A program made the translations under genes and the position numbers. Positions 1 through 64,000 of a DNA stretch of 64,000 nt are shown here, in pieces (position 1 is the stretch's first letter; each line of letters starts with the position of its first letter). The notes beneath the pieces were generated by a model. It was not told the DNA's origin, searched no databases, and worked only from the letters and a program-made list of their open reading frames with translations. The stretch lies in assembly GCA_030446715.1 (NCBI GenBank), contig JAUJMU010000007.1, forward strand, positions 1 through 64,000, in the 5' to 3' direction. This DNA comes from Cytophagales bacterium. GTDB lineage: Bacteria > Bacteroidota > Bacteroidia > Cytophagales > 172606-1.

Positions 1-145
1 TCAGAAGATTACCCAATAATTCAAAATTCAGAATTCACAATTTAAAATTGCGCAGCTACTTAAAGTTACGGTTGAAGCAATATAAATTGACTCTCTTCCA
101 AGTGTTTATTTTTTGGGTGAACCTCATAGACTGCCATTAAGTTAG

Positions 146-337
146 TGTGGCAAGCAGGAAGGACAGACCAATCACATTGAACGTTTCTGGGCCACTTTGA
201 GAAACCGACTGGGGCGACTCACTCGTAAAACTCTTTCCTTTTCTAAAGCCCTTGAACCGCTAAAAGACATACTTACCGATTTCGTCTATAATTACAACCG
301 CATCATCTTCGATAAATACAACCCCCAGAATCCCTAA
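146..337 (+). pseudogene. IS1-family transposase (InsB-like) 3' fragment
   Basis: One frame reads without interruption from a Cys codon to a TAA and gives the C-terminal part of an IS1-type DDE transposase: the stretch TNHIERFWATLRNRLGRLTR followed by KTLSFSKALE matches the conserved end of InsB as I know it. The frame is closed by a TAG just upstream, so the N-terminal two thirds are missing. No inverted repeats were recognised. The rest of the first 480 bases is AT-rich and holds nothing else that I can name. Confidence 0.7.
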
Positions 338-481
338 TCATACACCTCTGGGCACTACCACCAATTGCTGGTGCAAGCAGTTTGAGTAACACGCTATTTG
401 GAAGGTACTTATCAGGTGGTAGCCGTGCAAAAGCCAGGGTTCTCCAGCATCTGTTAGAGAATCCTGAACTCGCTGCTATTT

Positions 482-2425
482 TCAAAGGTTCCCGGCGCCC
501 GGCAACGAAAGCTTAGTCTTGCCCAGCGTAATACTTTTCTTCCGGCCTCCGGCTTTGATGCGGACCGGCGGCAGGTCTTCTCCCAACGCCATGACCACCC
601 AAATATCCCGGTCCTGTCCCCGCGTCGTAATCTGGAGCACCTGCCAGGTGTCGGTTGCCGGCGGGGAGGGTTTTACGTGCACCACGTGTACCTGCGCATC
701 TCGTGGGCGTACCACCCAACCCCGGAGCCGAGCGTTGCCGGCTCCAAATACCGTAAATTCCGGATGGCCATCAGCCCCCCGGCCGGTTTCCAGACCCGCC
801 TTCCCCAGGTTCAGGTTCACCGTGTAGGCGTGGGCAGCGGCTGATTCTACCTGATCGCGGACGGAAAGCAGGGCGGGTACTTCTGCCGGAAACCGGACTT
901 CAAGGTGTCGCTTCGCCAACCTTACCCCGAGGCTGTCGTACTTCTGCCCGCCCGATACCACCGCGTAGCCCCCACCGTCGGGCCGGAAGGTGGCCCGGCC
1001 CCCCGCACCAGTGTGGGAAGTGCCTTTGCGGGGCAGGTGGTTGCGTCCGTTGACCAGCAATGTGCTGAAGAGGGAGTCGTTTCGTTCCTTGCCCGGGCCG
1101 CTGATCCACCCCGTACCCAGGCCGTTGAGGGTAAGTTGCAGGGCTTCGGCCTGGTCCCACGCGTGGGAGTGGTGGCGGGTATCGGCCAGCAGGGAGAGGT
1201 GAACGTCGCCGGGGTCGCGCCAGCGGTTGCGGAAGTAATACACCCCGGCGGAGTCGTCGGCCAGCCCCCGGAAGGCAGGGAGGCCCGTCGGGTCAACCGC
1301 CGTGGTGCCTTGCGGGTAGTAGAGCAGGCTCCAGACCGTACCGGCCCTGTGTGGTTCGTATTTCTGGCCGGGCGTACCGGGCGCCTGCCAGCCCGTGTAC
1401 CGGTCGTAGAAGTAGAGGTAATGAGGCAGGTGTTGCGGGGCTACGGAGGGGAGCAGCAGGCTTGGCCAGCCCTGCTGGTCGCCATACTCGCCGGCCACGC
1501 CCGATTGCAGCACCATCGGGTGGCCGTCTTTGGTGAGGAAGGAACCGGCGAACATGAGCCACTTCCACCAGTGCCGGTCCCGGATGGCTTCCCGCAGCGA
1601 AGGGTCGCCGGTGCTTTCGAGGGCGTACACCGCCGGGAGCAGAAACAGCCCGGCGTAGGCGCAGTACCCGATGCCCTCCTGGGTAAAGCCCGAAGGGGTA
1701 TAGCCGTTCCGGATGTGCCGGTGCAGTTCGTCCTTCAGAAAACCGAGCCGCGCCGGGCGTTGCTGGTCCCGGTACGCAGCCAGCAGCATCACCAGTTCGC
1801 CACCCCGGCATACGGCCACCCAGTTGGAGCCCCGGTGTTCGCTCTCCATGTTGGCGTGGCGGTAGGTTTCCCAGGCGTCAAGGGCCCGGTCCAGGTGGTC
1901 CTTCACGAACTGTCGCTGCGCTGCCGTCCAGGCCGGGTAGCACCAGTCGTACGCGTAGGCCAGCCCCTGGCCCACGGTGGCCCGCGAAAGCCCGTAGTTG
2001 GTGTCAATGCCGCGGCCGTCGGGGTCAGTTTTCCGGTAGTTGTTGTCGGGGCCGCGCCGGTCAGGGTCGGATTGCAGTAAAATGTCCTGCATTACCCCAA
2101 AGGCCTGGGTGGCGTACCGCGGTTCGCCGGTGAGTTGGTAGAGGAAGGCCGCCGACTGGGCCAGATAGGCCCGGGCGTAGTTCCAGTTCGTTTCCGTGGC
2201 GCCGAACAGCCGGATGTCGTTCTGGTCCACTTTCTCCCGTAATGCGTTGAACGCCTCCCGGTGGTGGCTGCCCTCCACGCCGATGGCCTGCCGGATCTCG
2301 GCCAGCCGGGCAGGGGTAATGAACAAACGGGGGTGCATTTCCTCCGCCCCGGTGGGGCCGTGGCAAAGCAGCGAGGCAAGCAGTACCCAACAAAGCCGGG
2401 CGGCACGGCGCACCGTTGTGAACAT
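482..2425 (-). CDS. Secreted heparinase II/III-like polysaccharide lyase family protein
   Basis: About 647 residues starting at an internal ATG that gives a clean signal peptide (MFTTVRRAARLCWVLLASLL, cut near GPTGA). A start 13 codons upstream is possible but would spoil the signal. The N-terminal half is an alpha/alpha-toroid type region (HPRLFITPARLAEIRQ, NWNYARAYLAQSAAFLYQLT, NGYTPSGFTQEGIGYCAYAG). The C-terminal half is beta-rich (ADTRHHSHAWDQAEALQLTL), as in heparinase II/III-like and alginate-lyase-superfamily enzymes. The predicted role is cleavage of an acidic polysaccharide outside the cytoplasm. It lies 3' of the GH29 and GH50-like genes on the same strand and is probably expressed with them. 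The substrate cannot be read from sequence. Confidence 0.7.
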   Translation of the reverse strand: MFTTVRRAARLCWVLLASLLCHGPTGAEEMHPRLFITPARLAEIRQAIGVEGSHHREAFNALREKVDQNDIRLFGATETNWNYARAYLAQSAAFLYQLTGEPRYATQAFGVMQDILLQSDPDRRGPDNNYRKTDPDGRGIDTNYGLSRATVGQGLAYAYDWCYPAWTAAQRQFVKDHLDRALDAWETYRHANMESEHRGSNWVAVCRGGELVMLLAAYRDQQRPARLGFLKDELHRHIRNGYTPSGFTQEGIGYCAYAGLFLLPAVYALESTGDPSLREAIRDRHWWKWLMFAGSFLTKDGHPMVLQSGVAGEYGDQQGWPSLLLPSVAPQHLPHYLYFYDRYTGWQAPGTPGQKYEPHRAGTVWSLLYYPQGTTAVDPTGLPAFRGLADDSAGVYYFRNRWRDPGDVHLSLLADTRHHSHAWDQAEALQLTLNGLGTGWISGPGKERNDSLFSTLLVNGRNHLPRKGTSHTGAGGRATFRPDGGGYAVVSGGQKYDSLGVRLAKRHLEVRFPAEVPALLSVRDQVESAAAHAYTVNLNLGKAGLETGRGADGHPEFTVFGAGNARLRGWVVRPRDAQVHVVHVKPSPPATDTWQVLQITTRGQDRDIWVVMALGEDLPPVRIKAGGRKKSITLGKTKLSLPGAGNL

Positions 2426-2501
2426 GCAGGGGCGTTGCAAACGGGGGAATAGGGATAGCAGCATATAAATGCTAATAAATGCTAATTTTTATTGGCTTCA
2501 G

Positions 2502-4579
2502 TTACCTTACCCCGCTCTGGTGCCAGTCGTAAATGCGGCGGCTGACGTATTCCAACGCCCGGAGCAGTGCGGGGTGGGGCTGGTCGGTAATGTCCACAAG
2601 GCCCACCACCTGGTTTTCGCCGTTCGTGCCGCGGCCCGTCAGCGGCTGGTCCACGAACTGGTACCAGTGGCTGCCCAGCGAAAACGGCATCCGGGCAAAC
2701 GTTTCGACGTACGTCTTGTAATAGCTTTCCCGTTTTTCCCGTTCAGCCCCGGCAAAGGCGCGGTACAACGGCGGCAGTTGCCGTTGGCTCAGCAGGGGCA
2801 CGTGGTGTTCGCCGATTAGGATGGGCCGGCCGCTCCAGTCGTGCCACTGCTGCATGGCGGCGGGTTCCGGGTAGAGGGAATATACGTTGACTGTAACCAC
2901 GTCGCAGTGCCGGCCGGCCGCGCGGACAATAGCTTCCGCCGGCGGCAGGCGCACGGACCGGCAGCCCAGGTACAAGTGATTCGGGTCGTGCTTGCGGAGG
3001 GTACGGGACACAACGCGGAAGTACACGTCGGCGTACCGGGCCTCAGAGCCCGCCGGTCGCGGCTGGCCGCTTTGTGCGGCGGCAGGGCTTCGGGCATGAG
3101 GGCCGCCACCGCCGCCCAGTCCGTAAAATGGCTCCCCCAGGCTTGGTTCAGGGCCGAGGCGTAGCGGGTTTGCAGGTACTGCGCCCACTGGCGGCGCAAC
3201 GGGGCGTTTGGCGCGGCCCGGAGAAGTTCCAGGTGCCGCCAGGGCATTTCGTTGTCCACAAAGTACCCGATCAGCAGTTTTTCCTCCCGGTGGGGCGCGG
3301 CTTTGCGCCGGAAGAGACTGTCCACGAAGGTTTCCCACCGCGAATCGAACACGTCGGGCTGGTTGCGGGCCACGTTGAGGGATGGGTTCTGGTTGGTTTG
3401 CAGGGTGCGGGTGTAGGGCATCCGGGCGTTGGCCAGCACCGTTGAACCACTCCGGTTACCGAGGGTATTGAGGCCCCACCCGGGCAGTCGCTGCGCCAGC
3501 CGTTTCCGCCAGCTTTCGATGGTCCCGTTTTTGCGCAGCAGGTTCCAGTAGTAAAAGCTCAGGTAGTCGCCCTGCCAGGCGGCGGCAAACGGTCCGGTGC
3601 GGTCTGGCAGGACCGCAAACAGAAACTCCCGGCCTTTCACCCGGGTGACGTCAGTGAGCAGCAGTTCGCTCCGGGGCCGTACGCCCGTGACGCCCAGCGA
3701 CCAGAACGGGTTGCCCTCGGGCGTTACGAACCACCAGCGTTGATCGGCCGTGGCTTTTTCCACCCGATAAAAGCCGGTGGCGTTGAACTTGCCGCCGCCC
3801 GCCCGACTGCCGTCCGGGAGGCGGTCTGGCAGGGGTTGGTGGCGGGCCAGTTGCGCCGCTTCGGTCCGGAGGTGGGCCCGGAGTTCTTCCGCGTGGGTGA
3901 CTTTTTCCGGCCATTCGCCCCGGATGCGTTGTCCGAAAGCGTCGGCCACGGAGGCGGGACCAGCCCCTTCCGCCCGGAGCAGTTCGACGTCCAGCAGGTG
4001 AACTTCGGCCGGATACGTGCCGACCCGTACCCCGATGCGCAAGGCAACCGGTTGGAAGGGTGCCTCCACACCCGCCGTCAGGGGCAGGTCGCGGAGGTCC
4101 GTCGAGATGGTGCCCGTTTGCCCGGGCGGAAGGGTGCTTTCGCTGCTGAGCAGGCCGCGCACCCCCGCCACCGTTACCCGCACGCGGAGGGGCGCCCGGG
4201 AGGAATTTGCCGCCCGTACCCGCAGGGTTTGGTACGCTTGCCAGTCGGCCGGTAAACACAGCGCACCCGTTACGGCTTCCGCAAAGCCGGTGCTGTCGAA
4301 GCAGGTGAGTTGCAGACCGGCCCGCCCGGGCAGCACCCGTACCGTTGACTGGTGGTACCGGGTGGGCTTCCGCGGCGCGGCCCGTTCGCCGCCTTCCTTC
4401 CATTCGGCGGCCTGCACCCGGGGCGTCCAGGTGCTGTCGGCAAAACCCGCCACGTTGCCCCGAAGGGCCGGTTGGGCGCGGCAAGGGGGAATGGTTCCCC
4501 ACCAGGCGGTAAGGCAGAGCAGCAACAGGCATCCGGTACTGCTTCGTGTAAAGGTGTTTTTTGCGCTGCAGTGAATCAT
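2502..4579 (-). pseudogene. GH50 beta-agarase-like glycoside hydrolase, frameshifted
   Basis: The reading is split over two frames that meet near 3040-3060. The upstream frame gives a signal peptide (from the ATG at 4579, cut near PPCRAQ), a beta-sandwich-like region and the first half of a TIM barrel with GYFVDNEMPW. The downstream frame continues with HLYLGCRS, CDVVTVNVY, RPILIGEHH and GSHWYQFVDQPLTGR. These are the landmarks of GH50 beta-agarases, where the Glu of NE and the Glu of IGE are the expected acid/base and nucleophile. The two catalytic Glu therefore fall on opposite sides of the frameshift. Removing a single indel would restore one chain of about 690 residues, so a sequencing error is as likely as a real mutation. 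ATG codons at 4663 and 4627 are also in frame but lack the signal peptide. Confidence 0.7.
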
Positions 4580-4685
4580 TTTTCGGATGCAGTAAGCAGG
4601 ATAAGGCTGCATTTCAAGTTTTATGCGCATCGAATTGCGTTCGTTGAAAAAGAATTTTCCCACTCCCCGGTGGGCTGCTTCGCTT

Positions 4686-5825
4686 TTACTTGCCGCCCCC
4701 GAGGCTGAGCAGCACTTTTTCGTCTTCGGGCCGCAGCTTGCCGCTTGCCATCGGGCCTACGTTGAGCAGCAGGTTGGCTTCCATGCCGGCCGCCACTGCC
4801 TGCCAGCCGCGAATCTGTTCGAGAGTAGCTACCGAGTGGTCCCATTCGTGCCAGAACCAGTTGCCGGAGGGGAATTTTTTGTCGCCTTTTTGCGAAAGCG
4901 TGGTTTCGATCTGCATGGGCAGGTACAGGTCTTTGCCCAGCCATTTCCACACTTTCTGATCCGCCACCGCCCGGGTGGCCTTTTCACCACTGCGGATGTC
5001 CACCGGGTGCAGGGGCACGCCGGGGTACGCCGTGGTGCTGTTGTTCATGACGAGACAACCGGGCTGCAACGCCTTGATGAACTGGTACAGGTGGTCCATC
5101 TGCCAGCGGTAGGCGCCCTCCATCCGCCAGGCGTTGATAAAGGCTTCGCTGCGGTCCTTCCGGGCGTCGGCGGGCACGTTTTCGCCTTCAATGTCGCTTT
5201 TTTTCGTCCAGCCGCTCTGCTGCTTTTTCCAGAACCCGTCAAACCACAGTTCCACCACAGGGCCGTACCCGGTGAGCAGTTCTTCGAGCTGCCCCTTCAT
5301 GAAATCCACGTACTTCCGTTCGTCGGTGTCATGGCTTTTTTCGTGGCGGTCCCAGAGAGAATAGTAGAAGCCCACGGCCAACCCGTGCCGGCGGGCCGAG
5401 TCCACGAGCCGCTGCACCACGTCTTTTTGGTATGGGGAGGATTTGACCGAATAGTCGGTGTACTTCGAAGACCAGTTGCAGAACCCGTCGTGGTGCTTGG
5501 TGACCAGCACTACGTACCGGAGGCCGGCTTCCCTGGCCACGCGGCACCACCCGTCGGTGTCCAGTTGCGTCGGGTTAAATCGCACGGGGCTCAGCGTGCC
5601 GTCACTCCACTCCAGGTCGTAGTACGTATTGATGCCGAAATGCACGAACAGGCCGCCCTTCAAGTCCATCCACTTTCGCTGCGCGGGGGTAGGGGCGGGG
5701 GCTTCGGCGTGCCCGTGAGCCGGCCCGGTCACCCTTGCGTAACTACCAGGAGGCGGGGCCAGCGGCAGGGAAGCGGCAAGGGTGCCGGCCTGTTGCAAAA
5801 ACTGACGGCGTGAAGTGTTCATCAT
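4686..5825 (-). CDS. GH29 alpha-L-fucosidase
   Basis: 379 residues. The N-terminus NTSRRQFLQQAGTLAAS is a twin-arginine type signal (SRRQF), so the enzyme is probably exported folded. GH29 landmarks follow in order: GLFVHFGINTYYDLEW, VVLVTKHHDGFCNW, VGFYYSLWD and VELWFDGFW, with Asp near residue 196 as the predicted nucleophile. The C-terminus (LLNVGPMASGKLRPEDEKVL) is the usual end of the catalytic domain, and no extra beta-sandwich is present, which makes it a short GH29. Retaining hydrolysis of terminal alpha-L-fucose is the known family reaction. It is the first gene of a leftward group with the GH50-like and lyase-like genes. A recurrent 12-base box lies 68 bases upstream. Confidence 0.9.
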   Translation of the reverse strand: MMNTSRRQFLQQAGTLAASLPLAPPPGSYARVTGPAHGHAEAPAPTPAQRKWMDLKGGLFVHFGINTYYDLEWSDGTLSPVRFNPTQLDTDGWCRVAREAGLRYVVLVTKHHDGFCNWSSKYTDYSVKSSPYQKDVVQRLVDSARRHGLAVGFYYSLWDRHEKSHDTDERKYVDFMKGQLEELLTGYGPVVELWFDGFWKKQQSGWTKKSDIEGENVPADARKDRSEAFINAWRMEGAYRWQMDHLYQFIKALQPGCLVMNNSTTAYPGVPLHPVDIRSGEKATRAVADQKVWKWLGKDLYLPMQIETTLSQKGDKKFPSGNWFWHEWDHSVATLEQIRGWQAVAAGMEANLLLNVGPMASGKLRPEDEKVLLSLGGGK

Positions 5826-5892
5826 GGGAGTCGCGTTTGGAGCAAAAATAGCCAGGAGCCGTTTGGGGTAAAAGAGGACCGGCCGGCCCGTT

Positions 5893-5904
5893 TACTACTC
5901 GTTT
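5893..5904 (-). promoter_or_regulatory. Recurrent AAACGAGTAGTA box upstream of the fucosidase gene
   Basis: On the minus strand this reads AAACGAGTAGTA, preceded by an A/T tract, 68 bases before the fucosidase start codon. Near-identical copies lie upstream of fecR (14863-14874) and the GH42-like gene (17970-17981). A promoter or activator site shared by the locus is inferred from the repetition and spacing. Confidence 0.45.
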
Positions 5905-5965
5905 GGCGCGGAAAAGATTTCCCAAGCCCGGACTATGCGGGAAAAAAGAGTATTATTAGCCCCTC

Positions 5966-7552
5966 ATGGAGATGCCCCGGCTACGGCAAACCTTCGCGGT
6001 TGTCCTCGTACTACTCGTCGCCCTGACCGCCTGCTCCGGCCGGCGGGACCGCGAAAGGGCGTCCCCCACCACGGCGTTGTCCGATTCGGCCCAGGTCCAC
6101 GATGGCCGGCAACTGGCCGCCCGGCATTGCAGCCGCTGCCACCTGCTGCCCGAACCCGGGTTGCTGGACAAGACCAGCTGGGGGCGGCACGTGCTGCCCG
6201 AAATGGCGTGGTACCTGGGCTTGTACCAGGACCCGCTGCGGGGCTACGTTCCCATGCCGGCGCACGTGTACCGGGAGTTGCAGTACATGGGGACCGTGCC
6301 TCCGGCCCCGGTGGCGTCCGTGGAGGAATACCGGAAGATCATTGACTACTACACGAACCTGGCGCCGGACAGCCCCTCACCCGGGCGGGTAACGCGTCTG
6401 CCGGCAATGCCCCGGCTGGCACAATTCGAAGTTACGAAGGGAAACCCGGAATTTCCGGTGCCGGGCGTCACGCTGGTGAAAACGACGGGCGGCGGATTCT
6501 TCCTGGCCAACGCTTCCGACAGTTCGTTTGCCCATAAAAATGCCGGGGCTACCACCCTGCGGCGGACCCAATTGGCGGGTTACCCCGTGCATCTGTCCGA
6601 GGCGGCAGACGGGTTGCTGGTCACCATGATGGGCAGCTTCACCCCCCTCGACGACAGCACCAGGTCGGTGTGGCAGCTGCGGCAGCGGGGGGGCACGTAC
6701 CAGGCGCAATGGGTGCTGACCGGCCTGAAGCGGCCCGTCTTCTCGGAGGTGGCCGACCTGGACGCCGACGGCCGGCCGGACCTGCTGGTGTGTGAGTTCG
6801 GCAGCAACCTGGGCGGCCTGTCGTGGTTTCGCAGCCAGGGCGACGGCACCTACCAAAAACGCGGCATCACTCCTTTGCCCGGCGCCATCCGCACGGAAAT
6901 ACGCGATTTTGACGGGAACGGATTGCCCGACGTGGCCGTGCTGATGGGGCAGGCCCGCGAAGGAATCTACCTGTACTACAACCGGGGCGACGGGCAGTTC
7001 TCCGAGAAAACCCTGCTATCCTTTCCGCCTACCTACGGCTCCACCGATTTCCGCCTGGTGGACATGGACGGCGACGGGCACGAGGACATTGTGTACGCCA
7101 ACGGCGACCACGCCGACTACCCCGAAAACCCGCCCCGGCTCCGCCCGTACCACGGCATCCGGGTCTACCGGTACGCGGGCAAGGACCGCTACGAAGAAGC
7201 ATACCACTGGCCCATGAACGGCGTGTACCGCCTGGCGGCGGCGGACTTTGACGGGGACGGCGACGCCGACCTGGCGGCCGTGGCCCATTTCGCCGATTAT
7301 TACCAGCAGCCGCAGGAGGGATTCGTGTACCTCCGCAACGAAGGCGGCACGAAGTTCGCCCCGCTTTACCTGGAAGAAAGCAAAGCGGGCCGCTGGCTCA
7401 CCCTCGACGCCGGCGACCTGGACGGGGACGGCGACCCTGACCTGGTGCTGGGCGCAGCCCTGAGCGGCATTGACACGGCCCCCCCGGCCGTCCAGGCCCA
7501 CTGGGAGCGGCAGAACCTGAGCTACCTGGTTCTCAAGAACCGGTTGAAGTGA
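5966..7552 (+). CDS. FG-GAP/VCBS-repeat lipoprotein with N-terminal c-type heme motif
   Basis: 528 residues. It is a lipoprotein by its N-terminus (hydrophobic run to LTAC, lipobox Cys23). A single heme-attachment motif CSRCH at residues 55-59 sits in a cytochrome-c-like segment of roughly 100 residues (GRQLAARHCSRCHLLPEPG). The remainder carries FG-GAP/VCBS beta-propeller repeats with calcium-binding-like loops (DLDADGRPD, DFDGNGLPD, DMDGDGHED, DFDGDGDAD, DLDGDGDPD). It is transcribed away from the fucosidase gene and ends in a strong terminator. Heme plus propeller lipoproteins occur beside glycan loci in Bacteroidota. An electron-transfer or substrate-binding role at the cell surface or periplasm is inference only. 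Confidence 0.8.
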   Translation: MEMPRLRQTFAVVLVLLVALTACSGRRDRERASPTTALSDSAQVHDGRQLAARHCSRCHLLPEPGLLDKTSWGRHVLPEMAWYLGLYQDPLRGYVPMPAHVYRELQYMGTVPPAPVASVEEYRKIIDYYTNLAPDSPSPGRVTRLPAMPRLAQFEVTKGNPEFPVPGVTLVKTTGGGFFLANASDSSFAHKNAGATTLRRTQLAGYPVHLSEAADGLLVTMMGSFTPLDDSTRSVWQLRQRGGTYQAQWVLTGLKRPVFSEVADLDADGRPDLLVCEFGSNLGGLSWFRSQGDGTYQKRGITPLPGAIRTEIRDFDGNGLPDVAVLMGQAREGIYLYYNRGDGQFSEKTLLSFPPTYGSTDFRLVDMDGDGHEDIVYANGDHADYPENPPRLRPYHGIRVYRYAGKDRYEEAYHWPMNGVYRLAAADFDGDGDADLAAVAHFADYYQQPQEGFVYLRNEGGTKFAPLYLEESKAGRWLTLDAGDLDGDGDPDLVLGAALSGIDTAPPAVQAHWERQNLSYLVLKNRLK

Positions 7553-7611
7553 GGGGGTTCGATGTGCGATGCCCGAAGGTTTGTATCGCTCATACATTTT
7601 CTCCGTGAACA

Positions 7612-7648
7612 CCGAAGCCCATTCCTGACGGAACGGGCTTCGGCATTT
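7612..7648 (+). terminator. Rho-independent terminator
   Basis: A perfect 9-bp stem CCGAAGCCC/GGGCTTCGG with a 14-base loop is followed by CATTTTT. It follows the FG-GAP lipoprotein gene and separates it from the convergent DUF4397 gene. Confidence 0.85.
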
Positions 7649-7664
7649 TTATCGAACATCCGTA

Positions 7665-8513
7665 TCAATACAACGCCGGGTCGTGCGCGACCACCTGCAC
7701 CCCCAGGCTCCGGCCACTGCTGCCGGCCGGGGAGCTCAAGGCCCCGCGGGCCAGGATGGTGTACGTCCGGCCGTCCGTCAGGCTGGAGGTAGCCGAAAGG
7801 ATGGCCGGCGTAGCCGGATCGGCTCCCGCCGGGCGTACCTCCAACCGGTAGTTGCCGGCCGGTATTTCGGCGAACGGCGCGGCCGTGACGGCGCCGAACC
7901 CCCCGGCGGGCAGGTCCAGGGTGCCCTCTCCCGGGGCCAGTTGCCCGAACGACTTGTTGGCAAACGCGGGCGTGGCCGGCGTGACCGCCCCGGGCTGGTT
8001 TGCGTAGGCGTACACGTCTACGGCGGGGGCGCCGACGCCCAGGTGGACAAAGCGGACTTTCACGTTGCCGCCCGCGGGCGGGGTCAGGTCGTCCTGCAGC
8101 AGGGCTACGCCTACCGGGGCAGAGGCCGAGGCATCGTTGGGGTCGGTATTGGCGATGAGGGCCGTGTAGTAGCCGTAACCCTCCAGGGCGAGTTCCGCCC
8201 GCAGGGCGTCGGCCTCCGCCTCGGCCAGCCGGAGCCGGACGGGGCGCTGCCCGGCGGTAGGATTGGTGGCGGCCGTGCCGCCGAATGCCAGGCTGGCCTT
8301 CCGGTTGTTGCTGCCGTATACGACCACGTCACTGGTATAGACCTCTACGTTTTCGCCTACCGAGGGCGCCGCGTGCACAAACAGCATCCGGGCCGTTGCC
8401 GGCGCCACCCGGGTCGTATCTTCTTCCCGGCAGCCGGAAAGCAACAGGCCCGCGCCTGACAGCACGGAAAGGAGGTATTTCTGGTATCGCTTCATGACTT
8501 TCCTCGATTTCAT
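7665..8513 (-). CDS. DUF4397 domain lipoprotein
   Basis: 282 residues with a lipoprotein signal (LLSVLSGAGLLLSGC, lipobox Cys). Two related beta-rich segments follow (ARMLFVHAAPSVGENVEVY and VKVRFVHLGVGAPAVDVYA), with EIPAGNYRLEVRPAG near the end: the pattern of DUF4397 domains. The gene starts 6 bases after the susD stop and is the last of the leftward susC-susD operon, so it probably encodes a surface glycan-binding or accessory lipoprotein of the uptake complex. The family function is not established. ATG codons at 8513 and 8495 are both possible starts. Confidence 0.8.
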   Translation of the reverse strand: MKSRKVMKRYQKYLLSVLSGAGLLLSGCREEDTTRVAPATARMLFVHAAPSVGENVEVYTSDVVVYGSNNRKASLAFGGTAATNPTAGQRPVRLRLAEAEADALRAELALEGYGYYTALIANTDPNDASASAPVGVALLQDDLTPPAGGNVKVRFVHLGVGAPAVDVYAYANQPGAVTPATPAFANKSFGQLAPGEGTLDLPAGGFGAVTAAPFAEIPAGNYRLEVRPAGADPATPAILSATSSLTDGRTYTILARGALSSPAGSSGRSLGVQVVAHDPALY

Positions 8514-8519
8514 GTTTAC

Positions 8520-10093
8520 TCACAGACCCTGGTTTAGTTCTCTTTCCCGCAGCGGCAGGGGCCATTGCAGCGAGGGATCATTGTGCGGAATCGCGCCGGG
8601 ACCCCGGTCGCCGTTCGGAACGGGCAGTTGCAGCGCCTGCAGGTAGTGCAGGCGGTCTCCTTCGAAGGCCATCTCTTTCCAGCGTTCCTGGTGGATCAGG
8701 TCGGCCGTAACGGCGCCGGCGGCGAGGGGCGTATAAGGTTCACCGGCGGCTTGTTGGTTCCAGGCCCGGGCCCGGACCACGTTCAGGTCGGCGGCAGCCC
8801 CGGCCGCGTCGCCCCGGTTCAGCCGGATGATGGCCCGGGTCAGGTACATTTCGGGCAGCCGCAGCAGGGGAACGGCACCTATCCGCCACGACTCCTGCGG
8901 CCCGCGGTAGTACTTATTGATGAAGTACTGGCGGCGCGGCAGGGCCGTAATGGTGGGGTCGGTTCCCGGGACGTACTGGTACAACTGCGTAAACCGCCGG
9001 TCGTTGAGGGCCGACGGGGTGGCGTCGAGTCCTGGGGAGTAAGCCAGCCTACCTGCGTGAGCATGTGGTTGCTGATGGCCAGGGTACGGTCCGTGGGACG
9101 GGCCGACGCCCCGCCACCGCCGTTGCCGGGAATGGTGTTGTTGGAACTGGCGACCTGGTAGTTGACCATGGCAAACCGGCGGGGCACTTTCCAGTTGGAG
9201 GTGGAGCCGCCCAGGCCGTTGCGGGCCGGGGTGTTGCCCATCGAGTACGACCAGATCACCTCTTTACCGCCGCCTTCCACCCCTTGTTCCAGGCTCAATC
9301 GGCGCTTCCGAAAAGGTCGTACCGGCCGCCGTTCTGCTCGATCACGAACGTGGCTGCCTCTTCAGCCGCCTCGAAGTCGCCCATCTGGAAGTGCACCCAG
9401 GCCAGCAGGGCGGCCGCGGCAAGCTTGTTGGCCGCCCGGTTCCCACCGTGTCGGCGGGCAGCAGGTCCACGGCACGGGTAAGGTCATCCACAATGGCGTC
9501 GTACACCTCCCGGGTAGTGCCCGCCGGGGCGTTGGCGTCGGCCAGCCCCGTAACCGTCTCCAGCCGCAGGGCAGTACCCGGCTCTCGTTGCGGCGCCGGG
9601 CTGGTAGGGCGGCGCAAACAGCACCAGCAGCCAGTAGTTGTAGCCGCGGAGAAAGCGCAGTTCCCCTTCCATGCGGGGCAACTGCTGGCGTCCACAGGTT
9701 GTTGAGGGCCCCCGACCGGATCAGTTGAATCCAGTGTTGGTGCTGGCAATGGAACCGTATGACGGCGTGAAGGCGGAATTGAGAATACCGTTGTCAATGG
9801 CGTTGCTCCGGTCGTAGAGTTCCCGCACGTCCTGGATGTTGCCGCCCAGCGTGAGAAACCGGGACTCGTCGCCGGCCGCGGCGGCGTACACCACGTGCGC
9901 ATCGAAGTTGGACTGGTTGCCCCGGAACCGGTAAGGGCGTAATAGGCGCCGTACGGCCTTTCCGGGTCAACCACCGTCTGGATGGGCGGCTGCGGCGGCG
10001 GAACTGCTGCTCGAAAAAATTCTCGTCGTTGCAGCCCGCCGTGAGGCACGCCAGCAGGAGCAAAAGGAACGGGAGGGTATGGGAGGTTTTCAT
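8520..10093 (-). pseudogene. susD: SusD/RagB-type outer-membrane lipoprotein, several frameshifts
   Basis: The ATG at 10093 opens a lipoprotein signal (MKTSHTLPFLLLLLACLTAG with lipobox Cys) and NDENFFEQQF, a typical SusD start. The chain then changes frame repeatedly. Segments recognisable in successive frames are PPPQPPIQTVVDPERPYGAY, RGNQSNFDAHVVYAAAAG, MEGELRFLRGYNYWLLVLF (SusD alpha-helical core) and RLPEMYLTRAIIRLNRGDAA with HQERWKEMAFEGDRLHYLQA (SusD C-terminal part). At two junctions one missing C or G repairs the frame (CCC to CC after EQQF; GGG to GG after the ALTG segment). The role would be glycan capture at the lid of SusC. Clustered single-base losses suggest a poorly resolved assembly patch. 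Confidence 0.8.
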
Positions 10094-10110
10094 GGGATCA
10101 GGGAACGGGG

Positions 10111-13100
10111 TTAGAGGGTAACATTGACACCGGCACTCCATATTCTCAACTGCGGCACTACGTTGCCCACCGCACCCTGCTGCAGGTTTCGCGACTGGGC
10201 ATCGCCGCTAAAACTCAACTGCTCGGGTCCCAACCCCGGAAGGACGTGAAGGTGAGCAGGTTGTTGCCGCTCACCCGAACACCCGCAGGCCTTGCAGTTT
10301 GAGGCGACTGGCCAGCCCGGCGCGGCACGTTGTAGGCCAGTTGCACCGTACGCAGGCGGATGAAATCGCCTTTGTAGAGGAACCGGTCCAGCGGCTGGTT
10401 GCCGCCCGGGAAGTAGCTGGTGTTGTTGTTGGGCGTGCCGTTCGCGTTGAATACCGGGTTGCCGTCGTTGTTGATGTTGTAGGCGTTGTTCCACATCAGG
10501 CGGGGGTACTTGGTGACGTCGCCGGGCTGCTGCCACGTGTTGCCGATCAACTCCCGGCGCAGGGTGCCGCCGCCCTGGCCCACGTACAGGTTGCCCACTT
10601 CGGCGTTGTCATAGAGGTAATTGCCGCCCTGGAAGGTAAACAGGGCCAGCAGTTCGAGCCCTTTGAAGGAAAAGGTATTGGTAAAGCCGCCGAAGAAAGT
10701 GGGCAGGCCGGTTTTGTCGTCCTGCATGATGCGGTGGTTCTGCATATTGGCACGGCTGGCCGGAATGACGTTGCCGGTTTTCCGGGTCTGGCCGGTCTGG
10801 TTGAAGTAGTCGCGGTCAATCTCGTAGATCAGGGGAATGCCCGTCTGCGGGTCCACGCCGGCGTACTCCGACACGAAGTAGGTGCTGAGCCGCTTGCCGC
10901 TGATGTTGCGGGTGAGGCCCGAATTCACCCCTGGCCCCTTTCGTCGGTCGGGTTGATGGCCATCAGGCGGTTGCTGTTGGTGGTCAGGTTGGCGAAGTGG
11001 TCCACCGGAAACCGCCCTGGTCCAGGTTCACGGTAGTCAGGCTGAACTCGAAGCCCTGGTTGCGCAGGTCGCCCACGTTGGCCCAGATGGCATTGGAGCC
11101 GAAGTTCAACCCCACCGAGGGCCCCACCGGCACTTCGAAGAGCAGATCCCTCACGTTTTGCTGGTAGTACCCGGCGCTGCCCGAGAGGCGGTCGTTGAAC
11201 AGGCCAAAGTCAAACCCGACGTCGTAGGAATTGGTGATTTCCCAGCGCAGGTTGGTAATGGCCGGCCGGTTGACGATGAGCGTACCGGTGGTCGTGCCGT
11301 ACACCGGCCAGTTGACGAACCCCGCCTCGATGGTGTTGGGAATGTTCTGGTTGCCGGTTTGCCCGAAACTGGCCCGCAGCTTGGCCAGGCTCAGGAACGG
11401 CAGGTTGTTCTTGATGAATCTTTCCTCGGAAAGAATCCAGCCGGCCGACAGGGCAGCGAAGTTCGTCCAGCGGTTTTCGGGCGTCAGGTTTGAAATGCCG
11501 TCGCGGCGGAAACTGGCCCCGAGCAGGTAACGGTCCTTGAGCTTGTAGTTGAGGCGGCCGAAGTAGGCCCGCAGGTAGCTTTCCCCGCCGAAGCCGGCCG
11601 ACGGAAAACGCGTCACCACGGTGGGAGAGCCAAAGTCCTGGTTGGTGCCGGGTATGGCTTCGCCAAAGAGGTTGGCGCCCCGGCCCGAAAACCGCTGCGA
11701 CTCGGTGCCCGCCACCAGGTTCAGGTGGTGATGCCTGGCAATGGTCCTGTTAAAAGTGCCGTAGAAGTTGTAGTTAAAATTGCGCGTAAGGTTGTTGTTG
11801 ACCTCCGAGTAGCTGAGGCTGGCGGGGCGGAGGGCCGGCCCGGCCCAGTACAGCCGGTTGGCGTACTGGATGTCGGCCGACCACTCGGTGCGCAGGGAAA
11901 GTCCCCGCAGGTAGGGCACCTGGTAGTCGAGGTAGATGCCGCCCAGGCCCCGGTACGTTTCGAACTCGTCGCGGTAATTGGCCCGGTCGAACGTAGCCGC
12001 CAGGTTGGTTCCTGTAGCCGGGGCGAAATAGCCGCCTTCGGGCAGGTACACCGGGAAGATCGGTAGCGACCCGCCTGCTGCCTGGCTGAAGCCGCCGGCC
12101 GCTACCTGGTCGTTGCCAGCGGGTGGTCCGCCATTGGGTGCCCGTTCGTTCTGGGAGTACGCCAGGTTCAGCTTGATGCCCGTCTTGAGGTTATTGGCCA
12201 GTTCAAACTCCAGGTTGGCCCGGGTGGTGAAGCGGTCGAAGTCGTTGTTGCGCAGCACGCCTTTATCACTGCGGTAGTTGCCGGACACGAAGAAGTTGCC
12301 CTTTTCAAACCCGCGGGACGCCGACAGGTTCATCTCCTGAAAGCTCCCCTGCCGCAGAATCTGGTCGAACCAGTTCGTATTGGCAATCAGGCCGGCGGTG
12401 TACGGCGGGGCGTCGGCCGGGCGGATGGCCAGTCCGGGCAGGTTGTTGAAGTTATTGTCATCCGTGATGGATGTGGTGAGCCCCGCGTTCTGGCGGGCCA
12501 GGTTGACCAGGTCAATCCACTCCTGCCCGTTCACGAACCCCATATCTGCGGGGGTACGGGTCAGGTCGGTGATGCCCGCCGAATAATCAACGTTGAGGCT
12601 CCGCCGGCCCTGCTTGCCGCTCTTGGTCGTGACGATAATGACCCCGTTTGAGCCACGTGATCCGTAGATGGCAGTGGCGGCGGCGTCCTTGAGCACTTCC
12701 ACCGATTCGATGTCGTTGGGGTTAATGGTCGCCAGCGGGTTTTGGGGTAAAGTGCCGCGGCTTGCTCCCCCGATGCCCCCGGGCGGGTTGCTGATCGGAA
12801 TCCCGTCGATTACCCAGAGCGGCTCCGTACCCGAAGACACCGAACTGATGCCCCGGATGAGTACGCGCACCGGGCCGCCGGGCACGCCGGTCGCCTGGTT
12901 TACCTGGATGCCCGTACCCTGGCCCTGGAGCATGGCGTCGAGAGAAGGCGACTGGAACCTGGTCAGGTCGGCGCCCTTCACCGAGGTAATGGCCCCGGTC
13001 ACGTCCCGCTTTTGCTGGGTGCCGTACCCCACCACCACCACTTCCGACAGGGTTTTGATGTCCGGCGCCAGGTTCAGGTCAATGGTGGTGCGGCTGCCCA

Positions 13101-13782
13101 CGGGTACTTCCTGCGTCAGGTAGCCGATGAAGCTGAACACCAGTACGGCGTTTTCGTCGGCCACCGTGAGGCGGTACCGGCCGTCGGCGTCGGTAATGGT
13201 CCCGTTCTGGGTGCCCTTTACGGTGACCGTCACCCCGGGCAGCGGTCCCTGGTTCTCCCCGGTAACCGTGCCGGTCACGGTCAGGTCGACGGCAGGGGCG
13301 TCCGGGGGCAGCGGTGCGGCTACCGGGGCAGTCCCCAGGTGCACCGTGCCGTCCGGCTGCTGGCCGGCCGAGTAGCCAACCCCGCCCTTGCTTTCCGGCC
13401 TGCGACGTTCGCGGCGGCTCTTTTCCTTCCCGGTCAGTACCACGTAAACCTTCTCGTCAATTTTTTCGTGCCGCAGGTCGGTGCCTCGCAGCAACCGGGC
13501 CAGGGCTTCGTCGGCCGTAATGCCGGTGTCAGCAGGGGTGTTTTCCACCAGTTTCCCTTCCAGGTGGCGACGTTCGAAAAGGAGTGATATGTTGTACTGT
13601 TCCTTCAACGCTTCGAGGGCGTCCAGCAGCGATACCCGGGCTTCGCCGCCCTGCCCGATGCGTACCGGGGTGTTTTCCAGGCGGGAGGCAATCTGCTGGG
13701 CCTGGGCCTGCCACCCGGCCGTACCGATGAGCAGACCTGCCGTTAATCTGCCCAACCATTTGAGATAGACGTTTGTTTGCAT
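10111..13782 (-). pseudogene. susC: SusC/RagA-type TonB-dependent transporter with STN domain, frameshifted at the 3' end
   Basis: The first 932 residues are in one frame. In order: signal peptide (cut near WQAQA); STN domain at about residues 30-115 (ALKEQYNISLLFERRHLEGK), the hallmark of transporters that signal to FecR; carboxypeptidase-regulatory-like repeat (GTITDADGRYRLTVADENAV); TonB-linked plug (SEVVVVGYGTQQKRDVTGAI, VEVLKDAAATAIYGSRGSNG); and barrel. Three to five one- or two-base changes between about 10,220 and 11,000 then split the C-terminal barrel (RRELIGNTWQQPGDVTKYPR; VSGNNLLTFTSFRGWD; GNVVPQLRIWSAGVNVTL at the end). An extra G at CCAGGGGTG and at CCCGAGC would each repair a junction. 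With repairs the length is about 1,220 residues, normal for SusC. It is co-transcribed with susD. Confidence 0.85.
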
Positions 13783-13889
13783 AGGAAAGGGGCTTTCGAT
13801 GAAGTAGTGACAACTGAAGATTGGTTTGGTGCTGTTGCTCAGCGTTTGTTTTCGGTGAAGCGAAAAAGGGCTTTCGCCTAAGGGCTCCG

Positions 13890-14792
13890 CTAAAAACTGG
13901 TAATTGTTACCTCGTCGCCGTTCCGCTGGACGCCGGCGTCCAGCAGGGTGGCCAGCGCCGCCAGGAGTACATCCACGTCCCGGGTCTGGATTTCCCCGGT
14001 TACTTTGCGGCCGGCCAGGGCCGGGTCGTCGATCAGGACCGTAAGGCCGTGCGTGTCTTGCAACATGCGGGCTACCTGCTGCAGCGGGGTATCGTCAAAT
14101 ACCATTTTTCCGTGCTGCCAGGCCAGGTACTGCTCCGTATGAACGTTTTTCTTCCGGAATTCCACCCGCTTTTCGGAGTACCGGACCAGTTCGCGGGGTT
14201 GCATGTACACCGTTTTGCCGGGCGAGCCGGCCACCAGTTTCACCGCGCCCGAGTGCAGCACCACTTCGGTATGGCCGCGCCGGGTCGATACGTTAAACTC
14301 CGTGCCCAGCACTTCTACCTGAAGGCCGCCAGTGTGCACCAGGAACCGGGTGAGCGTTGACTGCTTGCGGACGTGGAAAAACGCCTCGCCTTCTAGCCAG
14401 GCTTCGCGAACCTGCCCGGGCCGCCAGCTTTTGCGGTAGCGGAGGGAAGAATTGCCATTGAGGACCGCCTCTGAACCGTCGGGAAGCGTGACGCGGGTAA
14501 TCTGGCCGTATCCCGCTTCCAGCCGGGTAAAGGAACGGGTCTGGTAGTACCACCAACCCAGCAGGCCGAGCAGGGTGACGCCAGTCAGGACGGCCGCCGT
14601 GCGGAGGATGTAGGACCACCCGGGGCTGGCACCCGTCCGGACGGGACCGGTTGCGCCGATCCGGTGCTGCAACTTATCCCATTGTTCGTGCACCTGATCG
14701 TAGGAGAGTTGCCTGGGCTTGAACGCCAGGCCGTCGGGCAGTTCGTCGGGCGGCTCTTCTTTTTTTCGTCGGGGGAATAGTCGTCGGATCAC
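13890..14792 (-). CDS. FecR-family anti-sigma factor
   Basis: 300 residues: cytoplasmic basic N-terminus, one membrane helix (YILRTAAVLTGVTLLGLLGW, about 61-83), then the periplasmic FecR domain (VTLPDGSEAVLNGNSSLRY, REAWLEGEAFFHVRK, VEVLGTEFNVSTR) and a C-terminal STN-like segment (FDDTPLQQVARMLQDTHGL). In the known scheme, FecR relays a signal from the STN domain of SusC to the cytoplasmic ECF sigma factor. The sigma gene lies 127 bases upstream and susC 107 bases downstream on the same strand. A copy of the recurrent box lies 71 bases before its start. Confidence 0.92.
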   Translation of the reverse strand: MIRRLFPRRKKEEPPDELPDGLAFKPRQLSYDQVHEQWDKLQHRIGATGPVRTGASPGWSYILRTAAVLTGVTLLGLLGWWYYQTRSFTRLEAGYGQITRVTLPDGSEAVLNGNSSLRYRKSWRPGQVREAWLEGEAFFHVRKQSTLTRFLVHTGGLQVEVLGTEFNVSTRRGHTEVVLHSGAVKLVAGSPGKTVYMQPRELVRYSEKRVEFRKKNVHTEQYLAWQHGKMVFDDTPLQQVARMLQDTHGLTVLIDDPALAGRKVTGEIQTRDVDVLLAALATLLDAGVQRNGDEVTITSF

Positions 14793-14862
14793 GGCAGTAG
14801 AGAATTAGGGGTCGGCCGGCGGGTTGCCGGATTTTTCCCCCAAGAGGAAGAGCGGATTCGCC

Positions 14863-14874
14863 TACTACTCGTTT
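14863..14874 (-). promoter_or_regulatory. Recurrent AAACGAGTAGTA box upstream of fecR
   Basis: Minus strand AAACGAGTAGTA, preceded by an A/T tract, in the gap between the sigma-factor stop and the fecR start. It is identical over 12 bases to the copy upstream of the fucosidase gene and sits at nearly the same distance from the start codon (71 versus 68 bases). Confidence 0.45.
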
Positions 14875-14919
14875 TTTACCAAAAAATTTTTCTAAAGTGC
14901 AAAAAGGGCGGGGAGAAGA

Positions 14920-15522
14920 TCATTGCAGACTGAGGCAGAGGGCCAGCGTTACTTCTACCAGGCGGCGCAGGCTCTGGTTGCTGCGCAATGCTTTCAGCGC
15001 CTTGTGCAGGTGGTTCATCACCGATTGGTAGTGCAGACCCATCACCTGGGCAATCTCGTCGTAGGAGAGATCATCGTAGTAGCGCAGGTAGATCACCTCT
15101 CGCTGCCGCCGGGACAGGTTGTTGAGTTGCCCGAGCAGGAAATCTTTCCGGGCACCGGAGGTTTCGTCCCGGATGGTTACTTCTTCGGGCGAAAAAACAA
15201 TGTCGGGAGTTGGTTTGCCTAACAGTTGAAGCCGGCGGTTCCGGCGTTTGGTCATGCCCCGGATCACGCTGCGGCGCAGCGATTTCATCAGGTAGGGTTT
15301 CAAAAATTTTACCGGGCCGAGCCGTTCGCGGGTACGCCAGAGGGTGATGAACAACTCCTGGATGGCATCCTGCACGAAAGCCTCGTCCCCGGCGATTTTA
15401 AGGGCGTAGTTGAACAGGTCGTTGTAGTAAATGTGAAAGAGGCGGGTAAAGGCCGTTTCTTCACCCCGTTGAAAGGCTGCCCATAGGTCTTGGTCTTGCC
15501 GGAAGGAAACTGCTGCCTCCAT
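14920..15522 (-). CDS. ECF-family RNA polymerase sigma factor
   Basis: 200 residues. Region 2 is seen in FTRLFHIYYNDLFNYALKIA and DAIQELFITLWRTRERLG. Region 4 is a helix-turn-helix in LSRRQREVIYLRYYDDLSYD followed by EIAQVMGLHYQSVMNHLHKA. It belongs to the FecI-like branch that pairs with FecR and STN-containing SusC proteins; both partners are adjacent. It probably directs transcription of the locus when the glycan is bound. Confidence 0.93.
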   Translation of the reverse strand: MEAAVSFRQDQDLWAAFQRGEETAFTRLFHIYYNDLFNYALKIAGDEAFVQDAIQELFITLWRTRERLGPVKFLKPYLMKSLRRSVIRGMTKRRNRRLQLLGKPTPDIVFSPEEVTIRDETSGARKDFLLGQLNNLSRRQREVIYLRYYDDLSYDEIAQVMGLHYQSVMNHLHKALKALRSNQSLRRLVEVTLALCLSLQ

Positions 15523-15666
15523 ATGTGTACGGACGGTGCTACTTGCGTTGCTGATGAGTAAGGTACTACTATTACTATAAAATCAAAATAACTGTTTAAA
15601 AAGTACCAGATGAATTAGTGCGTACAAACACTTCCCCTGCATCTTTTTGGCTTAGCTTCGTTCTGG

Positions 15667-17883
15667 CTACTTCTCAAACCGGAGCCAGCGGCCATCATAA
15701 GCCGCCAGCGGAATGGCTTTCCCGGGAGAAATTTTTTCCCCGGTTAATACATCCGTAGCCGACCGGTAGCGGAAGGCCGGGGTCTGGAACGGTACGGAGG
15801 CCGCCGGCCCATCGTTGATGAAAAAGTAATGGTCGGCCTCCGGGGCAGCCAGTCGGTACACCAGGGCTCCATCGCAGGAATAAGGAGCAGAAAGCCCGCC
15901 CAGGGCATACTTGAGCAGTTGCTGCTCAGCCCGGGGGTGGCCCGGCTTGGTACATGCTCCCGACGCGGCGTAGCCGATCAGTACGGCGGTGCCCTTGCCC
16001 AGCTTAGCCTCCGTAATGGCCGGTTTGCCGTTGCTGAAAGCGGCCAGCACGCGGGCGGCAGTGGGGGTCATGTGCACGAAAGAACCCGTAAAGGGCATGC
16101 CGTCCACTTCCAGCGACCGGTTGAATCCCGAGAACTGGTTGTCGTCAAGGGTCACGCCGAAGAGCTGTTCAAAGGGGCTTCCCTTGCCTGTAGGCAGCAG
16201 TTTGGCTTCCTGGTCGTACCAGGCGCCGGGCATGTCCATGACCAGCCGGCCCCCGGCCTCCACGTACGCTTTCAGCGTGGCGAGCAACTCCGGACTCACG
16301 GCCAGCAGGACCGGCAGGTACAGCACCGGGTACCGCGGGCCGAGTCCCTTGCGCAGGTCGGTAGTGGTTACGTACTCAAATGGCACATTGGCATTGATCA
16401 ACGCCCGGCTCACGCCGATGCGGGCCTCGATGGGTTTGGTCCGGAACGCTTCCCGGCCCTTGATGGACATGGCGGCCCATATTCCTTCGTTGTCCCAGTC
16501 GTACAATACACCCACCAGAGGTTCCTTGTGCGCCTGCCAGAGTTCGTCGCGGTACTGCTGCAACCCCTGCCCGATCCGGCCCACTCGTACCGCCCGGGGC
16601 GTCACCTGGTTGTTGCGGTCCAGCAGGCTGTACTCTCCCGATTCTTTACCGGCCGTGCGGGTACTCCAGCTCCAGACGCCAAACCCCTTGAAGCCGGCGG
16701 CAATCTGACTCAGGAAAAACTGCGTAAGCGTGCCTTCGTCCACGTAAAAACCCTTGTCCTGGCCAGTCTTCTCCCCGTCGAACTGCTGGGGTCCGCCACT
16801 GCATTCCCAGGCGCCCGACCAGCCGCCTTTGAAAAGATCATTGGCAAAGGAAGACTGCATGTAAAAGGGGCGGACCAGTTCGTTGCCAACCTGATCGAAG
16901 TGCCAGGAATAATGAATGGACGGGTAAAAGGAACCGGCTTCCTGCATGAGTCCCGCAATGCCTTCCAGGTCCACCCCGTACCAGGACTGGGGTAAAAAAA
17001 GCCCGAGTTCTCCTCCTCCGCGGAAGGGCGCATCCGGGTCGAAGGCTTTAAAGCGAGCTGCTGTTTCACGGATGGTTTGCAACCCATGATCGGCTTTAAA
17101 CCGGAAAACATCCCGCAAAATCCGGTACTCGCGCGGGTTGTACCCCTCCCAGCGCCTGGCAAAATCGTCCCACGATTGGAATACGTGGCCGCCTTTCGGT
17201 TGCAGGTCGGCGTGCCGGGTGTTGTAGGCCCGGTTCAGGGACTCGATGGTTCCGTACTGCTTTTTTACCCACTCCACGAAGGCGGCTTTGCCTTTGTCAG
17301 ACAATTCCAGCCCCCGGCCTCCGATGGTGGGGTCAAAAGCGGTGCTGCGGCTCTGGATGGCTTTTCCCGACTCGCTTTTTTTGGTGTATCCGATGGTTCG
17401 GGTGATCCGCTCCTTCAGGGCGGCCTGCTGGTATTCCCGCATCCGCGGGTGGTTACGGATCTGGGCCATGGAGAGCCGGGGCGAGAGGTTCAGCTGCTTC
17501 AGCAACGCATCGGTGATGGGTTTCCAGCCGCCTTCGCCGTACCACCAGGGAATGATTCCTTCGTCCAGAGCAATGAGTTGGATTTGCTCGATTGTCCAGC
17601 CATCCACCGGTAAAATGTCTTTCAGGGCCGTGAACCCGAGTTTTTTCATCGTCTGGAAATGGTTCCGGATTTCGGCCTCCCCTTCCCCCGGTCGCTGGAT
17701 ATAGACAACGCCGGCGGGTATCGGGGCTATTTTGCGGAACTTAGCCTGCTCCGGCGATTCGTGCAGTTGATCGTACAGCGCATGCATGAAGTCATGCCTG
17801 GTCTGGGCCGGGGCGCAACCAGTCCGGCCGGCGGTAAGGCTCAGGCAGATCAGCGCAGTGTTCAGAAGGGAGCGGTATCTCAT
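15667..17883 (-). CDS. GH42-like beta-galactosidase
   Basis: 738 residues with a secretion signal that may be lipoprotein type (LICLSLTAGRTGC). The first two thirds form a TIM-barrel-like domain (PVDGWTIEQIQLIALDEGII, PWWYGEGGW, GGGELGLFLPQSWYG). A flavodoxin/GATase-like trimerisation domain follows (VGVLYDWDNEGIWAAMS, FEYVTTTDLRKGLGPRYPVL, YVEAGGRLVMDMPGAWYD). That order is typical of GH42-type beta-galactosidases. A short beta domain ends the protein (VYRLAAPEADHYFFINDGPA). Galactoside hydrolysis is inferred from the fold; individual catalytic Glu were not assigned. It stands 144 bases upstream of the sigma factor on the same strand and has its own recurrent-box copy 87 bases before the start. 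Confidence 0.75.
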   Translation of the reverse strand: MRYRSLLNTALICLSLTAGRTGCAPAQTRHDFMHALYDQLHESPEQAKFRKIAPIPAGVVYIQRPGEGEAEIRNHFQTMKKLGFTALKDILPVDGWTIEQIQLIALDEGIIPWWYGEGGWKPITDALLKQLNLSPRLSMAQIRNHPRMREYQQAALKERITRTIGYTKKSESGKAIQSRSTAFDPTIGGRGLELSDKGKAAFVEWVKKQYGTIESLNRAYNTRHADLQPKGGHVFQSWDDFARRWEGYNPREYRILRDVFRFKADHGLQTIRETAARFKAFDPDAPFRGGGELGLFLPQSWYGVDLEGIAGLMQEAGSFYPSIHYSWHFDQVGNELVRPFYMQSSFANDLFKGGWSGAWECSGGPQQFDGEKTGQDKGFYVDEGTLTQFFLSQIAAGFKGFGVWSWSTRTAGKESGEYSLLDRNNQVTPRAVRVGRIGQGLQQYRDELWQAHKEPLVGVLYDWDNEGIWAAMSIKGREAFRTKPIEARIGVSRALINANVPFEYVTTTDLRKGLGPRYPVLYLPVLLAVSPELLATLKAYVEAGGRLVMDMPGAWYDQEAKLLPTGKGSPFEQLFGVTLDDNQFSGFNRSLEVDGMPFTGSFVHMTPTAARVLAAFSNGKPAITEAKLGKGTAVLIGYAASGACTKPGHPRAEQQLLKYALGGLSAPYSCDGALVYRLAAPEADHYFFINDGPAASVPFQTPAFRYRSATDVLTGEKISPGKAIPLAAYDGRWLRFEK

Positions 17884-17969
17884 AAACCCGGTTGTTAATC
17901 CGACAGCGTATTTTCCCGCAACTGCCCGGCGGTCCGCTGCATGCGTACAAGAGGCATGGCTTTACCCGC

Positions 17970-17981
17970 TACTACCCGTTT
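17970..17981 (-). promoter_or_regulatory. Recurrent AAACGGGTAGTA box upstream of the GH42-like gene
   Basis: Minus strand AAACGGGTAGTA, one mismatch from the boxes upstream of the fucosidase and fecR genes, 87 bases before the start codon and again next to A-rich sequence. Confidence 0.4.
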
Positions 17982-18085
17982 CTTTCCTGATTTATCCAGA
18001 TTTTTTTCGTGCGATTTAGGTACTATAGGTTCTGCTATTGCTTAACCTTATTTTTCGTACTTCATAGGCTCACCAAGAAGTGAGT

Positions 18086-18749
18086 ATGATAGTAGTCGTG
18101 TCCGTTCGCGTATACAGCAAGGAACAGTCCTGGGCTGTGTCCAATGAATACCGGATCAACTATGAAATTGGTAATTTCTTAACCGCAATTCGGGCCTGAA
18201 TTGATTCAATGGACACGGCCCAGGACCGTCAGGTATCGGAATTAACCGAGTAAGTCAACAGCCAGGGCTGGAAAGTAGGGACCATCATTGAGGAAAAGGC
18301 ATCGGGTAGCAAAGAGCCCCCTTCACAAATGGCAGGGAATCAAGGGCTTACTTTCTCTGGTTGAGGCTAAACGGGTGCAGAAAGTCCTCATCAGTGAAGT
18401 GACCCGACTTGGAAGGCGTACCCATGATCTGCTGGACGTGATTGAACTCTTACATGAACATAAGGTGAGCCTGGTAGTCTACAACTATAAACTGGAAACG
18501 CTTGACAAGCGCGGCCGGGTCAACTCTATGGCCCAGTTCCTTGTCACCCTGCTGGCTGATATTGGACGAAGGGAAGCCGAAACCTTATCGGAACGTACCC
18601 GCCCGGGCATCAAGTACATTCAATTGAAGGACATTCCCCGGAAAGCGCAGCTAACCGTGCTTTGGCGTAAAGACTTACAACGAGAGTTGTCCTTATTCTT
18701 TGAACTGGTGTTTGCTCAGTTGGAGGATAATTCTGCATGTATTGCGTAA
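18086..18749 (+). pseudogene. Serine recombinase (resolvase/invertase), degenerate
   Basis: Pieces of a resolvase-family catalytic domain occur in three frames. The start VVVSVRVYSKEQ contains the YxRVS-like strand, although the expected Ser is replaced or shifted. DRQVSELTE is followed by a TAA and then VNSQGWKVGTIIEEKASGSK. After a frameshift comes the long run VLISEVTRLGRRTHDLLDVI with NSMAQFLVTLLADIGRREAE and TLSERTRPGIKY. It is non-functional: interrupted by a roughly 100-base inverted-repeat insert, one stop and one frameshift. The C-terminal DNA-binding part is not recognisable. Confidence 0.75.
18125..18228. repeat. Small inverted-repeat (MITE-like) insert inside the recombinase remnant
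   Basis: The ends are imperfect inverted repeats of about 25 bases: CAGTCCTGGGCTGTGTCCAA at the left, and at the right the complement of CGGTCCTGGGCCGTGTCCAT, with three differences over the full arm. The insert separates the resolvase segments SVRVYSKEQ and DRQVSELTE, which would otherwise be neighbours. About 104 bases with no coding capacity. No clear target duplication was found. Confidence 0.5.
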
Positions 18750-18999
18750 GCACCCTTTTACGTGCCTGCTCCCCTACCCTTTCATTTACCACAGCCAATA
18801 TCGATCTGGGCGTATTAAAAACTCGTTACACAAATCAAAGTAACGAAAATCCTGCTAGCTACCATTTTTTATTACGGATCTTAAACAATCAGCTTCATTG
18901 AAGTGTACCCTTTCCATCTCCTATGCCTGTTCTAGCCAAGAATCGAACCTGCTGCACTGCTGCTGGTTACATTGGGAATCTTTAACCTACTTGTATCGC

Positions 19000-20321
19000 T
19001 CAGACAGCCCGCTTTTTCTGATCAGCGGGAGTTTTGGCAGTAAGGTGTTTTTGGAGCTTCTCCATGTCCTGGCTTACCTTCTTTTGAACTACCTTGGCAT
19101 AAATCTGGGTAGTCTTGATATTCTTGTGACCCAGCATACTACTTACTGTTTCCAGTGGTACACCGTTGGTAAGGGTGACAGTCGTAGCAAAAGTATGGCG
19201 GGCTACATGGGTAGTAAGTGTTTTAGCGATACCGCACAGGTCGGCAATCTCCTTCAGGTAGGCGTTCATCTTCTGGTTGGATGACACAGGAAAGAGGCAG
19301 CCCTTACTGACGGCCTCCGGATGGTCTTTGTATTTTTCCAGTAGTGCCGTAGCAGGAGACAGCAAAGGAATGTTAGAAGCGGTTTTGGTTTTGGTACGGT
19401 CAGTAAAAACCCAGGATTTACCATCTACACCCCGCCCGATCTGGTTAGAACTTAGTTTCTCCACATCGGCGTACGCAAGACCCGTGTAGCAGCAAAACAG
19501 GAAAATGTCCCGCACCTGGCTTAGCCGGTTGGTCGTAAATGTTTTCTCCTGCATCAAGTGTATTCTTCCTCAGTGAGGTGGTCCCGCCTGGTTTCTTTCA
19601 GCGTGCATTTGAACTTTACAAAAGGATCTTTGTCCAGCCACTCGTTGATTAAGGCCAAGTGGACAATCTTACGGAGATTGGTGATATACTTTATAGCCGT
19701 GTTGTGGGCACAACTACGAACAGTTTTAAAGTAAAATTCTAAATTGGAGATAAACTTGTGGTTGAGTTCCGACAAATACATATCATTCTTACCGTACTGA
19801 TGCTTCATAAACGATTGTACTAGCTTCTGAGAAGTTTCGAATCGTTTGTAGGTACCCAAGGCGTAGTCTTTCCCTATCTGCGCCTGCATCTGACGATTAT
19901 GGTAGTCAAACACCTCCAGCAAAGTGCGTTGCTTGCCGGTTTTTCCCAGATAAGTATTCCTGATCAACTTTACCGTCAGTACGTCGGGCTGGTTCCTCCG
20001 CAAATCCAGATAAATTTCATTAAGGCGGTTCTTGATTGCAGTCAGTTGAACATTGATAGTACGGGCGTCTTCCTTGTTTCCCTTCACACTTCCGGCGGCG
20101 ACATTCCAGCGGTCGGCATCAATCTTAAAGCTGGCAGCAATCTCGGCTCTTTTGCCATTAAGGGTAATGCGGGCAGAGATGTATCCTTCGTTCTTGTCTG
20201 AGCGTACGTCCCGGCGAAGCCAGAAGTTGAACGAGAATGAGTGTGTTATTTGGCCGACAAGTGAAATCAGGTGAACAGGGTATATTACAAGATACACAAA
20301 AGACACCTCAAACACCAGCAA
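19000..20321 (-). pseudogene. int: Tyrosine recombinase (integrase) of Bacteroidota mobile elements, frameshifted
   Basis: Two overlapping frames. The N-terminal part (19554-20321) has the Bacteroides-type arm and core-binding domains (FNFWLRRDVRSDKNEGYISA, LLEVFDYHNRQM, NTAIKYITNLRKIVHLALIN). The C-terminal part (19000-19557) is the catalytic domain, with FLFCCYTGLAYADVEKL, THVARHTFATTVTLT (HxxR), MLGHKNIKTTQIYAKV and the Tyr nucleophile. One missing base near 19,555 separates them. Box I has Ala where most tyrosine recombinases have Arg; IntDOT of CTnDOT also lacks that Arg. It probably drove integration and excision of the conjugative element. The intended start is uncertain; 20321 is the only upstream ATG. 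Confidence 0.85.
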
Positions 20322-20441
20322 AAAGCTTCAAATTTCAAAAATAATGCACATTCGGTTACACAATAAGGGTTTACAGATCGTGTAACCGAATGTGTTGCAT
20401 ACAGATTGAGAAGTATTACAAGATACGCGAGGCTAAAAAAC

Positions 20442-20476
20442 AAAAAAGCCCCGGAATCATAAGATTCGGGGCTTTT
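20442..20476 (-). terminator. Terminator hairpin downstream of the tRNA 3' fragment
   Basis: Stem AGCCCCGAATC (minus strand) pairing with GATTCCGGGGCT across a short loop, followed on the minus strand by a T run. It works in both directions by symmetry. It lies directly after the tRNA-like 3' end on the minus strand and before the integrase region. Confidence 0.75.
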
Positions 20477-20499
20477 TGAATGGGATGAAATCGGATTTG

Positions 20500-20522
20500 T
20501 GGAGTCGGAGGGATTCGAACCG
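20500..20522 (-). other. tRNA 3'-end fragment, probable attachment site
   Basis: The minus strand reads GGTTCGAATCCCTCCGACTC plus C and A: a T-loop (TTCGAAT) followed by a 3' acceptor strand and discriminator A. The sequence 5' of it does not form an anticodon arm or a good T stem, so this is only the 3' part of a tRNA gene. Such fragments are left when a tyrosine recombinase integrates at a tRNA 3' end. It stands between the integrase and the mobilisation genes. Which end of the element it marks cannot be decided from the window. Confidence 0.5.
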
Positions 20523-20769
20523 CTACCCTTTAATACTGAAAACCAATTGATTACTCAATACAATTACTCGTGTTCACCCTATAGTTCACTGGACCAATTT
20601 TGCATATTTTACCTTCATTTCCATCCCTGATTTGGCCCTATTTTGCCGCTGTTCTATACAATCCTTATGGTACGCTATTATGCCATATCAACTGTAAAGC
20701 ATCATTCGAACCTTCATAGATTAGCTGTAGTAGTATTGCGTATTCCTTCTATCCTACTAGTTCTATTTT

Positions 20770-22623
20770 CTAAGCTGGCTTTAGCCTCCCCCTGATAATC
20801 GCCTTCGTCTCCATAACAATCCTTTGAAAATTAAGCTCTGCATCTCCCTCTTCGCTGATGTTCGGAATTGCCCCGCTTCTGTAGTTGTGTTTTGCGAAAT
20901 GTACATTGAAGTTAGGACCCTCCGTTTCCACAGTAGTCCCCATAAACTGCCCTACTTCAAGTTGCATTAACTCCTGAGGGTGAACCAGGCTCCGCTCCTG
21001 GAGAGAATAAGATACGGAAGTACCCTGAGTGCCGGAATATGACCTTCCATCCAGTCCCCAGCTGAAAGACTCCGGTTTGCTGTCCGATCTGCCTTCGCTA
21101 CGCACCAGCTGCTCCTTACGGCCAAACAGCCGGCTCACGTACTCGGCAGTGGGCAGGGAAGCTACCCGGCCGAATAACTGGTTATTTAGGTTGGAAGTAA
21201 TGGCTTCTGATTCATTCTGGCCGTATTCTTTTTTCATCTGCGAAAAGTCCTGGGCCATGTAAATGGTAGCGACTTTGTTGGAACGGGCTGTTGCGGGGAT
21301 CTGGTCCAGTTTGGGAATAAACAGGGTCGGGCCCTCGTCCAGCAGAATGAAGCTGTGCCGCTTTCCCTGTTGGTTCATCTGCTTGGTGGCAACGGCTATA
21401 AGGCAGGCAATAACTGGGGCAAAGGTGTCTGAGAGCGCAGGGCTGCTGCCAATACATAGCACCTTAGGGGAGAGGGGATGATTGATGTCCAGATCAAATT
21501 CATCTCCCGAAAGCACGTAGCATATTTCAGGGCTGTTGATTCTGGCCAGGGCCACCTGGAGGCTGGAAATCATGCCGGCTATCTGACCGGAAGCCTTAAG
21601 ATCAACGGCCGTAACGATGCTGCGGATCATGGAGGCACATTCATAATCTTCTCGGAGTAACTCCAGTAGCGATTCGTGATCTTCTCCCACCAGCAGGTTT
21701 ACTACGTGCGGCAGGGTACAGTAACCGGGATGATGCTTTTTCAGGTACCAGATCGTGGCAGTGAGCAGTGCCTGAGCGGAACGAATCCAGAAGTCAGGTT
21801 TTTGGATGCTTTCAGGGATGAGGTTATTGATAATCGCCAGGGCGTACTCGGAAGCATGGGCGGCAGTTGGAATGTAGCGGGGATTAAGCGGATTCACCCG
21901 GTGGGTCTTTTCCAGGTCTTCAAAATTGACAACCCAGAAACCCACTCCGCTGCTTGCCCTGGCATACTGCTCATAAGCGAAGTTAGTCAGGGTAGGGAAT
22001 TTGAAGTCATAGATGATGCCGCAGTACCCCTTCTGTGCTGCTTGGGCAATGATGGGTTCGGCCACCGAATAGCTCTTGCCTGATCCGGCTCCCCCAACTA
22101 CCAGAACACCCCGAAAAGGACTTACAATGTTGACCCAGCTGCCATCTTTCCCCTTCAGGTGAAAGGAGTACTCGTTTTCCTGCTTTCGCCTGTCGTTGCT
22201 GATGGGACTTTCCCGACCGGATCGGGACCGCAGTCTCTTTCCCAGCGGGTAGCCGCTCAGTACCGTTCCTACGAGGGAGACAGGATAGAACGCCTGATAA
22301 TACGGGTTGCGGTCAATGGTGTAGAGCAGGCAGGCACTTGATGAGTAAAGCAGCAGCCAAAGCCAGAGGGGTAGCCTGGTCTTTGATTTCTCTGAACGCC
22401 TCTCCTCAGCAAGAGTTCGGCCGGCCAAGGCAAAACATAGCGGGTATAAAACAAGAAAAAGAATGCGAAAGAACTTGCCTCCCCTGGTGAAAAACGTAAG
22501 CGCCGAAAGATACCAAAGGGTATGAGCAGGTTCCATCGTCAGGAAGTAATACTCGGCGCCCAGCACAAACAGTAGTCCGCCAGCAATCAGGTAAAGCGTA
22601 GCCGCTTGATTGGTTCCATTCAT
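20770..22623 (-). CDS. mobC: Type IV coupling protein (MobC/VirD4-TraG family)
   Basis: 617 residues. Several membrane helices lie in the first 125 residues (AATLYLIAGGLLFVLGAEYY, ILFLVLYPLCFALAG, LWLWLLLYSSSACLLYTID). Then come Walker A GGAGSGKS at 177-184 and a Walker B region in HSFILLDEGPTLFIPKLDQI, followed by TIYMAQDFSQM. In the known system it docks the relaxase-DNA complex to the transfer channel and supplies ATP-driven pumping. Its position next to the relaxase and mobA genes matches Bacteroides conjugative transposons. The frame is intact. Confidence 0.9.
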   Translation of the reverse strand: MNGTNQAATLYLIAGGLLFVLGAEYYFLTMEPAHTLWYLSALTFFTRGGKFFRILFLVLYPLCFALAGRTLAEERRSEKSKTRLPLWLWLLLYSSSACLLYTIDRNPYYQAFYPVSLVGTVLSGYPLGKRLRSRSGRESPISNDRRKQENEYSFHLKGKDGSWVNIVSPFRGVLVVGGAGSGKSYSVAEPIIAQAAQKGYCGIIYDFKFPTLTNFAYEQYARASSGVGFWVVNFEDLEKTHRVNPLNPRYIPTAAHASEYALAIINNLIPESIQKPDFWIRSAQALLTATIWYLKKHHPGYCTLPHVVNLLVGEDHESLLELLREDYECASMIRSIVTAVDLKASGQIAGMISSLQVALARINSPEICYVLSGDEFDLDINHPLSPKVLCIGSSPALSDTFAPVIACLIAVATKQMNQQGKRHSFILLDEGPTLFIPKLDQIPATARSNKVATIYMAQDFSQMKKEYGQNESEAITSNLNNQLFGRVASLPTAEYVSRLFGRKEQLVRSEGRSDSKPESFSWGLDGRSYSGTQGTSVSYSLQERSLVHPQELMQLEVGQFMGTTVETEGPNFNVHFAKHNYRSGAIPNISEEGDAELNFQRIVMETKAIIRGRLKPA

Positions 22624-22657
22624 AAATTAGCAGGGTCTATCAAGTTTTAGTATTGGG

Positions 22658-23871
22658 TTAAGTTTGAGGCTCCATCCCCCGGCTTTGTCCCCTTCGCTTC
22701 TTTTGCCGGGGAAATGCCTCCCAGGAAGTGTCAATACCATGAACCGTTGCCGTGCTGGCAATGGACCGCATCAGATCGCTGAAGACGCTCAGTGAGCGGC
22801 TCAAGCTACCAGTATCCGGACTCCGCATCTCCTGGGCAGAGACTTTGTCAATAGAGTGACCTCTTCCTGCTTTAGCCTCAACCCCTCCGCTTACCCCCTT
22901 ACCTGCTTGCAAGTCTTCCGGGAGCCGGCTTGTGAGCGGTACAAGTGCTGGTTTCCCTCTCTGAGCCGGCTCGTGCATTACCACACGCTGCTTTTTGGTG
23001 ACCGGCTGAAGCCTTTAGCATGGCGTACGGGTCGGGGGCTGAAGGCCTTTTGACAGTGCGTTTTCCAGTACCGACAGGTTACGGTAGAACTTCCAGTTAA
23101 ACTGCCTTTCCCTGGCCAGACCTGCCACCCGATCCACATTGAGATATGACGGGTCTAGGCCTCGAGTCCGGATGAATTTCTCCAGCCGCTGCCTCAACTC
23201 TGCTTGTTCCTTCTGGTCCTCTTTGGCAAAGTATGTCTGCTTTCCATAGGAGAACATGCGGGTAAAATCCCGTGCGTTTTGCTGCTGCCAGTCCTGAACG
23301 GAAAAAGTCTCTTTGCTGCTTGTAGGGGAAAGGAGAATTGCCGGCTGCAATCAAGGCGCGCCACGATTACGTGCACGTGGGTCTGCTCCCCCGCTTTCCG
23401 CTGCCCTCCCCTGGCAAGCCCTTCCTGAACGGCCTGGTCGTTTCCTTTATGCACCCGCCCGTGGTGAAAAGTGGCAAACCAGACGAGCTCCTCCCCCTTG
23501 GGTGTTTTTCCATCCGGCAGCTTAAAACCTTCCGCGTAATTCTCCATGACCCTTCGCGTGTAGTGCTGCAACCGCTCCGAGCCGCTCCCGCCGGAACCAC
23601 TGCCGTTCTCAGGTGCCGCAACTCCGCTTCGGAGGGCTGATGACCAGGAATAAAACTTGGCGGCCGTGGCCCGTACGCCCTTCGCGTGCCCGTCAATGCT
23701 GGCGGCTACCTCCCCGGCTGGAACGTTGGTCCGGGACTGGTTGAAATACAAGGCGCGCTCCCCGGACCCTTTTGCTTCGTGGTCCAGGTATTTGAGCAGT
23801 TTGGAGCAGCTCCCTTTGTTGTGGTAGACTGCCCGGCCGCTCGTGAACGGCTTTAAGATTTTGGTGATCAT
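22658..23871 (-). pseudogene. mobB: Relaxase (MobB/BmgA-like, relaxase/mobilisation nuclease domain), frameshifted
   Basis: The start at 23871 gives MITKILKPFTSGRAVYHNKG, the usual relaxase N-terminus. The histidine triad region follows (EELVWFATFHHGRVHKGNDQ, GEQTHVHVIVARLD). Near 23,347 the frame changes to SPTSSKETFSVQDWQQQNAR, then FTRMFSYGKQT and RTRGLDPSYLNVDRV. It stops at 23,015 after LSKGLQP. A third frame continues (QPVTKKQRVVMHEPAQRGKP) with a hydrophilic C-terminus to 22658. The second break is flanked by two near-identical 13-14 base repeats (AAAGGCTTCAGCC). The normal role is to nick oriT and pilot the strand into the recipient. Confidence 0.8.
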
Positions 23872-23907
23872 GGTGAAAAAAGACAAATGGTTATCGCAGA
23901 AGTCCCT

Positions 23908-24451
23908 TTAAAAACGCTCCTTCAGGCGCTGCTCGAACTGCGCCATCTCTGACTCAAACCGCTGCTTGTTTTGTGCTGCTACTTCTTTCACCAATCCTTC
24001 CTCCTGGCCGGAGAGGTAATACAAAGTCGTCAGGCTGATGTCCTGAATGGTTTTGATCTTGAACAGCAGTTGGTGGAGTTGGGCAAAATACCCGCTCAGC
24101 CCTTCCACTGCTCCGGCTACCGCTGCAGCCGCTCATGCAGGGCGTGTACTTCCTGCAGGAGGGGGACGAATACTGCGCTTCCTGAGTTTTGAGCACGCCC
24201 ACCACCTGGTTGCGGAGCCGGTGTACTTCTTTGGGTACGTCCTCCACTCGGTTGGCTGTCACAGGGTTTAGCTTGTATCGAATGAAGTACCAAAGGGCAT
24301 TTTCGGTGAAGTCTTTCAGGGATACATCCAGCGTACCGGCATACGTTTTGGCCTGGTCCCTGAGGCCCGTACTGATTCTTAAAGTAGTGGTGGCTTCTTC
24401 CGTCGCAAAGGCGGCTACCGGAGTGCTAAGCGCAGGTCGGATAAGAGGCAT
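23908..24451 (-). pseudogene. mobA: MobA-like relaxosome accessory protein, frameshifted
   Basis: The start at 24451 gives MPLIRPALSTPVAAFATEEA, then a ribbon-helix-helix-like region (TTTLRISTGLRDQAKTYAGT, LKDFTENALWYFIRY) and VPKEVHRLRNQVVGVLKTQE. The frame then breaks at least twice near 24,110-24,180 before the C-terminal helices (FAQLHQLLFKIKTIQDISLT and FESEMAQFEQRLKERF). Small DNA-binding proteins of this kind sit just 5' of mobB in Bacteroides elements and bind oriT. The likely oriT region is directly upstream. Confidence 0.65.
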
Positions 24452-24459
24452 AATGAGAA

Positions 24460-24604
24460 GTAGATTGCCCCAAAATCTACAAAGGAGCATTGAAAGTCAG
24501 CACGTTACCCGTCCGAATCTACTCCTTATGGTACTAAATGGCTCAAAATGAAGTATTTTGAGAATCTACTGTCACTCCTTCTTGCTACGTTTTACTACGT
24601 TTTA
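24460..24604. promoter_or_regulatory. oriT: Repeat-rich region upstream of mobA, candidate oriT
   Basis: Between mobA and the XRE gene are: an inverted repeat GTAGATT/AATCTAC (24460-24480); two direct copies of GAATCTACT (24515-24523 and 24562-24570); a perfect hairpin TCAAAAT-GAAGT-ATTTTGA (24543-24561) touching the second copy; and a tandem pair of CTACGTTTTA (24585-24604). Iterons plus hairpins just upstream of a mob operon are what an origin of transfer looks like. The nic site cannot be placed. The rest of the gap to 24742 shows nothing recognisable. Confidence 0.5.
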
Positions 24605-24742
24605 GGGCGGAAAATCGAGGGTTTTTTTTATGGGGCACGGGGTTGTCCAATGGCAGGGTAAGGTCTGATTTTAAAACACACTTTTGAGGCATAAACTCTC
24701 GGCCTTGCCGCTAAAAATACAGGCATCATATCCCCATTTTGC

Positions 24743-25132
24743 CTACCGGTTCAGCGCCTTTTCCAGCAGTTCAATTATTTTGTCCTTATCGGCCAGCCGT
24801 TTCTCTTTCTCCTCTAGTTGCGCTTGCTTCCCCCTGAGCTCCACTTGCAGCAATTCGATGCCCGGCTCGCTTACCACGGTAGGGGCAGGCGACTGATAAG
24901 CTACCGTTTGGGATTTGAACATTTCCGGATCGTCCCTGAGCAGCCAGTCCAGGTTCACGTCCGTAAACGTTCGGGCAATGGCTTCAATGATCTCCCAGCC
25001 CGGTTTGGATCTTCCGCTGGCAATGCTGTAGAAGTTATCGGCCCGCTCATAGCCCAGGGCTTTGGCAAACTGGGGAATGGACAGGTCTTTGGCTTTGGCC
25101 AGGGCTTTGATTTTCTCACCTACAGGTACCAT
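24743..25132 (-). CDS. XRE-family helix-turn-helix regulator with C-terminal coiled coil
   Basis: 129 residues. The N-terminal helix-turn-helix covers about residues 5-65 (GEKIKALAKAKDLSIPQFAK, ALGYERADNFYSIASGRSKP, with DVNLDWLLRDD closing the domain in the usual XRE way). The last 35 residues form a heptad-rich helix (LLQVELRGKQAQLEEKEKRL), probably for dimerisation. It resembles phage- or element-type repressors. Two inverted repeats immediately upstream are candidate operators for autoregulation. Confidence 0.85.
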   Translation of the reverse strand: MVPVGEKIKALAKAKDLSIPQFAKALGYERADNFYSIASGRSKPGWEIIEAIARTFTDVNLDWLLRDDPEMFKSQTVAYQSPAPTVVSEPGIELLQVELRGKQAQLEEKEKRLADKDKIIELLEKALNR

Positions 25133-25174
25133 GCACGGGAGGGTGTATACGGAAATATTACAGTTTAATAAATT

Positions 25175-25237
25175 TTGACATCATTCTCGTACGTCAATTT
25201 TACAAATTAATATTCAATGGTGCAGTATGATACCATT
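25175..25237 (-). promoter_or_regulatory. Candidate operators of the XRE regulator
   Basis: Two spaced inverted repeats lie in the 190-base gap upstream of the regulator: TTGAC-13-GTCAA (25175-25197) and AATGGT-10-ACCATT (25216-25237, perfect arms). Position and symmetry suggest binding by the dimeric regulator. No experimental basis. Confidence 0.35.
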
Positions 25238-25245
25238 CGAATACG

Positions 25246-25294
25246 GAAAAACCCCACCGGCTGCGACTTTTCGTGACGCTATACCTGGTGGGGT
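25246..25294 (-). terminator. Rho-independent terminator after the zinc-finger membrane gene
   Basis: On the minus strand ACCCCACC pairs perfectly with GGTGGGGT and is followed by a T run (GTTTTTCC). It lies 27 bases past the stop codon of the gene at 25321-25893. Confidence 0.7.
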
Positions 25295-25320
25295 CTCTCT
25301 CTTTCCGGCCCAGTCCTCTC

Positions 25321-25893
25321 CTACCGCCCCGCCTCGAACAGGGGCAATACCTTTGCGGGTTCTTTCTCCTCGGCCGGCTTCTTTTTCTGACGCGCATGGC
25401 CGCTCAGGTGCCCCCGTAGCTGTTGCTCAGTCGGGTAACTTTTGCCGCATTCGGGACAAGCGTAATGCTCAGGCACCTCCACTGTTTCCTCCCCGGTTTC
25501 GAGCTTCTCTGCGAACAGGTCCGAGAAGTACCACACCGAGCCCGAGAGCATGGCACTGATCAACGTCGAGGCCACTAGTGATTCTACTGAATTGTTCCAG
25601 TGCTGGTAATAGAGCAGATTGCCGGCAAACGAGGCCAGGGCGTAGAGCTGAGCCGCCCGCTTCTTGCCGTTGAGGATAAACATCAGGATGGCTGCTTCAA
25701 TGGCCGAAGCACACAGGAAAGCGTGCAGCCAGTTGAAGCCGGTAAACTGCCAGCCGCCCACGTCAAAAGACAGGTTCATGCGGCTTACCGCTTTGAACAG
25801 CCAGGCCGTGTGCAGGATCTGGGAAACAAGGACGCACAATATGGCCGTAAAGATGAAGGATTCCGAACGCAGGAACCGGATGATATTTCTCAT
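25321..25893 (-). CDS. Membrane protein with C-terminal C2H2 zinc-finger motif
   Basis: 190 residues, not a family I can name. About four membrane helices lie between residues 12 and 125 (FIFTAILCVLVSQILHTAWL, FNWLHAFLCASAIEAAILMF, LYALASFAGNLLYYQ, LVASTLISAMLSGSVWYF). An acidic linker (EKLETGEETVEVPEHY) leads to a canonical C2H2 finger, CPECGKSYPTEQQLRGHLSG plus H (Cys146, Cys149, His162, His166; spacing 2-12-3), and a basic tail. The finger would face the cytoplasm if helices are even in number. It is last in a leftward group with the genes to 27590. A role in tethering DNA or protein at the membrane is speculation. Confidence 0.75.
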   Translation of the reverse strand: MRNIIRFLRSESFIFTAILCVLVSQILHTAWLFKAVSRMNLSFDVGGWQFTGFNWLHAFLCASAIEAAILMFILNGKKRAAQLYALASFAGNLLYYQHWNNSVESLVASTLISAMLSGSVWYFSDLFAEKLETGEETVEVPEHYACPECGKSYPTEQQLRGHLSGHARQKKKPAEEKEPAKVLPLFEAGR

Positions 25894-25946
25894 GAAGATG
25901 GTAAGGATTGATGCCCGAAAGTGGGCGAAATGGGAAGCCGTTATAT

Positions 25947-26252
25947 CTACGGCAGGTAACTGATGATTGCCACGTCGGGCTGTCGGGCGGGCCGCTGCAA
26001 AGGGTACACGTGGATGTGTTCCCCTTCCAGGCGGCCCCCGAAGAGCGGAACGCCACTCTCGGAAAGCAGCCCGTTGAGGGATTGCAACAGGCTCTTGAGG
26101 GAGTCAAACTTAGAGGAAGTGCTCATCTCGTTGATCAGGTTTACGGCCGCTACATGGGCATGGAGCCGCTGGCAAACCGAAACCTCCTCTTTGGCAAGCG
26201 GCTCGGGCTTTACGTGCAGTTGGTAGCGGGCTACGGGTTTCTCAGGTTCCAT
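25947..26252 (-). CDS. Hypothetical protein of the nuclease cassette
   Basis: 101 residues, soluble, no family recognised. It begins MEPEKPVARYQLHVKPEPLA, has a helical centre (SSKFDSLKSLLQSLNGLLSE) and ends with EGEHIHVYPLQRP. The start codon overlaps the 3' end of the upstream nuclease-like gene by 22 bases, which indicates translational coupling and a shared job. Confidence 0.6.
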   Translation of the reverse strand: MEPEKPVARYQLHVKPEPLAKEEVSVCQRLHAHVAAVNLINEMSTSSKFDSLKSLLQSLNGLLSESGVPLFGGRLEGEHIHVYPLQRPARQPDVAIISYLP

Positions 26253-26869
26253 ATCTGGTCAAACAGGTTTAGTTGTCCGATCTTGAGCAGGATAAAACGA
26301 TACCTGGCCCGGCCCCACTCAGCAAAGCTGCTCCGGGCGGTGGTCTCCAGCACGAACACTTTCTGCACTTTCTTGGAAATGCCGATCAGCACCATCTTGC
26401 GGGCGGCTACGCTGTCGGCGTAGAAGGCCAGTTGCCGGTCGTATTCGAACCGGAGGGCGTTCCCTTCGAACTCGGCCTGGGTGCGGGCATTGGTGGTTTT
26501 TAGATCAATCACCGTGTCCGTGCCCAGCACGTCGAGTTTGCTTTTGCAGGCTATCCCGGTATAAAATTCCGTCCAGTACACTTCGTGCTCCCGTTTGCCT
26601 TCCAGCAGCCGCGCACAGCAGGGGTACTGGTGCAGGGAACGGATGCATTTTTGGAGCAAGACAGAATCCACGTCCGGGTAGCGGCTCAGGTCGAATCTGT
26701 GGGCTTCCAGTACCGCCTCGTGCAGGGCCTGCCCGAAACGAAGGGCGGCCCTCGGCTTGTAGTGCGGCGTTCCCATGATCAGGTGCCGGGCAAGGTCCAG
26801 GTCGCTGTTGGAGATGCGCTTGACCGAGTAGTAAGACGACTCTTCCGGCGCAGAAATGAGGGTTTGCAT
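26231..26869 (-). CDS. PD-(D/E)XK nuclease-superfamily protein (RecE/YqaJ-like exonuclease)
   Basis: 212 residues from the ATG at 26869; a longer open frame to 27082 has no good start context. Landmarks are SVKRISNSDLDLARH, RAALRFGQALHEAVLEAHRF (the conserved G-x-A-x-H helix of these exonucleases), CKSKLDVLGTDTVIDLKTTN (Asp ... Asp-Leu-Lys catalytic core) and FEYDRQLAFYADSV (Q-x3-Y helix). This is the layout of PDDEXK exonucleases of the phage RecE/DUF3799 type. It sits between an unknown abundant-cargo protein (26952-27590) and the overlapping small gene, and probably belongs to an element-borne recombination or DNA-processing set. Confidence 0.75.
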   Translation of the reverse strand: MQTLISAPEESSYYSVKRISNSDLDLARHLIMGTPHYKPRAALRFGQALHEAVLEAHRFDLSRYPDVDSVLLQKCIRSLHQYPCCARLLEGKREHEVYWTEFYTGIACKSKLDVLGTDTVIDLKTTNARTQAEFEGNALRFEYDRQLAFYADSVAARKMVLIGISKKVQKVFVLETTARSSFAEWGRARYRFILLKIGQLNLFDQIWNLRNP

Positions 26870-26951
26870 AGGAAAAAAAGGGATGAAGTACGGCGGGGAA
26901 AATAGTGGTGAGAAAGGAGAGCAGGCACCCACCTGCTCCCCTCCTTTTCCG

Positions 26952-27590
26952 TTAAGCGGCGGCTTCTCCGGGTTCGCTGCCCGGCACCAGGGCGGGCAGG
27001 TGGTAGTGGTGGTACGCCTCGAGGAGGCAGGTATCCGAAAGCGTTTCGACGCGGAAGATTTTGTGGCTTGCGGCAAAGTCATGCAGGCCTTTCACCGTTT
27101 CCGGACCCGCTACTTCGTCCACCTCAAACCCGGCAATGTGGTAGATGATGGCGGGCTTCTGCTTCTCGTTCTTCTTGGCCACGAACCGGGCCGTAATCTT
27201 CACGTCCGAGAGGGTCACGTCTTCGTAGAACAGGTCCCGGGCCAGCTTCTCCAGGTTGTCGCGGCTGTAGCCGTGGAACAGGATGGCAGACACGCAATTC
27301 TTCTCGTCCACGAAGAAGAGTTCCACCCACTTCTTGCGGCCCATTTGCAGAATGTCGTCCTCGAAGAACCGCCAAGCCATGGGAATGAACGAAAGGCTGT
27401 CTCGGGTGGGATTACCCCCGTTGACGTTGAAGTTACCGGCTTTGGCATCGGCCCGGTACTGCCTGGGCTGGCCTTCCAGGTAGCGAAATTTGCCCGTAAC
27501 GGCCAGAGGGTTACCGCCGGCAATGGCGGGCAGTGCAGGAGTTGCCTCGGTTGCTGCTCCATTGGATGAGACTTGGGTTTGGGTAGTCAT
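26952..27590 (-). CDS. Hypothetical protein, candidate DNA-binding partner of the nuclease
   Basis: 212 residues from the ATG at 27590, preceded by a purine-poor AT-rich leader; a start at 27629 is less likely. It has a disordered start (TQTQVSSNGAATEATPALPA), a compact middle (SFIPMAWRFFEDDILQMGRK, WVELFFVDEKNCVSAILFHG) and KITARFVAKKNEKQKPAIIY, and ends in an Ala/Gly/Pro tail. No family is recognised. Its position first in the operon before a RecE-like nuclease makes a single-strand-annealing or binding role conceivable, but nothing in the sequence proves it. A copy of the GAGTAGTA box lies 126 bases upstream. Confidence 0.6.
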   Translation of the reverse strand: MTTQTQVSSNGAATEATPALPAIAGGNPLAVTGKFRYLEGQPRQYRADAKAGNFNVNGGNPTRDSLSFIPMAWRFFEDDILQMGRKKWVELFFVDEKNCVSAILFHGYSRDNLEKLARDLFYEDVTLSDVKITARFVAKKNEKQKPAIIYHIAGFEVDEVAGPETVKGLHDFAASHKIFRVETLSDTCLLEAYHHYHLPALVPGSEPGEAAA

Positions 27591-28179
27591 GGTTATAAAA
27601 GGTTTGGTGAATTTTCGAAGGGAGAGCAACCAATGTGTAAAATACTAGTAATCACCTGACATTTAGAATGGCCATTATATTGTTCAATATGGCACTAAAC
27701 GTATTTAATTAGGCTTACTACTCGTTATTGCTTAGATAAATATACGAATATATTACATAATATCAAAGCCTTAAGGCAGAAAATTACGTCCAAAATGGTA
27801 AATATTTTACAATTTCGCCAACGTATATGTAGGATTTAAGTATTGCGTTATACAACGATAGAAAGGGGAAGGTGCGGAGTACACTGTCGGGCAAAAAGGC
27901 GGAGTAAGGAGGGAGTACAGTTGGACGGAGCCTTTTTGAGCGCACTGGCCGGGAGCGGTGTAAGCAGCACCTGTGCGGTGGACGCGGGATAGGATGTGTC
28001 CCGGAAAGAGAAGAGCCGGTAGGGGAACGGCATTCCGGGAACATAGGCCACAAAGAGCGCGAAATCGGGAAGGCGGGGTCCGGGATCGCCCGGTACAAAG
28101 AATCATTTATTCCATTTACAGGCCTCCGCCCTACCATCGGCGGGGGGCCGGCGGCTTGCGGAACGGGAGGCTATCCCCT
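27591..28179. other. Non-coding stretch between the nuclease operon and radC
   Basis: 589 bases without a convincing gene. The part to about 27,800 is AT-rich and contains TAACGAGTAGTA on the minus strand (27716-27727), resembling the box of the glycan locus; it is probably the promoter region of the leftward operon. The part from 27,860 is GC-rich. Minus-strand frames of up to 117 codons there have odd composition and no recognisable motif. Confidence 0.4.
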
Positions 28180-28677
28180 TTACAGGGTGCCTTCGTCGGC
28201 CATCGAGTAGTAGCCCTCGGTTGAGAGGATCAGATGGTCGAGGATGGGCAGTTCGAGCCACTGACCGGCTTGCTTGAGCTTGCGGGTCAGGTCCATGTCT
28301 GCGTGGCTGGGCGTGAGGTTGCCACTCGGATGGTTGTGCGCTAAGATTATGGCACAGGCACGACATTTAAGGGCGGTAACGAAGATGAGCCTGGGATCGG
28401 CTACCGTGCCGGCAACGCCCCCGGTGGAGATGAGCGTGGAGCCCATGACCCGGTTGCTCCGGTCGAGCATCAGGATGCGGAACTGTTCCAGCAGGCAGAT
28501 TTTGCTCTGGTCCCAGCTCTCCAGCAGGATGCGGTAAGCTGATTCGGAGCAGGTAACTCTTGGACGTTGAGCGGCAGGGACCCGGTTGCGGTACACCAAT
28601 TCGATTTCGGCGATGGTGGAAGCGGTTTTGCGTTTCATGGCAGTAAGTTGTTTAGGTGAAACATTCTTTTTTGCCAT
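28180..28677 (-). CDS. radC: RadC-family JAB/MPN domain protein
   Basis: 165 residues from the ATG at 28677 (another start two codons upstream is possible). The JAB/MPN metal-binding motif is complete: LAHNHPSGNLTPSHADMDLT (E/H-x-H-x10-D pattern) followed by LDHLILSTEGYYSMADEGTL. The chromosomal RadC N-terminal HhH region is missing, as is usual for the short RadC copies on mobile elements. Despite the name, a repair function is not established; a role in element DNA processing is likelier. Confidence 0.85.
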   Translation of the reverse strand: MAKKNVSPKQLTAMKRKTASTIAEIELVYRNRVPAAQRPRVTCSESAYRILLESWDQSKICLLEQFRILMLDRSNRVMGSTLISTGGVAGTVADPRLIFVTALKCRACAIILAHNHPSGNLTPSHADMDLTRKLKQAGQWLELPILDHLILSTEGYYSMADEGTL

Positions 28678-29014
28678 GCACAAAGGAGACGGGACGGACC
28701 CAAGGCAAACAGGAAACTGAATAAACCAGCCAGGGTAAGGGAGCAGGCTTTATGCGGTAGTCTTTTGCCGGAGTCCGAACCGGTCTCCTAACTTTGCTAA
28801 AAATGAATGGATTCAAATAGAGAGGGATGACAGCCTTGGGGAAGCTTTATGCATTAAAAAGAAGCCTGCTAGATTATAAATGTTGTATGTAAAACCGGCA
28901 AAAAGCTGGTAATCTGATTAAATTGTAGATCAGCAAGTAGCGCTGTGGTATATTTTATGCCACCTCTTGTCTGCCAATAACCTTGCTTAAAGGCCCGACT
29001 CCCCGGAACCGTTT
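28678..29014. other. Intergenic stretch between radC and the IS982 remnant
   Basis: About 340 bases, AT-rich towards the right. I see no gene, terminator or repeat in it beyond the promoter region of radC that must lie at its left end. Confidence 0.4.
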
Positions 29015-30046
29015 ACTATAGTAACGTGAGTTATCGAGGTAATTAATTGATAAGAAACACTTGAAGTCAACACAGTTGCAAAAAAGTAGTTTAAGGAATT
29101 GTCAAACCAAGAAACTACTACAATGAGAACCATACTGGACAGCTTAAAGTTAGTTGAAATCTTCATTGCCTGCGATGACTTTTGTAAACAATTCGAGCAG
29201 TACTCTATGCAAGAGAACGATGAGCCGCCGAAACAAAGACAGATGAGCGATAGTGAAATGATGAGCATCCTGATCTTTTACCATCATTCGGGCTTCAAGT
29301 GCTTCAAGTACTACTATGAACAGATCATTTTAAGAGCCATGCGCAGCTATTGGAAAAACCCTTATGCTATGCGGCTTTTGTGGCTCAGATACCAAGAGTC
29401 AACTTTGTCTTGTTTGCTTTCCTTTCGGCTTGTCGTTTAGCTGCCACTACGGAGGCCAATTACGTTGATTCTACCCCCCTGGTAGTGGCCCACAACCGCA
29501 GAAAACAACAAGACCTTTAAAAACCTGGCCAGAACCGGTAAAAACCTCTACTGGCTGGTTCTTTGGCTTCAAACTTCATGCGGTCATTAACCAAAAAGGG
29601 CAATTAGTCGTCTTCCGCATCACTACGGCTAATGTAGCCGATAACAGCCATGATCTGCTCGAAAAGCTTACTCAAAAACTCAAAGGCTTTCTCTACGGAG
29701 ACAAAGGGTATCTGACCGGGCTGGCGGCGGAGCTCAGGAAAGAGGACTGGAAATCGTAACCAAATACCGAAAAACAATGGGACTGCAAGCAATCACTTAC
29801 AAGAAAAACTACTATCTCTCCCATCGCGGACTGATTGAAACCGTATTTGACTGTCTCAAAACCTCTGCGACCTGGATCACTCCCGGCACCGGAGCCCTTT
29901 GAACTTTTTTATCAACCTCTGGTCGGCGCTTATTGCCTATACCTTCTTTGATCAGACCCCTTCCATTACCCCTTTCAAAGAACGTATTGCCCAATCCTGC
30001 GAAATTGTAGTTATCTAAGAACCTACTATATAACTCACGTTATAGT
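29015..30046 (+). mobile_element. IS982-family insertion sequence, decayed
   Basis: Terminal inverted repeats: ACTATAGTAACGTGAGTTAT at the left (29015-29034) and, at the right, ATAACTCACGTTATAGT (30030-30046). The left copy has a 3-base insertion. The length, about 1,030 bases, and the encoded transposase remnant fit IS982. No target duplication is obvious. Confidence 0.75.
29123..30018 (+). pseudogene. IS982 transposase remnant
   Basis: It starts MRTILDSLKLVEIFIACDDF (IS982 N-terminus), then QMSDSEMMSILIFYHHSGFK. The frame breaks near 29,390. Later pieces in other frames are GWFFGFKLHAVINQKGQLVV, LTQKLKGFLYGDKGYLTGLA (the DDE-type GDKGY motif) and a C-terminal SADQ-like end. At least three disruptions; not functional. 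Confidence 0.75.
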
Positions 30047-30068
30047 ACCATTACGTTACCTTTGAAGC

Positions 30069-31121
30069 ATGAATAAAGCACTGCTGCAAACCATAAAGAG
30101 CCTCATCGAAACAGCCCGGGCGTCGGTGGTCCGCCAAGTGGACAGCACGATGACGCTCACGTATTTTCTCATCGGCCGCTACATCGTGGAGGATGAACAG
30201 CAGGGAGAACAAAGGGCAAGCTACGCCACCCAGACCCTCAAATACCTGAGTGGGGAACTGACCAAGGCATTTGGTCGGGGATACTCAGAGGACAACCTGG
30301 GGAACATGCGCCGGTTCTATGTGGCCTACCGCCACCGGATCGTATCCACCGAAGAGGCTCCAATTTCCGAGAAGCTTTCTCGGAAATTGGAATCACCTAC
30401 AGAAACCCCCTTCCGGCTTTCCTGGTCACATTACGTCTTGCTCAGTCGCATTCAGCGGGAGGAGGAACGGGACTTTTATGAAATAGAAGCCGCTCAAAAC
30501 AACTGGGGCATCAAGGAGTTGCAGCGTCAGTTCAACAGTTCCCTGTACGAACGGCTGGCACTCAGCAAGGATCACGACAAGGTGAAAGAACTAGCTGCCA
30601 AGGGACAGTTGATTGAAAAACCCGAAGATGCCATCAAAAGCCCATATGTGCTGGAGTTCCTGGGTTTAAAGGAAGAAGCAGCTTATTCGGAGACGGACCT
30701 TGAAAAAGCCATCATCAACAAGTTGGAGCATTTTATGCTGGAACTGGGCAAAGGCTTTCTGTTTGCCGGCCGCCAGGTACGGTTTACCTTCGACGAAGAA
30801 CACTATTTCGTGGATTTGGTCTTCTACAACCGCCTGCTGCAATGCTTTGTGCTGATTGACCTGAAAATCGGGACACTGAAGCACCAGGACCTAGGACAGA
30901 TGCAGATGTACGTGAACTACTACGACCGCTTCGTAAAAACAGAGAATGAGAACAAAACCATTGGCATCATCATCTGCAAGGAGAAGAACGATGCGATGGT
31001 AGAAATAACCCTTCCCCAGAACAATGAGCAGATTTTTGCCAGTCGTTACCAGTTGTACCTGCCTTCCAAGCAGGAGCTGCAACAGCAGGTACTTCATATC
31101 TCAATTAAAAATGACAAGTAG
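30069..31121 (+). CDS. YhcG/DUF1016 family PD-(D/E)XK nuclease-like protein
   Basis: 350 residues. The N-terminal DUF1016 helical domain (LLQTIKSLIETARASVVRQV, LTYFLIGRYIVEDEQQG, YLSGELTKAFGRGYSEDNLG, NMRRFYVAYR) is followed by the C-terminal PDDEXK domain (LELGKGFLFAGRQVRFTFDE, EHYFVDLVFYNRLLQCFVLI with DLKIG: Asp ... Asp-x-Lys). The family is common in defence islands and mobile elements; its target is unknown. The gene begins 22 bases after the IS982 end. Its TAG stop codon lies in the terminal repeat of a downstream MITE, so the last residues are set by that insertion. Confidence 0.85.
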   Translation: MNKALLQTIKSLIETARASVVRQVDSTMTLTYFLIGRYIVEDEQQGEQRASYATQTLKYLSGELTKAFGRGYSEDNLGNMRRFYVAYRHRIVSTEEAPISEKLSRKLESPTETPFRLSWSHYVLLSRIQREEERDFYEIEAAQNNWGIKELQRQFNSSLYERLALSKDHDKVKELAAKGQLIEKPEDAIKSPYVLEFLGLKEEAAYSETDLEKAIINKLEHFMLELGKGFLFAGRQVRFTFDEEHYFVDLVFYNRLLQCFVLIDLKIGTLKHQDLGQMQMYVNYYDRFVKTENENKTIGIIICKEKNDAMVEITLPQNNEQIFASRYQLYLPSKQELQQQVLHISIKNDK

Positions 31122-31271
31122 ACCTGCGGCGAAATAAACCGCTGATAATCAGCGATGTAAACTAATACATTTTTACTCAAAAACGGTGTTTTCAGCATTA
31201 TTCCTAATAAAACTGCACCCACGTTTACTGCAACTAGCTGTTTTACAGGACTTTATTTCGCCGCAGGTCTA
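31119..31271. repeat. MITE with perfect 20-bp terminal inverted repeats and TA ends
   Basis: The left arm TAGACCTGCGGCGAAATAAA is the exact complement of the right arm TTTATTTCGCCGCAGGTCTA; the span is about 150 bases. The terminal TA on both sides is what Tc1/mariner-IS630 type transposases leave. The interior is AT-rich with no coding frame. No related full-length element is present in the window. Confidence 0.8.
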
Positions 31272-31300
31272 GTGATTAAAGAGGGAACAATTATAAATAC

Positions 31301-32342
31301 TAGGACTTACGCAAAGAGTTAAATTGCTTTAATCTGTGGGTTTTGTAGTTCGAGTTTGAGGTACTGTTCAAATAACCCGGTGCGAAGCCGATAAACCGTT
31401 TTGCAAGTCTCAATGGCTTTGGCTTTGAGTGAAATCCAGGCGTGGTAGCAACAGGCCAAATGATTGCGTTGGGCCTGGGCATTGCGACATTGACACCGTT
31501 CAGAACCTGTTAGTTGTTTGAAACTGCGATGAAAGTCTTCAACTTGCCAGCGAACATTTGTCTTGTTTTGGGCAACAAAACGATTCGTTTTTTGCTCTAA
31601 GTCATTGGTAATGACCCAATCAATGTGGCCGTTTGGGGCTACTATCCTGAAGAGTCTGACCAAAAAAGGAACCTGTTTTGATTTCACTGATAAACCCGGC
31701 ACGGCGGCTGAACCCGAAAAATCCAACTCGTCTGAGTGCTGATAAGCTGTATCCCGATGAAGCGATACCATCCGATTGCTCTTCAGTGTAGTGAAGAATG
31801 TCCAACCGGCCCGGTGAATGAGTTTGAGATTCTCAACTGAACTATACCACGAGTCGAAAAGTATAGTCCTGACTTTAAGCTGTTTGTGAGTAATTACCCG
31901 GCGAAACATATGCTGAAAGTGATCATTTTTGGTTTTAAGATCAGTTTCAGGATGGTAAATACGGTAGTCAATCGGGAAGAAATCGCCCTCATTACCTGTG
32001 GAATGAACCAGGTTCACCAGGTTGATTCCATTTACTATACCATGCTCATTACCAGAGTATTGTCGTTTTGCTAAGTCAGTAAACCGGGCGTATCGTTTGT
32101 CTTGTACACTATCATCGACGATCAGGAAGGCATCGGGCTTATCGTCAATGTAAGGAGCCACTAAGGCCCATAAATGGCCTGAATGAAAATGTTCCTTATT
32201 GAGAAACCGGTATCATGGCTGATCGGGTCTTTATGGTCGGCCATATTAGTACAAGTGTAGTTAAATGGCGTACTGATTAAGTACTCAACGTAGTCCTTTT
32301 TGGTAATCATACTACAAAATAATCTTAAATGCGTAAGTCCTA
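31301..32342 (-). mobile_element. IS701-like insertion sequence
   Basis: Ends TAGGACTTACGCA (31301-31313) and TGCGTAAGTCCTA (32330-32342) are perfect inverted repeats of 13 bases. AAATAC flanks the element on both sides (31295-31300 and 32343-32348), a likely 6-base target duplication, so the insertion looks recent and intact at its ends. It inserted between the MITE and the AT-rich operon. Confidence 0.8.
31319..32310 (-). pseudogene. IS701-like DDE transposase, one frameshift
   Basis: The start at 32310 gives MITKKDYVEYLISTPFNYTC. A frame change near 32,210 separates it from ALVAPYIDDKPDAFLIVDDS, then VRTILFDSWYSSVENLKLIH and VAQNKTNVRWQVEDFHRSFK, which carry the DDE residues (DDS, DSWY, VE in the W-x-V/I-E motif). 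The family is inferred from these motifs. The single break may be a read error, in which case the element could be active. Confidence 0.75.
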
Positions 32343-32381
32343 AAATACATACAATTTAGCATTGATTTAAGTTGAATTATT

Positions 32382-33026
32382 ATGATTTTAAACCCATATA
32401 GGGAGAGGCTCCGAATCCTGCTGATTCTCTACTTTTTCTCGGATGACTATAACAATCCAGCAAGTCCAGAATTAGTAAAAGTATTCCGAACAGAGACTAA
32501 GATTCAGAAAATTGACTTTTTAATTCGTTATCCTGGATACCTTTGCTTCGAATTACTGAGGTCTTATGAGGAGTCGAATAATCCGACCATTGATGAAGTA
32601 AGAGAGATTGTTAAATCTATTTTTAGAGATCAAGAACCCCGGCTTCGAACAGATGAGATGAAACGTTTCTTTTACGGAGCTTATGAAGAGTTAGATGATG
32701 TAATTGCCTACCTAAAAGCAGTGAACCTAATTGAATTTAAGAGCCTAAGGAGTGCTGGCTTAAAAGACATTCGCAAGGAATACTTTTTAACAAAATATGG
32801 GGCAGAAAAGATCGAGCAGGGGTTTAGAACCATAGAACCGGCAAAATGGTACTTCGCCCGTTGCCAATTAATTAAGCAATTTTTTGGTGATTTAAAAGCC
32901 AGCGAACTAAAAGAAAGACAGTATGCAATTGAGGTGTATAGAGAAACGCTGCTTGGGAGTTACATTGCCGATGTAGAAGAACAAGTTAGAACTAAATTTT
33001 ATAATTTATTTGAAGAAAATTTATGA
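32382..33026 (+). CDS. Winged-helix small protein, candidate ABC-3C middle component
   Basis: 214 residues, soluble, mostly helical. It begins MILNPYRERLRILLILYFFS. Residues about 105-165 look like a winged helix (ELDDVIAYLKAVNLIEFKSL with KEYFLTKYGAEKIEQGF). It overlaps the next gene by 4 bases (ATGA) and heads an AT-rich three-gene operon. In ABC-three-component conflict systems a small 'middle component' of this size accompanies an SMC-like ATPase and an effector. Assignment rests on operon logic and the winged-helix look, not on a strong motif. Confidence 0.65.
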   Translation: MILNPYRERLRILLILYFFSDDYNNPASPELVKVFRTETKIQKIDFLIRYPGYLCFELLRSYEESNNPTIDEVREIVKSIFRDQEPRLRTDEMKRFFYGAYEELDDVIAYLKAVNLIEFKSLRSAGLKDIRKEYFLTKYGAEKIEQGFRTIEPAKWYFARCQLIKQFFGDLKASELKERQYAIEVYRETLLGSYIADVEEQVRTKFYNLFEENL

Positions 33027-35161
33027 GCACTGAGTTTGAAAAATTAGTTAAATTTGTTGAAAGACAAACAAAAAGTATTCTACCCGAAGAACAGATTAGA
33101 ACTATATTATCGTTGGATGAAGAAGCATACCAACGTGATAGTCCCTTATCCATAGGCAAAAGCTTAGAAATAATTTCAATTGAATTCAAAGGCCTTAAGG
33201 GATCAGGAGTACCTATACATTATTCAAGAAAGTTCGAACTTGGGGTTAACCTTTGGGTTGGGGACAATCTAGTAGGCAAGTCTTCCATTTTTAATATTGC
33301 TAAGTTGGCGTTGACGGGCAGTAATGGAATTTCTAAAGATGTACTTACATGGTTACAAGAAATATGGGTAGAGTTTGGTTTAGGGCTTAATCAATTCACT
33401 GTACATGTTTCAGTAAGTGCACAGGTTTTGAAACAGGCTAGTTATGAATTTAGATTGTATAGCAAAACCAAGCAGGCTATTGCTCAAATGGATGAAGTTC
33501 AGCGGGCAGCGTGCTTACTATTCGAAGGGGGAATTGGCAGATATGAGGAATATGTAAGAACGTTCTTCTTCAAAGAACTGGATTACTACTCCCTACAGTG
33601 GACACAGCACTCAAGCAAAAAAGATGACCCCAACTTATTAACTTCAAATGCCACATGGAAGACGTACTTCAAATCAATTTATTTAGAAGCGAATGATTAC
33701 GATGTTTTGTTCTACGGCCAACAATCTGAACTTATTTTTCAAATGCTGCTGGGATTGGAGCTTACTTATCCAATTAATCGTTTAAAGATTAAAAAGGAGA
33801 ACCTACAAAATAAGCTCGGCTTATTGAAAGCTGCCAGTACTTTGCCGGATCAGCATAAGCAGGAAGAGGGCGAAAAGCTTTCAGGAGAATTAAAGCAAAT
33901 TCAAAGCCGGCAACAAGAATTAGAAAAAGAGCGCCAAGCGGCTAGTAGTACTGCCCGTCAAGGGCTTGAGAGAAAGATTGAAGGTGTCAGGCAAAAATAT
34001 CGAGATGCACTAACTCGCATAAACCAGCTGGAAAAGAGTAAACAAACACATGATAGCACTACTATTTTATTAGAGCGGGAAATACGAAAAGTTGTAGAGG
34101 AAATAAAGGAGTTTGACATTGAAATCACAAAGCGAGAGCGTAGAATCACAAATCTTCAAGAGCAATTAGAGATAGGCGGTTATTTCAGCAGTCTTGAAAT
34201 TAGAACTTGCCCTGGCTGTAGTCACCAGATAGAAAAAAGCAAAATGCTTCAAGAAAAAGAAACAGGACATTGTCGACTCTGTGACCACGAAATAGAACGC
34301 CAACCAATTGACCTAACTAATATAGAAAGTCAATTAAAGCAGCTTGAAATCGCTATAATTCAGCTGAAAAAAGATCAATATAACTTGAAAATAAAACATC
34401 AAGAAATAACAGCCCAAATTAAGAATAACGGAAAACTTATAGGAAGCTTAAATAAAGATATTGAGTTAATCCGCTTACCATCTATTCTAGATGAAATAAC
34501 AGCATTGGAGAAGGAACTCAACCAAGTGTCTACGACATTTGATTTAGAAAAGAATTGGCAGGAATCATTATCACTGGCAAGCCGTAGAGGAGTACTAGAG
34601 GAAAAGCTAAAAGGATTTGCTCAAAATATACACGTAAACAGCACTGAACAACAGCTCATGGAGCATCAGATTAAAGTTTTAGACGTTGCACGCGAGGAGT
34701 TGCAACGAATACGTGCTGTGAAGAGTCAAAAACTCCTCCATCAGTTTGAAGCTTTATATCTAAAAAAACTACATGCCTTTGGTCTTTATAAGTATGAGAA
34801 AATTGAAGTTGCTCCAACTAATTTCAGGGTATCTTATAGAAAGAACAGTGAAGATTTCTCCTTTGATGAGATATCCCCAGGTGAGAAGTTGCGAGCAAAG
34901 CTAGGTTTGTATATTGCTCTTATCGAAATGGATGTGGAGTATCAATTCGGAAGACATCCACGCTTCATTATATTAGACTCTCCAGCAAAGGAAGAAGGAG
35001 ATCAGCCCTTTATTGAAGGACTTAAAGATACTCTTGCCTATATTGAAAGAGAATTTGGCAAACAGCTACAGGTTTTCGTTGGCACTGCTCAACGGGAATT
35101 GACTAATGCAGTTGATGCTTCTAAAGTAGAAGTTCGAAGAGAGAAGGAGTATTTTTTCTAA
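33023..35161 (+). CDS. SMC/RecN-like ABC ATPase with zinc-binding hook
   Basis: 712 residues. Walker A is GDNLVGKSS (Gly80-Ser88), in an N-terminal lobe typed by VNLWVGDNLVGKSSIFNIAK. Two long coiled-coil arms (KKENLQNKLGLLKAAS, ELEKERQAASSTARQGLERK and later LKQLEIAIIQLKKDQYNLK) flank a hook with two Cys pairs, C396PGC399 and C417RLC420, which would bind one zinc. The C-terminal lobe has the ABC signature SPGEKLRAKL (618-627) and Walker B RFIILDSPAKEEGD (Asp652). The fold is that of SbcC/Rad50/RecN relatives used in conflict systems. It probably senses DNA and controls the nuclease encoded next. Confidence 0.85.
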   Translation: MSTEFEKLVKFVERQTKSILPEEQIRTILSLDEEAYQRDSPLSIGKSLEIISIEFKGLKGSGVPIHYSRKFELGVNLWVGDNLVGKSSIFNIAKLALTGSNGISKDVLTWLQEIWVEFGLGLNQFTVHVSVSAQVLKQASYEFRLYSKTKQAIAQMDEVQRAACLLFEGGIGRYEEYVRTFFFKELDYYSLQWTQHSSKKDDPNLLTSNATWKTYFKSIYLEANDYDVLFYGQQSELIFQMLLGLELTYPINRLKIKKENLQNKLGLLKAASTLPDQHKQEEGEKLSGELKQIQSRQQELEKERQAASSTARQGLERKIEGVRQKYRDALTRINQLEKSKQTHDSTTILLEREIRKVVEEIKEFDIEITKRERRITNLQEQLEIGGYFSSLEIRTCPGCSHQIEKSKMLQEKETGHCRLCDHEIERQPIDLTNIESQLKQLEIAIIQLKKDQYNLKIKHQEITAQIKNNGKLIGSLNKDIELIRLPSILDEITALEKELNQVSTTFDLEKNWQESLSLASRRGVLEEKLKGFAQNIHVNSTEQQLMEHQIKVLDVAREELQRIRAVKSQKLLHQFEALYLKKLHAFGLYKYEKIEVAPTNFRVSYRKNSEDFSFDEISPGEKLRAKLGLYIALIEMDVEYQFGRHPRFIILDSPAKEEGDQPFIEGLKDTLAYIEREFGKQLQVFVGTAQRELTNAVDASKVEVRREKEYFF

Positions 35162-36973
35162 TTGACATTGGAGCATACGCTAGACTATAACTGGTTCCGT
35201 TCACTTCCCTTAGATGAACGCATTGAGTGGATGGACACACTTAAGTGGGATGATATTACCATATTATTTAGTCGTCAAAGCATCAAAAGATTTTTCAGAC
35301 AGGTCTATGAGAGCGACTCTAATTTATACATAAAGAAAAGAGCAGTTGAGTCAATCTGTGAACTGACATTTACAGAAGCGATCCGTCCTGAGTTTACTAA
35401 AGACTTCTTACTAGAAGACGTTTCTTTATCGGATGATAGCTTTGTTGTAGTAGTTAAAATTAAATATTTATTTTTGCTTTACGGCGATGATCCGGAGGCC
35501 TACCAAGAGATTGAGAAAGCACTTTCTTGCAATGATGCCGAAGTTGTATCGGAGGCTTATTACAGAAAAGGGCTGATTCACTTACTTTATCGAACCGGCG
35601 AAGCAGACGAAACAATATTCTTAAAAGAAGTTGAAGAGGCACGCATTATGTTCGAATCAGCCTCAAATAAAACAGAAAACCGCAGGGACGCTCATTTTTT
35701 CAGATTAGTTACTCACTTTATTGTAGAACTATTGAGTAAACAGCATCAATTACTTGAGCAAACGTTGCATAGCCTGTCAACGGCGTTATGGGAACAACGC
35801 ATTTGGAGTTGGCATGAAGAATCAGATATGTATGAGTGGCACATATATCAGAAATTACACAATTTATGGAGGATAACTGTTCACATTTCCTCCGAGCCAA
35901 AATGGGTTGATTATAAGAAAGAGTTCTCACAGTTATTCAAGCGATTTAATGATATTACTGCAATAGACTCATTAAGTATACGCTTTGTAAATACACAAAG
36001 GCATTTCAATAATAATGCAACTAATTTCATTCTAAACCAGTATTACTCACAAAATTTATCTGCAACACTGGTTAAAGTAAATTCGATTGTTGCTGAACTA
36101 AATGACTCAGAATCAGACCTAAAAGTCTTTTTGCTGGACTTACGAGAAAGGATTCAAACCCGAAACGAAAAAAAAAGTTCCTCAACCATTGAGCACGCGG
36201 CTGCGCTTTGTGCACTTTTTCCGGAAGTAAGCTGTGAAGAAGCAGCACAAGATTTATATATGCTGCACCAGCAGGGCTTACAGGTAGAGCAAGTAATTCT
36301 GCAATTAGTGACCCGTTACCGCTTGAGGAGCCAACCTGTTCTCACTGATTTCCAAACTGGATTTCCAGCAGGAGACGAGGTTCTACATCGTTTAACAATT
36401 CGCATCAAACAACTACTACTCAATTATCCGACCAAGAAACTTGCTGTTTTTTTAGCAGTATTGTCAGAAGTCATTCGTTATGCATTCCAATCACTCGTTC
36501 AACCAAGAGACTTCTTTCCACATCTTTATAACTCTAAAATAAGTGATGAAAAGACGTTTCATAAACATCTATACGAAAAATTAACTGCTGGTGCTAGAGC
36601 AGTATATTATCATTTTGAAGAGTCTGATGTCATTGGCCGTGGAAGATTGGATATAACCTACAGAGAAAATGAAATGACTTTTCCTATAGAGGTAAAAATA
36701 GTTGAACAACCACCTACCTGGGATACTATTCAATCTGATTTTATTGCCCAAATTCAAACGTATACTCATCCCTATAATCAAATAGGAATATTAGTAGTAT
36801 TTGACATAAGCACTAAGAAAGATGGGGGACCTGTAAATAACTTTAAAAATTTATTCGAAATTCTTTCACTCAAGCCTTACTATAGAATAGCGAATCGTTA
36901 TCCTGATTATGTTGTTGCCATTATCATACCAGCTAATAAGCTCAAACCAAGTGACTACACAACCTATAATTGA
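35162..36973 (+). CDS. Helical-repeat protein with C-terminal PD-(D/E)XK nuclease domain, candidate effector
   Basis: 603 residues beginning at TTG directly after the stop of the ATPase gene; the next ATG would cut 23 residues. Residues to about 460 are alpha-helical, repeat-like (EVVSEAYYRKGLIHLLYRTG, FRLVTHFIVELLSKQHQLLE). The last 130 hold a restriction-endonuclease-like core: GRGRLDITYRENEMTFPIEV with Asp497 and Glu510-Val-Lys512, then a Q-x3-Y helix (AQIQTYTHPYNQ) and strand IGILVVFDIS. No family name is known to me for the full protein. It is the predicted toxic component that cleaves nucleic acid when the ATPase is triggered. Confidence 0.75.
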   Translation: MTLEHTLDYNWFRSLPLDERIEWMDTLKWDDITILFSRQSIKRFFRQVYESDSNLYIKKRAVESICELTFTEAIRPEFTKDFLLEDVSLSDDSFVVVVKIKYLFLLYGDDPEAYQEIEKALSCNDAEVVSEAYYRKGLIHLLYRTGEADETIFLKEVEEARIMFESASNKTENRRDAHFFRLVTHFIVELLSKQHQLLEQTLHSLSTALWEQRIWSWHEESDMYEWHIYQKLHNLWRITVHISSEPKWVDYKKEFSQLFKRFNDITAIDSLSIRFVNTQRHFNNNATNFILNQYYSQNLSATLVKVNSIVAELNDSESDLKVFLLDLRERIQTRNEKKSSSTIEHAAALCALFPEVSCEEAAQDLYMLHQQGLQVEQVILQLVTRYRLRSQPVLTDFQTGFPAGDEVLHRLTIRIKQLLLNYPTKKLAVFLAVLSEVIRYAFQSLVQPRDFFPHLYNSKISDEKTFHKHLYEKLTAGARAVYYHFEESDVIGRGRLDITYRENEMTFPIEVKIVEQPPTWDTIQSDFIAQIQTYTHPYNQIGILVVFDISTKKDGGPVNNFKNLFEILSLKPYYRIANRYPDYVVAIIIPANKLKPSDYTTYN

Positions 36974-37017
36974 CCTCTGACTTTATAGTATACTATTTAA
37001 AAAGTACGTTTTAAAAC

Positions 37018-37704
37018 TCAATACCTCCTATCCTTCGCCTCCCTCCCAAAGCTCACCAGATTACACATCTCCCTTAGTCTTGACCGCACCCGGCTACCGT
37101 ACAGCTTTTCCAGCTCCGAACTGCTGAAGTTGGTCGTCAGGTGCGTTACCATGTGGTTGGAAATGAAGTACTCGTACCGCGTCAGCAGGATTTCTTCCAT
37201 CACGTTGCACTCGTTGCCGTAGTACCGGCTGATGCCCTCTGAGCCCAGGTCATCGAAGCAGTACGTCTTGGGCACGTAGCCGTTCTCCCGCCAGTACAGT
37301 GCGTTTTTGCCGTAGTGCTGTAGCACCTTGTAGCCCTCCACGTTGAATTCCAGCCCCACCTCCCGGCAGGTTTTGAGGTGGTAGGTCTTTTCCCGGGGCA
37401 GCATGTAGCGCATCAGCCGCATCAGGCTGGTCTTGCCGCAGCCCACCGGGCCGGTCAGCAGGATGCCTTTGCGGAGGTTGATGCCCAGCTTCTGGGCGTT
37501 CTCCCCGTCCTCCAGGAAGTATACCAGCAGGGTGAAGATCAGCCTATGGTCTTCGGGGTAAATCCGGAATCCTTCGCCGTACACCTTTTTGCCCGTTCCT
37601 TCCAGGAACTGGAGGCAGTCTTCGAAGCTAAAGCGGTTCGTGGTAGTCTTTGTCCCGGCTGACGTGGCGACGATCCGCCGCAGCAGGTTGCTGATAATGT
37701 CCAT
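37018..37704 (-). CDS. AAA+ ATPase, DnaC/helicase-loader-like
   Basis: 228 residues. Walker A is GPVGCGKT (85-92) and Walker B lies in PKTYCFDDLGSEGISRYYGN. An arginine-finger type region is in LYGSRVRSRLREMCNLVSF, as in DnaC/IstB-like loaders. The start lies inside the 3' end of the upstream helix-turn-helix gene (77-base overlap), a tight pairing typical of element replication modules: initiator-like protein plus helicase loader. Confidence 0.8.
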   Translation of the reverse strand: MDIISNLLRRIVATSAGTKTTTNRFSFEDCLQFLEGTGKKVYGEGFRIYPEDHRLIFTLLVYFLEDGENAQKLGINLRKGILLTGPVGCGKTSLMRLMRYMLPREKTYHLKTCREVGLEFNVEGYKVLQHYGKNALYWRENGYVPKTYCFDDLGSEGISRYYGNECNVMEEILLTRYEYFISNHMVTHLTTNFSSSELEKLYGSRVRSRLREMCNLVSFGREAKDRRY

Positions 37705-38500
37705 GTTCGTTTTGGTTAAGAATCCAGTTTCTGGCCGCAGCCTGCCAGTCTTTCATTGCGTTTTTGCCCACCTTCCAGCCGTTGGCCTGGTAGTAGTTGT
37801 AGAACCGTTCCGCGAGCCGTTCCCTTTCGCCTGCCGGCAATTGAACTGCTTTCTCCTGCATGTAAGCCCGCACCTCTTCGGGAGAAGGGGGCACAAATGC
37901 GGCTGCTTTTGACTTTCGGGAAGGGGGGGCGGCCGCAACCGGGGGGAAGGGAAGCTCGCCCTCCAACCCTGCCGGCTCCCCGGAAGGACGGCCGGTGATC
38001 TCCGCTTGCGGCAAAAGCCTAACCCATTTTACCGGCACTGGGGTACACGTCCTCCCTATACTATTCATTGAATAATTCTTACTATATAAGGTGTCACGCC
38101 CCGGCGCAGCACCCGTTTGTCCATAGCTGGGGTCAGGGTTGTCTATACCTCCGGACGCCCCTGTCGTTAGGGGCAGCGGTCCGGCTGGGGCAGCCGGCAC
38201 GGAGGGACGGGACGGGCCGTCAACAAAAATCTGCCGCCGGTTTCCCTTCCCCTTTTCCACGCGCAGCCCAATGTAGCCTTTCCGTTGCAGCAGGGTAAGC
38301 CAGCGGCAGACCGTCCGTTTGGTGACCCGGCACCGGGCGGCAAAGTAGGCGTTGGTAGCCCAGCAGTAACCCGTCTGGCGGCACAGGCCCACGATTTCCC
38401 CGTAGAGGAGTTTCACCGTCAGGGGCAACGTCTCCTCCCCCTGCATCGCGGCCGGCAGGTGGGCGTAGGAACTGATGAAGGGTTGCTTTTCGGTTACCAT
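37628..38500 (-). CDS. Helix-turn-helix replication-initiator-like protein
   Basis: 290 residues from the ATG at 38500, which overlaps the excisionase-like gene by 7 bases. The winged-helix region covers about 25-85 (LTVKLLYGEIVGLCRQTGYC, ATNAYFAARCRVTKRTVCRW and LLQRKGYIGLRVEKGKGNRR). A long Pro/Gly-rich linker follows. The C-terminal helical part, ERFYNYYQANGWKVGKNAMK with DWQAAARNWI, is like the DnaD-type tail of phage and plasmid replication proteins. Probably recruits the ATPase encoded by the overlapping next gene. Confidence 0.7.
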   Translation of the reverse strand: MVTEKQPFISSYAHLPAAMQGEETLPLTVKLLYGEIVGLCRQTGYCWATNAYFAARCRVTKRTVCRWLTLLQRKGYIGLRVEKGKGNRRQIFVDGPSRPSVPAAPAGPLPLTTGASGGIDNPDPSYGQTGAAPGRDTLYSKNYSMNSIGRTCTPVPVKWVRLLPQAEITGRPSGEPAGLEGELPFPPVAAAPPSRKSKAAAFVPPSPEEVRAYMQEKAVQLPAGERERLAERFYNYYQANGWKVGKNAMKDWQAAARNWILNQNEHGHYQQPAAADRRHVSRDKDYHEPL

Positions 38501-38763
38501 AGCTTGTTGCGCTTGTTTTCCTCCATCACCCTGAGAATATCCTCGTAGGCGTAGTAGATCACCCCGCCTATTTTGGTGTAGGGCAGCGTGCCGTTGACGC
38601 GCAGGTTCTGTAAGGAGCCCGGGGAGACGCCGAGCAGCTTCCGGACCTGAGGAGATTTGAGCCACTTGGGCGGCTGAAGGGTGCTGACGAATTCCCTGAG
38701 TTTGGTCAGCAATTCCTGCTTGAAAACGTGCAGGTCTTCGGTGGTGACAATGTTGGCAGGCAT
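38494..38763 (-). CDS. Excisionase-like helix-turn-helix protein
   Basis: 89 residues from the ATG at 38763. MerR/excisionase-type core: WLKSPQVRKLLGVSPGSLQN with LRVNGTLPYTKIGGVIYYAY, then EDILRVMEENKRN. Bacteroides elements carry such Xis-like or accessory proteins next to replication and excision genes. It is the first gene of the leftward replication module. Confidence 0.8.
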   Translation of the reverse strand: MPANIVTTEDLHVFKQELLTKLREFVSTLQPPKWLKSPQVRKLLGVSPGSLQNLRVNGTLPYTKIGGVIYYAYEDILRVMEENKRNKLW

Positions 38764-38996
38764 ACCTGTTTGGGTTGTTTGGTAATGGGCACAAAGAAAA
38801 AGCGCCAACGGAAGCCAAAACAGTGACCAGGTACGAGTCACCCCTGGTCACCCCACTGAAAATCAGAAGAATACGATCAAAAAAAATTTGATTTTTTACA
38901 TTAAGCGTTTAATTTAGCCCTCCGGGGACGACGCATTTTTGCGTACTGCTATACCGCTACCCTTTTTTTCGAGGTTCACTGCTTATCCCTGACCGC

Positions 38997-39245
38997 ATGG
39001 CTTACCTCCCTTCCGATCGTCTTCATCCGGTGAATGATGAGGTTCTCGACCAGCCGGTGGCCCAACTCCCGGTCAGCCCGGAGTTTTTACAGATGATGCA
39101 GACGCTGCACTTCCAAACTTTGCGGGACCTGCTGCATTACCCGGCCCATCAGCTCCTGCAACTGGACGGCTTCGGCTACCGGATGTTGAAAGAACTTATT
39201 AGTTTGCTGGAGCGTAATAATTTAACCGGTTGCCTGCGGGAATAG
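38997..39245 (+). CDS. Stand-alone RNA polymerase alpha-CTD-like helix-hairpin-helix protein
   Basis: 82 residues. The middle and end, SPEFLQMMQTLHFQTLRDLL and HQLLQLDGFGYRMLKELISL, match the helix-hairpin-helix fold of the alpha-subunit C-terminal domain (the GFG-type hairpin). There is no alpha N-terminal domain. It is transcribed divergently from the excisionase-like gene across a 233-base gap and lies 52 bases before the HEPN-like gene. It may act as a DNA-binding or polymerase-contacting adaptor; the function is not known. Confidence 0.65.
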   Translation: MAYLPSDRLHPVNDEVLDQPVAQLPVSPEFLQMMQTLHFQTLRDLLHYPAHQLLQLDGFGYRMLKELISLLERNNLTGCLRE

Positions 39246-39297
39246 GTAGTGCTTAACAGTCCGCCCTACCCGCGGCTCCCCGTTAACGAGTCTTTTC

Positions 39298-40320
39298 ATG
39301 CCCAGCTACCAGATTGAAGTATACATTCCGTTCGTTGTGCCTTTTGCCCTGCCCGAAAACCTGACGAGCCGCTTCACAGATGCGTACGCGGAGCTTTCGG
39401 AGCTGTCGGGCCAGATCAGTTTCTTTGCCGATGAATTCGGGGAGGCCAAAGTCCGGCTGGAAGTCGTAGTACCGGACCTTGAGACGGAAGAAAACCTTTC
39501 CCGTTTTCACAATCAGTCGGGCATTACCACGCACGACCGTATTCTCAGAATAGCTTCCCGGCTGACGGCTGCTTCCGATGAGCAGGAATACAGGCTGCCC
39601 GGCAAAGAAGCCTATACCGAAGCAGACGATTCCGTGCTAAAAGACCTGCTGGTAGACGCCTACACCAAGAATGTGTACGACTTTCTGGTGGCGCTGCAAC
39701 TGGCCAAACCGGGCCTGGTACACGCCGATGCCGGTGTAGTGGCGCTGAATGGTAAGCCGTACGGGAGGACCAAGCAACTCACCAGTCCCGTGCGGGAAGC
39801 CCGCTATTTCGTGGAGCGTGACGGGTGGCCGGCTTTTCACGACATTCCCATCCGCAAGGCCTGGCAGTGGGTGTTGGAGGACATGGAAGCCTTTGACAAT
39901 TTCAGCACTACGCCCGTGCAAAGAGCCTTGCACGCCTTTACGTACCTGTTTGACAACTATCCCAACGACCTGAGTGCCGTGCTCTTCTGGTCGCTGGTAG
40001 GGCTGGAAGCCCTGTACGTGCGAGGGAAACAGGGGGTGGTGGAACAGATTTACGAAAAATCCAGGGTACTGCTGGGAGACAAAGCCGACGCCTTGCAGCG
40101 CATCAAGCAGATGTACCGGTTCCGCACCAACCTGGTCAGCGGGACGTTGAATATCCCCTCCTATTTTTACATCAATGATGACACGGATGAATCGGAAACG
40201 TACGCAGAAAAGACCGGCGATGCCGCTTTCCTGGCCGTAGCCATGCTCACGGCAACTTTGCAGGAACTGATTATGCGCGACCGGAAAAAGCTTGAGTTTA
40301 ACTACGTTCTCAGCGAATAA
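39298..40320 (+). CDS. HEPN-like (Apea-HEPN type) protein with altered catalytic motif
   Basis: 340 residues. The C-terminal third resembles the Apea-HEPN domain: ALFWSLVGLEALYVRGKQGV, VEQIYEKSRVLLGDKADALQ, and the motif helix YRFRTNLVSG. In active HEPN ribonucleases this helix carries R-x4-6-H; here R276-x4-S281 has Ser where His is expected, so RNase activity is doubtful. The N-terminal part (SYQIEVYIPFVVPFALPENL, YAELSELSGQISFFADEFGE) is mixed alpha/beta and unassigned. It could be a conflict-system sensor or an inactive relative. It ends convergently 27 bases from the RteC-like gene. Confidence 0.6.
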   Translation: MPSYQIEVYIPFVVPFALPENLTSRFTDAYAELSELSGQISFFADEFGEAKVRLEVVVPDLETEENLSRFHNQSGITTHDRILRIASRLTAASDEQEYRLPGKEAYTEADDSVLKDLLVDAYTKNVYDFLVALQLAKPGLVHADAGVVALNGKPYGRTKQLTSPVREARYFVERDGWPAFHDIPIRKAWQWVLEDMEAFDNFSTTPVQRALHAFTYLFDNYPNDLSAVLFWSLVGLEALYVRGKQGVVEQIYEKSRVLLGDKADALQRIKQMYRFRTNLVSGTLNIPSYFYINDDTDESETYAEKTGDAAFLAVAMLTATLQELIMRDRKKLEFNYVLSE

Positions 40321-40347
40321 GCTGCTTGTGGAGGCGGGTAAAAATGG

Positions 40348-41880
40348 TTAGCCGCCGGCTTGATCCACGTAGCGGATAATTCGTTGGGCAAGCGCCCTGA
40401 TGGACCGGCGGGTAGACTCCTCGGAGTCGTAGTACCTGGCTTTAAGACTTTGCAGGGAAATGCGGGGCTGCTTTACGGAAGCAAAACTACGGGTGACGAT
40501 CCGCAGGATGTCTTTCTGCTGCGGATTGGCGAATACACCCGTCTCGTACAGCACCCGGGTGAGAAAGCTCAGTTCGGCTACGGAAAGGTTGGTTTGAATT
40601 TTATCATTGCCCTGATCGGGTTCATTCTGCTGCTCCACCTCATGGGCAAAGGCCTGCTTTTTCTCCCAATAGCGGATTTCCTCTTCGAGCCATTGGATGA
40701 TCTGGTCCCGGAGCGCCGGGTGGCGGGAGCTGTAGATGAGCTGATTGGCCGAGGGACGTTGTTTGTATCGTTTCAGTTGAAACCATAAACCTTCCAGCCG
40801 CTCCCCTTTCTCCTCAGCCCCTTCCAGTTCTTTTTCTATCTGACGGGTGCAGTAGTCAAAAAACAGGGGGTGGTTGAAGTTAAGCTCCTGCAAGAGCCGG
40901 CTCACCCCTTTTTCTTCCCACTGTCCGCCCGTAAGCTTCCGGTAATGCAGCAGTTCTTCGAGCAGGCGCCGCAGGTAACCCAGCCGGTGCAGGGTAAGCG
41001 CCGTGGGATCGGGCGTATGCTGGCCGGCCAGTTGGTCCAGCGGCACCAGCAGGCACCGGACCAGGAGCGTAGGCAAGTCGCTCTCCAGCAGGGACTTCTT
41101 CAACTGCCCGATAGTGGCCCCTTCAGAAGATGGGCGGATGGAAAAATACCACTCGGGCAGTGGAACCGATTGGCTCACGTAGTAACTAAAATGCTCCTCG
41201 AGGAAACGGTACAAGCCTTGTACCTGCCGGTAGATTTCCCAGTAAATGGCGGGTACCGAATAATCAACGTCCTCAACAGGAACACTTAACTTCCCTGCCA
41301 GCAGCTTTTCGCGCAGCAGCCGGCCCAGGGAAAACAGGCCGTATTGATGCTTTTCGATGTACTGCCGGATGGCTTCCCCGGTGGGTTGGCTGAATACGCT
41401 CTGGAACAATGCGGCCTGGATGCGGACAACTTCCTCAGCCACCAAGTAGTAGTAGAACCGGGCTTCCCCTGCCGTTAGCTGGTGCAGTTCCCGGGAGGTG
41501 GTCAGATAAAGGGTAAAACCCTTTCCTTCACTGTAAAGCTCTGTATCGGTAACATCCGCAGCCGCTACCTTACAAGCCACCATTGCCTGGCCGACCAGTT
41601 GAGCTTGTAAAGCATCCGCATCCTGAAGGGGTGTGTCGCCCCCGGCAGGCATACTTTCCGGTTGAGCGGTATTAACTACATGCCATTCTATCAATTGGTA
41701 ATGATGCTTTCGCTTCCGGAACCGCACCCGGTAACGGGTAATCCACCCGGAATATCTTGCGCGCAGATAGGAGCGGTATCCGGCATATCCATCCGCCGTC
41801 ATTACTAAGGGCGACAAATCACCCGCAATGACGCGGTACAGAAACATCAGCTCATACTGCATGCCTGGAGAGGGGTGCAT
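40348..41880 (-). CDS. RteC-domain protein (excision/transfer regulator)
   Basis: 510 residues, longer than the CTnDOT RteC. The C-terminal 250 residues fit the family: FNHPLFFDYCTRQIEKELEG, NQLIYSSRHPALRDQIIQWL and EEEIRYWEKKQ, then a winged-helix-like end with LSVAELSFLTRVLYETGVFA, NPQQKDILRIVTRSF and SLQSLKARYYDSEESTRRSI. In CTnDOT, RteC activates excision genes. Here no RteA/RteB two-component pair is visible, so the input signal must differ. The N-terminal 200 residues are unassigned. Confidence 0.65.
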   Translation of the reverse strand: MHPSPGMQYELMFLYRVIAGDLSPLVMTADGYAGYRSYLRARYSGWITRYRVRFRKRKHHYQLIEWHVVNTAQPESMPAGGDTPLQDADALQAQLVGQAMVACKVAAADVTDTELYSEGKGFTLYLTTSRELHQLTAGEARFYYYLVAEEVVRIQAALFQSVFSQPTGEAIRQYIEKHQYGLFSLGRLLREKLLAGKLSVPVEDVDYSVPAIYWEIYRQVQGLYRFLEEHFSYYVSQSVPLPEWYFSIRPSSEGATIGQLKKSLLESDLPTLLVRCLLVPLDQLAGQHTPDPTALTLHRLGYLRRLLEELLHYRKLTGGQWEEKGVSRLLQELNFNHPLFFDYCTRQIEKELEGAEEKGERLEGLWFQLKRYKQRPSANQLIYSSRHPALRDQIIQWLEEEIRYWEKKQAFAHEVEQQNEPDQGNDKIQTNLSVAELSFLTRVLYETGVFANPQQKDILRIVTRSFASVKQPRISLQSLKARYYDSEESTRRSIRALAQRIIRYVDQAGG

Positions 41881-42054
41881 AACGCTTCGGTCAACATATT
41901 GGAAGGATCGTAAGCCCGGCAGCAGGCATCGCGATGCCTTTTCTCCTGAGTAGCTTACCCTGGTACGCCCTGGCTATTCCGCGCGGAAACCCAACCTTTC
42001 CAGAGGAAAAAAATACGAGGTGCTACCTGAGCAAAACGGCTTTGATGGCACGGC

Positions 42055-42621
42055 TCACAGCAGCCAGAAGTAATGCAATCCTCCCTGGTTGATCAGCACC
42101 CAGGAGGCAATCTTACCCGTCTGTTCATCAAACAAAACATAGTACAGCGGTAAGCCCGGTTCGTTTTTCCTGAAGATGACCAGTATATTCTCCAGCTTCC
42201 TGCGGCCTTCGGCCATTTCGGCTTCCCGGTTACCCGTTGGCATTGGCCTTCCCATCAGACTTGTGATCGGTTCGGCTTCCCATACCATCTTGGGCAGTTT
42301 ACCCGGACTAGAAAACTTGTTCCACGGTACCGCGTCGTATTCGGCCAGATTCATTTCGTTGAGCGCCAGGTCCAGTTGCTGAAGTGCCGCCCTGTAAAAT
42401 TTCCACGGGCGGCTGCCTTCCACCCGGGAGGAGTCGGACTGGTGTATAAACCGTTGCAAGTACTCGGCATCCAGTTGCTCCCAGGGTGTTTTCTGCACGT
42501 ACCCGCCAAAGGAACGCACCAGTTCTACCCGCTTTTTTTCTTCCTCAGTCAGAGGTACGGATTGAGCTCTCAGGGACATAACTCCGAGCGTCATACTGAT
42601 CAACAAGCAAATTATTTTCAT
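42055..42621 (-). CDS. Secreted hypothetical protein
   Basis: 188 residues with a signal peptide (MKIICLLISMTLGVMSLRAQ, cut after RAQ). The mature part is Glu/Arg-rich and helical (LTEEEKKRVELVRSFGGYVQ, ALQQLDLALNEMNLAEYD), ending in a beta hairpin (YYVLFDEQTGKIASWVLINQ). No family recognised. It is last in a leftward group with the membrane protein and the Gly-rich lipoprotein upstream. Confidence 0.65.
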   Translation of the reverse strand: MKIICLLISMTLGVMSLRAQSVPLTEEEKKRVELVRSFGGYVQKTPWEQLDAEYLQRFIHQSDSSRVEGSRPWKFYRAALQQLDLALNEMNLAEYDAVPWNKFSSPGKLPKMVWEAEPITSLMGRPMPTGNREAEMAEGRRKLENILVIFRKNEPGLPLYYVLFDEQTGKIASWVLINQGGLHYFWLL

Positions 42622-42668
42622 GACAATGCACTTTTAAATGTTTAATCCGGGGGCCGTTGGTCTGAAAC

Positions 42669-43106
42669 TTACCGGGCAACCAGGGATTGTTCCTTGCGGG
42701 TGAGGCGATAATGGCAGAATCCAAAAAGCCCTCCGCTGCTGCTCATGAGCAGGGTGTTGAGGAGCAGTACCCCCCAGTCGCCGTTGAAGTACAGCAGGCC
42801 TTTTCCCAGAAAGAATACACCAGTTAACACAAATCCCAGCAACACGTACTGAACCACCCCGGCGAACGTATTCCCCACCCTGAAAACAATGATGTTGAAC
42901 AAGACAATGATGAGGAGTGCGGGAATTAAGACACTGGCCATTCCTGATCCGAGCAGGATCAGCATAAACCACCACCCGTAGGTGGAATCCGGTTCCACCA
43001 GCATCAGGATGAGGGGAAAAAACAGGCTGGCCGTCAGCAAACCCAGCAGGTAAGCCAGCCCGTTTTTCCATAAGAGCAACAATCCTCTGCGCATAGTCAT
43101 CATCAA
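42669..43106 (-). CDS. Four-helix membrane protein
   Basis: 145 residues with four to five predicted membrane spans (LAYLLGLLTASLFFPLILML, WWFMLILLGSGMASVLIPAL, VVQYVLLGFVLTGVFFLGKG, WGVLLLNTLLMSSSGGLFGF). No family recognised. It lies 24 bases after the Gly-rich lipoprotein gene. A small membrane protein downstream of a possible secreted hydrolase is compatible with an immunity role, which is speculative. Confidence 0.65.
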   Translation of the reverse strand: MMMTMRRGLLLLWKNGLAYLLGLLTASLFFPLILMLVEPDSTYGWWFMLILLGSGMASVLIPALLIIVLFNIIVFRVGNTFAGVVQYVLLGFVLTGVFFLGKGLLYFNGDWGVLLLNTLLMSSSGGLFGFCHYRLTRKEQSLVAR

Positions 43107-43130
43107 TTAATCGACGGAGCCAGTCCAAAC

Positions 43131-44465
43131 CTAGCAGGGCCCCAGGCTGATGGGGGCATTCCCACCGGAGGTATTAACGGGATATCGGGAAGCGTTATTC
43201 CGCAGGTCGAGGCCCAATTGTCCCGGCGAGTAGCCGGCATCCACGCCATAGGGAAAAGAAGATTGGGTTTTGGGCAAGCCAATACCGGCTGCATCGAAAA
43301 CAGAGAATACGGCGTCCGTACAATTCTGGTCGAATATGTTATACATCTCGCTGGTCATGTACCGGGCGGCGTTGGAGGCTCTTGTGAATTGCCCGGCACT
43401 TACCGGAAAAGTAGCACTTACCGAGTAGTGGGAGCCGCCATTATTTGAAAATTTGGAGTTTACCCAACCCGTTGAGTACTGCGCCGGGTAGAACCCGAAC
43501 ACCTGCTCGATGTAGGAGCCATCGGCCGAATTCTTCCTGAAGCCCACGAAAGTATGGCCCACGTTCAAGCCGTTTTTGGTATCGCCGCTGCCAGGGGAAG
43601 GTTCATCAACGTAAACGGTGATCTGGTAAGTAGAATTATCCGTGTTTACCCCAAAACAGGCCAGGTATCTTCTCAGGTCAATTGCAGGTTTCTCCTGGCC
43701 GGGAATGGTATGAGAAAATCTCGACTTCAGGAAGGTATACGGGAGAGGTTGCCGCGGTTCAGGGGTGCCTCCTCCGCCCCCGCCACCTCCTCCGATTGGC
43801 CCTTTGGGTAGCGGACCACCTCCTCCGCCCCCGCCGTCACATTCGATGTACTGCATTTCGCCGTCCACGTGCGTTTCGCAATACCTGCCTACGCATACTT
43901 TGGTGTAAAAGGTAACAGTAACCAGTTGGCATCCACCCCCTGATCTCCCGGAAGTCTTCGGGACGGATATTTCTCCAATGACTTTGCCGTTCTGATAGCT
44001 TACTCCGCTGAGAAACTTCTCCTGCCAGTCGTGCAAAGTCAATATTCCTGAAAAGTTCTCCAGTTGTATTTTCTCATCATTGGCGTAGAAGGAAGCTGAA
44101 TCACTTACCATTTTCATAATCCGGGCCTGCAAACTCCCCTGCTCCCGGTAGAGCAACAGCCGCACTAACCCACCAATGCCGAGTCCGCCAGATTCATACT
44201 CAAGCGGTACGCTTACCGCCGGTAAACCATTGGAAAGGGGGATCATCTCGGCTTTGTCCCAAAGCGGTTTCCGTTCGGGCAACTCTCCGTTTACCCGTCC
44301 GGAAGGGGCCGACTGGTTGGTTTCAAACCAGTTCCTGGCATCTGCCATTGTAATGTCCTTGTCTGGAATAACAGGTTTAACCTTTTGCTCCTCCCGGTGA
44401 CAACCCAACAGGAAGAACACGAAAAGCTGGCAAATAAAAAGTTTTGGAGTGATGCACTTTTTCAT
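43131..44465 (-). CDS. Lipoprotein with Gly-rich linker and C-terminal permuted papain-like domain (tentative)
   Basis: 444 residues. Lipoprotein signal (LFICQLFVFFLLGC). An N-terminal domain of about 210 residues is followed by two poly-Gly/Pro segments (GGGGGGGPLPKGPIG and a 9-Gly run). The C-terminal domain has GLNVGHTFVGFRKNSADGSY and later DQNCTDAVFSVFDAAGIGLP. A His before an Asn-Cys-Thr helix is the order seen in circularly permuted NlpC/P60-like cysteine hydrolases, so an amidase or peptidase acting on wall or lipid is possible. The overall family was not recognised. It is first of three leftward genes. Confidence 0.6.
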   Translation of the reverse strand: MKKCITPKLFICQLFVFFLLGCHREEQKVKPVIPDKDITMADARNWFETNQSAPSGRVNGELPERKPLWDKAEMIPLSNGLPAVSVPLEYESGGLGIGGLVRLLLYREQGSLQARIMKMVSDSASFYANDEKIQLENFSGILTLHDWQEKFLSGVSYQNGKVIGEISVPKTSGRSGGGCQLVTVTFYTKVCVGRYCETHVDGEMQYIECDGGGGGGGPLPKGPIGGGGGGGGGTPEPRQPLPYTFLKSRFSHTIPGQEKPAIDLRRYLACFGVNTDNSTYQITVYVDEPSPGSGDTKNGLNVGHTFVGFRKNSADGSYIEQVFGFYPAQYSTGWVNSKFSNNGGSHYSVSATFPVSAGQFTRASNAARYMTSEMYNIFDQNCTDAVFSVFDAAGIGLPKTQSSFPYGVDAGYSPGQLGLDLRNNASRYPVNTSGGNAPISLGPC

Positions 44466-44572
44466 AAAAAAGGCCGGTTAAAAAATTTGACATCATATTG
44501 AGGGATTTACTTTCGAATCTATTTTAGGTGCCAGAAAAAAAATGCCGTACGAAAGGGGGCGACCGGATCAGG

Positions 44573-45142
44573 TTACTTATTCTTTGCGCGTAACCGGCTC
44601 AACGTTTCGGGAGCCATACCCAGAAAAGACGCAATATGTTTCAGGTGAGCCCGGTGGAAGAGCTCCGGGTTTTTCTCGAGTAATGCCTCGTAGCGTTCCT
44701 CGGCCGTTTTGCAGCGGAGATCAATGGCCTGCTCATCTCCGCGCACGTAATACCGTTCCGTGAGAATCCGGCCTACGAAGTTAAACTCCGGATACTGCTG
44801 GTAAATCCTCTGCAAGTCCTGGTAAGGGATTGAGACCAACGTACAGTCTTCGAGCAGTTCGATATTTTCGAAACTGGGCTTTTGCAGGTAGAAACTATAG
44901 ACCGAAATAATCAAGTCCCCCTCCTGCATGAACCAATCCGTAGTTTCCTGGCCGTCATGGCGGTAAAATGCGCGCACCATTCCCTTTTCAATGAAATAAA
45001 GCCGGTCACACACCTTGCTTTCCCGGAGCAAGAGAGTCTTTTTGGGCAGTTTCTCCCGGATTAAGAAAGAGGGCAGGGCTTCCTGTAAGGCGGCCGATAC
45101 CGGTTGGATGTCGGCAATGAGGTTGAATAATTGAGTGTACAT
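44573..45142 (-). CDS. Crp/Fnr-family transcriptional regulator
   Basis: 189 residues. A cyclic-nucleotide-binding-type beta roll covers about 25-125 (LPKKTLLLRESKVCDRLYFI, EKGMVRAFYRHDGQETTDWF, LEDCTLVSIPYQDLQRI). The short C-terminal helix-turn-helix is HLKHIASFLGMAPETLSRLR. This is the common Bacteroidota Crp-like type; the effector is usually unknown. It may be element cargo. Confidence 0.9.
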   Translation of the reverse strand: MYTQLFNLIADIQPVSAALQEALPSFLIREKLPKKTLLLRESKVCDRLYFIEKGMVRAFYRHDGQETTDWFMQEGDLIISVYSFYLQKPSFENIELLEDCTLVSIPYQDLQRIYQQYPEFNFVGRILTERYYVRGDEQAIDLRCKTAEERYEALLEKNPELFHRAHLKHIASFLGMAPETLSRLRAKNK

Positions 45143-45186
45143 AGCTGTAGGGTGTTTGCTTTTGATTGGAACTGTAGTTCATGCGA

Positions 45187-45504
45187 CTATGGTTGTAATC
45201 CATCCGATCCGCCGCGCTGATGAAAGTCCCGCTGAATGGCCTCCTTTTCCGCCCGCAGCTTCTGAAAGTAGGCAACGCCCTCGGGGGTAATTTTCAGGGC
45301 ATGCGTGGTGAAGTCAGTTTTGCCGTGCAGCACCACCGCATATCCGTTCTTGTACAATTCATCCAGTATCGCATCGTACTCGGGAAAGCGCAAATCGTCA
45401 TCATCCAGGTGGCGAAGCAAATGCCAGATGGGGTAGTAGAATTCATCGCCGCGAAAAGGATACAGCTCTCCCAGGATGCGGTAGCAACGTTCTTGTAGGG
45501 TCAT
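45187..45504 (-). CDS. Small winged-helix-like hypothetical protein
   Basis: 105 residues. The order helix-helix-helix-wing is suggested by MTLQERCYRILGELYPFRGD, YDAILDELYKNGYAVVLHGK and TTHALKITPEGVAYFQKLRA, ending in a charged helix. No named family. It is 44 bases upstream of the Crp-like gene on the same strand. Confidence 0.6.
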   Translation of the reverse strand: MTLQERCYRILGELYPFRGDEFYYPIWHLLRHLDDDDLRFPEYDAILDELYKNGYAVVLHGKTDFTTHALKITPEGVAYFQKLRAEKEAIQRDFHQRGGSDGLQP

Positions 45505-45772
45505 CTGCGTAGATGGTTTAGTGGAGACTTTTGTGCGGGGGAAGTAATTGCGGGAGCGGTATTTACCGGAGCAATCTTACTATCCCCTTCGGTTTATTCT
45601 TTCAGGTGCATCGCCTTGTAATACTTTATATAAAAGTAGCACCCTTATAATTAAATACACTTGATATTTATCAAGAAATAGCGGCGGGACACAAAAAAAT
45701 GAGTCAAAAAGTATCAAATTTTATGAATAATGGCCACACTGGTCCAGGGCAAATACCTTTTGGTGCCTTTTG

Positions 45773-45970
45773 CTAGTCTACCAGAAAGGGGCGCACTTCC
45801 TCTTCTTTCATCCTGGTGAAGCGGCAAAAGTCGGAGACGGTAATCTGATCCCCCATCTCCTTACCGCTGGCCTCCCTGATTCGCTTAATCAACCGCCGGG
45901 CGTAGCCTTGCCCTTTGCCGGTCATTTTCTGGATATCCTTCGCGTACACGCAAATTCTAACTGGTGCCAT
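45773..45970 (-). CDS. Small helical DNA-binding-like protein
   Basis: 65 residues: PVRICVYAKDIQKMTGKGQG followed by YARRLIKRIREASGKEMGDQ and ITVSDFCRFTRMKEEEVRPF. It has the look of a truncated helix-turn-helix often found 5' of tra operons in Bacteroidota elements, but no function is established. It faces away from the tra operon across a 171-base gap that should hold both promoters. The 268-base gap on its other side shows nothing else. Confidence 0.55.
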   Translation of the reverse strand: MAPVRICVYAKDIQKMTGKGQGYARRLIKRIREASGKEMGDQITVSDFCRFTRMKEEEVRPFLVD

Positions 45971-46141
45971 TTTGTTCTATTTTGCTCTAAATGGTTTCAT
46001 CTGTAACCATGCCTCTTTTTCAAAAGCTGCCATCAAAATATCTTTGAAAAGGCTTCAAGCGCGGTATTATCCGCATTATACTGACATTAATTTACCGCAA
46101 CACCAGTACAAATCCAAGTAAACGGTCCGGAGACATCACCC

Positions 46142-46582
46142 ATGGGAGTCAGAAGAATTTACGTAGCGGGGCTTCTCATTTTCGGGGCTCTGATGCTGGG
46201 CAGCTTTATCATCCTGCGCCATTACACCCTTTCGGAATTGCTGGCCAATCTGAGGGATTTCATTGCGGCGAAAGCATACGATCCCCAGCTACTGCTGCTT
46301 TTGCCGATACTGTTGCTTCCCCCTCTCCCCTTGCTAATGCTTTATTGGTACGCCTCGGCCGGCAGCAGGCCGGAGTTCACGAACCAGTCCCTGGTCCTGC
46401 ATGTATCGGACGGCAAGCAGATTAAAGCCGAGAACCAGCAAATGATCGCGCATCTGCAAAGCCTGCTAAAGATGCCGGAAAATGTAAAGCATAACCCGGC
46501 TGATTTCGCCGGGGAACTCTCGAAACAGCCGATCAAGAGGGCCTATCCTTCTCTGGATGCCGAGGCGCTCCGACTACAGTAG
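46142..46582 (+). CDS. Membrane protein at the head of the tra operon
   Basis: 146 residues. Two membrane spans (IYVAGLLIFGALMLGSFIIL and LLLLLPILLLPPLPLLMLYW), then a cytoplasmic or periplasmic helical tail (GKQIKAENQQMIAHLQSLLK). No tra family recognised. It is first in the rightward transfer operon, 56 bases before the traE-like gene, so a role in the channel or its regulation is likely. Confidence 0.6.
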   Translation: MGVRRIYVAGLLIFGALMLGSFIILRHYTLSELLANLRDFIAAKAYDPQLLLLLPILLLPPLPLLMLYWYASAGSRPEFTNQSLVLHVSDGKQIKAENQQMIAHLQSLLKMPENVKHNPADFAGELSKQPIKRAYPSLDAEALRLQ

Positions 46583-46638
46583 TGCCGGAAGATTGCCTGA
46601 AAACAGTCTTTTTTCATCATACCCAATCCTTTATCACA

Positions 46639-46971
46639 ATGCTTACTAACCCCGTAAACCCTGCCAGAAAATGGCAGATGGCAGTAGTACTGCTGTTTTT
46701 TGTCTCCTTTGCCCACGCCCAGAACACGGCGGGTGGCCTCCAGCTACTGGTGGAGCAAATCAAACTGATTGCCAACATTCTCTTTGTGGGTGCCATTATC
46801 TGGGCTGCGATCCGCACTGTTATAGCTTTCGCCGGAGGCAGCCCTACGGCCATGCGGAATGTGCTTTACACCATCATCATCGCCCTGTTCTGGTTCGGCT
46901 TCAACTACTTCGTGGAGGACATTGCCTCTTCGCTGGGTGGTGTCGGTGCGGGTCAGTACGGAGGTCAGTAA
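46639..46971 (+). CDS. traE: TraE-like conjugative transposon protein (DUF4134, pilin-like)
   Basis: 110 residues. A signal-like N-terminus (WQMAVVLLFFVSFAHAQ) and two further membrane spans (QIKLIANILFVGAIIWAAIR and NVLYTIIIALFWFGFNYFVE) with the short C-terminal tail typical of TraE. It occupies the VirB2-like position of the Bacteroides type IV system, just before traF and traG. Confidence 0.8.
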   Translation: MLTNPVNPARKWQMAVVLLFFVSFAHAQNTAGGLQLLVEQIKLIANILFVGAIIWAAIRTVIAFAGGSPTAMRNVLYTIIIALFWFGFNYFVEDIASSLGGVGAGQYGGQ

Positions 46972-47002
46972 AGGCAGTTGGCATCATTCAGATAATACAG
47001 CT

Positions 47003-47323
47003 ATGGTAACACGTCGCTACCTCGAAAAAAAGTCCACGGTGCTGGGCCTGCCCATGTACCAGTTGGGGCTGCTCGTGATGGGGATGGTCATGATGATCGT
47101 GGTGAGCAGCCTGCTGAAACTGGCTACCCCGCAGTACCGCTGGTTCAACCATCTGACAGTGGTACTGGTAGCAGGCGGTTATTTCCTGCTCAGGTACGCC
47201 GCCGGCAAGCGGCACCCTTCGTACCTGGCTTCCGTGCTCAGTTTCAAGTTGCTGCAACGCCGTCACCCCTACGAGCCTACGGCGCACAGCATCATGAATG
47301 CCCGGCAGCCGGTTAAAATGTGA
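47003..47323 (+). CDS. traF: TraF-like conjugative transposon protein (DUF4133, VirB3-like)
   Basis: 106 residues. It begins MVTRRYLEKKSTVLGLPMYQ, has two membrane spans (LGLLVMGMVMMIVVSSLLKL; FNHLTVVLVAGGYFLLRYAA) and ends RHPSYLASVLSFKLLQRRHP. Its size and place between traE and traG match TraF. Its stop overlaps the GTG start of traG (GTGA). Confidence 0.8.
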   Translation: MVTRRYLEKKSTVLGLPMYQLGLLVMGMVMMIVVSSLLKLATPQYRWFNHLTVVLVAGGYFLLRYAAGKRHPSYLASVLSFKLLQRRHPYEPTAHSIMNARQPVKM

Positions 47324-49833
47324 GAGTGATTCTAAACGCTACTTTCGTGCGAAAAACAATTGACGACCTGTTGCCCGTTTTTGCCCTCGAAGGCGGGCAA
47401 CTCATCTTAAAGGACGGCCGGGTGGCCGCAGGCTTCCGGATTACCCCGCAGGAGATGGAGAAGTTGCCGGCGAGCGGGTACCAGGCAATAGCTGATTATT
47501 GGGTCGGGGCCTGTAAAACCTTGCCGGTGGGCGCTACCGTGCAGAAGCTGGATTTCTACTACTACCAGCCCTACCGGGCAAACTACACCGACAAAACCTT
47601 CTTTGAGCGCAGCGCCATCAACCACTTCTACAACCGGCTCGTGCTGCAGCATCAGAGTTACCTGTTTCTTTCGCTTGGCCACGCCCGGCAACCCGACTCC
47701 AATCCGGTCAATACGCTCTTCGCCTGGGGCAAGCCCTTCGGAATGAGCAATCCTTTCGATGGCATTGAAGGGCGCATGGAACTCCTGCCCCGGCTGGCCC
47801 GGGAGTTTACCGGCCTGCTGAACGCGGCCGGTATCGGCGCCCAGCCGCTCGATGAGGAAGGTCTCTCAGCCGTGTACCGGATGTACTTCAACCTGGAGTT
47901 TGATCCGGTACCAGGCACTTTCCAGCGTCCTTTCCACGCCTCGGATAATTGCGCCGTGCTGGGGGAAAAGAAGCTGAATGTAATCTCGATGCTCCACCAG
48001 GCGGGTATCGTGGAGAGTGCCGTACACAATCAGACGGGGGTTGCTTCTCCTTTTATCTATCCACTTACGCACTACCTGCAAATGCCGCACATGCTCTCCG
48101 TATCGGCAACGGTGCTGGATACGGAGAAAACGCTGAAGGCCCTTGATTCGGAAAACAAACTCAACCGGTTCATGGACTTTCTCTCCACGCAGGATAACCT
48201 CAAGAAGACGGAGGAGATCACCTCTTTTACCCACGAAGTGAGAACCCACAACCAGAACATTCTGCACGTGAATGCTTCGGTCACCGTGTGGGACACTGAC
48301 GACCAGGTGAGGCAGGCTTACGTGCACGAAGTGGCGAAAGCCTTCGGGCAAATGGGCGGAACAACGCCTTTCGTGGAGACGATGGACACGGCGAATCTCT
48401 TTATAAGCAATGCCCCTGGCAACGGTTTCCACAACTACCGCAAACTCCTGATGACGGGGGACAACGCGGCCCTCTACCAGAACTTCATCTCCAACTACCG
48501 GCAGGTAACAGGAGGCGACGAACTGCTCTGCGACCGCTTCCGCAATCCGCTCCGGGTAAAGCTGTTCAACACGAACCTCAACAACCAGAACTCGGTCACC
48601 ATCGGCCCTTCCGGTTCGGGTAAAAGCTACACGATCGGTAGCCTCGTGGTGCAACGTTACGAGCTGGGATACACGCAGATTATCCTTGACGTAGGCGGCA
48701 CGTACCTGAGCCTGATGACGGCCCTGGACGGAAAATACTTCGAATATGACCCGGAGCGGCCCCTGAATCTGAACCCGTTCCTGGTGGAGCGGGACGAGGA
48801 AGGCACCTACCGTTTGTCCGGGGATAAAATCAATTTCCTTACTTCCCTGTTCTCGGTGATCTGGAAGGGTGCAAGGGGAGAGATCAACCAGGCCCAGCGG
48901 GCAGTGTTTACCAAGCTGTTGCCCAGGTACTACACTCATTATAATAAAGAGTACATGGAGCAGCGCACGGACGTTCCTCCTTCAGTTCCCGGGTTTTACG
49001 GGTGGCTGGAAGGCTTCGAAAAGAATGATCCGGCAGAATATGCCCGTCTCTCGCGGACCTTTGATTTCACGGAATTCCTGATCGTGCTGGAGCCTTTCGC
49101 CACGGGCAAGTACAGGGATGTGCTCAGTTCGGCTACCCACGAAGACGTATCCGAAGAGAAACTCCTCTGCTTCGACATGGCCCGGATCAAGAAGAATCCC
49201 ATGCTCTACCCGGTTGTGTCTTTGCTCATCACGGAACTGGCCCTTGACGTCATCCGCAAGTACCCCGAAGGGCGAAAGTACTTCTACATGGACGAGGCAT
49301 GGAGCATGCTATCGGATTCAATGGGAGACTTTGTGGAATCCATGTACCGGACGGTGCGGAAGAACAACGGGGCCATGTGCATCATCACGCAGGGCATCCA
49401 CGAAATCGTTTCTTCTCCCATCGGGCACGCCATCCTGCAAAACGCCGCCACGCAGATCATCCTCAACCACACCGACGCGACGGAGATTGTAAAACTTGCC
49501 CAGCACCTTGGGTTTACCGATCACGAAGTGCAACTCATCCGATCCATCCGCAGAAACGATCCGGAGGGCTACCGGGAACTGTTCATCAAGCAGGGTGACT
49601 ACGCCAAGGTGTACCTGATGGAAGTCTCCCCGGCCATGGATGCCATTCTTACTTCCAAGCCCGAAGAAAGGGACTACCTGCGTAAGCTGCAAAAGCAGTT
49701 CGGCGGCAACATTCACGCCGCCGTCAATCAGTACATTGAGTGGAAGCAGATGAGGAAAGTAAATCCTGAAGGGTCTGCCGCCAAGAGCCCTTCACCCGTA
49801 AAGGAGGTGGTATCAGAAGGGAGGACTTCATGA
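47320..49833 (+). CDS. traG: TraG-like conjugation ATPase (VirB4 family)
   Basis: 837 residues from a GTG that overlaps the traF stop. Walker A GPSGSGKS (429-436) in TIGPSGSGKSYTIGSLVVQR. Walker B is in KYFYMDEAWSMLSDSMGDF, followed by ITQGIHEIVSSPIGHAILQN. The N-terminal 400 residues form the VirB4-type domain (LPVFALEGGQLILKDGRVAA, TLPVGATVQKLDFYYYQPYR). It energises assembly of the transfer channel in the known system. Full length and intact. Its ATGA end overlaps traJ. Confidence 0.92.
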   Translation: MRVILNATFVRKTIDDLLPVFALEGGQLILKDGRVAAGFRITPQEMEKLPASGYQAIADYWVGACKTLPVGATVQKLDFYYYQPYRANYTDKTFFERSAINHFYNRLVLQHQSYLFLSLGHARQPDSNPVNTLFAWGKPFGMSNPFDGIEGRMELLPRLAREFTGLLNAAGIGAQPLDEEGLSAVYRMYFNLEFDPVPGTFQRPFHASDNCAVLGEKKLNVISMLHQAGIVESAVHNQTGVASPFIYPLTHYLQMPHMLSVSATVLDTEKTLKALDSENKLNRFMDFLSTQDNLKKTEEITSFTHEVRTHNQNILHVNASVTVWDTDDQVRQAYVHEVAKAFGQMGGTTPFVETMDTANLFISNAPGNGFHNYRKLLMTGDNAALYQNFISNYRQVTGGDELLCDRFRNPLRVKLFNTNLNNQNSVTIGPSGSGKSYTIGSLVVQRYELGYTQIILDVGGTYLSLMTALDGKYFEYDPERPLNLNPFLVERDEEGTYRLSGDKINFLTSLFSVIWKGARGEINQAQRAVFTKLLPRYYTHYNKEYMEQRTDVPPSVPGFYGWLEGFEKNDPAEYARLSRTFDFTEFLIVLEPFATGKYRDVLSSATHEDVSEEKLLCFDMARIKKNPMLYPVVSLLITELALDVIRKYPEGRKYFYMDEAWSMLSDSMGDFVESMYRTVRKNNGAMCIITQGIHEIVSSPIGHAILQNAATQIILNHTDATEIVKLAQHLGFTDHEVQLIRSIRRNDPEGYRELFIKQGDYAKVYLMEVSPAMDAILTSKPEERDYLRKLQKQFGGNIHAAVNQYIEWKQMRKVNPEGSAAKSPSPVKEVVSEGRTS

Positions 49834-51026
49834 ACAACTGGGGCCAGATAGACGCCGGTTTCCTGAGCCTGGTCGAGCTTCTGATGAACCAGATCCGGGC
49901 CAACTGCCTGTTTCTGGTACCGGCCTTTATGCTGATGGGGTTTATCGTTGCCCTCATCCGGGCCGTGTTCACGGGTAGCGAGATGATGCTGGACCCGGGA
50001 TTTATCATCCGGGCCGTAGTGATCTGGTTCATCCTGTTCAACTACGTGGAACTGACGGACATCATCACCGGGGCAATCGAAGGGTTCAGGAACCTGGTTC
50101 CGGCCCCCGACGGTCTGATGACCCGGCTCAACAATTTCGCCACTTCGGTAGTCACCCTGAAGCCGGCCGATCCCGATCCGAATGCCTCGCCCATGGACCG
50201 GCTGCTGGATTTCGCGCAGGGGGCCTTCAACTTCCAGTTCGGCTTGCAGTACTGGCTGGTGAGCCTGATCGAGCAGGGTGCTACGATGGTGATCCGCCTC
50301 GGCTACGAAAAGCTCCGGGCGATGCTTCTGGCCTTTCTTACCGTGGCTGGCCCCTTGTCGCTGACGCTGTCGGTGTTTCCGGGAATGGAAAAGGTGGCCG
50401 GGCACTGGTTCCGGGGCTGGTTTGTGGTGCACATGTGGTCGGTGACCTTGCGGGTGCTGGACTCAATCATCGTGGCTTACAACCAGACGGTGTTTGACGC
50501 CGCGATGCGGAGCGGCGAGACGGCCTTCATGGATTCCATCCTCATCAACGTCGTCTGCGTGCTGATGTACTTTCTGGTACCCAGCCTGACCTCCTACTTT
50601 GTGGGGTATGCCGCAACGAGTGGCTTTTTCGGTAAACTGGCCGGGGTGGTAGCCTCGGGCGCGAAAGTAGCAGCCTTCGGCGCCGGGGCATTCGGAAAAA
50701 TAGCCGGCGGTGCAGGAGCTGCCGGGTCTGTCTCCACGGGAAGCGGCGCCCTGGCAACTGTCAGCGGCGGAGGGGGTGGCGGGAGTGGCGGCGGTTCGCC
50801 GGCTTTGCCCACCGGACCTAATCCGCCCCTTGCATTAGGCCCCGGCGGCGGTTGTTTGCTGGGCGGCGGCTCTCCCGTAGGATTGCCCCCGGGAGGCGGT
50901 CCGCTTCCCCCGCTTTCGGGTGCCAATGCCTCCTCCATTCCGGTAAGGCAACTGCCCGTTACTCCGCAACCCCGTCCGGTACCGCTCCCGGCACCGGCTT
51001 ACACCCCTTACGAAGTAGTATCCTGA
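49830..51026 (+). CDS. traJ: TraJ-like membrane protein (VirB6-like)
   Basis: 398 residues. At least five membrane spans (CLFLVPAFMLMGFIVALIRA, FIIRAVVIWFILFNYVELTD, SILINVVCVLMYFLVPSLTS). The last 100 residues are an unusual Gly/Pro-rich tail (GGGGGGSGGGSPALPTGPNP). It starts inside the traG stop (4-base overlap). It probably forms the inner-membrane pore; the tail is longer than I would expect for TraJ and may interact with the periplasmic channel. Confidence 0.75.
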   Translation: MNNWGQIDAGFLSLVELLMNQIRANCLFLVPAFMLMGFIVALIRAVFTGSEMMLDPGFIIRAVVIWFILFNYVELTDIITGAIEGFRNLVPAPDGLMTRLNNFATSVVTLKPADPDPNASPMDRLLDFAQGAFNFQFGLQYWLVSLIEQGATMVIRLGYEKLRAMLLAFLTVAGPLSLTLSVFPGMEKVAGHWFRGWFVVHMWSVTLRVLDSIIVAYNQTVFDAAMRSGETAFMDSILINVVCVLMYFLVPSLTSYFVGYAATSGFFGKLAGVVASGAKVAAFGAGAFGKIAGGAGAAGSVSTGSGALATVSGGGGGGSGGGSPALPTGPNPPLALGPGGGCLLGGGSPVGLPPGGGPLPPLSGANASSIPVRQLPVTPQPRPVPLPAPAYTPYEVVS

Positions 51027-51044
51027 CACCAAAAATACCATTCA

Positions 51045-51675
51045 ATGAACACTGGCCTGAACGCGGCGCCTATCGTTGCGCCTGATTTTAACAAAGCTTT
51101 CAAAATCACCCAGGCAATTGCCATCACGGCAGTGGGCCTGCTTGTCCTCTCCAACTTCATCTGGGCGGCCGCCTACTTTATTGCCAAAAGAGACGGCCAG
51201 GAAAGGGTGTACGTCGTTTCCGACGGGGGTACGGTGGCCTGCTACCCTTACCGGAAACTACCGCCCGACGGTGTACGAAGCCAGGAACCACGCCCGGAAC
51301 TTCATGTCCCTGATGCACTCTCATGATGCGGGCAATTACAACGACCGCATCAATGCGGCCCTCAAGCTGGTAGACAAAAAGGTGGGCGCCCGGCTTTACA
51401 ACCGCATGAAAAAGGGAGGTATCCTTGAGCACTACACCCGCTTCAACAGCCGCACGGAAATAGAAGTGGATTCGGTAGTAGTGGACGTGAGCGTAGAGCC
51501 TTACAAAGGCTCAATCTACACCCGGCAGCTATACAAGTACGATACCGAGTCGCAGCTCATCCCCATTGCCGCCGACTTCGAGATGATCCGTACGCACCGC
51601 TCGGAAGCCAATCCCTTCGGCTTGCTCATCACCAACTTCGACTACAAAGCCTACTCCCCTAAACCAGTACGCTAA
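51045..51675 (+). pseudogene. traK: TraK-like channel protein (VirB8-like), frameshifted
   Basis: It begins NAAPIVAPDFNKAFKITQAI with one membrane span (ITAVGLLVLSNFIWAAAYFI) up to VSDGGTVACYPYR. The frame changes near 51,250 and continues with RPTVYEARNHARNFMSLMHS, KKVGARLYNRMKKGGILEHY and ITNFDYKAYSPKPVR: the TraK pattern. One indel in CCGGAAACTACC explains the break. An inactive traK would block transfer, so a sequencing error should be excluded first. It shares its last base with the next start. Confidence 0.8.
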
Positions 51676-52610
51676 TGAAGAGACCATCCTGTACCGCTTA
51701 TAAAAGCTTTTTCTTTCAATGTTTAGCCCTCTGCGTGTTGCTTTCGGAGCCCTCATTAACGCAGAACAAGACCAGGGAGTCGCCCTACGATACAGTCTTT
51801 GTATCGGGCGGAATGACCACGTACATGATCTTCCCCGAGAATGTAGCGGTGATGGACCTGGGCTCCAAAGGCTACGTGGGCAAGATCGAGAGTGGCAACA
51901 TGCTCTACCTGAAGCCGCTAAGCGCCAGCGTTGCCCCTTCTTCCCTCCTGGTCAGGACAACCGGGGACAGAATCTACCTTCATTACATTGCCTGTAAGCG
52001 CCAGCCTGACAAAATATTCTGGGATTACAGGGCTGATACGTTGGTGGAGACTATGCCGGCTGGAATCAACGCAGCCCAAACAGTAACCCGGCCCCGAATG
52101 GTGTATCTCAAGCAACTGGAGTTTTTGAAAAAGCAGAAGAAAAGGAAACTGGCCCGGTACGCATATAGTGGGATAAAGATGACGGTAAGCAACCTTGCCG
52201 TGGACCGCGAGGCGGTATACGTTTTGGTAGATGTCGAGAACAACACGTCCGTTCCTTACAAACTGGACTACGTGAGCTTTACCTATAAGGAACGCCGCTC
52301 GAAAAAATCCCGCCGAAGAATTGTCCCGCAAGAAAATGTGGTGGAGCCACTGGCTCAACAGGCAGCCACTGCGATTGCACCGCAGGGTAAGGAGTGCCTG
52401 GCCTACGCACTTCCGCTGTACGCCGGCACGAACAAAGGCTTTCTGGAAGTAGTCGTCCGGGAAGCGGACGGCAACCGGTTGCTTTCGGGGATCATTCCGG
52501 CCAGGAAAATCGCCCGTAGCATTTTCCTGGCTTCCCCAAATAATGCCGGTAGAGCGCAATCAGAAGCAGCCAATGAACCACTTCCCAATTCTCAAAGCGA
52601 TGTCCCTTAA
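51675..52610 (+). CDS. traN: TraN-like outer channel protein (DUF4138, VirB9-like)
   Basis: 311 residues with a signal peptide (FFFQCLALCVLLSEPSLTQ). Beta-rich N-terminal domain (TVFVSGGMTTYMIFPENVAV, MDLGSKGYVGKIESGNMLYL) and a C-terminal domain (VYVLVDVENNTSVPYKLDYV, SFTYKERRSKKSRRRIVPQE), as in TraN. It lies before traM, whereas in CTnDOT traM precedes traN. Confidence 0.75.
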   Translation: MKRPSCTAYKSFFFQCLALCVLLSEPSLTQNKTRESPYDTVFVSGGMTTYMIFPENVAVMDLGSKGYVGKIESGNMLYLKPLSASVAPSSLLVRTTGDRIYLHYIACKRQPDKIFWDYRADTLVETMPAGINAAQTVTRPRMVYLKQLEFLKKQKKRKLARYAYSGIKMTVSNLAVDREAVYVLVDVENNTSVPYKLDYVSFTYKERRSKKSRRRIVPQENVVEPLAQQAATAIAPQGKECLAYALPLYAGTNKGFLEVVVREADGNRLLSGIIPARKIARSIFLASPNNAGRAQSEAANEPLPNSQSDVP

Positions 52611-53799
52611 ACAAACCCTCGAAAAAATAACCAGTAAACGCTCCGCGGCAATTGCTTCCTCCAGGAAGCGGCAGCTCATCCTGCGGGTGGCAGGGGCTTT
52701 CGTACTGCTGATCGTGGCTTTGTACTTTGTGCGCCAGTTCAATGCGTTGATGAAAGAGCGGCAGATCGGACTTACCCCTCCTTCCCGCAGTGAACGACTC
52801 GATACGACCAGCAGCAAACCGGCCGCCCTCACCAAGCTCTACGAACAGGAAGAAAAGAACCGATACCGGGATTCGCTGGCACTGGCCCGGGAAGACAAGG
52901 CCCTCCAGTACATTGTTATGGACTGGGAGAACCTGTATGACGTCCGCAAGAAGCAAGCTCTCAGTCAACCTCCGTCCGAATCACATGCTACTGATTCCCT
53001 GGCTGCTCTGCTCAAAATGCTCAAAGCAAAAGATTCGTCCCGCGTTGCCGTTTCGCCGGCAGGAGCAAAAAAGCAAGGCGGAGTGAAACGAATGCAGGGT
53101 AAACCGAACCATCGCCGGCCGGGCTACGCTACCCGGAAAGCGGACAGACAGGAACCCTTTTCTTCCGCTTCCCTCCCGGCTGACCCCTTCAATACGGTGA
53201 GGGCCTCTGATTTTGCCGTAGTAGCCAATAATCCCTCTCCTACTTTTGCTCCGTCTGCCTCTCCTGGCCGGGTAAGGGTAGCAAGTGAACCGGCTTCCGG
53301 AGGCATTGCCGGCGAGTTAATTCCGGCGGTTGTGCACGGGGAGCACAAGATTGCCCCAGGCAGTAAAGTAACGTTTCGCACCCTGAAGGATGGCTATTCG
53401 AACGGCAGAATGCTTCCCAAAAATACGCTGGTTACGGCCATTGCCGACTTTGGCAAGGGTCGGATTACCTTCTCGAATTTCCGGGCGAAGGTAGCCGGCA
53501 CCGGTGGCTCCCAGGCGGGTGTCCTTTTATCCATGAATTGCTATGACCCGGATCTGATTGCCGGTATCTCATTTCAGGACCAGCCGGCGGTGGAAGCCGA
53601 ACTGGGACGGGGAACGTTATCCTCCCTGACGAGTGCAGTGGGTGACTTGAGCGCTAACATTCCCTACGGCTCCCTGGCAAGGGCCAGTTCTACGCTGGCC
53701 CGGGGTGCCATCAGGGGCGCCGCCCACGGCCGGCAGCAGTTCATTTACCTCTCGGACGGCTACAAGGTGCTTCTGGAACCGCAATCCCTCAAACAATAA
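52600..53799 (+). CDS. traM: TraM-like channel protein (VirB10-like)
   Basis: 399 residues from the ATG at 52600, which overlaps the traN stop by 11 bases; in-frame ATGs at 52543 and 52573 are alternatives. One membrane span near the N-terminus (LILRVAGAFVLLIVALYFVR), a long charged linker, then the C-terminal beta barrel-like domain (VHGEHKIAPGSKVTFRTLKD, FSNFRAKVAGTGGSQAGVLL) typical of TraM. It would span inner to outer membrane. Confidence 0.8.
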   Translation: MSLKQTLEKITSKRSAAIASSRKRQLILRVAGAFVLLIVALYFVRQFNALMKERQIGLTPPSRSERLDTTSSKPAALTKLYEQEEKNRYRDSLALAREDKALQYIVMDWENLYDVRKKQALSQPPSESHATDSLAALLKMLKAKDSSRVAVSPAGAKKQGGVKRMQGKPNHRRPGYATRKADRQEPFSSASLPADPFNTVRASDFAVVANNPSPTFAPSASPGRVRVASEPASGGIAGELIPAVVHGEHKIAPGSKVTFRTLKDGYSNGRMLPKNTLVTAIADFGKGRITFSNFRAKVAGTGGSQAGVLLSMNCYDPDLIAGISFQDQPAVEAELGRGTLSSLTSAVGDLSANIPYGSLARASSTLARGAIRGAAHGRQQFIYLSDGYKVLLEPQSLKQ

Positions 53800-53818
53800 T
53801 CTAAACCAAAGTCAACCC

Positions 53819-54982
53819 ATGAAAAAGCTAGTGGTGTGTATGGCGATTCTTTTGCTTTCGCGGGCCTCGTTTGCAGCCGGCATTCCCGTTACCGACATTC
53901 CCCGGTTGATCCTAGAATTTATTACGAACCAGGTTCTCATGGAGAAAGACCAGGTGGTACAGGCCGATAAACTCAGGAAGCTGGTCGAGGTGCTCCTAGA
54001 AGCAAAGCAGATCCGGGCGCGGCACACGGAGCTGCGGGCAATGGACGAGGATATGGAAAAGGAACTGATGCTCGTGAGGCAGGTTGAAAATCTGAAACTG
54101 CATGACATCCTGAGAATCACTGAGAAGGTGATTGCCGTGACCAATGAACTCTACGCGGAAGACCTGCCCTTCCTGGAGGAATACGCCTTGTTGAAAGACG
54201 CCCTTCCCGGGGTTGAAGGGGCCAATGAGGTGTACGACTTTATGGTCGGCAGTGCTTCTCTCTACGGCGAGATAACCGGCCGGGCTCCCGCCACTTACCA
54301 GGAAAGTGCGGAACTCCTCCAGCAACAGGCCATCCGGCAGTATGGCGTGGAGGTAGACGCCGCCAAAAGGGCGTTGCACGCGGCGCTTTCGTATCACCAG
54401 CTCTCAGTTGACTTACGGGAGCAGGCCGCCGACCTCTCCCAAAAAGTAAACATCGAAGGAAGCTGGTCCATGACGGGCATCGGTGATCTGTTTTCGGACC
54501 TGCCCGACATCGGGGGCGGGATACCGGGGCTGGAAGATATGTTTGACCTGTCCGAAAAGATCAGAGACTGGTCAGCCGACATTCGCCGGAAGGTAGGCTT
54601 GGGAGACACAGATAACCTGTTCGGGGGCGGCGGGGACAAGTCTGACAAGATCGGGGAGGCCGTGCAAGAGGTAGTCAGCGGCTTCGACTTTGCTGGTTTA
54701 TTCCAAACCGTCATCGGGCTGCCAGGAGGAGAATCAGCAGCGGAAGCACCCGCCTACGCCTTGGAGTTTGAGAAACAAGGCCTGCGCTTGACCACGGGAG
54801 AACGCATCGAAGTGCAAGGCATTGCCCTCGACAACCTGGAGCAGTCGCTGGAACTGCAATCGGAAGCGGACCGGCTCATCACCGAAACCCTGGAAAAGAG
54901 TGAACACCAGCATAAAGTGGACCAGACGTACCACAATGCCCTCTTCCGCAAAAGCCTGCTCGAAATACCTTTTACTCCCTGA
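53819..54982 (+). CDS. Periplasmic conjugation protein with helical repeats (VirB5/TraI-like), copy 1
   Basis: 387 residues from the ATG at 53819; signal peptide MKKLVVCMAILLLSRASFAA. The mature protein is helical (NQVLMEKDQVVQADKLRKLV, LRITEKVIAVTNELYAEDLP, SAELLQQQAIRQYGVEVDAA), with a Gly-rich insert (DIGGGIPGLEDMFDLSEKI, NLFGGGGDKS). The first third and last third align by eye with the next gene's product (both have LPFLEEY/LPFMEEY and TTGERIEVQ/STGERIKAQ), so they are paralogues. VirB5- or TraI-like is inferred from signal, helicity and position. Confidence 0.65.
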   Translation: MKKLVVCMAILLLSRASFAAGIPVTDIPRLILEFITNQVLMEKDQVVQADKLRKLVEVLLEAKQIRARHTELRAMDEDMEKELMLVRQVENLKLHDILRITEKVIAVTNELYAEDLPFLEEYALLKDALPGVEGANEVYDFMVGSASLYGEITGRAPATYQESAELLQQQAIRQYGVEVDAAKRALHAALSYHQLSVDLREQAADLSQKVNIEGSWSMTGIGDLFSDLPDIGGGIPGLEDMFDLSEKIRDWSADIRRKVGLGDTDNLFGGGGDKSDKIGEAVQEVVSGFDFAGLFQTVIGLPGGESAAEAPAYALEFEKQGLRLTTGERIEVQGIALDNLEQSLELQSEADRLITETLEKSEHQHKVDQTYHNALFRKSLLEIPFTP

Positions 54983-55001
54983 CCTAAAAACAGTGACCAC
55001 C

Positions 55002-55832
55002 ATGAAAAAGCTACTGATTCTTTGCCTTTTGTGCCTCTGCCCGCTGCTGGTTCGGGCGCAGATACCCGTAGTGGACGGACTGTCCAACAAGCAGTTGCTC
55101 AATGAGCTTGCAAAATGGGTGCAGGATTACGCCAAACAATACGGCCAGCAGGTCAATCTGGAAAAGATATTTGGGGAAAATAAAAATACGAATGCGCAAA
55201 TAACAGCGTTACTGCAATTAAAGCAACAAATCGAAAAAGGGCTTTACAGCGTAAAGGACTTTCAAAAGTTGCGCATCAGTGATTTGAGCCGTATATTAAA
55301 AGAAGTGTACGGGGTCGGTTCGCCCGTTGATTATGGGCGCGATCTACCATTCATGGAGGAGTACGGGGCGTACCTCGGCCAACCTGCTTCGGTGGGCAAT
55401 GCCGATGGGTTGTACAACTACCTGCTGGCCAGTACGGGCGCCTACCGGCCCGAGGAAAGCGGCACCCTGAATGGATACCTGAAGCAGGCCAAAGAGCAGC
55501 AAGCCAAGGCGTACTCCATTCACGTAGCCGCCCAGAAACGGAAGATGGCCACGGCCATGACCTATAAGCGCCTGGCGGAACGGTTCGTCGGGCTGGCCGA
55601 AGATTTAGCGGCGCAGGTGAACGCAGACGGGGAGCACCGGATGAGTACGGGTGAACGGATAAAGGCCCAGAAGATGGCCAACGATTACATGATTAAGTCG
55701 GTGCAGATGAAACAAAAGGCCGATCAGCTGCTGCAGGAAGCCACGCAGAAGTCAGCGGTTGTGCAGCAGGTTGATCAGTCGAGGCAGTATTATCTGAACC
55801 GCAAGGCACTGGAGCAGATTGCGATTGATTAA
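55002..55832 (+). CDS. Periplasmic conjugation protein (VirB5/TraI-like), copy 2
   Basis: 276 residues; signal peptide MKKLLILCLLCLCPLLVRAQ. Helical mature part (LAKWVQDYAKQYGQQVNLEK, ALLQLKQQIEKGLYSVKDFQ, LKQAKEQQAKAYSIHVAAQK). It shares the LPFMEEY and STGERIKAQ segments with the preceding gene but lacks its Gly-rich insert. It lies 19 bases downstream of copy 1. Confidence 0.65.
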   Translation: MKKLLILCLLCLCPLLVRAQIPVVDGLSNKQLLNELAKWVQDYAKQYGQQVNLEKIFGENKNTNAQITALLQLKQQIEKGLYSVKDFQKLRISDLSRILKEVYGVGSPVDYGRDLPFMEEYGAYLGQPASVGNADGLYNYLLASTGAYRPEESGTLNGYLKQAKEQQAKAYSIHVAAQKRKMATAMTYKRLAERFVGLAEDLAAQVNADGEHRMSTGERIKAQKMANDYMIKSVQMKQKADQLLQEATQKSAVVQQVDQSRQYYLNRKALEQIAID

Positions 55833-55851
55833 TAGCATACTTACAACCACT

Positions 55852-56400
55852 ATGAAAGCAGACAACCGGACATTCTTTTCCCGGGGACTCCCGACAAACT
55901 TCTTTCTCCTTTTGTTTTTGCTGCTGGGCCAGCTCACCTTCACCGGCTGCCGGAAAGATGAGGAGGATGAACCCAGTGCCACCCCCATGACCCTTTCGGC
56001 GAGCCTGGACGGCAAGCCTTGGGAAGCGACCGGTTTCCTTGTGGAGAAAACGGCTGCTACCGCAACGAGTGACGCCGCGCTGCTCATTTCCTCCCGATCA
56101 AACACCGGCGGCATCCGGTTGAATCTGTACCTGTATGGGGTGGACAAACCTGGTACGTACACGGTGAGCAGCCAGGATAATAACCGGTACAAAGATGCCG
56201 TGCTGGAAGTGAACGGCAATCAGAATGGCCTCGATACCTTTTTTGGCTGGGGACCAACCACCTATACAATTACCAAGGTGGAAGGGAAACACTATGCCGG
56301 TACATTCTCGGGCACTTTCGTGGATGTGACGAGAAACAAGACTATTCAGGTAAAAGACGGCAAATTTGACGTGAGGGAGGGGATACAGGGGGAGCAGTAG
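55852..56400 (+). CDS. Lipoprotein at the end of the tra operon
   Basis: 182 residues from the ATG at 55852. Lipoprotein signal (LPTNFFLLLFLLLGQLTFTG with lipobox Cys) and acidic linker (RKDEEDEPSA). The beta-rich domain (LSASLDGKPWEATGFLVEKT, GGIRLNLYLYGVDKPGTYTV, GKHYAGTFSGTFVDVTRNKT) resembles DUF6252-type lipoproteins of Bacteroidota. As the terminal tra-operon gene it could be a surface or exclusion lipoprotein; this is inference from position. Confidence 0.65.
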   Translation: MKADNRTFFSRGLPTNFFLLLFLLLGQLTFTGCRKDEEDEPSATPMTLSASLDGKPWEATGFLVEKTAATATSDAALLISSRSNTGGIRLNLYLYGVDKPGTYTVSSQDNNRYKDAVLEVNGNQNGLDTFFGWGPTTYTITKVEGKHYAGTFSGTFVDVTRNKTIQVKDGKFDVREGIQGEQ

Positions 56401-56414
56401 TACGGGAAAGAAGT

Positions 56415-57251
56415 TTACTGCCTCGGCAAATGGGAAAAATCACTCCTTGTCATTCCGGCAAAAAGTGCGGATGGCTTGGCTGCATTTGCGATAAATGCTT
56501 TGGCCTCCTCTATGATACTTTTCAATTCCTGAAGAGAAACACCGCCCAGTACTTCCTGGATGGCAGCAACCTTCTCGCCGCTTAGCTCTTCTATTGGAAT
56601 TTCGGCAACAATTGCAGTTTTCTCTATTTCTTTCAAATGTTTTCGTCGGGCTTCGTTCAACTTTTCGCGGTTTAACCCAAAAACATTTATAGATTCTTCG
56701 CCTTTATCGGTCTTACCAAAAGGAACTTCCTGGCGAAAACCAATGTGCTGCTCGGGATCATCCAGGGCAGGATTTACCAGTAAGGTATCGGCAACCGATT
56801 CCTCTTTGGGTACACTGTGGTGATTGATCGCTCTGGTGGCACCGGGCACCAGGGGGAACAGGTTCTTCTTGAATTGCTGGTTGCAGATTTGGCAGGAGAA
56901 AAAGAGGTTGCTCCATTCGTAAGCCAGCCAGTAATAACCGGGCTTCGACAATTTATTCTTGGCTTTTTGCTTGAAGCCGGCTTTAGGCCGAAAGTGTTCT
57001 ACGTCTCCGAATCCGTGGGCTAGAAAAGAACCTTCGCAGAAGCAGCATTTCTCGTGCTGGTCCCGGATCAACTGTGCTTTAACGTCTTCGTGCCCGTATA
57101 TCTCGTTGTCAAAGGTAAACTTTTTACCCTTCGCAGGAACGTGGTAATCAGCGGGACTGGCATCGTAAGCCTGACAATTCCGCAAAGTTTCTGCGGCTCC
57201 CTCCGTCAGCAGTACAGCAGGGGGAACGGCAGATTTCATTACCTGAATCAT
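56415..57251 (-). CDS. ptuB: HNH endonuclease of a Septu-type (PtuB-like) pair
   Basis: 278 residues. Zinc/HNH core: EKCCFCEGSFLAHGFGDVEH with FRPKAGFK, then WLAYEWSNLFFSCQICNQQF and KKNLFPL (Cys pairs flanking the His and Asn of the HNH fold). The rest is helical (LNREKLNEARRKHLKEIEKT). In PtuAB (Septu) and retron-Ec78-type systems an HNH nuclease of this kind is the effector controlled by the ATPase encoded next to it. That ATPase gene lies 30 bases upstream. A start at 57239 is equally possible. Confidence 0.8.
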   Translation of the reverse strand: MIQVMKSAVPPAVLLTEGAAETLRNCQAYDASPADYHVPAKGKKFTFDNEIYGHEDVKAQLIRDQHEKCCFCEGSFLAHGFGDVEHFRPKAGFKQKAKNKLSKPGYYWLAYEWSNLFFSCQICNQQFKKNLFPLVPGATRAINHHSVPKEESVADTLLVNPALDDPEQHIGFRQEVPFGKTDKGEESINVFGLNREKLNEARRKHLKEIEKTAIVAEIPIEELSGEKVAAIQEVLGGVSLQELKSIIEEAKAFIANAAKPSALFAGMTRSDFSHLPRQ

Positions 57252-57281
57252 ATCTCCGTGAGAGGCTTAAAAAAACGTATT

Positions 57282-58778
57282 CTATTTTGCTGATTCATTG
57301 GACGCATCCTCTCCGGTAGACTTTTGCGAGTCCGCAAGGATCATGGCAATGCGGTCAATGGCCAAAAAAGCACGTTCCTCCGCTGGTGTCTCCCCTACCG
57401 GCAGTTCCCCGATCTGGCTTTCCAGGGTCTTCAATCTTTTTTCATCCCGGCCGGAAAGTGCTCTTTTTGATAAAATTTTCGTTCTTTCTTCCAAAAGCTT
57501 GGCGGTACTGGGCGAACGGGCACTTTCCAGGCCGAATAAATCACTGGTGAGAATTTGATCTACTCGCCAATTTCGGATATTGGCAGGATCGTTATCAATG
57601 ATTACCTGATTACCTTTTCTCTTCAACAAAACCAGATTGGCGTCTTCAGCGGCTTGAGCAATCAGGGGACTGTGGGCCGTAGCAATGAACTGCGTTCGCG
57701 GAAATGTCTCCGTCAAAAAGTGGATTAACTCCCGCTGCAACTTGGGATGTAAATGAAGGTCAATCTCATCAATAAGTACTACTGCTGGCTGCTCAAGGGG
57801 ATTATCAGCATCTTCGTACCGGTCGAGCATGCGACTGGCGAAATCGACCATCCAGGCAATCAGCGTTTTGTAACCGAGGCTCAGTTCATGCAGGCCCACC
57901 CAGCCGTAGTGGGTTTTAAAAAGCACTTGCGGAACCTTGTCACTACTCTCAATGCGAATCTCACTTACCTCACCCCGAAGCAGCGTTTTCAAGATGCTCA
58001 TCACCTTGTTTTTTTTCTTTGCTGTTCGGGTATTTTCTTCGCGCAGCGCCTTGTAATCGGCCTGAATAAGCCATTCCTCAGCATTCAACAGCACAGCCTC
58101 ATCATTGAATAAATTCGCGGATGGAAGGTCTACTACAGTATTGGTGATAGCCGAATTGCCGATTCTTCGGGCTGCCCCGTACCCATAACAATTAAAGGCA
58201 TCATTGTAAAATTCGGTATCTTGGAGAAACTGAGCGAAACCTTCCTCTATTTTTAAGCCAGTCTTGCGAGGTTCAATAGATTTGGAATCAGAAGACCTAA
58301 CTGATTTTTCTCCAAAACCGGTACTTAAAATATATTCGCATTTTAGTGTTGCTTCCAGTTTCTCGTCCCGCACGAAATAATTCGACCCTAGAGGTGCAAT
58401 AGAGACGTACATATTAGTTAAAGCCAGGAACCCACCCGAACCAGTAGTTGGATCCATGTTGAATTTCATGCGTCGTTCGCCTCGACCGGATTTATGGGTT
58501 GATCCTAAGCCCCTACCTGATTTACTGAATTTTGGAAGATATGAAATAGGAGTGGTAATTGAGCTCACTGCTGCCAATCCTCGCAAAAGTGTTGTCTTGC
58601 CAACGCCATTATCACCCAGGATGATTGTCCAGCGGGCGGGCTGGCCTTCTTTGTCGGTGAGCCGCAAGGTTTGTTTGGCACCGAAAGACCGTACGTTTTC
58701 CAGGGAGAAATTCAGGAAATAAGCCCCTAATTCTTTAGGACTATTCGTGTCGGAGGGTTTATTCGCGGAGCCAGCCAT
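57282..58778 (-). CDS. ptuA: AAA/ABC-type ATPase of a Septu-type (PtuA-like) pair
   Basis: 498 residues. Walker A GDNGVGKT (55-62) in TIILGDNGVGKTTLLRGLAA. The signature-like region is HELSLGYKTLIAWMVDF. Walker B is in PAVVLIDEIDLHLHPKLQRE, then QFIATAHSPLIAQAAEDANL (switch His). This is the overlong, hook-less ATPase type used in PtuA and OLD-like defence proteins. C-terminal residues are helical. Together with the HNH partner it forms a defence pair in the known systems. Upstream on the same strand is a truncated hsdS, which suggests it was embedded in a type I restriction operon. Confidence 0.8.
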   Translation of the reverse strand: MAGSANKPSDTNSPKELGAYFLNFSLENVRSFGAKQTLRLTDKEGQPARWTIILGDNGVGKTTLLRGLAAVSSITTPISYLPKFSKSGRGLGSTHKSGRGERRMKFNMDPTTGSGGFLALTNMYVSIAPLGSNYFVRDEKLEATLKCEYILSTGFGEKSVRSSDSKSIEPRKTGLKIEEGFAQFLQDTEFYNDAFNCYGYGAARRIGNSAITNTVVDLPSANLFNDEAVLLNAEEWLIQADYKALREENTRTAKKKNKVMSILKTLLRGEVSEIRIESSDKVPQVLFKTHYGWVGLHELSLGYKTLIAWMVDFASRMLDRYEDADNPLEQPAVVLIDEIDLHLHPKLQRELIHFLTETFPRTQFIATAHSPLIAQAAEDANLVLLKRKGNQVIIDNDPANIRNWRVDQILTSDLFGLESARSPSTAKLLEERTKILSKRALSGRDEKRLKTLESQIGELPVGETPAEERAFLAIDRIAMILADSQKSTGEDASNESAK

Positions 58779-58814
58779 AAGATTGTTTTTGCTTATACTT
58801 TAACGTACATCCGG

Positions 58815-59206
58815 TTAAAACAACTCCCCCTGCATCACCATTTTCTTCTTCCCCTTCGGTTTCCCATCCTTTTCGGCCCGTATTTGCTCCAGCAGCACCG
58901 AAGCCGGTTCGTCATTCGGGTCCTGCGGCACCAATTCCCCGCGAAAGGCTTTCGCAAGCAGGGCCTGGGGAAGTTTGTCCAGGTAGGCTTTGGCTTTGTT
59001 GTACTGCGCTTCGATCTTGTCGGCTTTGGCAAGGAGGGATTCTACACGGCTGGCAATCTCCTGTTGCTCAGCCAATGGTGGAAGTGGGATTAAAAAATCC
59101 CTTATCTCTATAAGGTGCAAATCCGGTGTCCCAATACCACTTACTCTGTCTCTCGCTTGCGAAAATACAAATTCAGAGTTTAAAGCTATTTCCAAATATT
59201 TATTAA
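58815..59206 (-). pseudogene. hsdS: Type I restriction specificity subunit HsdS, C-terminal fragment
   Basis: The frame reads from the IS630 junction to the stop and gives NSEFVFSQARDRVSGIGTPD, FLIPLPPLAEQQEIASRVES, then LLAKADKIEAQYNKAKAYLD and LLAKAFRGELVPQDPNDEPA. This is the second target-recognition-domain end and conserved C-terminal helix of HsdS. The N-terminal two thirds are lost at the element. No hsdM or hsdR is in the window. Confidence 0.85.
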
Positions 59207-60304
59207 GTAGCGAATCAAAAATAGGGATAAGAAATCGGAAGTTGGTAAATTTGGGGTATGCGCTACATCAAAGAACTCACCCCGGAGCAGAAACAGGCTT
59301 TAGAAGAAGGGTATAAAAAGGGAAAAAGCCACTCATTCGGCAATCGGTGCCAAGTATTCTTTTGTCTCATCAAGGCCACTCGGTGCAACAACTGGCCCGG
59401 ATGTTTCAAGTCAAGGACCTAAGTATTTACAAGTGGATGAACCGCTTTGAAAATGCTGGGGTGAAGGGCTTGCAACACCAGCCGGCAGGGGCAGGAAAGC
59501 CTTGCTCAAGCTGGAGAATCAGTTCCATGTGCAAGTGATAGCAGAGCAGATCGAAAAGCAAAATCAGCGCGTAAAACTGGCTAAAGAGCAGATCGAAAAG
59601 CAGTTGGGCCACTCTTTAAGTGAGAGTACATTGAAGCGGTTTTTAAAAAAGTGGTTACCGCTGGAAACGCTTCCGCAAATGGGTAAAGCCTTTGCAGGAT
59701 GAAAATGAATACGAGCAGAAACGACTGACTCTGCTGACTTTACTGCTGCTGGCCCAAGCCGGTTACATTGATCTTTGTTTTGGAGATGAAGAGTGGTTTT
59801 CCGCTCATGCCTACGGTTCCTTACGGGTGGATCAAAAAGGGCCAGCAGGCTTGTATCTTATCGCGGCATAGTGGTAGAATAAACGTGTTTGGCTTGCTTT
59901 TCCACCACCAGCAGCGCTGACCAGCTATCAGAAAGGGGAAAGTCTCAATTCGCAGTTTATTATTGATTCCATCACTGACTTTGCCCAAACCCTTCAACTA
60001 CCCACCCTTGTGGTGCTCGATAATGCCCCTCTTCACACCAGTGCTGCCTTTCAAGCCAAACAACAAGAGTGGGAAACAAAAGGGCTTTATGTGTTTTTCT
60101 TGCCCGGTACAGCCCTCACCTCAACCGCATCGAAAGACTCTGGAAGCAGATCAAACACGGCTGGCGCAAAGCCCAGGACTACCTTTCTTTGGTCCTGCTC
60201 AACCAGGCGCTCTCCCAAATTCTGACCGGCTTTGGGACCACTTTTACTCTTGATTTCTCTGAACCTGACTTAACCTTTTTCCTATCCTAATTTTGATTGA
60301 CTAC
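59207..60304 (+). mobile_element. IS630-like insertion sequence, decayed
   Basis: Related ends GTAGCGAATCAAAA at the left and the complement of GTAGTCAATCAAAA at the right, each next to TA, with length about 1,100 bases as in IS630. It cut the hsdS gene at its left end and abuts the CDF remnant at its right end. Confidence 0.7.
59258..60290 (+). pseudogene. IS630-family transposase remnant
   Basis: It starts MRYIKELTPEQKQALEEGYK. Further pieces in other frames are HSVQQLARMFQVKDLSIYKW (helix-turn-helix), KLAKEQIEKQLGHSLSESTL, VVLDNAPLHTSAAFQAKQQE (second catalytic Asp in LDNAPLH) and a final piece with HLNRIERLWKQIKHGW (N-x-I-E-R-x-W). At least four frame changes; not functional. Confidence 0.8.
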
Positions 60305-60308
60305 TTAC

Positions 60309-61017
60309 TTTTTCTATTCTCGAATTAGTCGGGGAATCATATCGGGTAGTATTGCCATTCTGTCGGATGCCATTCATGATTTCGCTGATTCCCTCTCGCT
60401 GGGCGTAAGGATGGTATTTTGAAAATAAATCCCGGCAAGGCAGTACGGATAAATACTCTTATGGGTATGCCCGATTTTCACTGCTGGGTGCCCTGGTAAA
60501 TGCCTTTGCCCTCTTGCTGGGTTCTGTTTATATCATATACAGATCAGTCAAAGGAATCATCAACCCACAAATGCCAAAGGTGGAGTGGATGTTAGGTATG
60601 GCTGTTTTAGGGGTTATCATGAATGGAATAGCCGCCTTGAAATTAAAGGGTGGCAAGTCAATGAATAAGCAGGTCATGACGATTCATTTGATGGAAGATA
60701 CAGTGGGTTGGGCAGCTGTACTGATAGTTAGTATCATTTTGTTTTTCGTAAAAATTCCCATTCTTGATCCCATCCTGGCCATTGTCATTAATGTTACCGT
60801 ACTGGCTTTTGTGTGGACAAAACTGGTTAAAGCCATTAAAATCATGCTCCAGCAAGTCCCCTAATGTAAATCTTCCCGAATTACGCCAGAAAATATGCTG
60901 CTGGATCACGTAAAAGAGGTGTCCCACCTGCATATCTGGTCGCTCAACAAGGAAAAGCAGTAGTATCTACCCATGTTACGGCCAAAGGCTTAAAAGATTT
61001 CGGGATAGTGAAAACTT
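60309..61017 (+). pseudogene. Cation diffusion facilitator (CzcD-like) exporter remnant
   Basis: Pieces in two to three frames: GSIAILSDAIHDFADSLSLG (the HxxxD zinc site of membrane helix 2 in CDF proteins), then SVYIIYRSVKGIINPQMPKV, GVIMNGIAALKLKGGKSMNK and HLMEDTVGWAAVLIVSIILF (second HxxxD site). The soluble C-terminal domain is reduced to EVSHLHIWSLNKEKQ. Its N-terminus is lost at the IS630 end. It once exported zinc, cobalt or cadmium. Confidence 0.8.
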
Positions 61018-61300
61018 AAGGAACAAATCAAAAGGATTTTGGCTTTTTGAAAACCGAGCATATTACCATTGATATCCAACAGGAGTGAATCAGCCGACGC
61101 TAATCTGCTTATTATTTGAGCAGATGGCAAATGAAACATATTAAACCACTCTACTCCATCCGGAACAATAAGCAAGGCATTAGGCTAAGCGGTCTGATCT
61201 GATTCTCACCTATATTTCAAGATATTACTTGTTTGCTACAAGTATTAGAAGAGATACTAAAAAAGAAGAAGCCAATCCTATTTCAAGATTTTATTCAATA

Positions 61301-62429
61301 ATGGAATATGTTGAAACCATCATCGTTGGAGCAGGCGCAGCGGGGCTTGCCGTCGGCCTAAGAATTGAAACAAAGGAACATTAAAGTGATTCTGTTGGAG
61401 CGTGGCCGCCAGGTAGGGCAGCGTTGGGCAGATCGTTACGAAGACTAAAACTTAATACTGTTGGATGGCTTTCTGAACTGCCGGGACTTTCTCTTGAGAA
61501 GAGAGTTCAGCGGTTCCCGAACCGAATGCAATGGATAGAGTACCTTCAGCGCTATTGGAAGCATTACCAGCTCGATACCCGGTTCCAGACCAAAGTACCG
61601 GGAGTCGATTGTGTAAAGAGGCAAGTGGTTACTTGTAACCACAAAAGGTGAATTCAGCTGCCGCTTTCTTGTTATGGCAACAGGCCATGACAACGTTCCT
61701 GTTGTGCCACCATGGGAGGGACTGGAAGGCTACTCAGGGCAATTCCTGCACTCTGCCGATTACCAAAACCCGCATCCATTTGAGAACAAAAATGTACTTG
61801 TTGTGGGATCCCGGCAATTCCGGCTGCGAGATTGCCGGTAAACTCGCTGAGGCAGCATGTTCAAAAATATGGATATCCATACGTTGCCCGCCGCTGATTC
61901 TTCCGGAAACCTTCCTGGGGATTTCCATCACTACCCAGGGCTGATTATCAGCCTTTTTCCAGATCACATTCTTGATCAACTTGGCTGGGCATTACAACGA
62001 ATCTCTTTCGGAGATTTGTCCCCATGGGTTGCCGCGCTCTGCTAAACGTTTATCAGACATGCGTCACCATTATTATTCTCCACCCATAGATCGGGGGTTC
62101 ATCGCTGCTCTGAAATCGAGGAAAATAGAGGTAGTAAGTGCTGTGCAAAAATTCGAAGGCCCCCATGCTATCCCGAAGATAAATCCGTAATACAACCAGA
62201 TACTGTCATTGCCGCCACCGGATACCAGCATGGATTAACAGTTTTACTAGGACACCTTAATGTGCTGGACAAAGAAGGACAACCTCAGCTCCTTGAAAAT
62301 AGTGTATCCGCAAAAGCTTCCCACCTTTATTTCGCCGGATTCCGTTACGGTTTACTTGCACTTTTACCCTACATCAAAGAAGATGCCCGTAAAATCGCTG
62401 AATCGATCCTCAGGACACAGCTTATATAA
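61301..62429 (+). pseudogene. FAD/NAD(P)-dependent oxidoreductase (flavin monooxygenase-like) remnant
   Basis: It begins EYVETIIVGAGAAGLAVGLR, a Rossmann GxGxxG dinucleotide-binding start, and soon hits a stop. Other frames give NTVGWLSELPGLSLEKRVQR and NRMQWIEYLQRYWKHYQLDT, and the end VSAKASHLYFAGFRYGLLAL. Similar flavoproteins lie next to metal or oxidative-stress genes. At least five breaks; decayed. Confidence 0.75.
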
Positions 62430-62432
62430 CTT

Positions 62433-62846
62433 TTGGCAGGTAGTCTGTTTATCCCTGATTGTTTCCGGATAACCGTAAACTGTCGCCCGGCTGATCCCAG
62501 GAATGCGGACAATCCCGTAAGCCGTCTTATTTTTCTGTTCACATGGTTCTTGCCGCTTATGCCTTGGCCATTTGCTGCTTTAGCTGCTTTACCGGAATTT
62601 TTGCACCTGCAACGTAGCCCGAATCAGGCAAGTCACTTCTTCAGTTACCAGCGTGACCGGCGATCATGCCGTTACACTAACAGTTGCTTTTCTGCCCTTA
62701 GCTTTAGCGGGACTTCCGGTTGGGAACCTGCCCCTTCGTTTACACAGGCCATTGTGCTTTTAGGAGTACTGCAGGTTTTTCAGGAATCTGGTTATCAAGC
62801 GGGAGGAAGAAAGGAACAACAAATGGATCATGCAGAGCAGGAATGA
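62433..62846 (+). pseudogene. Unidentified coding remnant
   Basis: Hydrophobic pieces in several frames (VLAAYALAICCFSCFTGIFA; FLPLALAGLPVGNLPLRLH; FTQAIVLLGVLQVFQESGYQ ending in MDHAEQE) suggest a broken small membrane protein. I cannot name it. The surrounding genes are decayed metal-resistance functions. Confidence 0.35.
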
Positions 62847-62955
62847 AATACATACTTTGGCTGTTTGACCAATTCGATGTGTGATAGACATAAACCTACA
62901 AAAATTATATACATAATTTATAGAATTGTGTAAAGGCCGCTTGTCCCCTTGGTGT

Positions 62956-62974
62956 TAACTTTGTAACAGTTACA
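62956..62974 (+). promoter_or_regulatory. Putative promoter -7 element with overlapping operator palindrome
   Basis: TAACTTTG (62956-62963) fits the Bacteroidota -7 consensus TAnnTTTG, 34 bases before the ATG. It is overlapped by a perfect palindrome TGTAAC-A-GTTACA (62962-62974), a position expected for a repressor site. A matching -33 TTG at the right spacing is not clear. Confidence 0.4.
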
Positions 62975-62997
62975 TAACTGGTTGTTCTTCTGAAAGT

Positions 62998-63372
62998 ATG
63001 TTTAAGCACGTCCTACATATTATTCTTGCGCTTACACTCCTGATGTCGTTTACAGGAGTTGTAATCACTAAGAATTACTGTGATGGCTTACTAATGTCTT
63101 CCCAGATTAATTTTGGAGGGGCCGATCATTGCTGCGGCTCGGAAATGCCAGCCGGGCATTTTGCGCAGGAGTTTCAGTCGGTTAAATTAACCGCTGACTC
63201 GGATGTACAGATGGAAGGAATAAAATTACCGGCAGCAGGCATTGTTACGGTATTAAATTTTATTACTGAGTACCTCCAGGCGGCAATCCAGGAAAAGCAA
63301 CCCTTGGCTGTCTACGCAGCTCCCACCCTCACACGGGATATTCCAATCCTAGTCAGGACCTTTAGAATTTAG
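62998..63372 (+). CDS. HYC_CC_PP-family-like small protein, metal-resistance associated
   Basis: 124 residues with a signal-like N-terminus (HVLHIILALTLLMSFTGVVI). KNYCDGL is followed by a DHCCGSEM segment, the order of the family's conserved HYC and CC motifs with Asn in place of His. The final PP motif is not evident (YAAPTLTRDI). These proteins sit beside copper or zinc efflux genes in Bacteroidota; the role is unproven. It is intact, unlike its upstream neighbours, and has its own promoter-like element. Confidence 0.6.
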   Translation: MFKHVLHIILALTLLMSFTGVVITKNYCDGLLMSSQINFGGADHCCGSEMPAGHFAQEFQSVKLTADSDVQMEGIKLPAAGIVTVLNFITEYLQAAIQEKQPLAVYAAPTLTRDIPILVRTFRI

Positions 63373-63468
63373 TAGTAAGTAAGACTTGCCGGGCGTGGCG
63401 GGAAGATATTTGTATCCCCCCTGCCCCTTTGCTTCCAAGCCTTCAGGCTTAAGATAGCGCTATGGCTT

Positions 63469-63960
63469 TTGCTTACTTTCTTACTATTATATTCTTTTCC
63501 CGTGAAATCTTCTCTTTTCATTGTCGTTCCAAGCATTATTTTAGGTTTTCCCCTCATCAGTCAGGCTCAGCTACCGGCAGATTATAAACATCGGCTAATG
63601 CACGCGCAGGACGTTAGTACGAACCACATTCTTTTGTCAACCCAGGCAGAAGTCTCTGGCCAGCGGCATCATTACAAACTCGCTTCAATACCCTCCGGCC
63701 GTGCTATAAACCAGTTCCTTGAAGCTGCTTCGGCTTGTTGTGCACCAGCATTTTATAGCGCATTCTATTCAATGGCTAATTATAAGCGTCCCTACCGGGT
63801 TGCAGACAAAAAAAGTTGCCTGAAGGGATATCCCTGTCAGCAAGGGGCGAAAATGGCTTGGTGCGCTAGGCAAGGCGAGGGAACACTGCTCGTTCTACCC
63901 AATGCCCTCTTACGGGAGCACCTGGGGAATTTTCCCTTACAGGCGGATCAGATTTATTAA
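63469..63960 (+). CDS. Hypothetical secreted protein or remnant
   Basis: An open frame of 163 codons from a TTG. SSLFIVVPSIILGFPLISQA looks like a signal peptide cut before QLPADYK, but the rest (GRAINQFLEAASACCAPAFY, KKSCLKGYPCQQGAKMAWCA) has a composition that may reflect a frame change. No family recognised. It may be the broken start of an efflux or receptor gene that usually follows HYC_CC_PP genes. Confidence 0.35.
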   Translation: MLTFLLLYSFPVKSSLFIVVPSIILGFPLISQAQLPADYKHRLMHAQDVSTNHILLSTQAEVSGQRHHYKLASIPSGRAINQFLEAASACCAPAFYSAFYSMANYKRPYRVADKKSCLKGYPCQQGAKMAWCARQGEGTLLVLPNALLREHLGNFPLQADQIY

Positions 63961-64000
63961 GTTGGAATCCTAACTTAATCTGCTCTTTTCCCGTAACCAT

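Follow-up and report, generated by a model that had tools for sequence, protein, structure and literature searches.

SpdB2 of the Streptomyces plasmid pSVH1 is an integral membrane protein that binds DNA non-specifically, and excerpts of its description report dsDNA binding, oligomerisation and interaction with TraB, and tie the protein to plasmid spreading and stability (PMC4170104). The protein analysed here is encoded within a 64,000-nucleotide stretch of DNA, i.e., the window. Like SpdB2, this window protein is an element-encoded integral membrane protein; however, the two are likened by description, the DNA binding being that of SpdB2, and SpdB2 has no finger, unlike the window protein. 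A second counterpart is p16.7 of phage phi29, a phage membrane protein which, according to an excerpt of the literature, anchors phage DNA at the membrane (PMC4974454). The window protein differs from it in having four predicted helices and a finger. p16.7 possesses one N-terminal membrane helix and a homeodomain-like DNA-binding part. A third is PdpSau, a prophage-borne protein that, in the excerpted account, halts phage DNA replication with membrane damage and consists of a single N-terminal helix and an OB-like fold (PMC10127798). AbiP and PdpSau resemble the window protein in combining a membrane anchor with a nucleic-acid-binding part; however, they have no finger, and the one helix and OB-like domain by which they are defined contrast with the four predicted helices and finger of the window protein.

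Bacterial Cys/His fingers are also represented by Ros, which is described in an excerpt as having a 9-residue spacer, three histidines and a larger fold (PMC9779718). The window protein has a 12-residue spacer, two histidines and a classical fold, so that its spacing is not of the Ros type, as an earlier note on this DNA had stated, and identity with Ros/MucR is ruled out. Ros is soluble. The plant single-finger QALGGH proteins such as SUPERMAN share the spacing and the LxGH helix of the family finger, and SUPERMAN (1njq) is among its structural neighbours (Z 3.6, rmsd 4.7, 35 aligned); these proteins are, however, soluble eukaryotic transcription factors, unlike the window protein. A full-text search of open-licence literature found no description of a membrane-tethered classical finger, and one figure legend, in excerpts of the actinobacterial ICE literature, names a C2H2-like protein.

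The window protein and its element

The earlier note had described a membrane protein with a C2H2 finger at 25321-25893 and named no strand. The open reading frame lies on the minus strand (the plus strand contains stops in the same frame), and the four predicted ligands, Cys146, Cys149, His162 and His166, proved exactly right. PF13912 (zf-C2H2_6) matches residues 143-166 with 30.0 bits against a curated cut-off of 25. AlphaFold2, run on the single sequence with no alignment, models the four helices at the spans given in Table 1 with low confidence, and the finger as beta-beta-alpha with a pLDDT of ~75-85 in the whole protein and ~80-90 when modelled alone, which bears out the finger fold. The finger superposes on 6ml4 with an rmsd of 0.4 over 27 columns (Foldseek E 1.8). 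Among the structural neighbours listed, most are C2H2, CCHC or UBZ-type fingers, with Z up to 3.7 and an rmsd of 2.5 over 30 residues, and the closest solved chains by sequence are designed or mammalian zinc fingers. A search of the whole model against the PDB gave no match at E ≤ 0.001, a result that is uninformative on the fold of the low-confidence membrane part.

Two parts of the earlier description stand in modified form. First, the expected four or so membrane helices appear in the low-confidence AlphaFold2 model, whereas hydropathy calls three in the window copy. A hydropathy scan of 10 members gave four helices in 6 and three in the window protein, G751, G683 and G733, in which the third helix drops below the cut-off. 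Second, the tail described as basic is so directly after the finger (ARQKKK...), but the 25 residues ahead of the finger are acidic (net −6), and the net charge from this lead-in through the C-terminus is −3. In the four-helix members, K/R residues are mostly commoner in the N-terminal, second-loop and C-terminal segments than in loops 1 and 3, with G141 as the exception. Because of this bias, the positive-inside rule would place the finger in the cytoplasm with an N-in/C-in arrangement, and the topology check advised in the earlier note thus predicts a cytoplasmic finger.

Table 1. Features of the window around and within the finger gene
Feature	Position	Strand	Match or remark
Tyrosine integrase, two frames (19554-20321, 19000-19557)	19000-20321	minus	
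T4SS coupling protein (TraG/MobC type)	20770-22623	minus	PF02534, 6e-27
DUF5712 protein, frame broken in window	23194-23886	minus	
BfmA/BtgA-type mobilization protein	23954-24490	minus	NF041200, 28.4 over 24
HTH protein, downstream	24743-25132	minus	HTH_31 and RstR-like, both below cut-off
Membrane-anchored C2H2 zinc-finger protein gene, 190 aa, ATG start	25321-25893	minus	
C-terminal tail, residues 167-190	25324-25395	minus	Basic close to finger
Classical C2H2 finger, residues 143-166, C-x2-C-x12-H-x3-H	25396-25467	minus	PF13912, beta-beta-alpha model
Short acidic linker, residues 134-142	25468-25494	minus	
Membrane helix 4, residues 103-133	25495-25587	minus	Runs into cytoplasm (predicted)
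Membrane helix 3, residues 77-98	25600-25665	minus	Asn92 in NLLYY
Membrane helix 2, residues 52-75	25669-25740	minus	Glu66
Membrane helix 1, residues 11-37	25783-25863	minus	His28 common to most members
101-aa ORF, overlaps nuclease gene	25947-26252	minus	No confident family
DUF3799 PD-(D/E)XK RecE-like nuclease	26231-27082	minus	PF12684, 53 bits, 4.7e-14
225-aa ORF preceding nuclease	26952-27629	minus	No family found
RadC-family gene	28180-28683	minus	3.8e-38; 89% DNA identity to sister element, contig C6

The window locus is an integrative mobilizable or conjugative element. The integrase part at 19554-20321 is matched by PF13102 and PF17293, the second half of the BfmA/BtgA-type gene lies in a shifted frame (23908-24108), and the DUF3799 gene also has a weak exodeoxyribonuclease VIII match. 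The DUF5712 protein is presumably the relaxase. The earlier description of the finger gene as ending an operon with the RecE-like nuclease is right only in part: the DUF3799 gene and the 101-aa ORF do lie directly upstream on the same strand, but same-strand genes go on downstream (HTH, BfmA-type, DUF5712, coupling protein, integrase). In a near-identical sequence, L013, a 405-aa DUF5712 ORF is intact and the finger gene is broken; the indels differ between the two assemblies, possibly through sequencing errors or recent decay.

The genome of the window contains three PF13912 proteins, the two others being soluble and lying in sister elements on contigs C8 and C6. In these elements (L032, L033), a soluble C2H2 protein, FPCQLCGKTFATQKALSGHQKGH, sits, by eye, between DUF3799-like and BfmA-like ORFs; several genes are frame-broken, and the 225-aa ORF is also present, with frameshifts. 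The C6 element resembles the window in its RadC and coupling-protein DNA. Since a soluble C2H2 protein occupies the same slot, the finger, not the membrane part, is what the slot has in common. The 0.9-Mb genome G121, from the same order, encodes a 56-aa C2H2 protein (PF00096, 33.3 bits; L036:9327-9497, minus) that adjoins, by eye, a coupling-protein-like ORF. Such fingers are met repeatedly next to transfer genes, whether or not a membrane part is attached. A 61-aa classical C2H2 protein at L035:9486-9671 (minus) lies in chromosomal surroundings close to a dnaX-like gene, where no transfer genes were noticed.

A family of membrane proteins and its finger

The homologues in other Bacteroidota that the earlier note had called for were found by profile searches, giving 12 distinct members: the window protein, G751, G683, G733, G716, G748, G583, G040, G024, G141, G191 and G1091. 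G069 was not counted separately, its DNA being nearly the same as that of the window (L013, 98-99.6% over aligned pieces). A single-sequence search brought up relatives in 5 of 194 order genomes, including the window's own. A four-row membrane-part profile, applied to 390 genomes of the order, had hits in 15 at E ≤ 0.01; it also hit 4 of 8 genomes sampled from the taxonomic family and 2 in a phylum sample of 395, namely the window's genome and a spurious one. An 11-row profile matched 6 of 395 genomes in a class sample, i.e., the window's own, four that were dropped, and G1091 (E 0.0016), a new true member from outside the order. From the 15-genome list, G095 was dropped after its locus was read, and G691 and G630 for long frames and partial matches (loci unread); among the class-sample matches, G910 was dropped after reading, and G1087, G893 and G808 for internal stops (loci unread). 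Other rejected candidates were G384 (E 6e-4), an 804-aa protein unlike the family, L014, which by eye is UvrA and whose zinc motif shares EHYACPECG, and L004/L005, by eye response regulators.

Identity to the window protein falls from 52% (G751) to 15% (G141) among the 10 others aligned; G1091 was left out of this alignment and added to a later one of 12 rows. Position 66 is acidic in 12 of 12 rows of the later alignment, and Asn92 is invariant in the 11-row alignment. The hydrophobic helices are kept across the family, which rules out a purely soluble finger protein. Among the scans made, the membrane domain has no family in Pfam, NCBIfam or PADLOC, and PHROGs gave no confident family for the window protein or for any of the four proteins scanned. 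Neither 72,556 plasmids nor 50,697 phage records contain a match to the window protein, G1091 likewise has none in the plasmid or phage collections, G583 none in the plasmid collection and G024 none in the phage collection. In viral contigs no relative was confirmed, although this counts for little because the method depends on near-exact peptide words.

An acidic residue in helix 2 and an Asn in helix 3 prompted a remote comparison with DUF2637 (PF10935), which we take to be linked to SpdB2. Ten DUF2637 sequences were gathered from actinobacterial plasmids and a phage. With 11 family members, hhalign gave a weak match (P = 0.014, probability 3.1%) whose score was reached by 1 of 100 block shuffles. 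With G1091 included, the match was again weak and was post hoc (P = 0.0032, probability 9.9%, score 23.5 vs. 10.9 ± 2.3, 0 of 200 shuffles), since the comparison was picked in hindsight and the better score came only once G1091 had been added. The local match covers 33 columns and is collinear over 110 at low stringency. DUF2637 resembles the family in the acidic residue of helix 2, the Asn of helix 3 and, going by this weak match, collinear helices; it is also plasmid- and phage-borne, and one of its proteins, L058, has a long C-terminal part. However, L058, the DUF2637 protein scanned, has no zinc finger, unlike the family. The PF10935 model (cut-off 22.8) matched L058 as a positive control, and did not match the window protein at E ≤ 0.1, G040, G024, G191 and seven others at E ≤ 1, or G1091 at E ≤ 10; SpdB of pIJ101 has no DUF2637 or other Pfam match. 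Membership in DUF2637 was considered and is not claimed, as no member matches the Pfam model. At the level of sequence, the weak resemblance of the membrane domain to actinobacterial DUF2637 is suggestive. A doubtful, speculative proposal is that a single ancient four-helix module is common to elements of Bacteroidota and Actinomycetota and has acquired different cytoplasmic ends that bind nucleic acid, in Bacteroidota a eukaryote-type C2H2 finger.

A finger (C2H2 or C2HC) lies in the same frame in 10 of the 12 members. The pattern C-x2-C-x12-H-x3-H is found in five (window, G716, G748, G583, G1091), C-x2-C-x13-H-x4-H in G683 and G733, and C-x2-C-x15-H-x4-H in G040, whereas the finger of G024 is C2HC and that of G141 is readable as C2HC or C2H2. 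The frame of G191 is split by an IS21 insertion (L031, about 7000-9814), beyond which lies a C2HC finger-like remnant resembling that of its congener G141. The earlier note had counted homologues with the membrane part and no Cys/His residues against its claim; G751, 1 of the 12, is such a homologue, with no finger seen in three downstream frames, and the others are not. In the scans made, only the window protein, G716, G748 and G583 pass the PF13912 cut-off, the other members, including G1091, falling below it or giving no match. Of 328 ORFs (at least 100 aa, from 17 sequences), 13 have a loose C2-x11-15-H-(H/C) pattern in the last 120 residues; 10 of these belong to the family, one is the soluble sister protein and 2 are unrelated. 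In a separate comparison, 8 of 13 fingers have the LxGH helix. G040 also has a second, truncated finger-bearing copy (L037:9130-9429, minus), which is C2HC like that of G024. The rarity of such fingers, as previously noted, holds: 3 of the 194 order genomes and 2 of the 395 in the phylum sample have a PF13912 match at E ≤ 1e-4, and none of 14 controls does, the window's genome being among both the order and the phylum hits.

The linkers vary greatly among members, that of G141 containing a long coiled coil. The proteins of G716, G748 and G583 end at the last zinc ligand and have basic linkers (+3 to +4), while G024 is basic on both sides of the finger. Selection was estimated by simple Nei-Gojobori counts on 23-27 codons, with synonymous sites saturated in several comparisons. 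For G716-G748, dN/dS is 0.05 in the membrane part, 0.07 in the finger and 0.61 in the linker; across the three pairs of G716, G748 and G583, dN is 0.08-0.14 in the finger and 0.34-0.48 in the linker; and for G683-G733, dN is 0.13 in the finger, 0.15 in the membrane part and 0.81 in the tail. The membrane part and the finger are under purifying selection, with the linker drifting.

A scanned element hallmark is present at 6 of the 12 loci (window, G683, G583, G040, G024 and G733). G683 has a tyrosine integrase directly upstream, RadC, and a metal-ATPase-like ORF about 7 kb away; G583 has an integrase within its stretch; G040 has a packaging-ATPase-like match (1e-8); G024 has a head maturation protease (2e-39) and HNH; and G733 has a holin by scan and an integrase directly upstream by eye. 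By eye, gene order and a mercury-type cluster are common to G716, G748 and G583, the neighbours of G141 are phage-like early genes together with the DNA methyltransferase phrog_116, and G191 adjoins IS21. G1091 is near an N6-methyltransferase and a glycosyltransferase, and G751 has no element hallmark, its neighbours being of housekeeping type by eye. The earlier placement in conjugative elements thus fits the transfer genes of the window, but relatives are also found in prophages and in a mercury-type integrative element. The surroundings of G040 (L029:29-6698) look like a small phage, rich in short membrane proteins and equipped with a small packaging ATPase, and may represent a tailless membrane-containing type. 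Large methyltransferase proteins lie near two family members (L052:13515-16739 and L075:5182-7905), the one in L052 being joined to a strawberry-notch-type helicase.

Proposed role and rival explanations

Quite possibly, though by no means surely, the protein is an adaptor that the element supplies to keep its DNA, or a partner bound to DNA, at the inner membrane. We arrive at this adaptor because of the predicted cytoplasmic finger, the fast-evolving arm, the conserved membrane body and the location on integrative elements and prophages. A polytopic inner-membrane body of four helices would carry a flexible cytoplasmic arm ending in one classical zinc finger; the finger would capture element DNA or a DNA-bound partner (the adjacent nuclease, recombination or mobilization proteins), and excised, replicating or transferring element DNA would thereby be kept at the membrane. 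This working mode would be like that of SpdB2 of Streptomyces plasmids or phi29 p16.7, and the protein is assigned to neither. The presence of the membrane-plus-finger build on several unrelated mobile elements and prophages suggests a conserved way to hold DNA or a partner protein. The earlier note had suggested a tether of element DNA to the membrane: the membrane-plus-finger build is real, conserved and element-linked, and the tether itself is the best reading that we can offer.

We infer DNA as the ligand, as well as the step served (replication, maintenance or transfer). DNA is our best guess because the neighbours include nucleases, integrases and mobilization genes, because a soluble C2H2 protein fills the same slot in the sister elements, and because element-encoded DNA-holding membrane proteins are known (SpdB2, p16.7). 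DNA binding by a lone classical finger usually depends on basic flanks, and against a DNA tether stand the acidic lead-in (−6) and net negative tail of the window protein, as well as the three members that end at the last ligand. The charge evidence on DNA binding is mixed. Also against it, the element types are so different that a common replication or transfer step is not obvious.

Rather unlikely, though to be taken seriously, is an exclusion or abortive-infection protein, whose membrane part would be the effector (by depolarisation or blocked entry) protecting the resident element, and whose cytoplasmic finger would sense incoming phage or plasmid DNA or a phage protein. Polar residues are conserved inside the helices, which points to a membrane body that is more than an anchor and leaves room for this role; His28, the acidic residue 66 and Asn92 would fit an active membrane part, and a small accessory gene scattered over very different elements and prophages is also in keeping with it. 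AbiP and PdpSau, in the excerpted account, likewise pair a membrane anchor with a nucleic-acid-binding part (PMC10127798), but as one helix plus an OB-like fold rather than four helices plus a finger. In addition, the window gene lies within a nuclease and mobilization cluster, not in a separate defence island. Of ten proteins given to PADLOC, namely 8 from the family together with the sister protein and the 101-aa ORF, 7 had no match at E ≤ 1, two had only chance-level matches (E 0.017, 0.019), and G141 matched only via its coiled coil.

The finger may instead bind protein, not DNA, with the window protein recruiting an element or host protein to the membrane or acting as a membrane-bound regulator, which we consider unlikely. 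Ubiquitin- or peptide-binding fingers appear among the structural neighbours as readily as DNA-binding ones, the window protein has a net acidic tail, the chain stops at the last His in three members, and the linkers are highly variable, with the long coiled coil of G141. However, the LxGH helix of 8 of 13 fingers resembles that of the plant QALGGH fingers, which bind DNA, and the neighbouring genes are DNA-processing. It is very improbable that the protein is a metal-responsive membrane protein with the finger as a zinc or mercury sensor: G716, G748 and G583 do lie in what looks by eye like a mercury-resistance cluster, but inspection by eye showed no metal genes around the other nine, except the metal-ATPase-like ORF of G683, and classical C2H2 sites are mostly structural. 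A chance motif or an assembly artefact in one gene is scarcely credible, for although the window and the near-identical L013 are frameshifted at different genes, 10 divergent members from separate genomes, with identities as low as 15-25%, have kept the finger, under purifying selection.

Fingers of the classical eukaryotic type are a great rarity in the phylum, and this family provides a small bacterial C2H2 example for which selection on finger, linker and membrane parts can be told apart. The family also makes it possible to test by what means Bacteroidota integrative elements and prophages keep their DNA, or a partner, at the membrane, and whether a membrane module for this purpose is common to distant phyla. 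If the shared module were true, it would define a general class of element-encoded DNA membrane anchors, spanning conjugative, mobilizable and phage elements.
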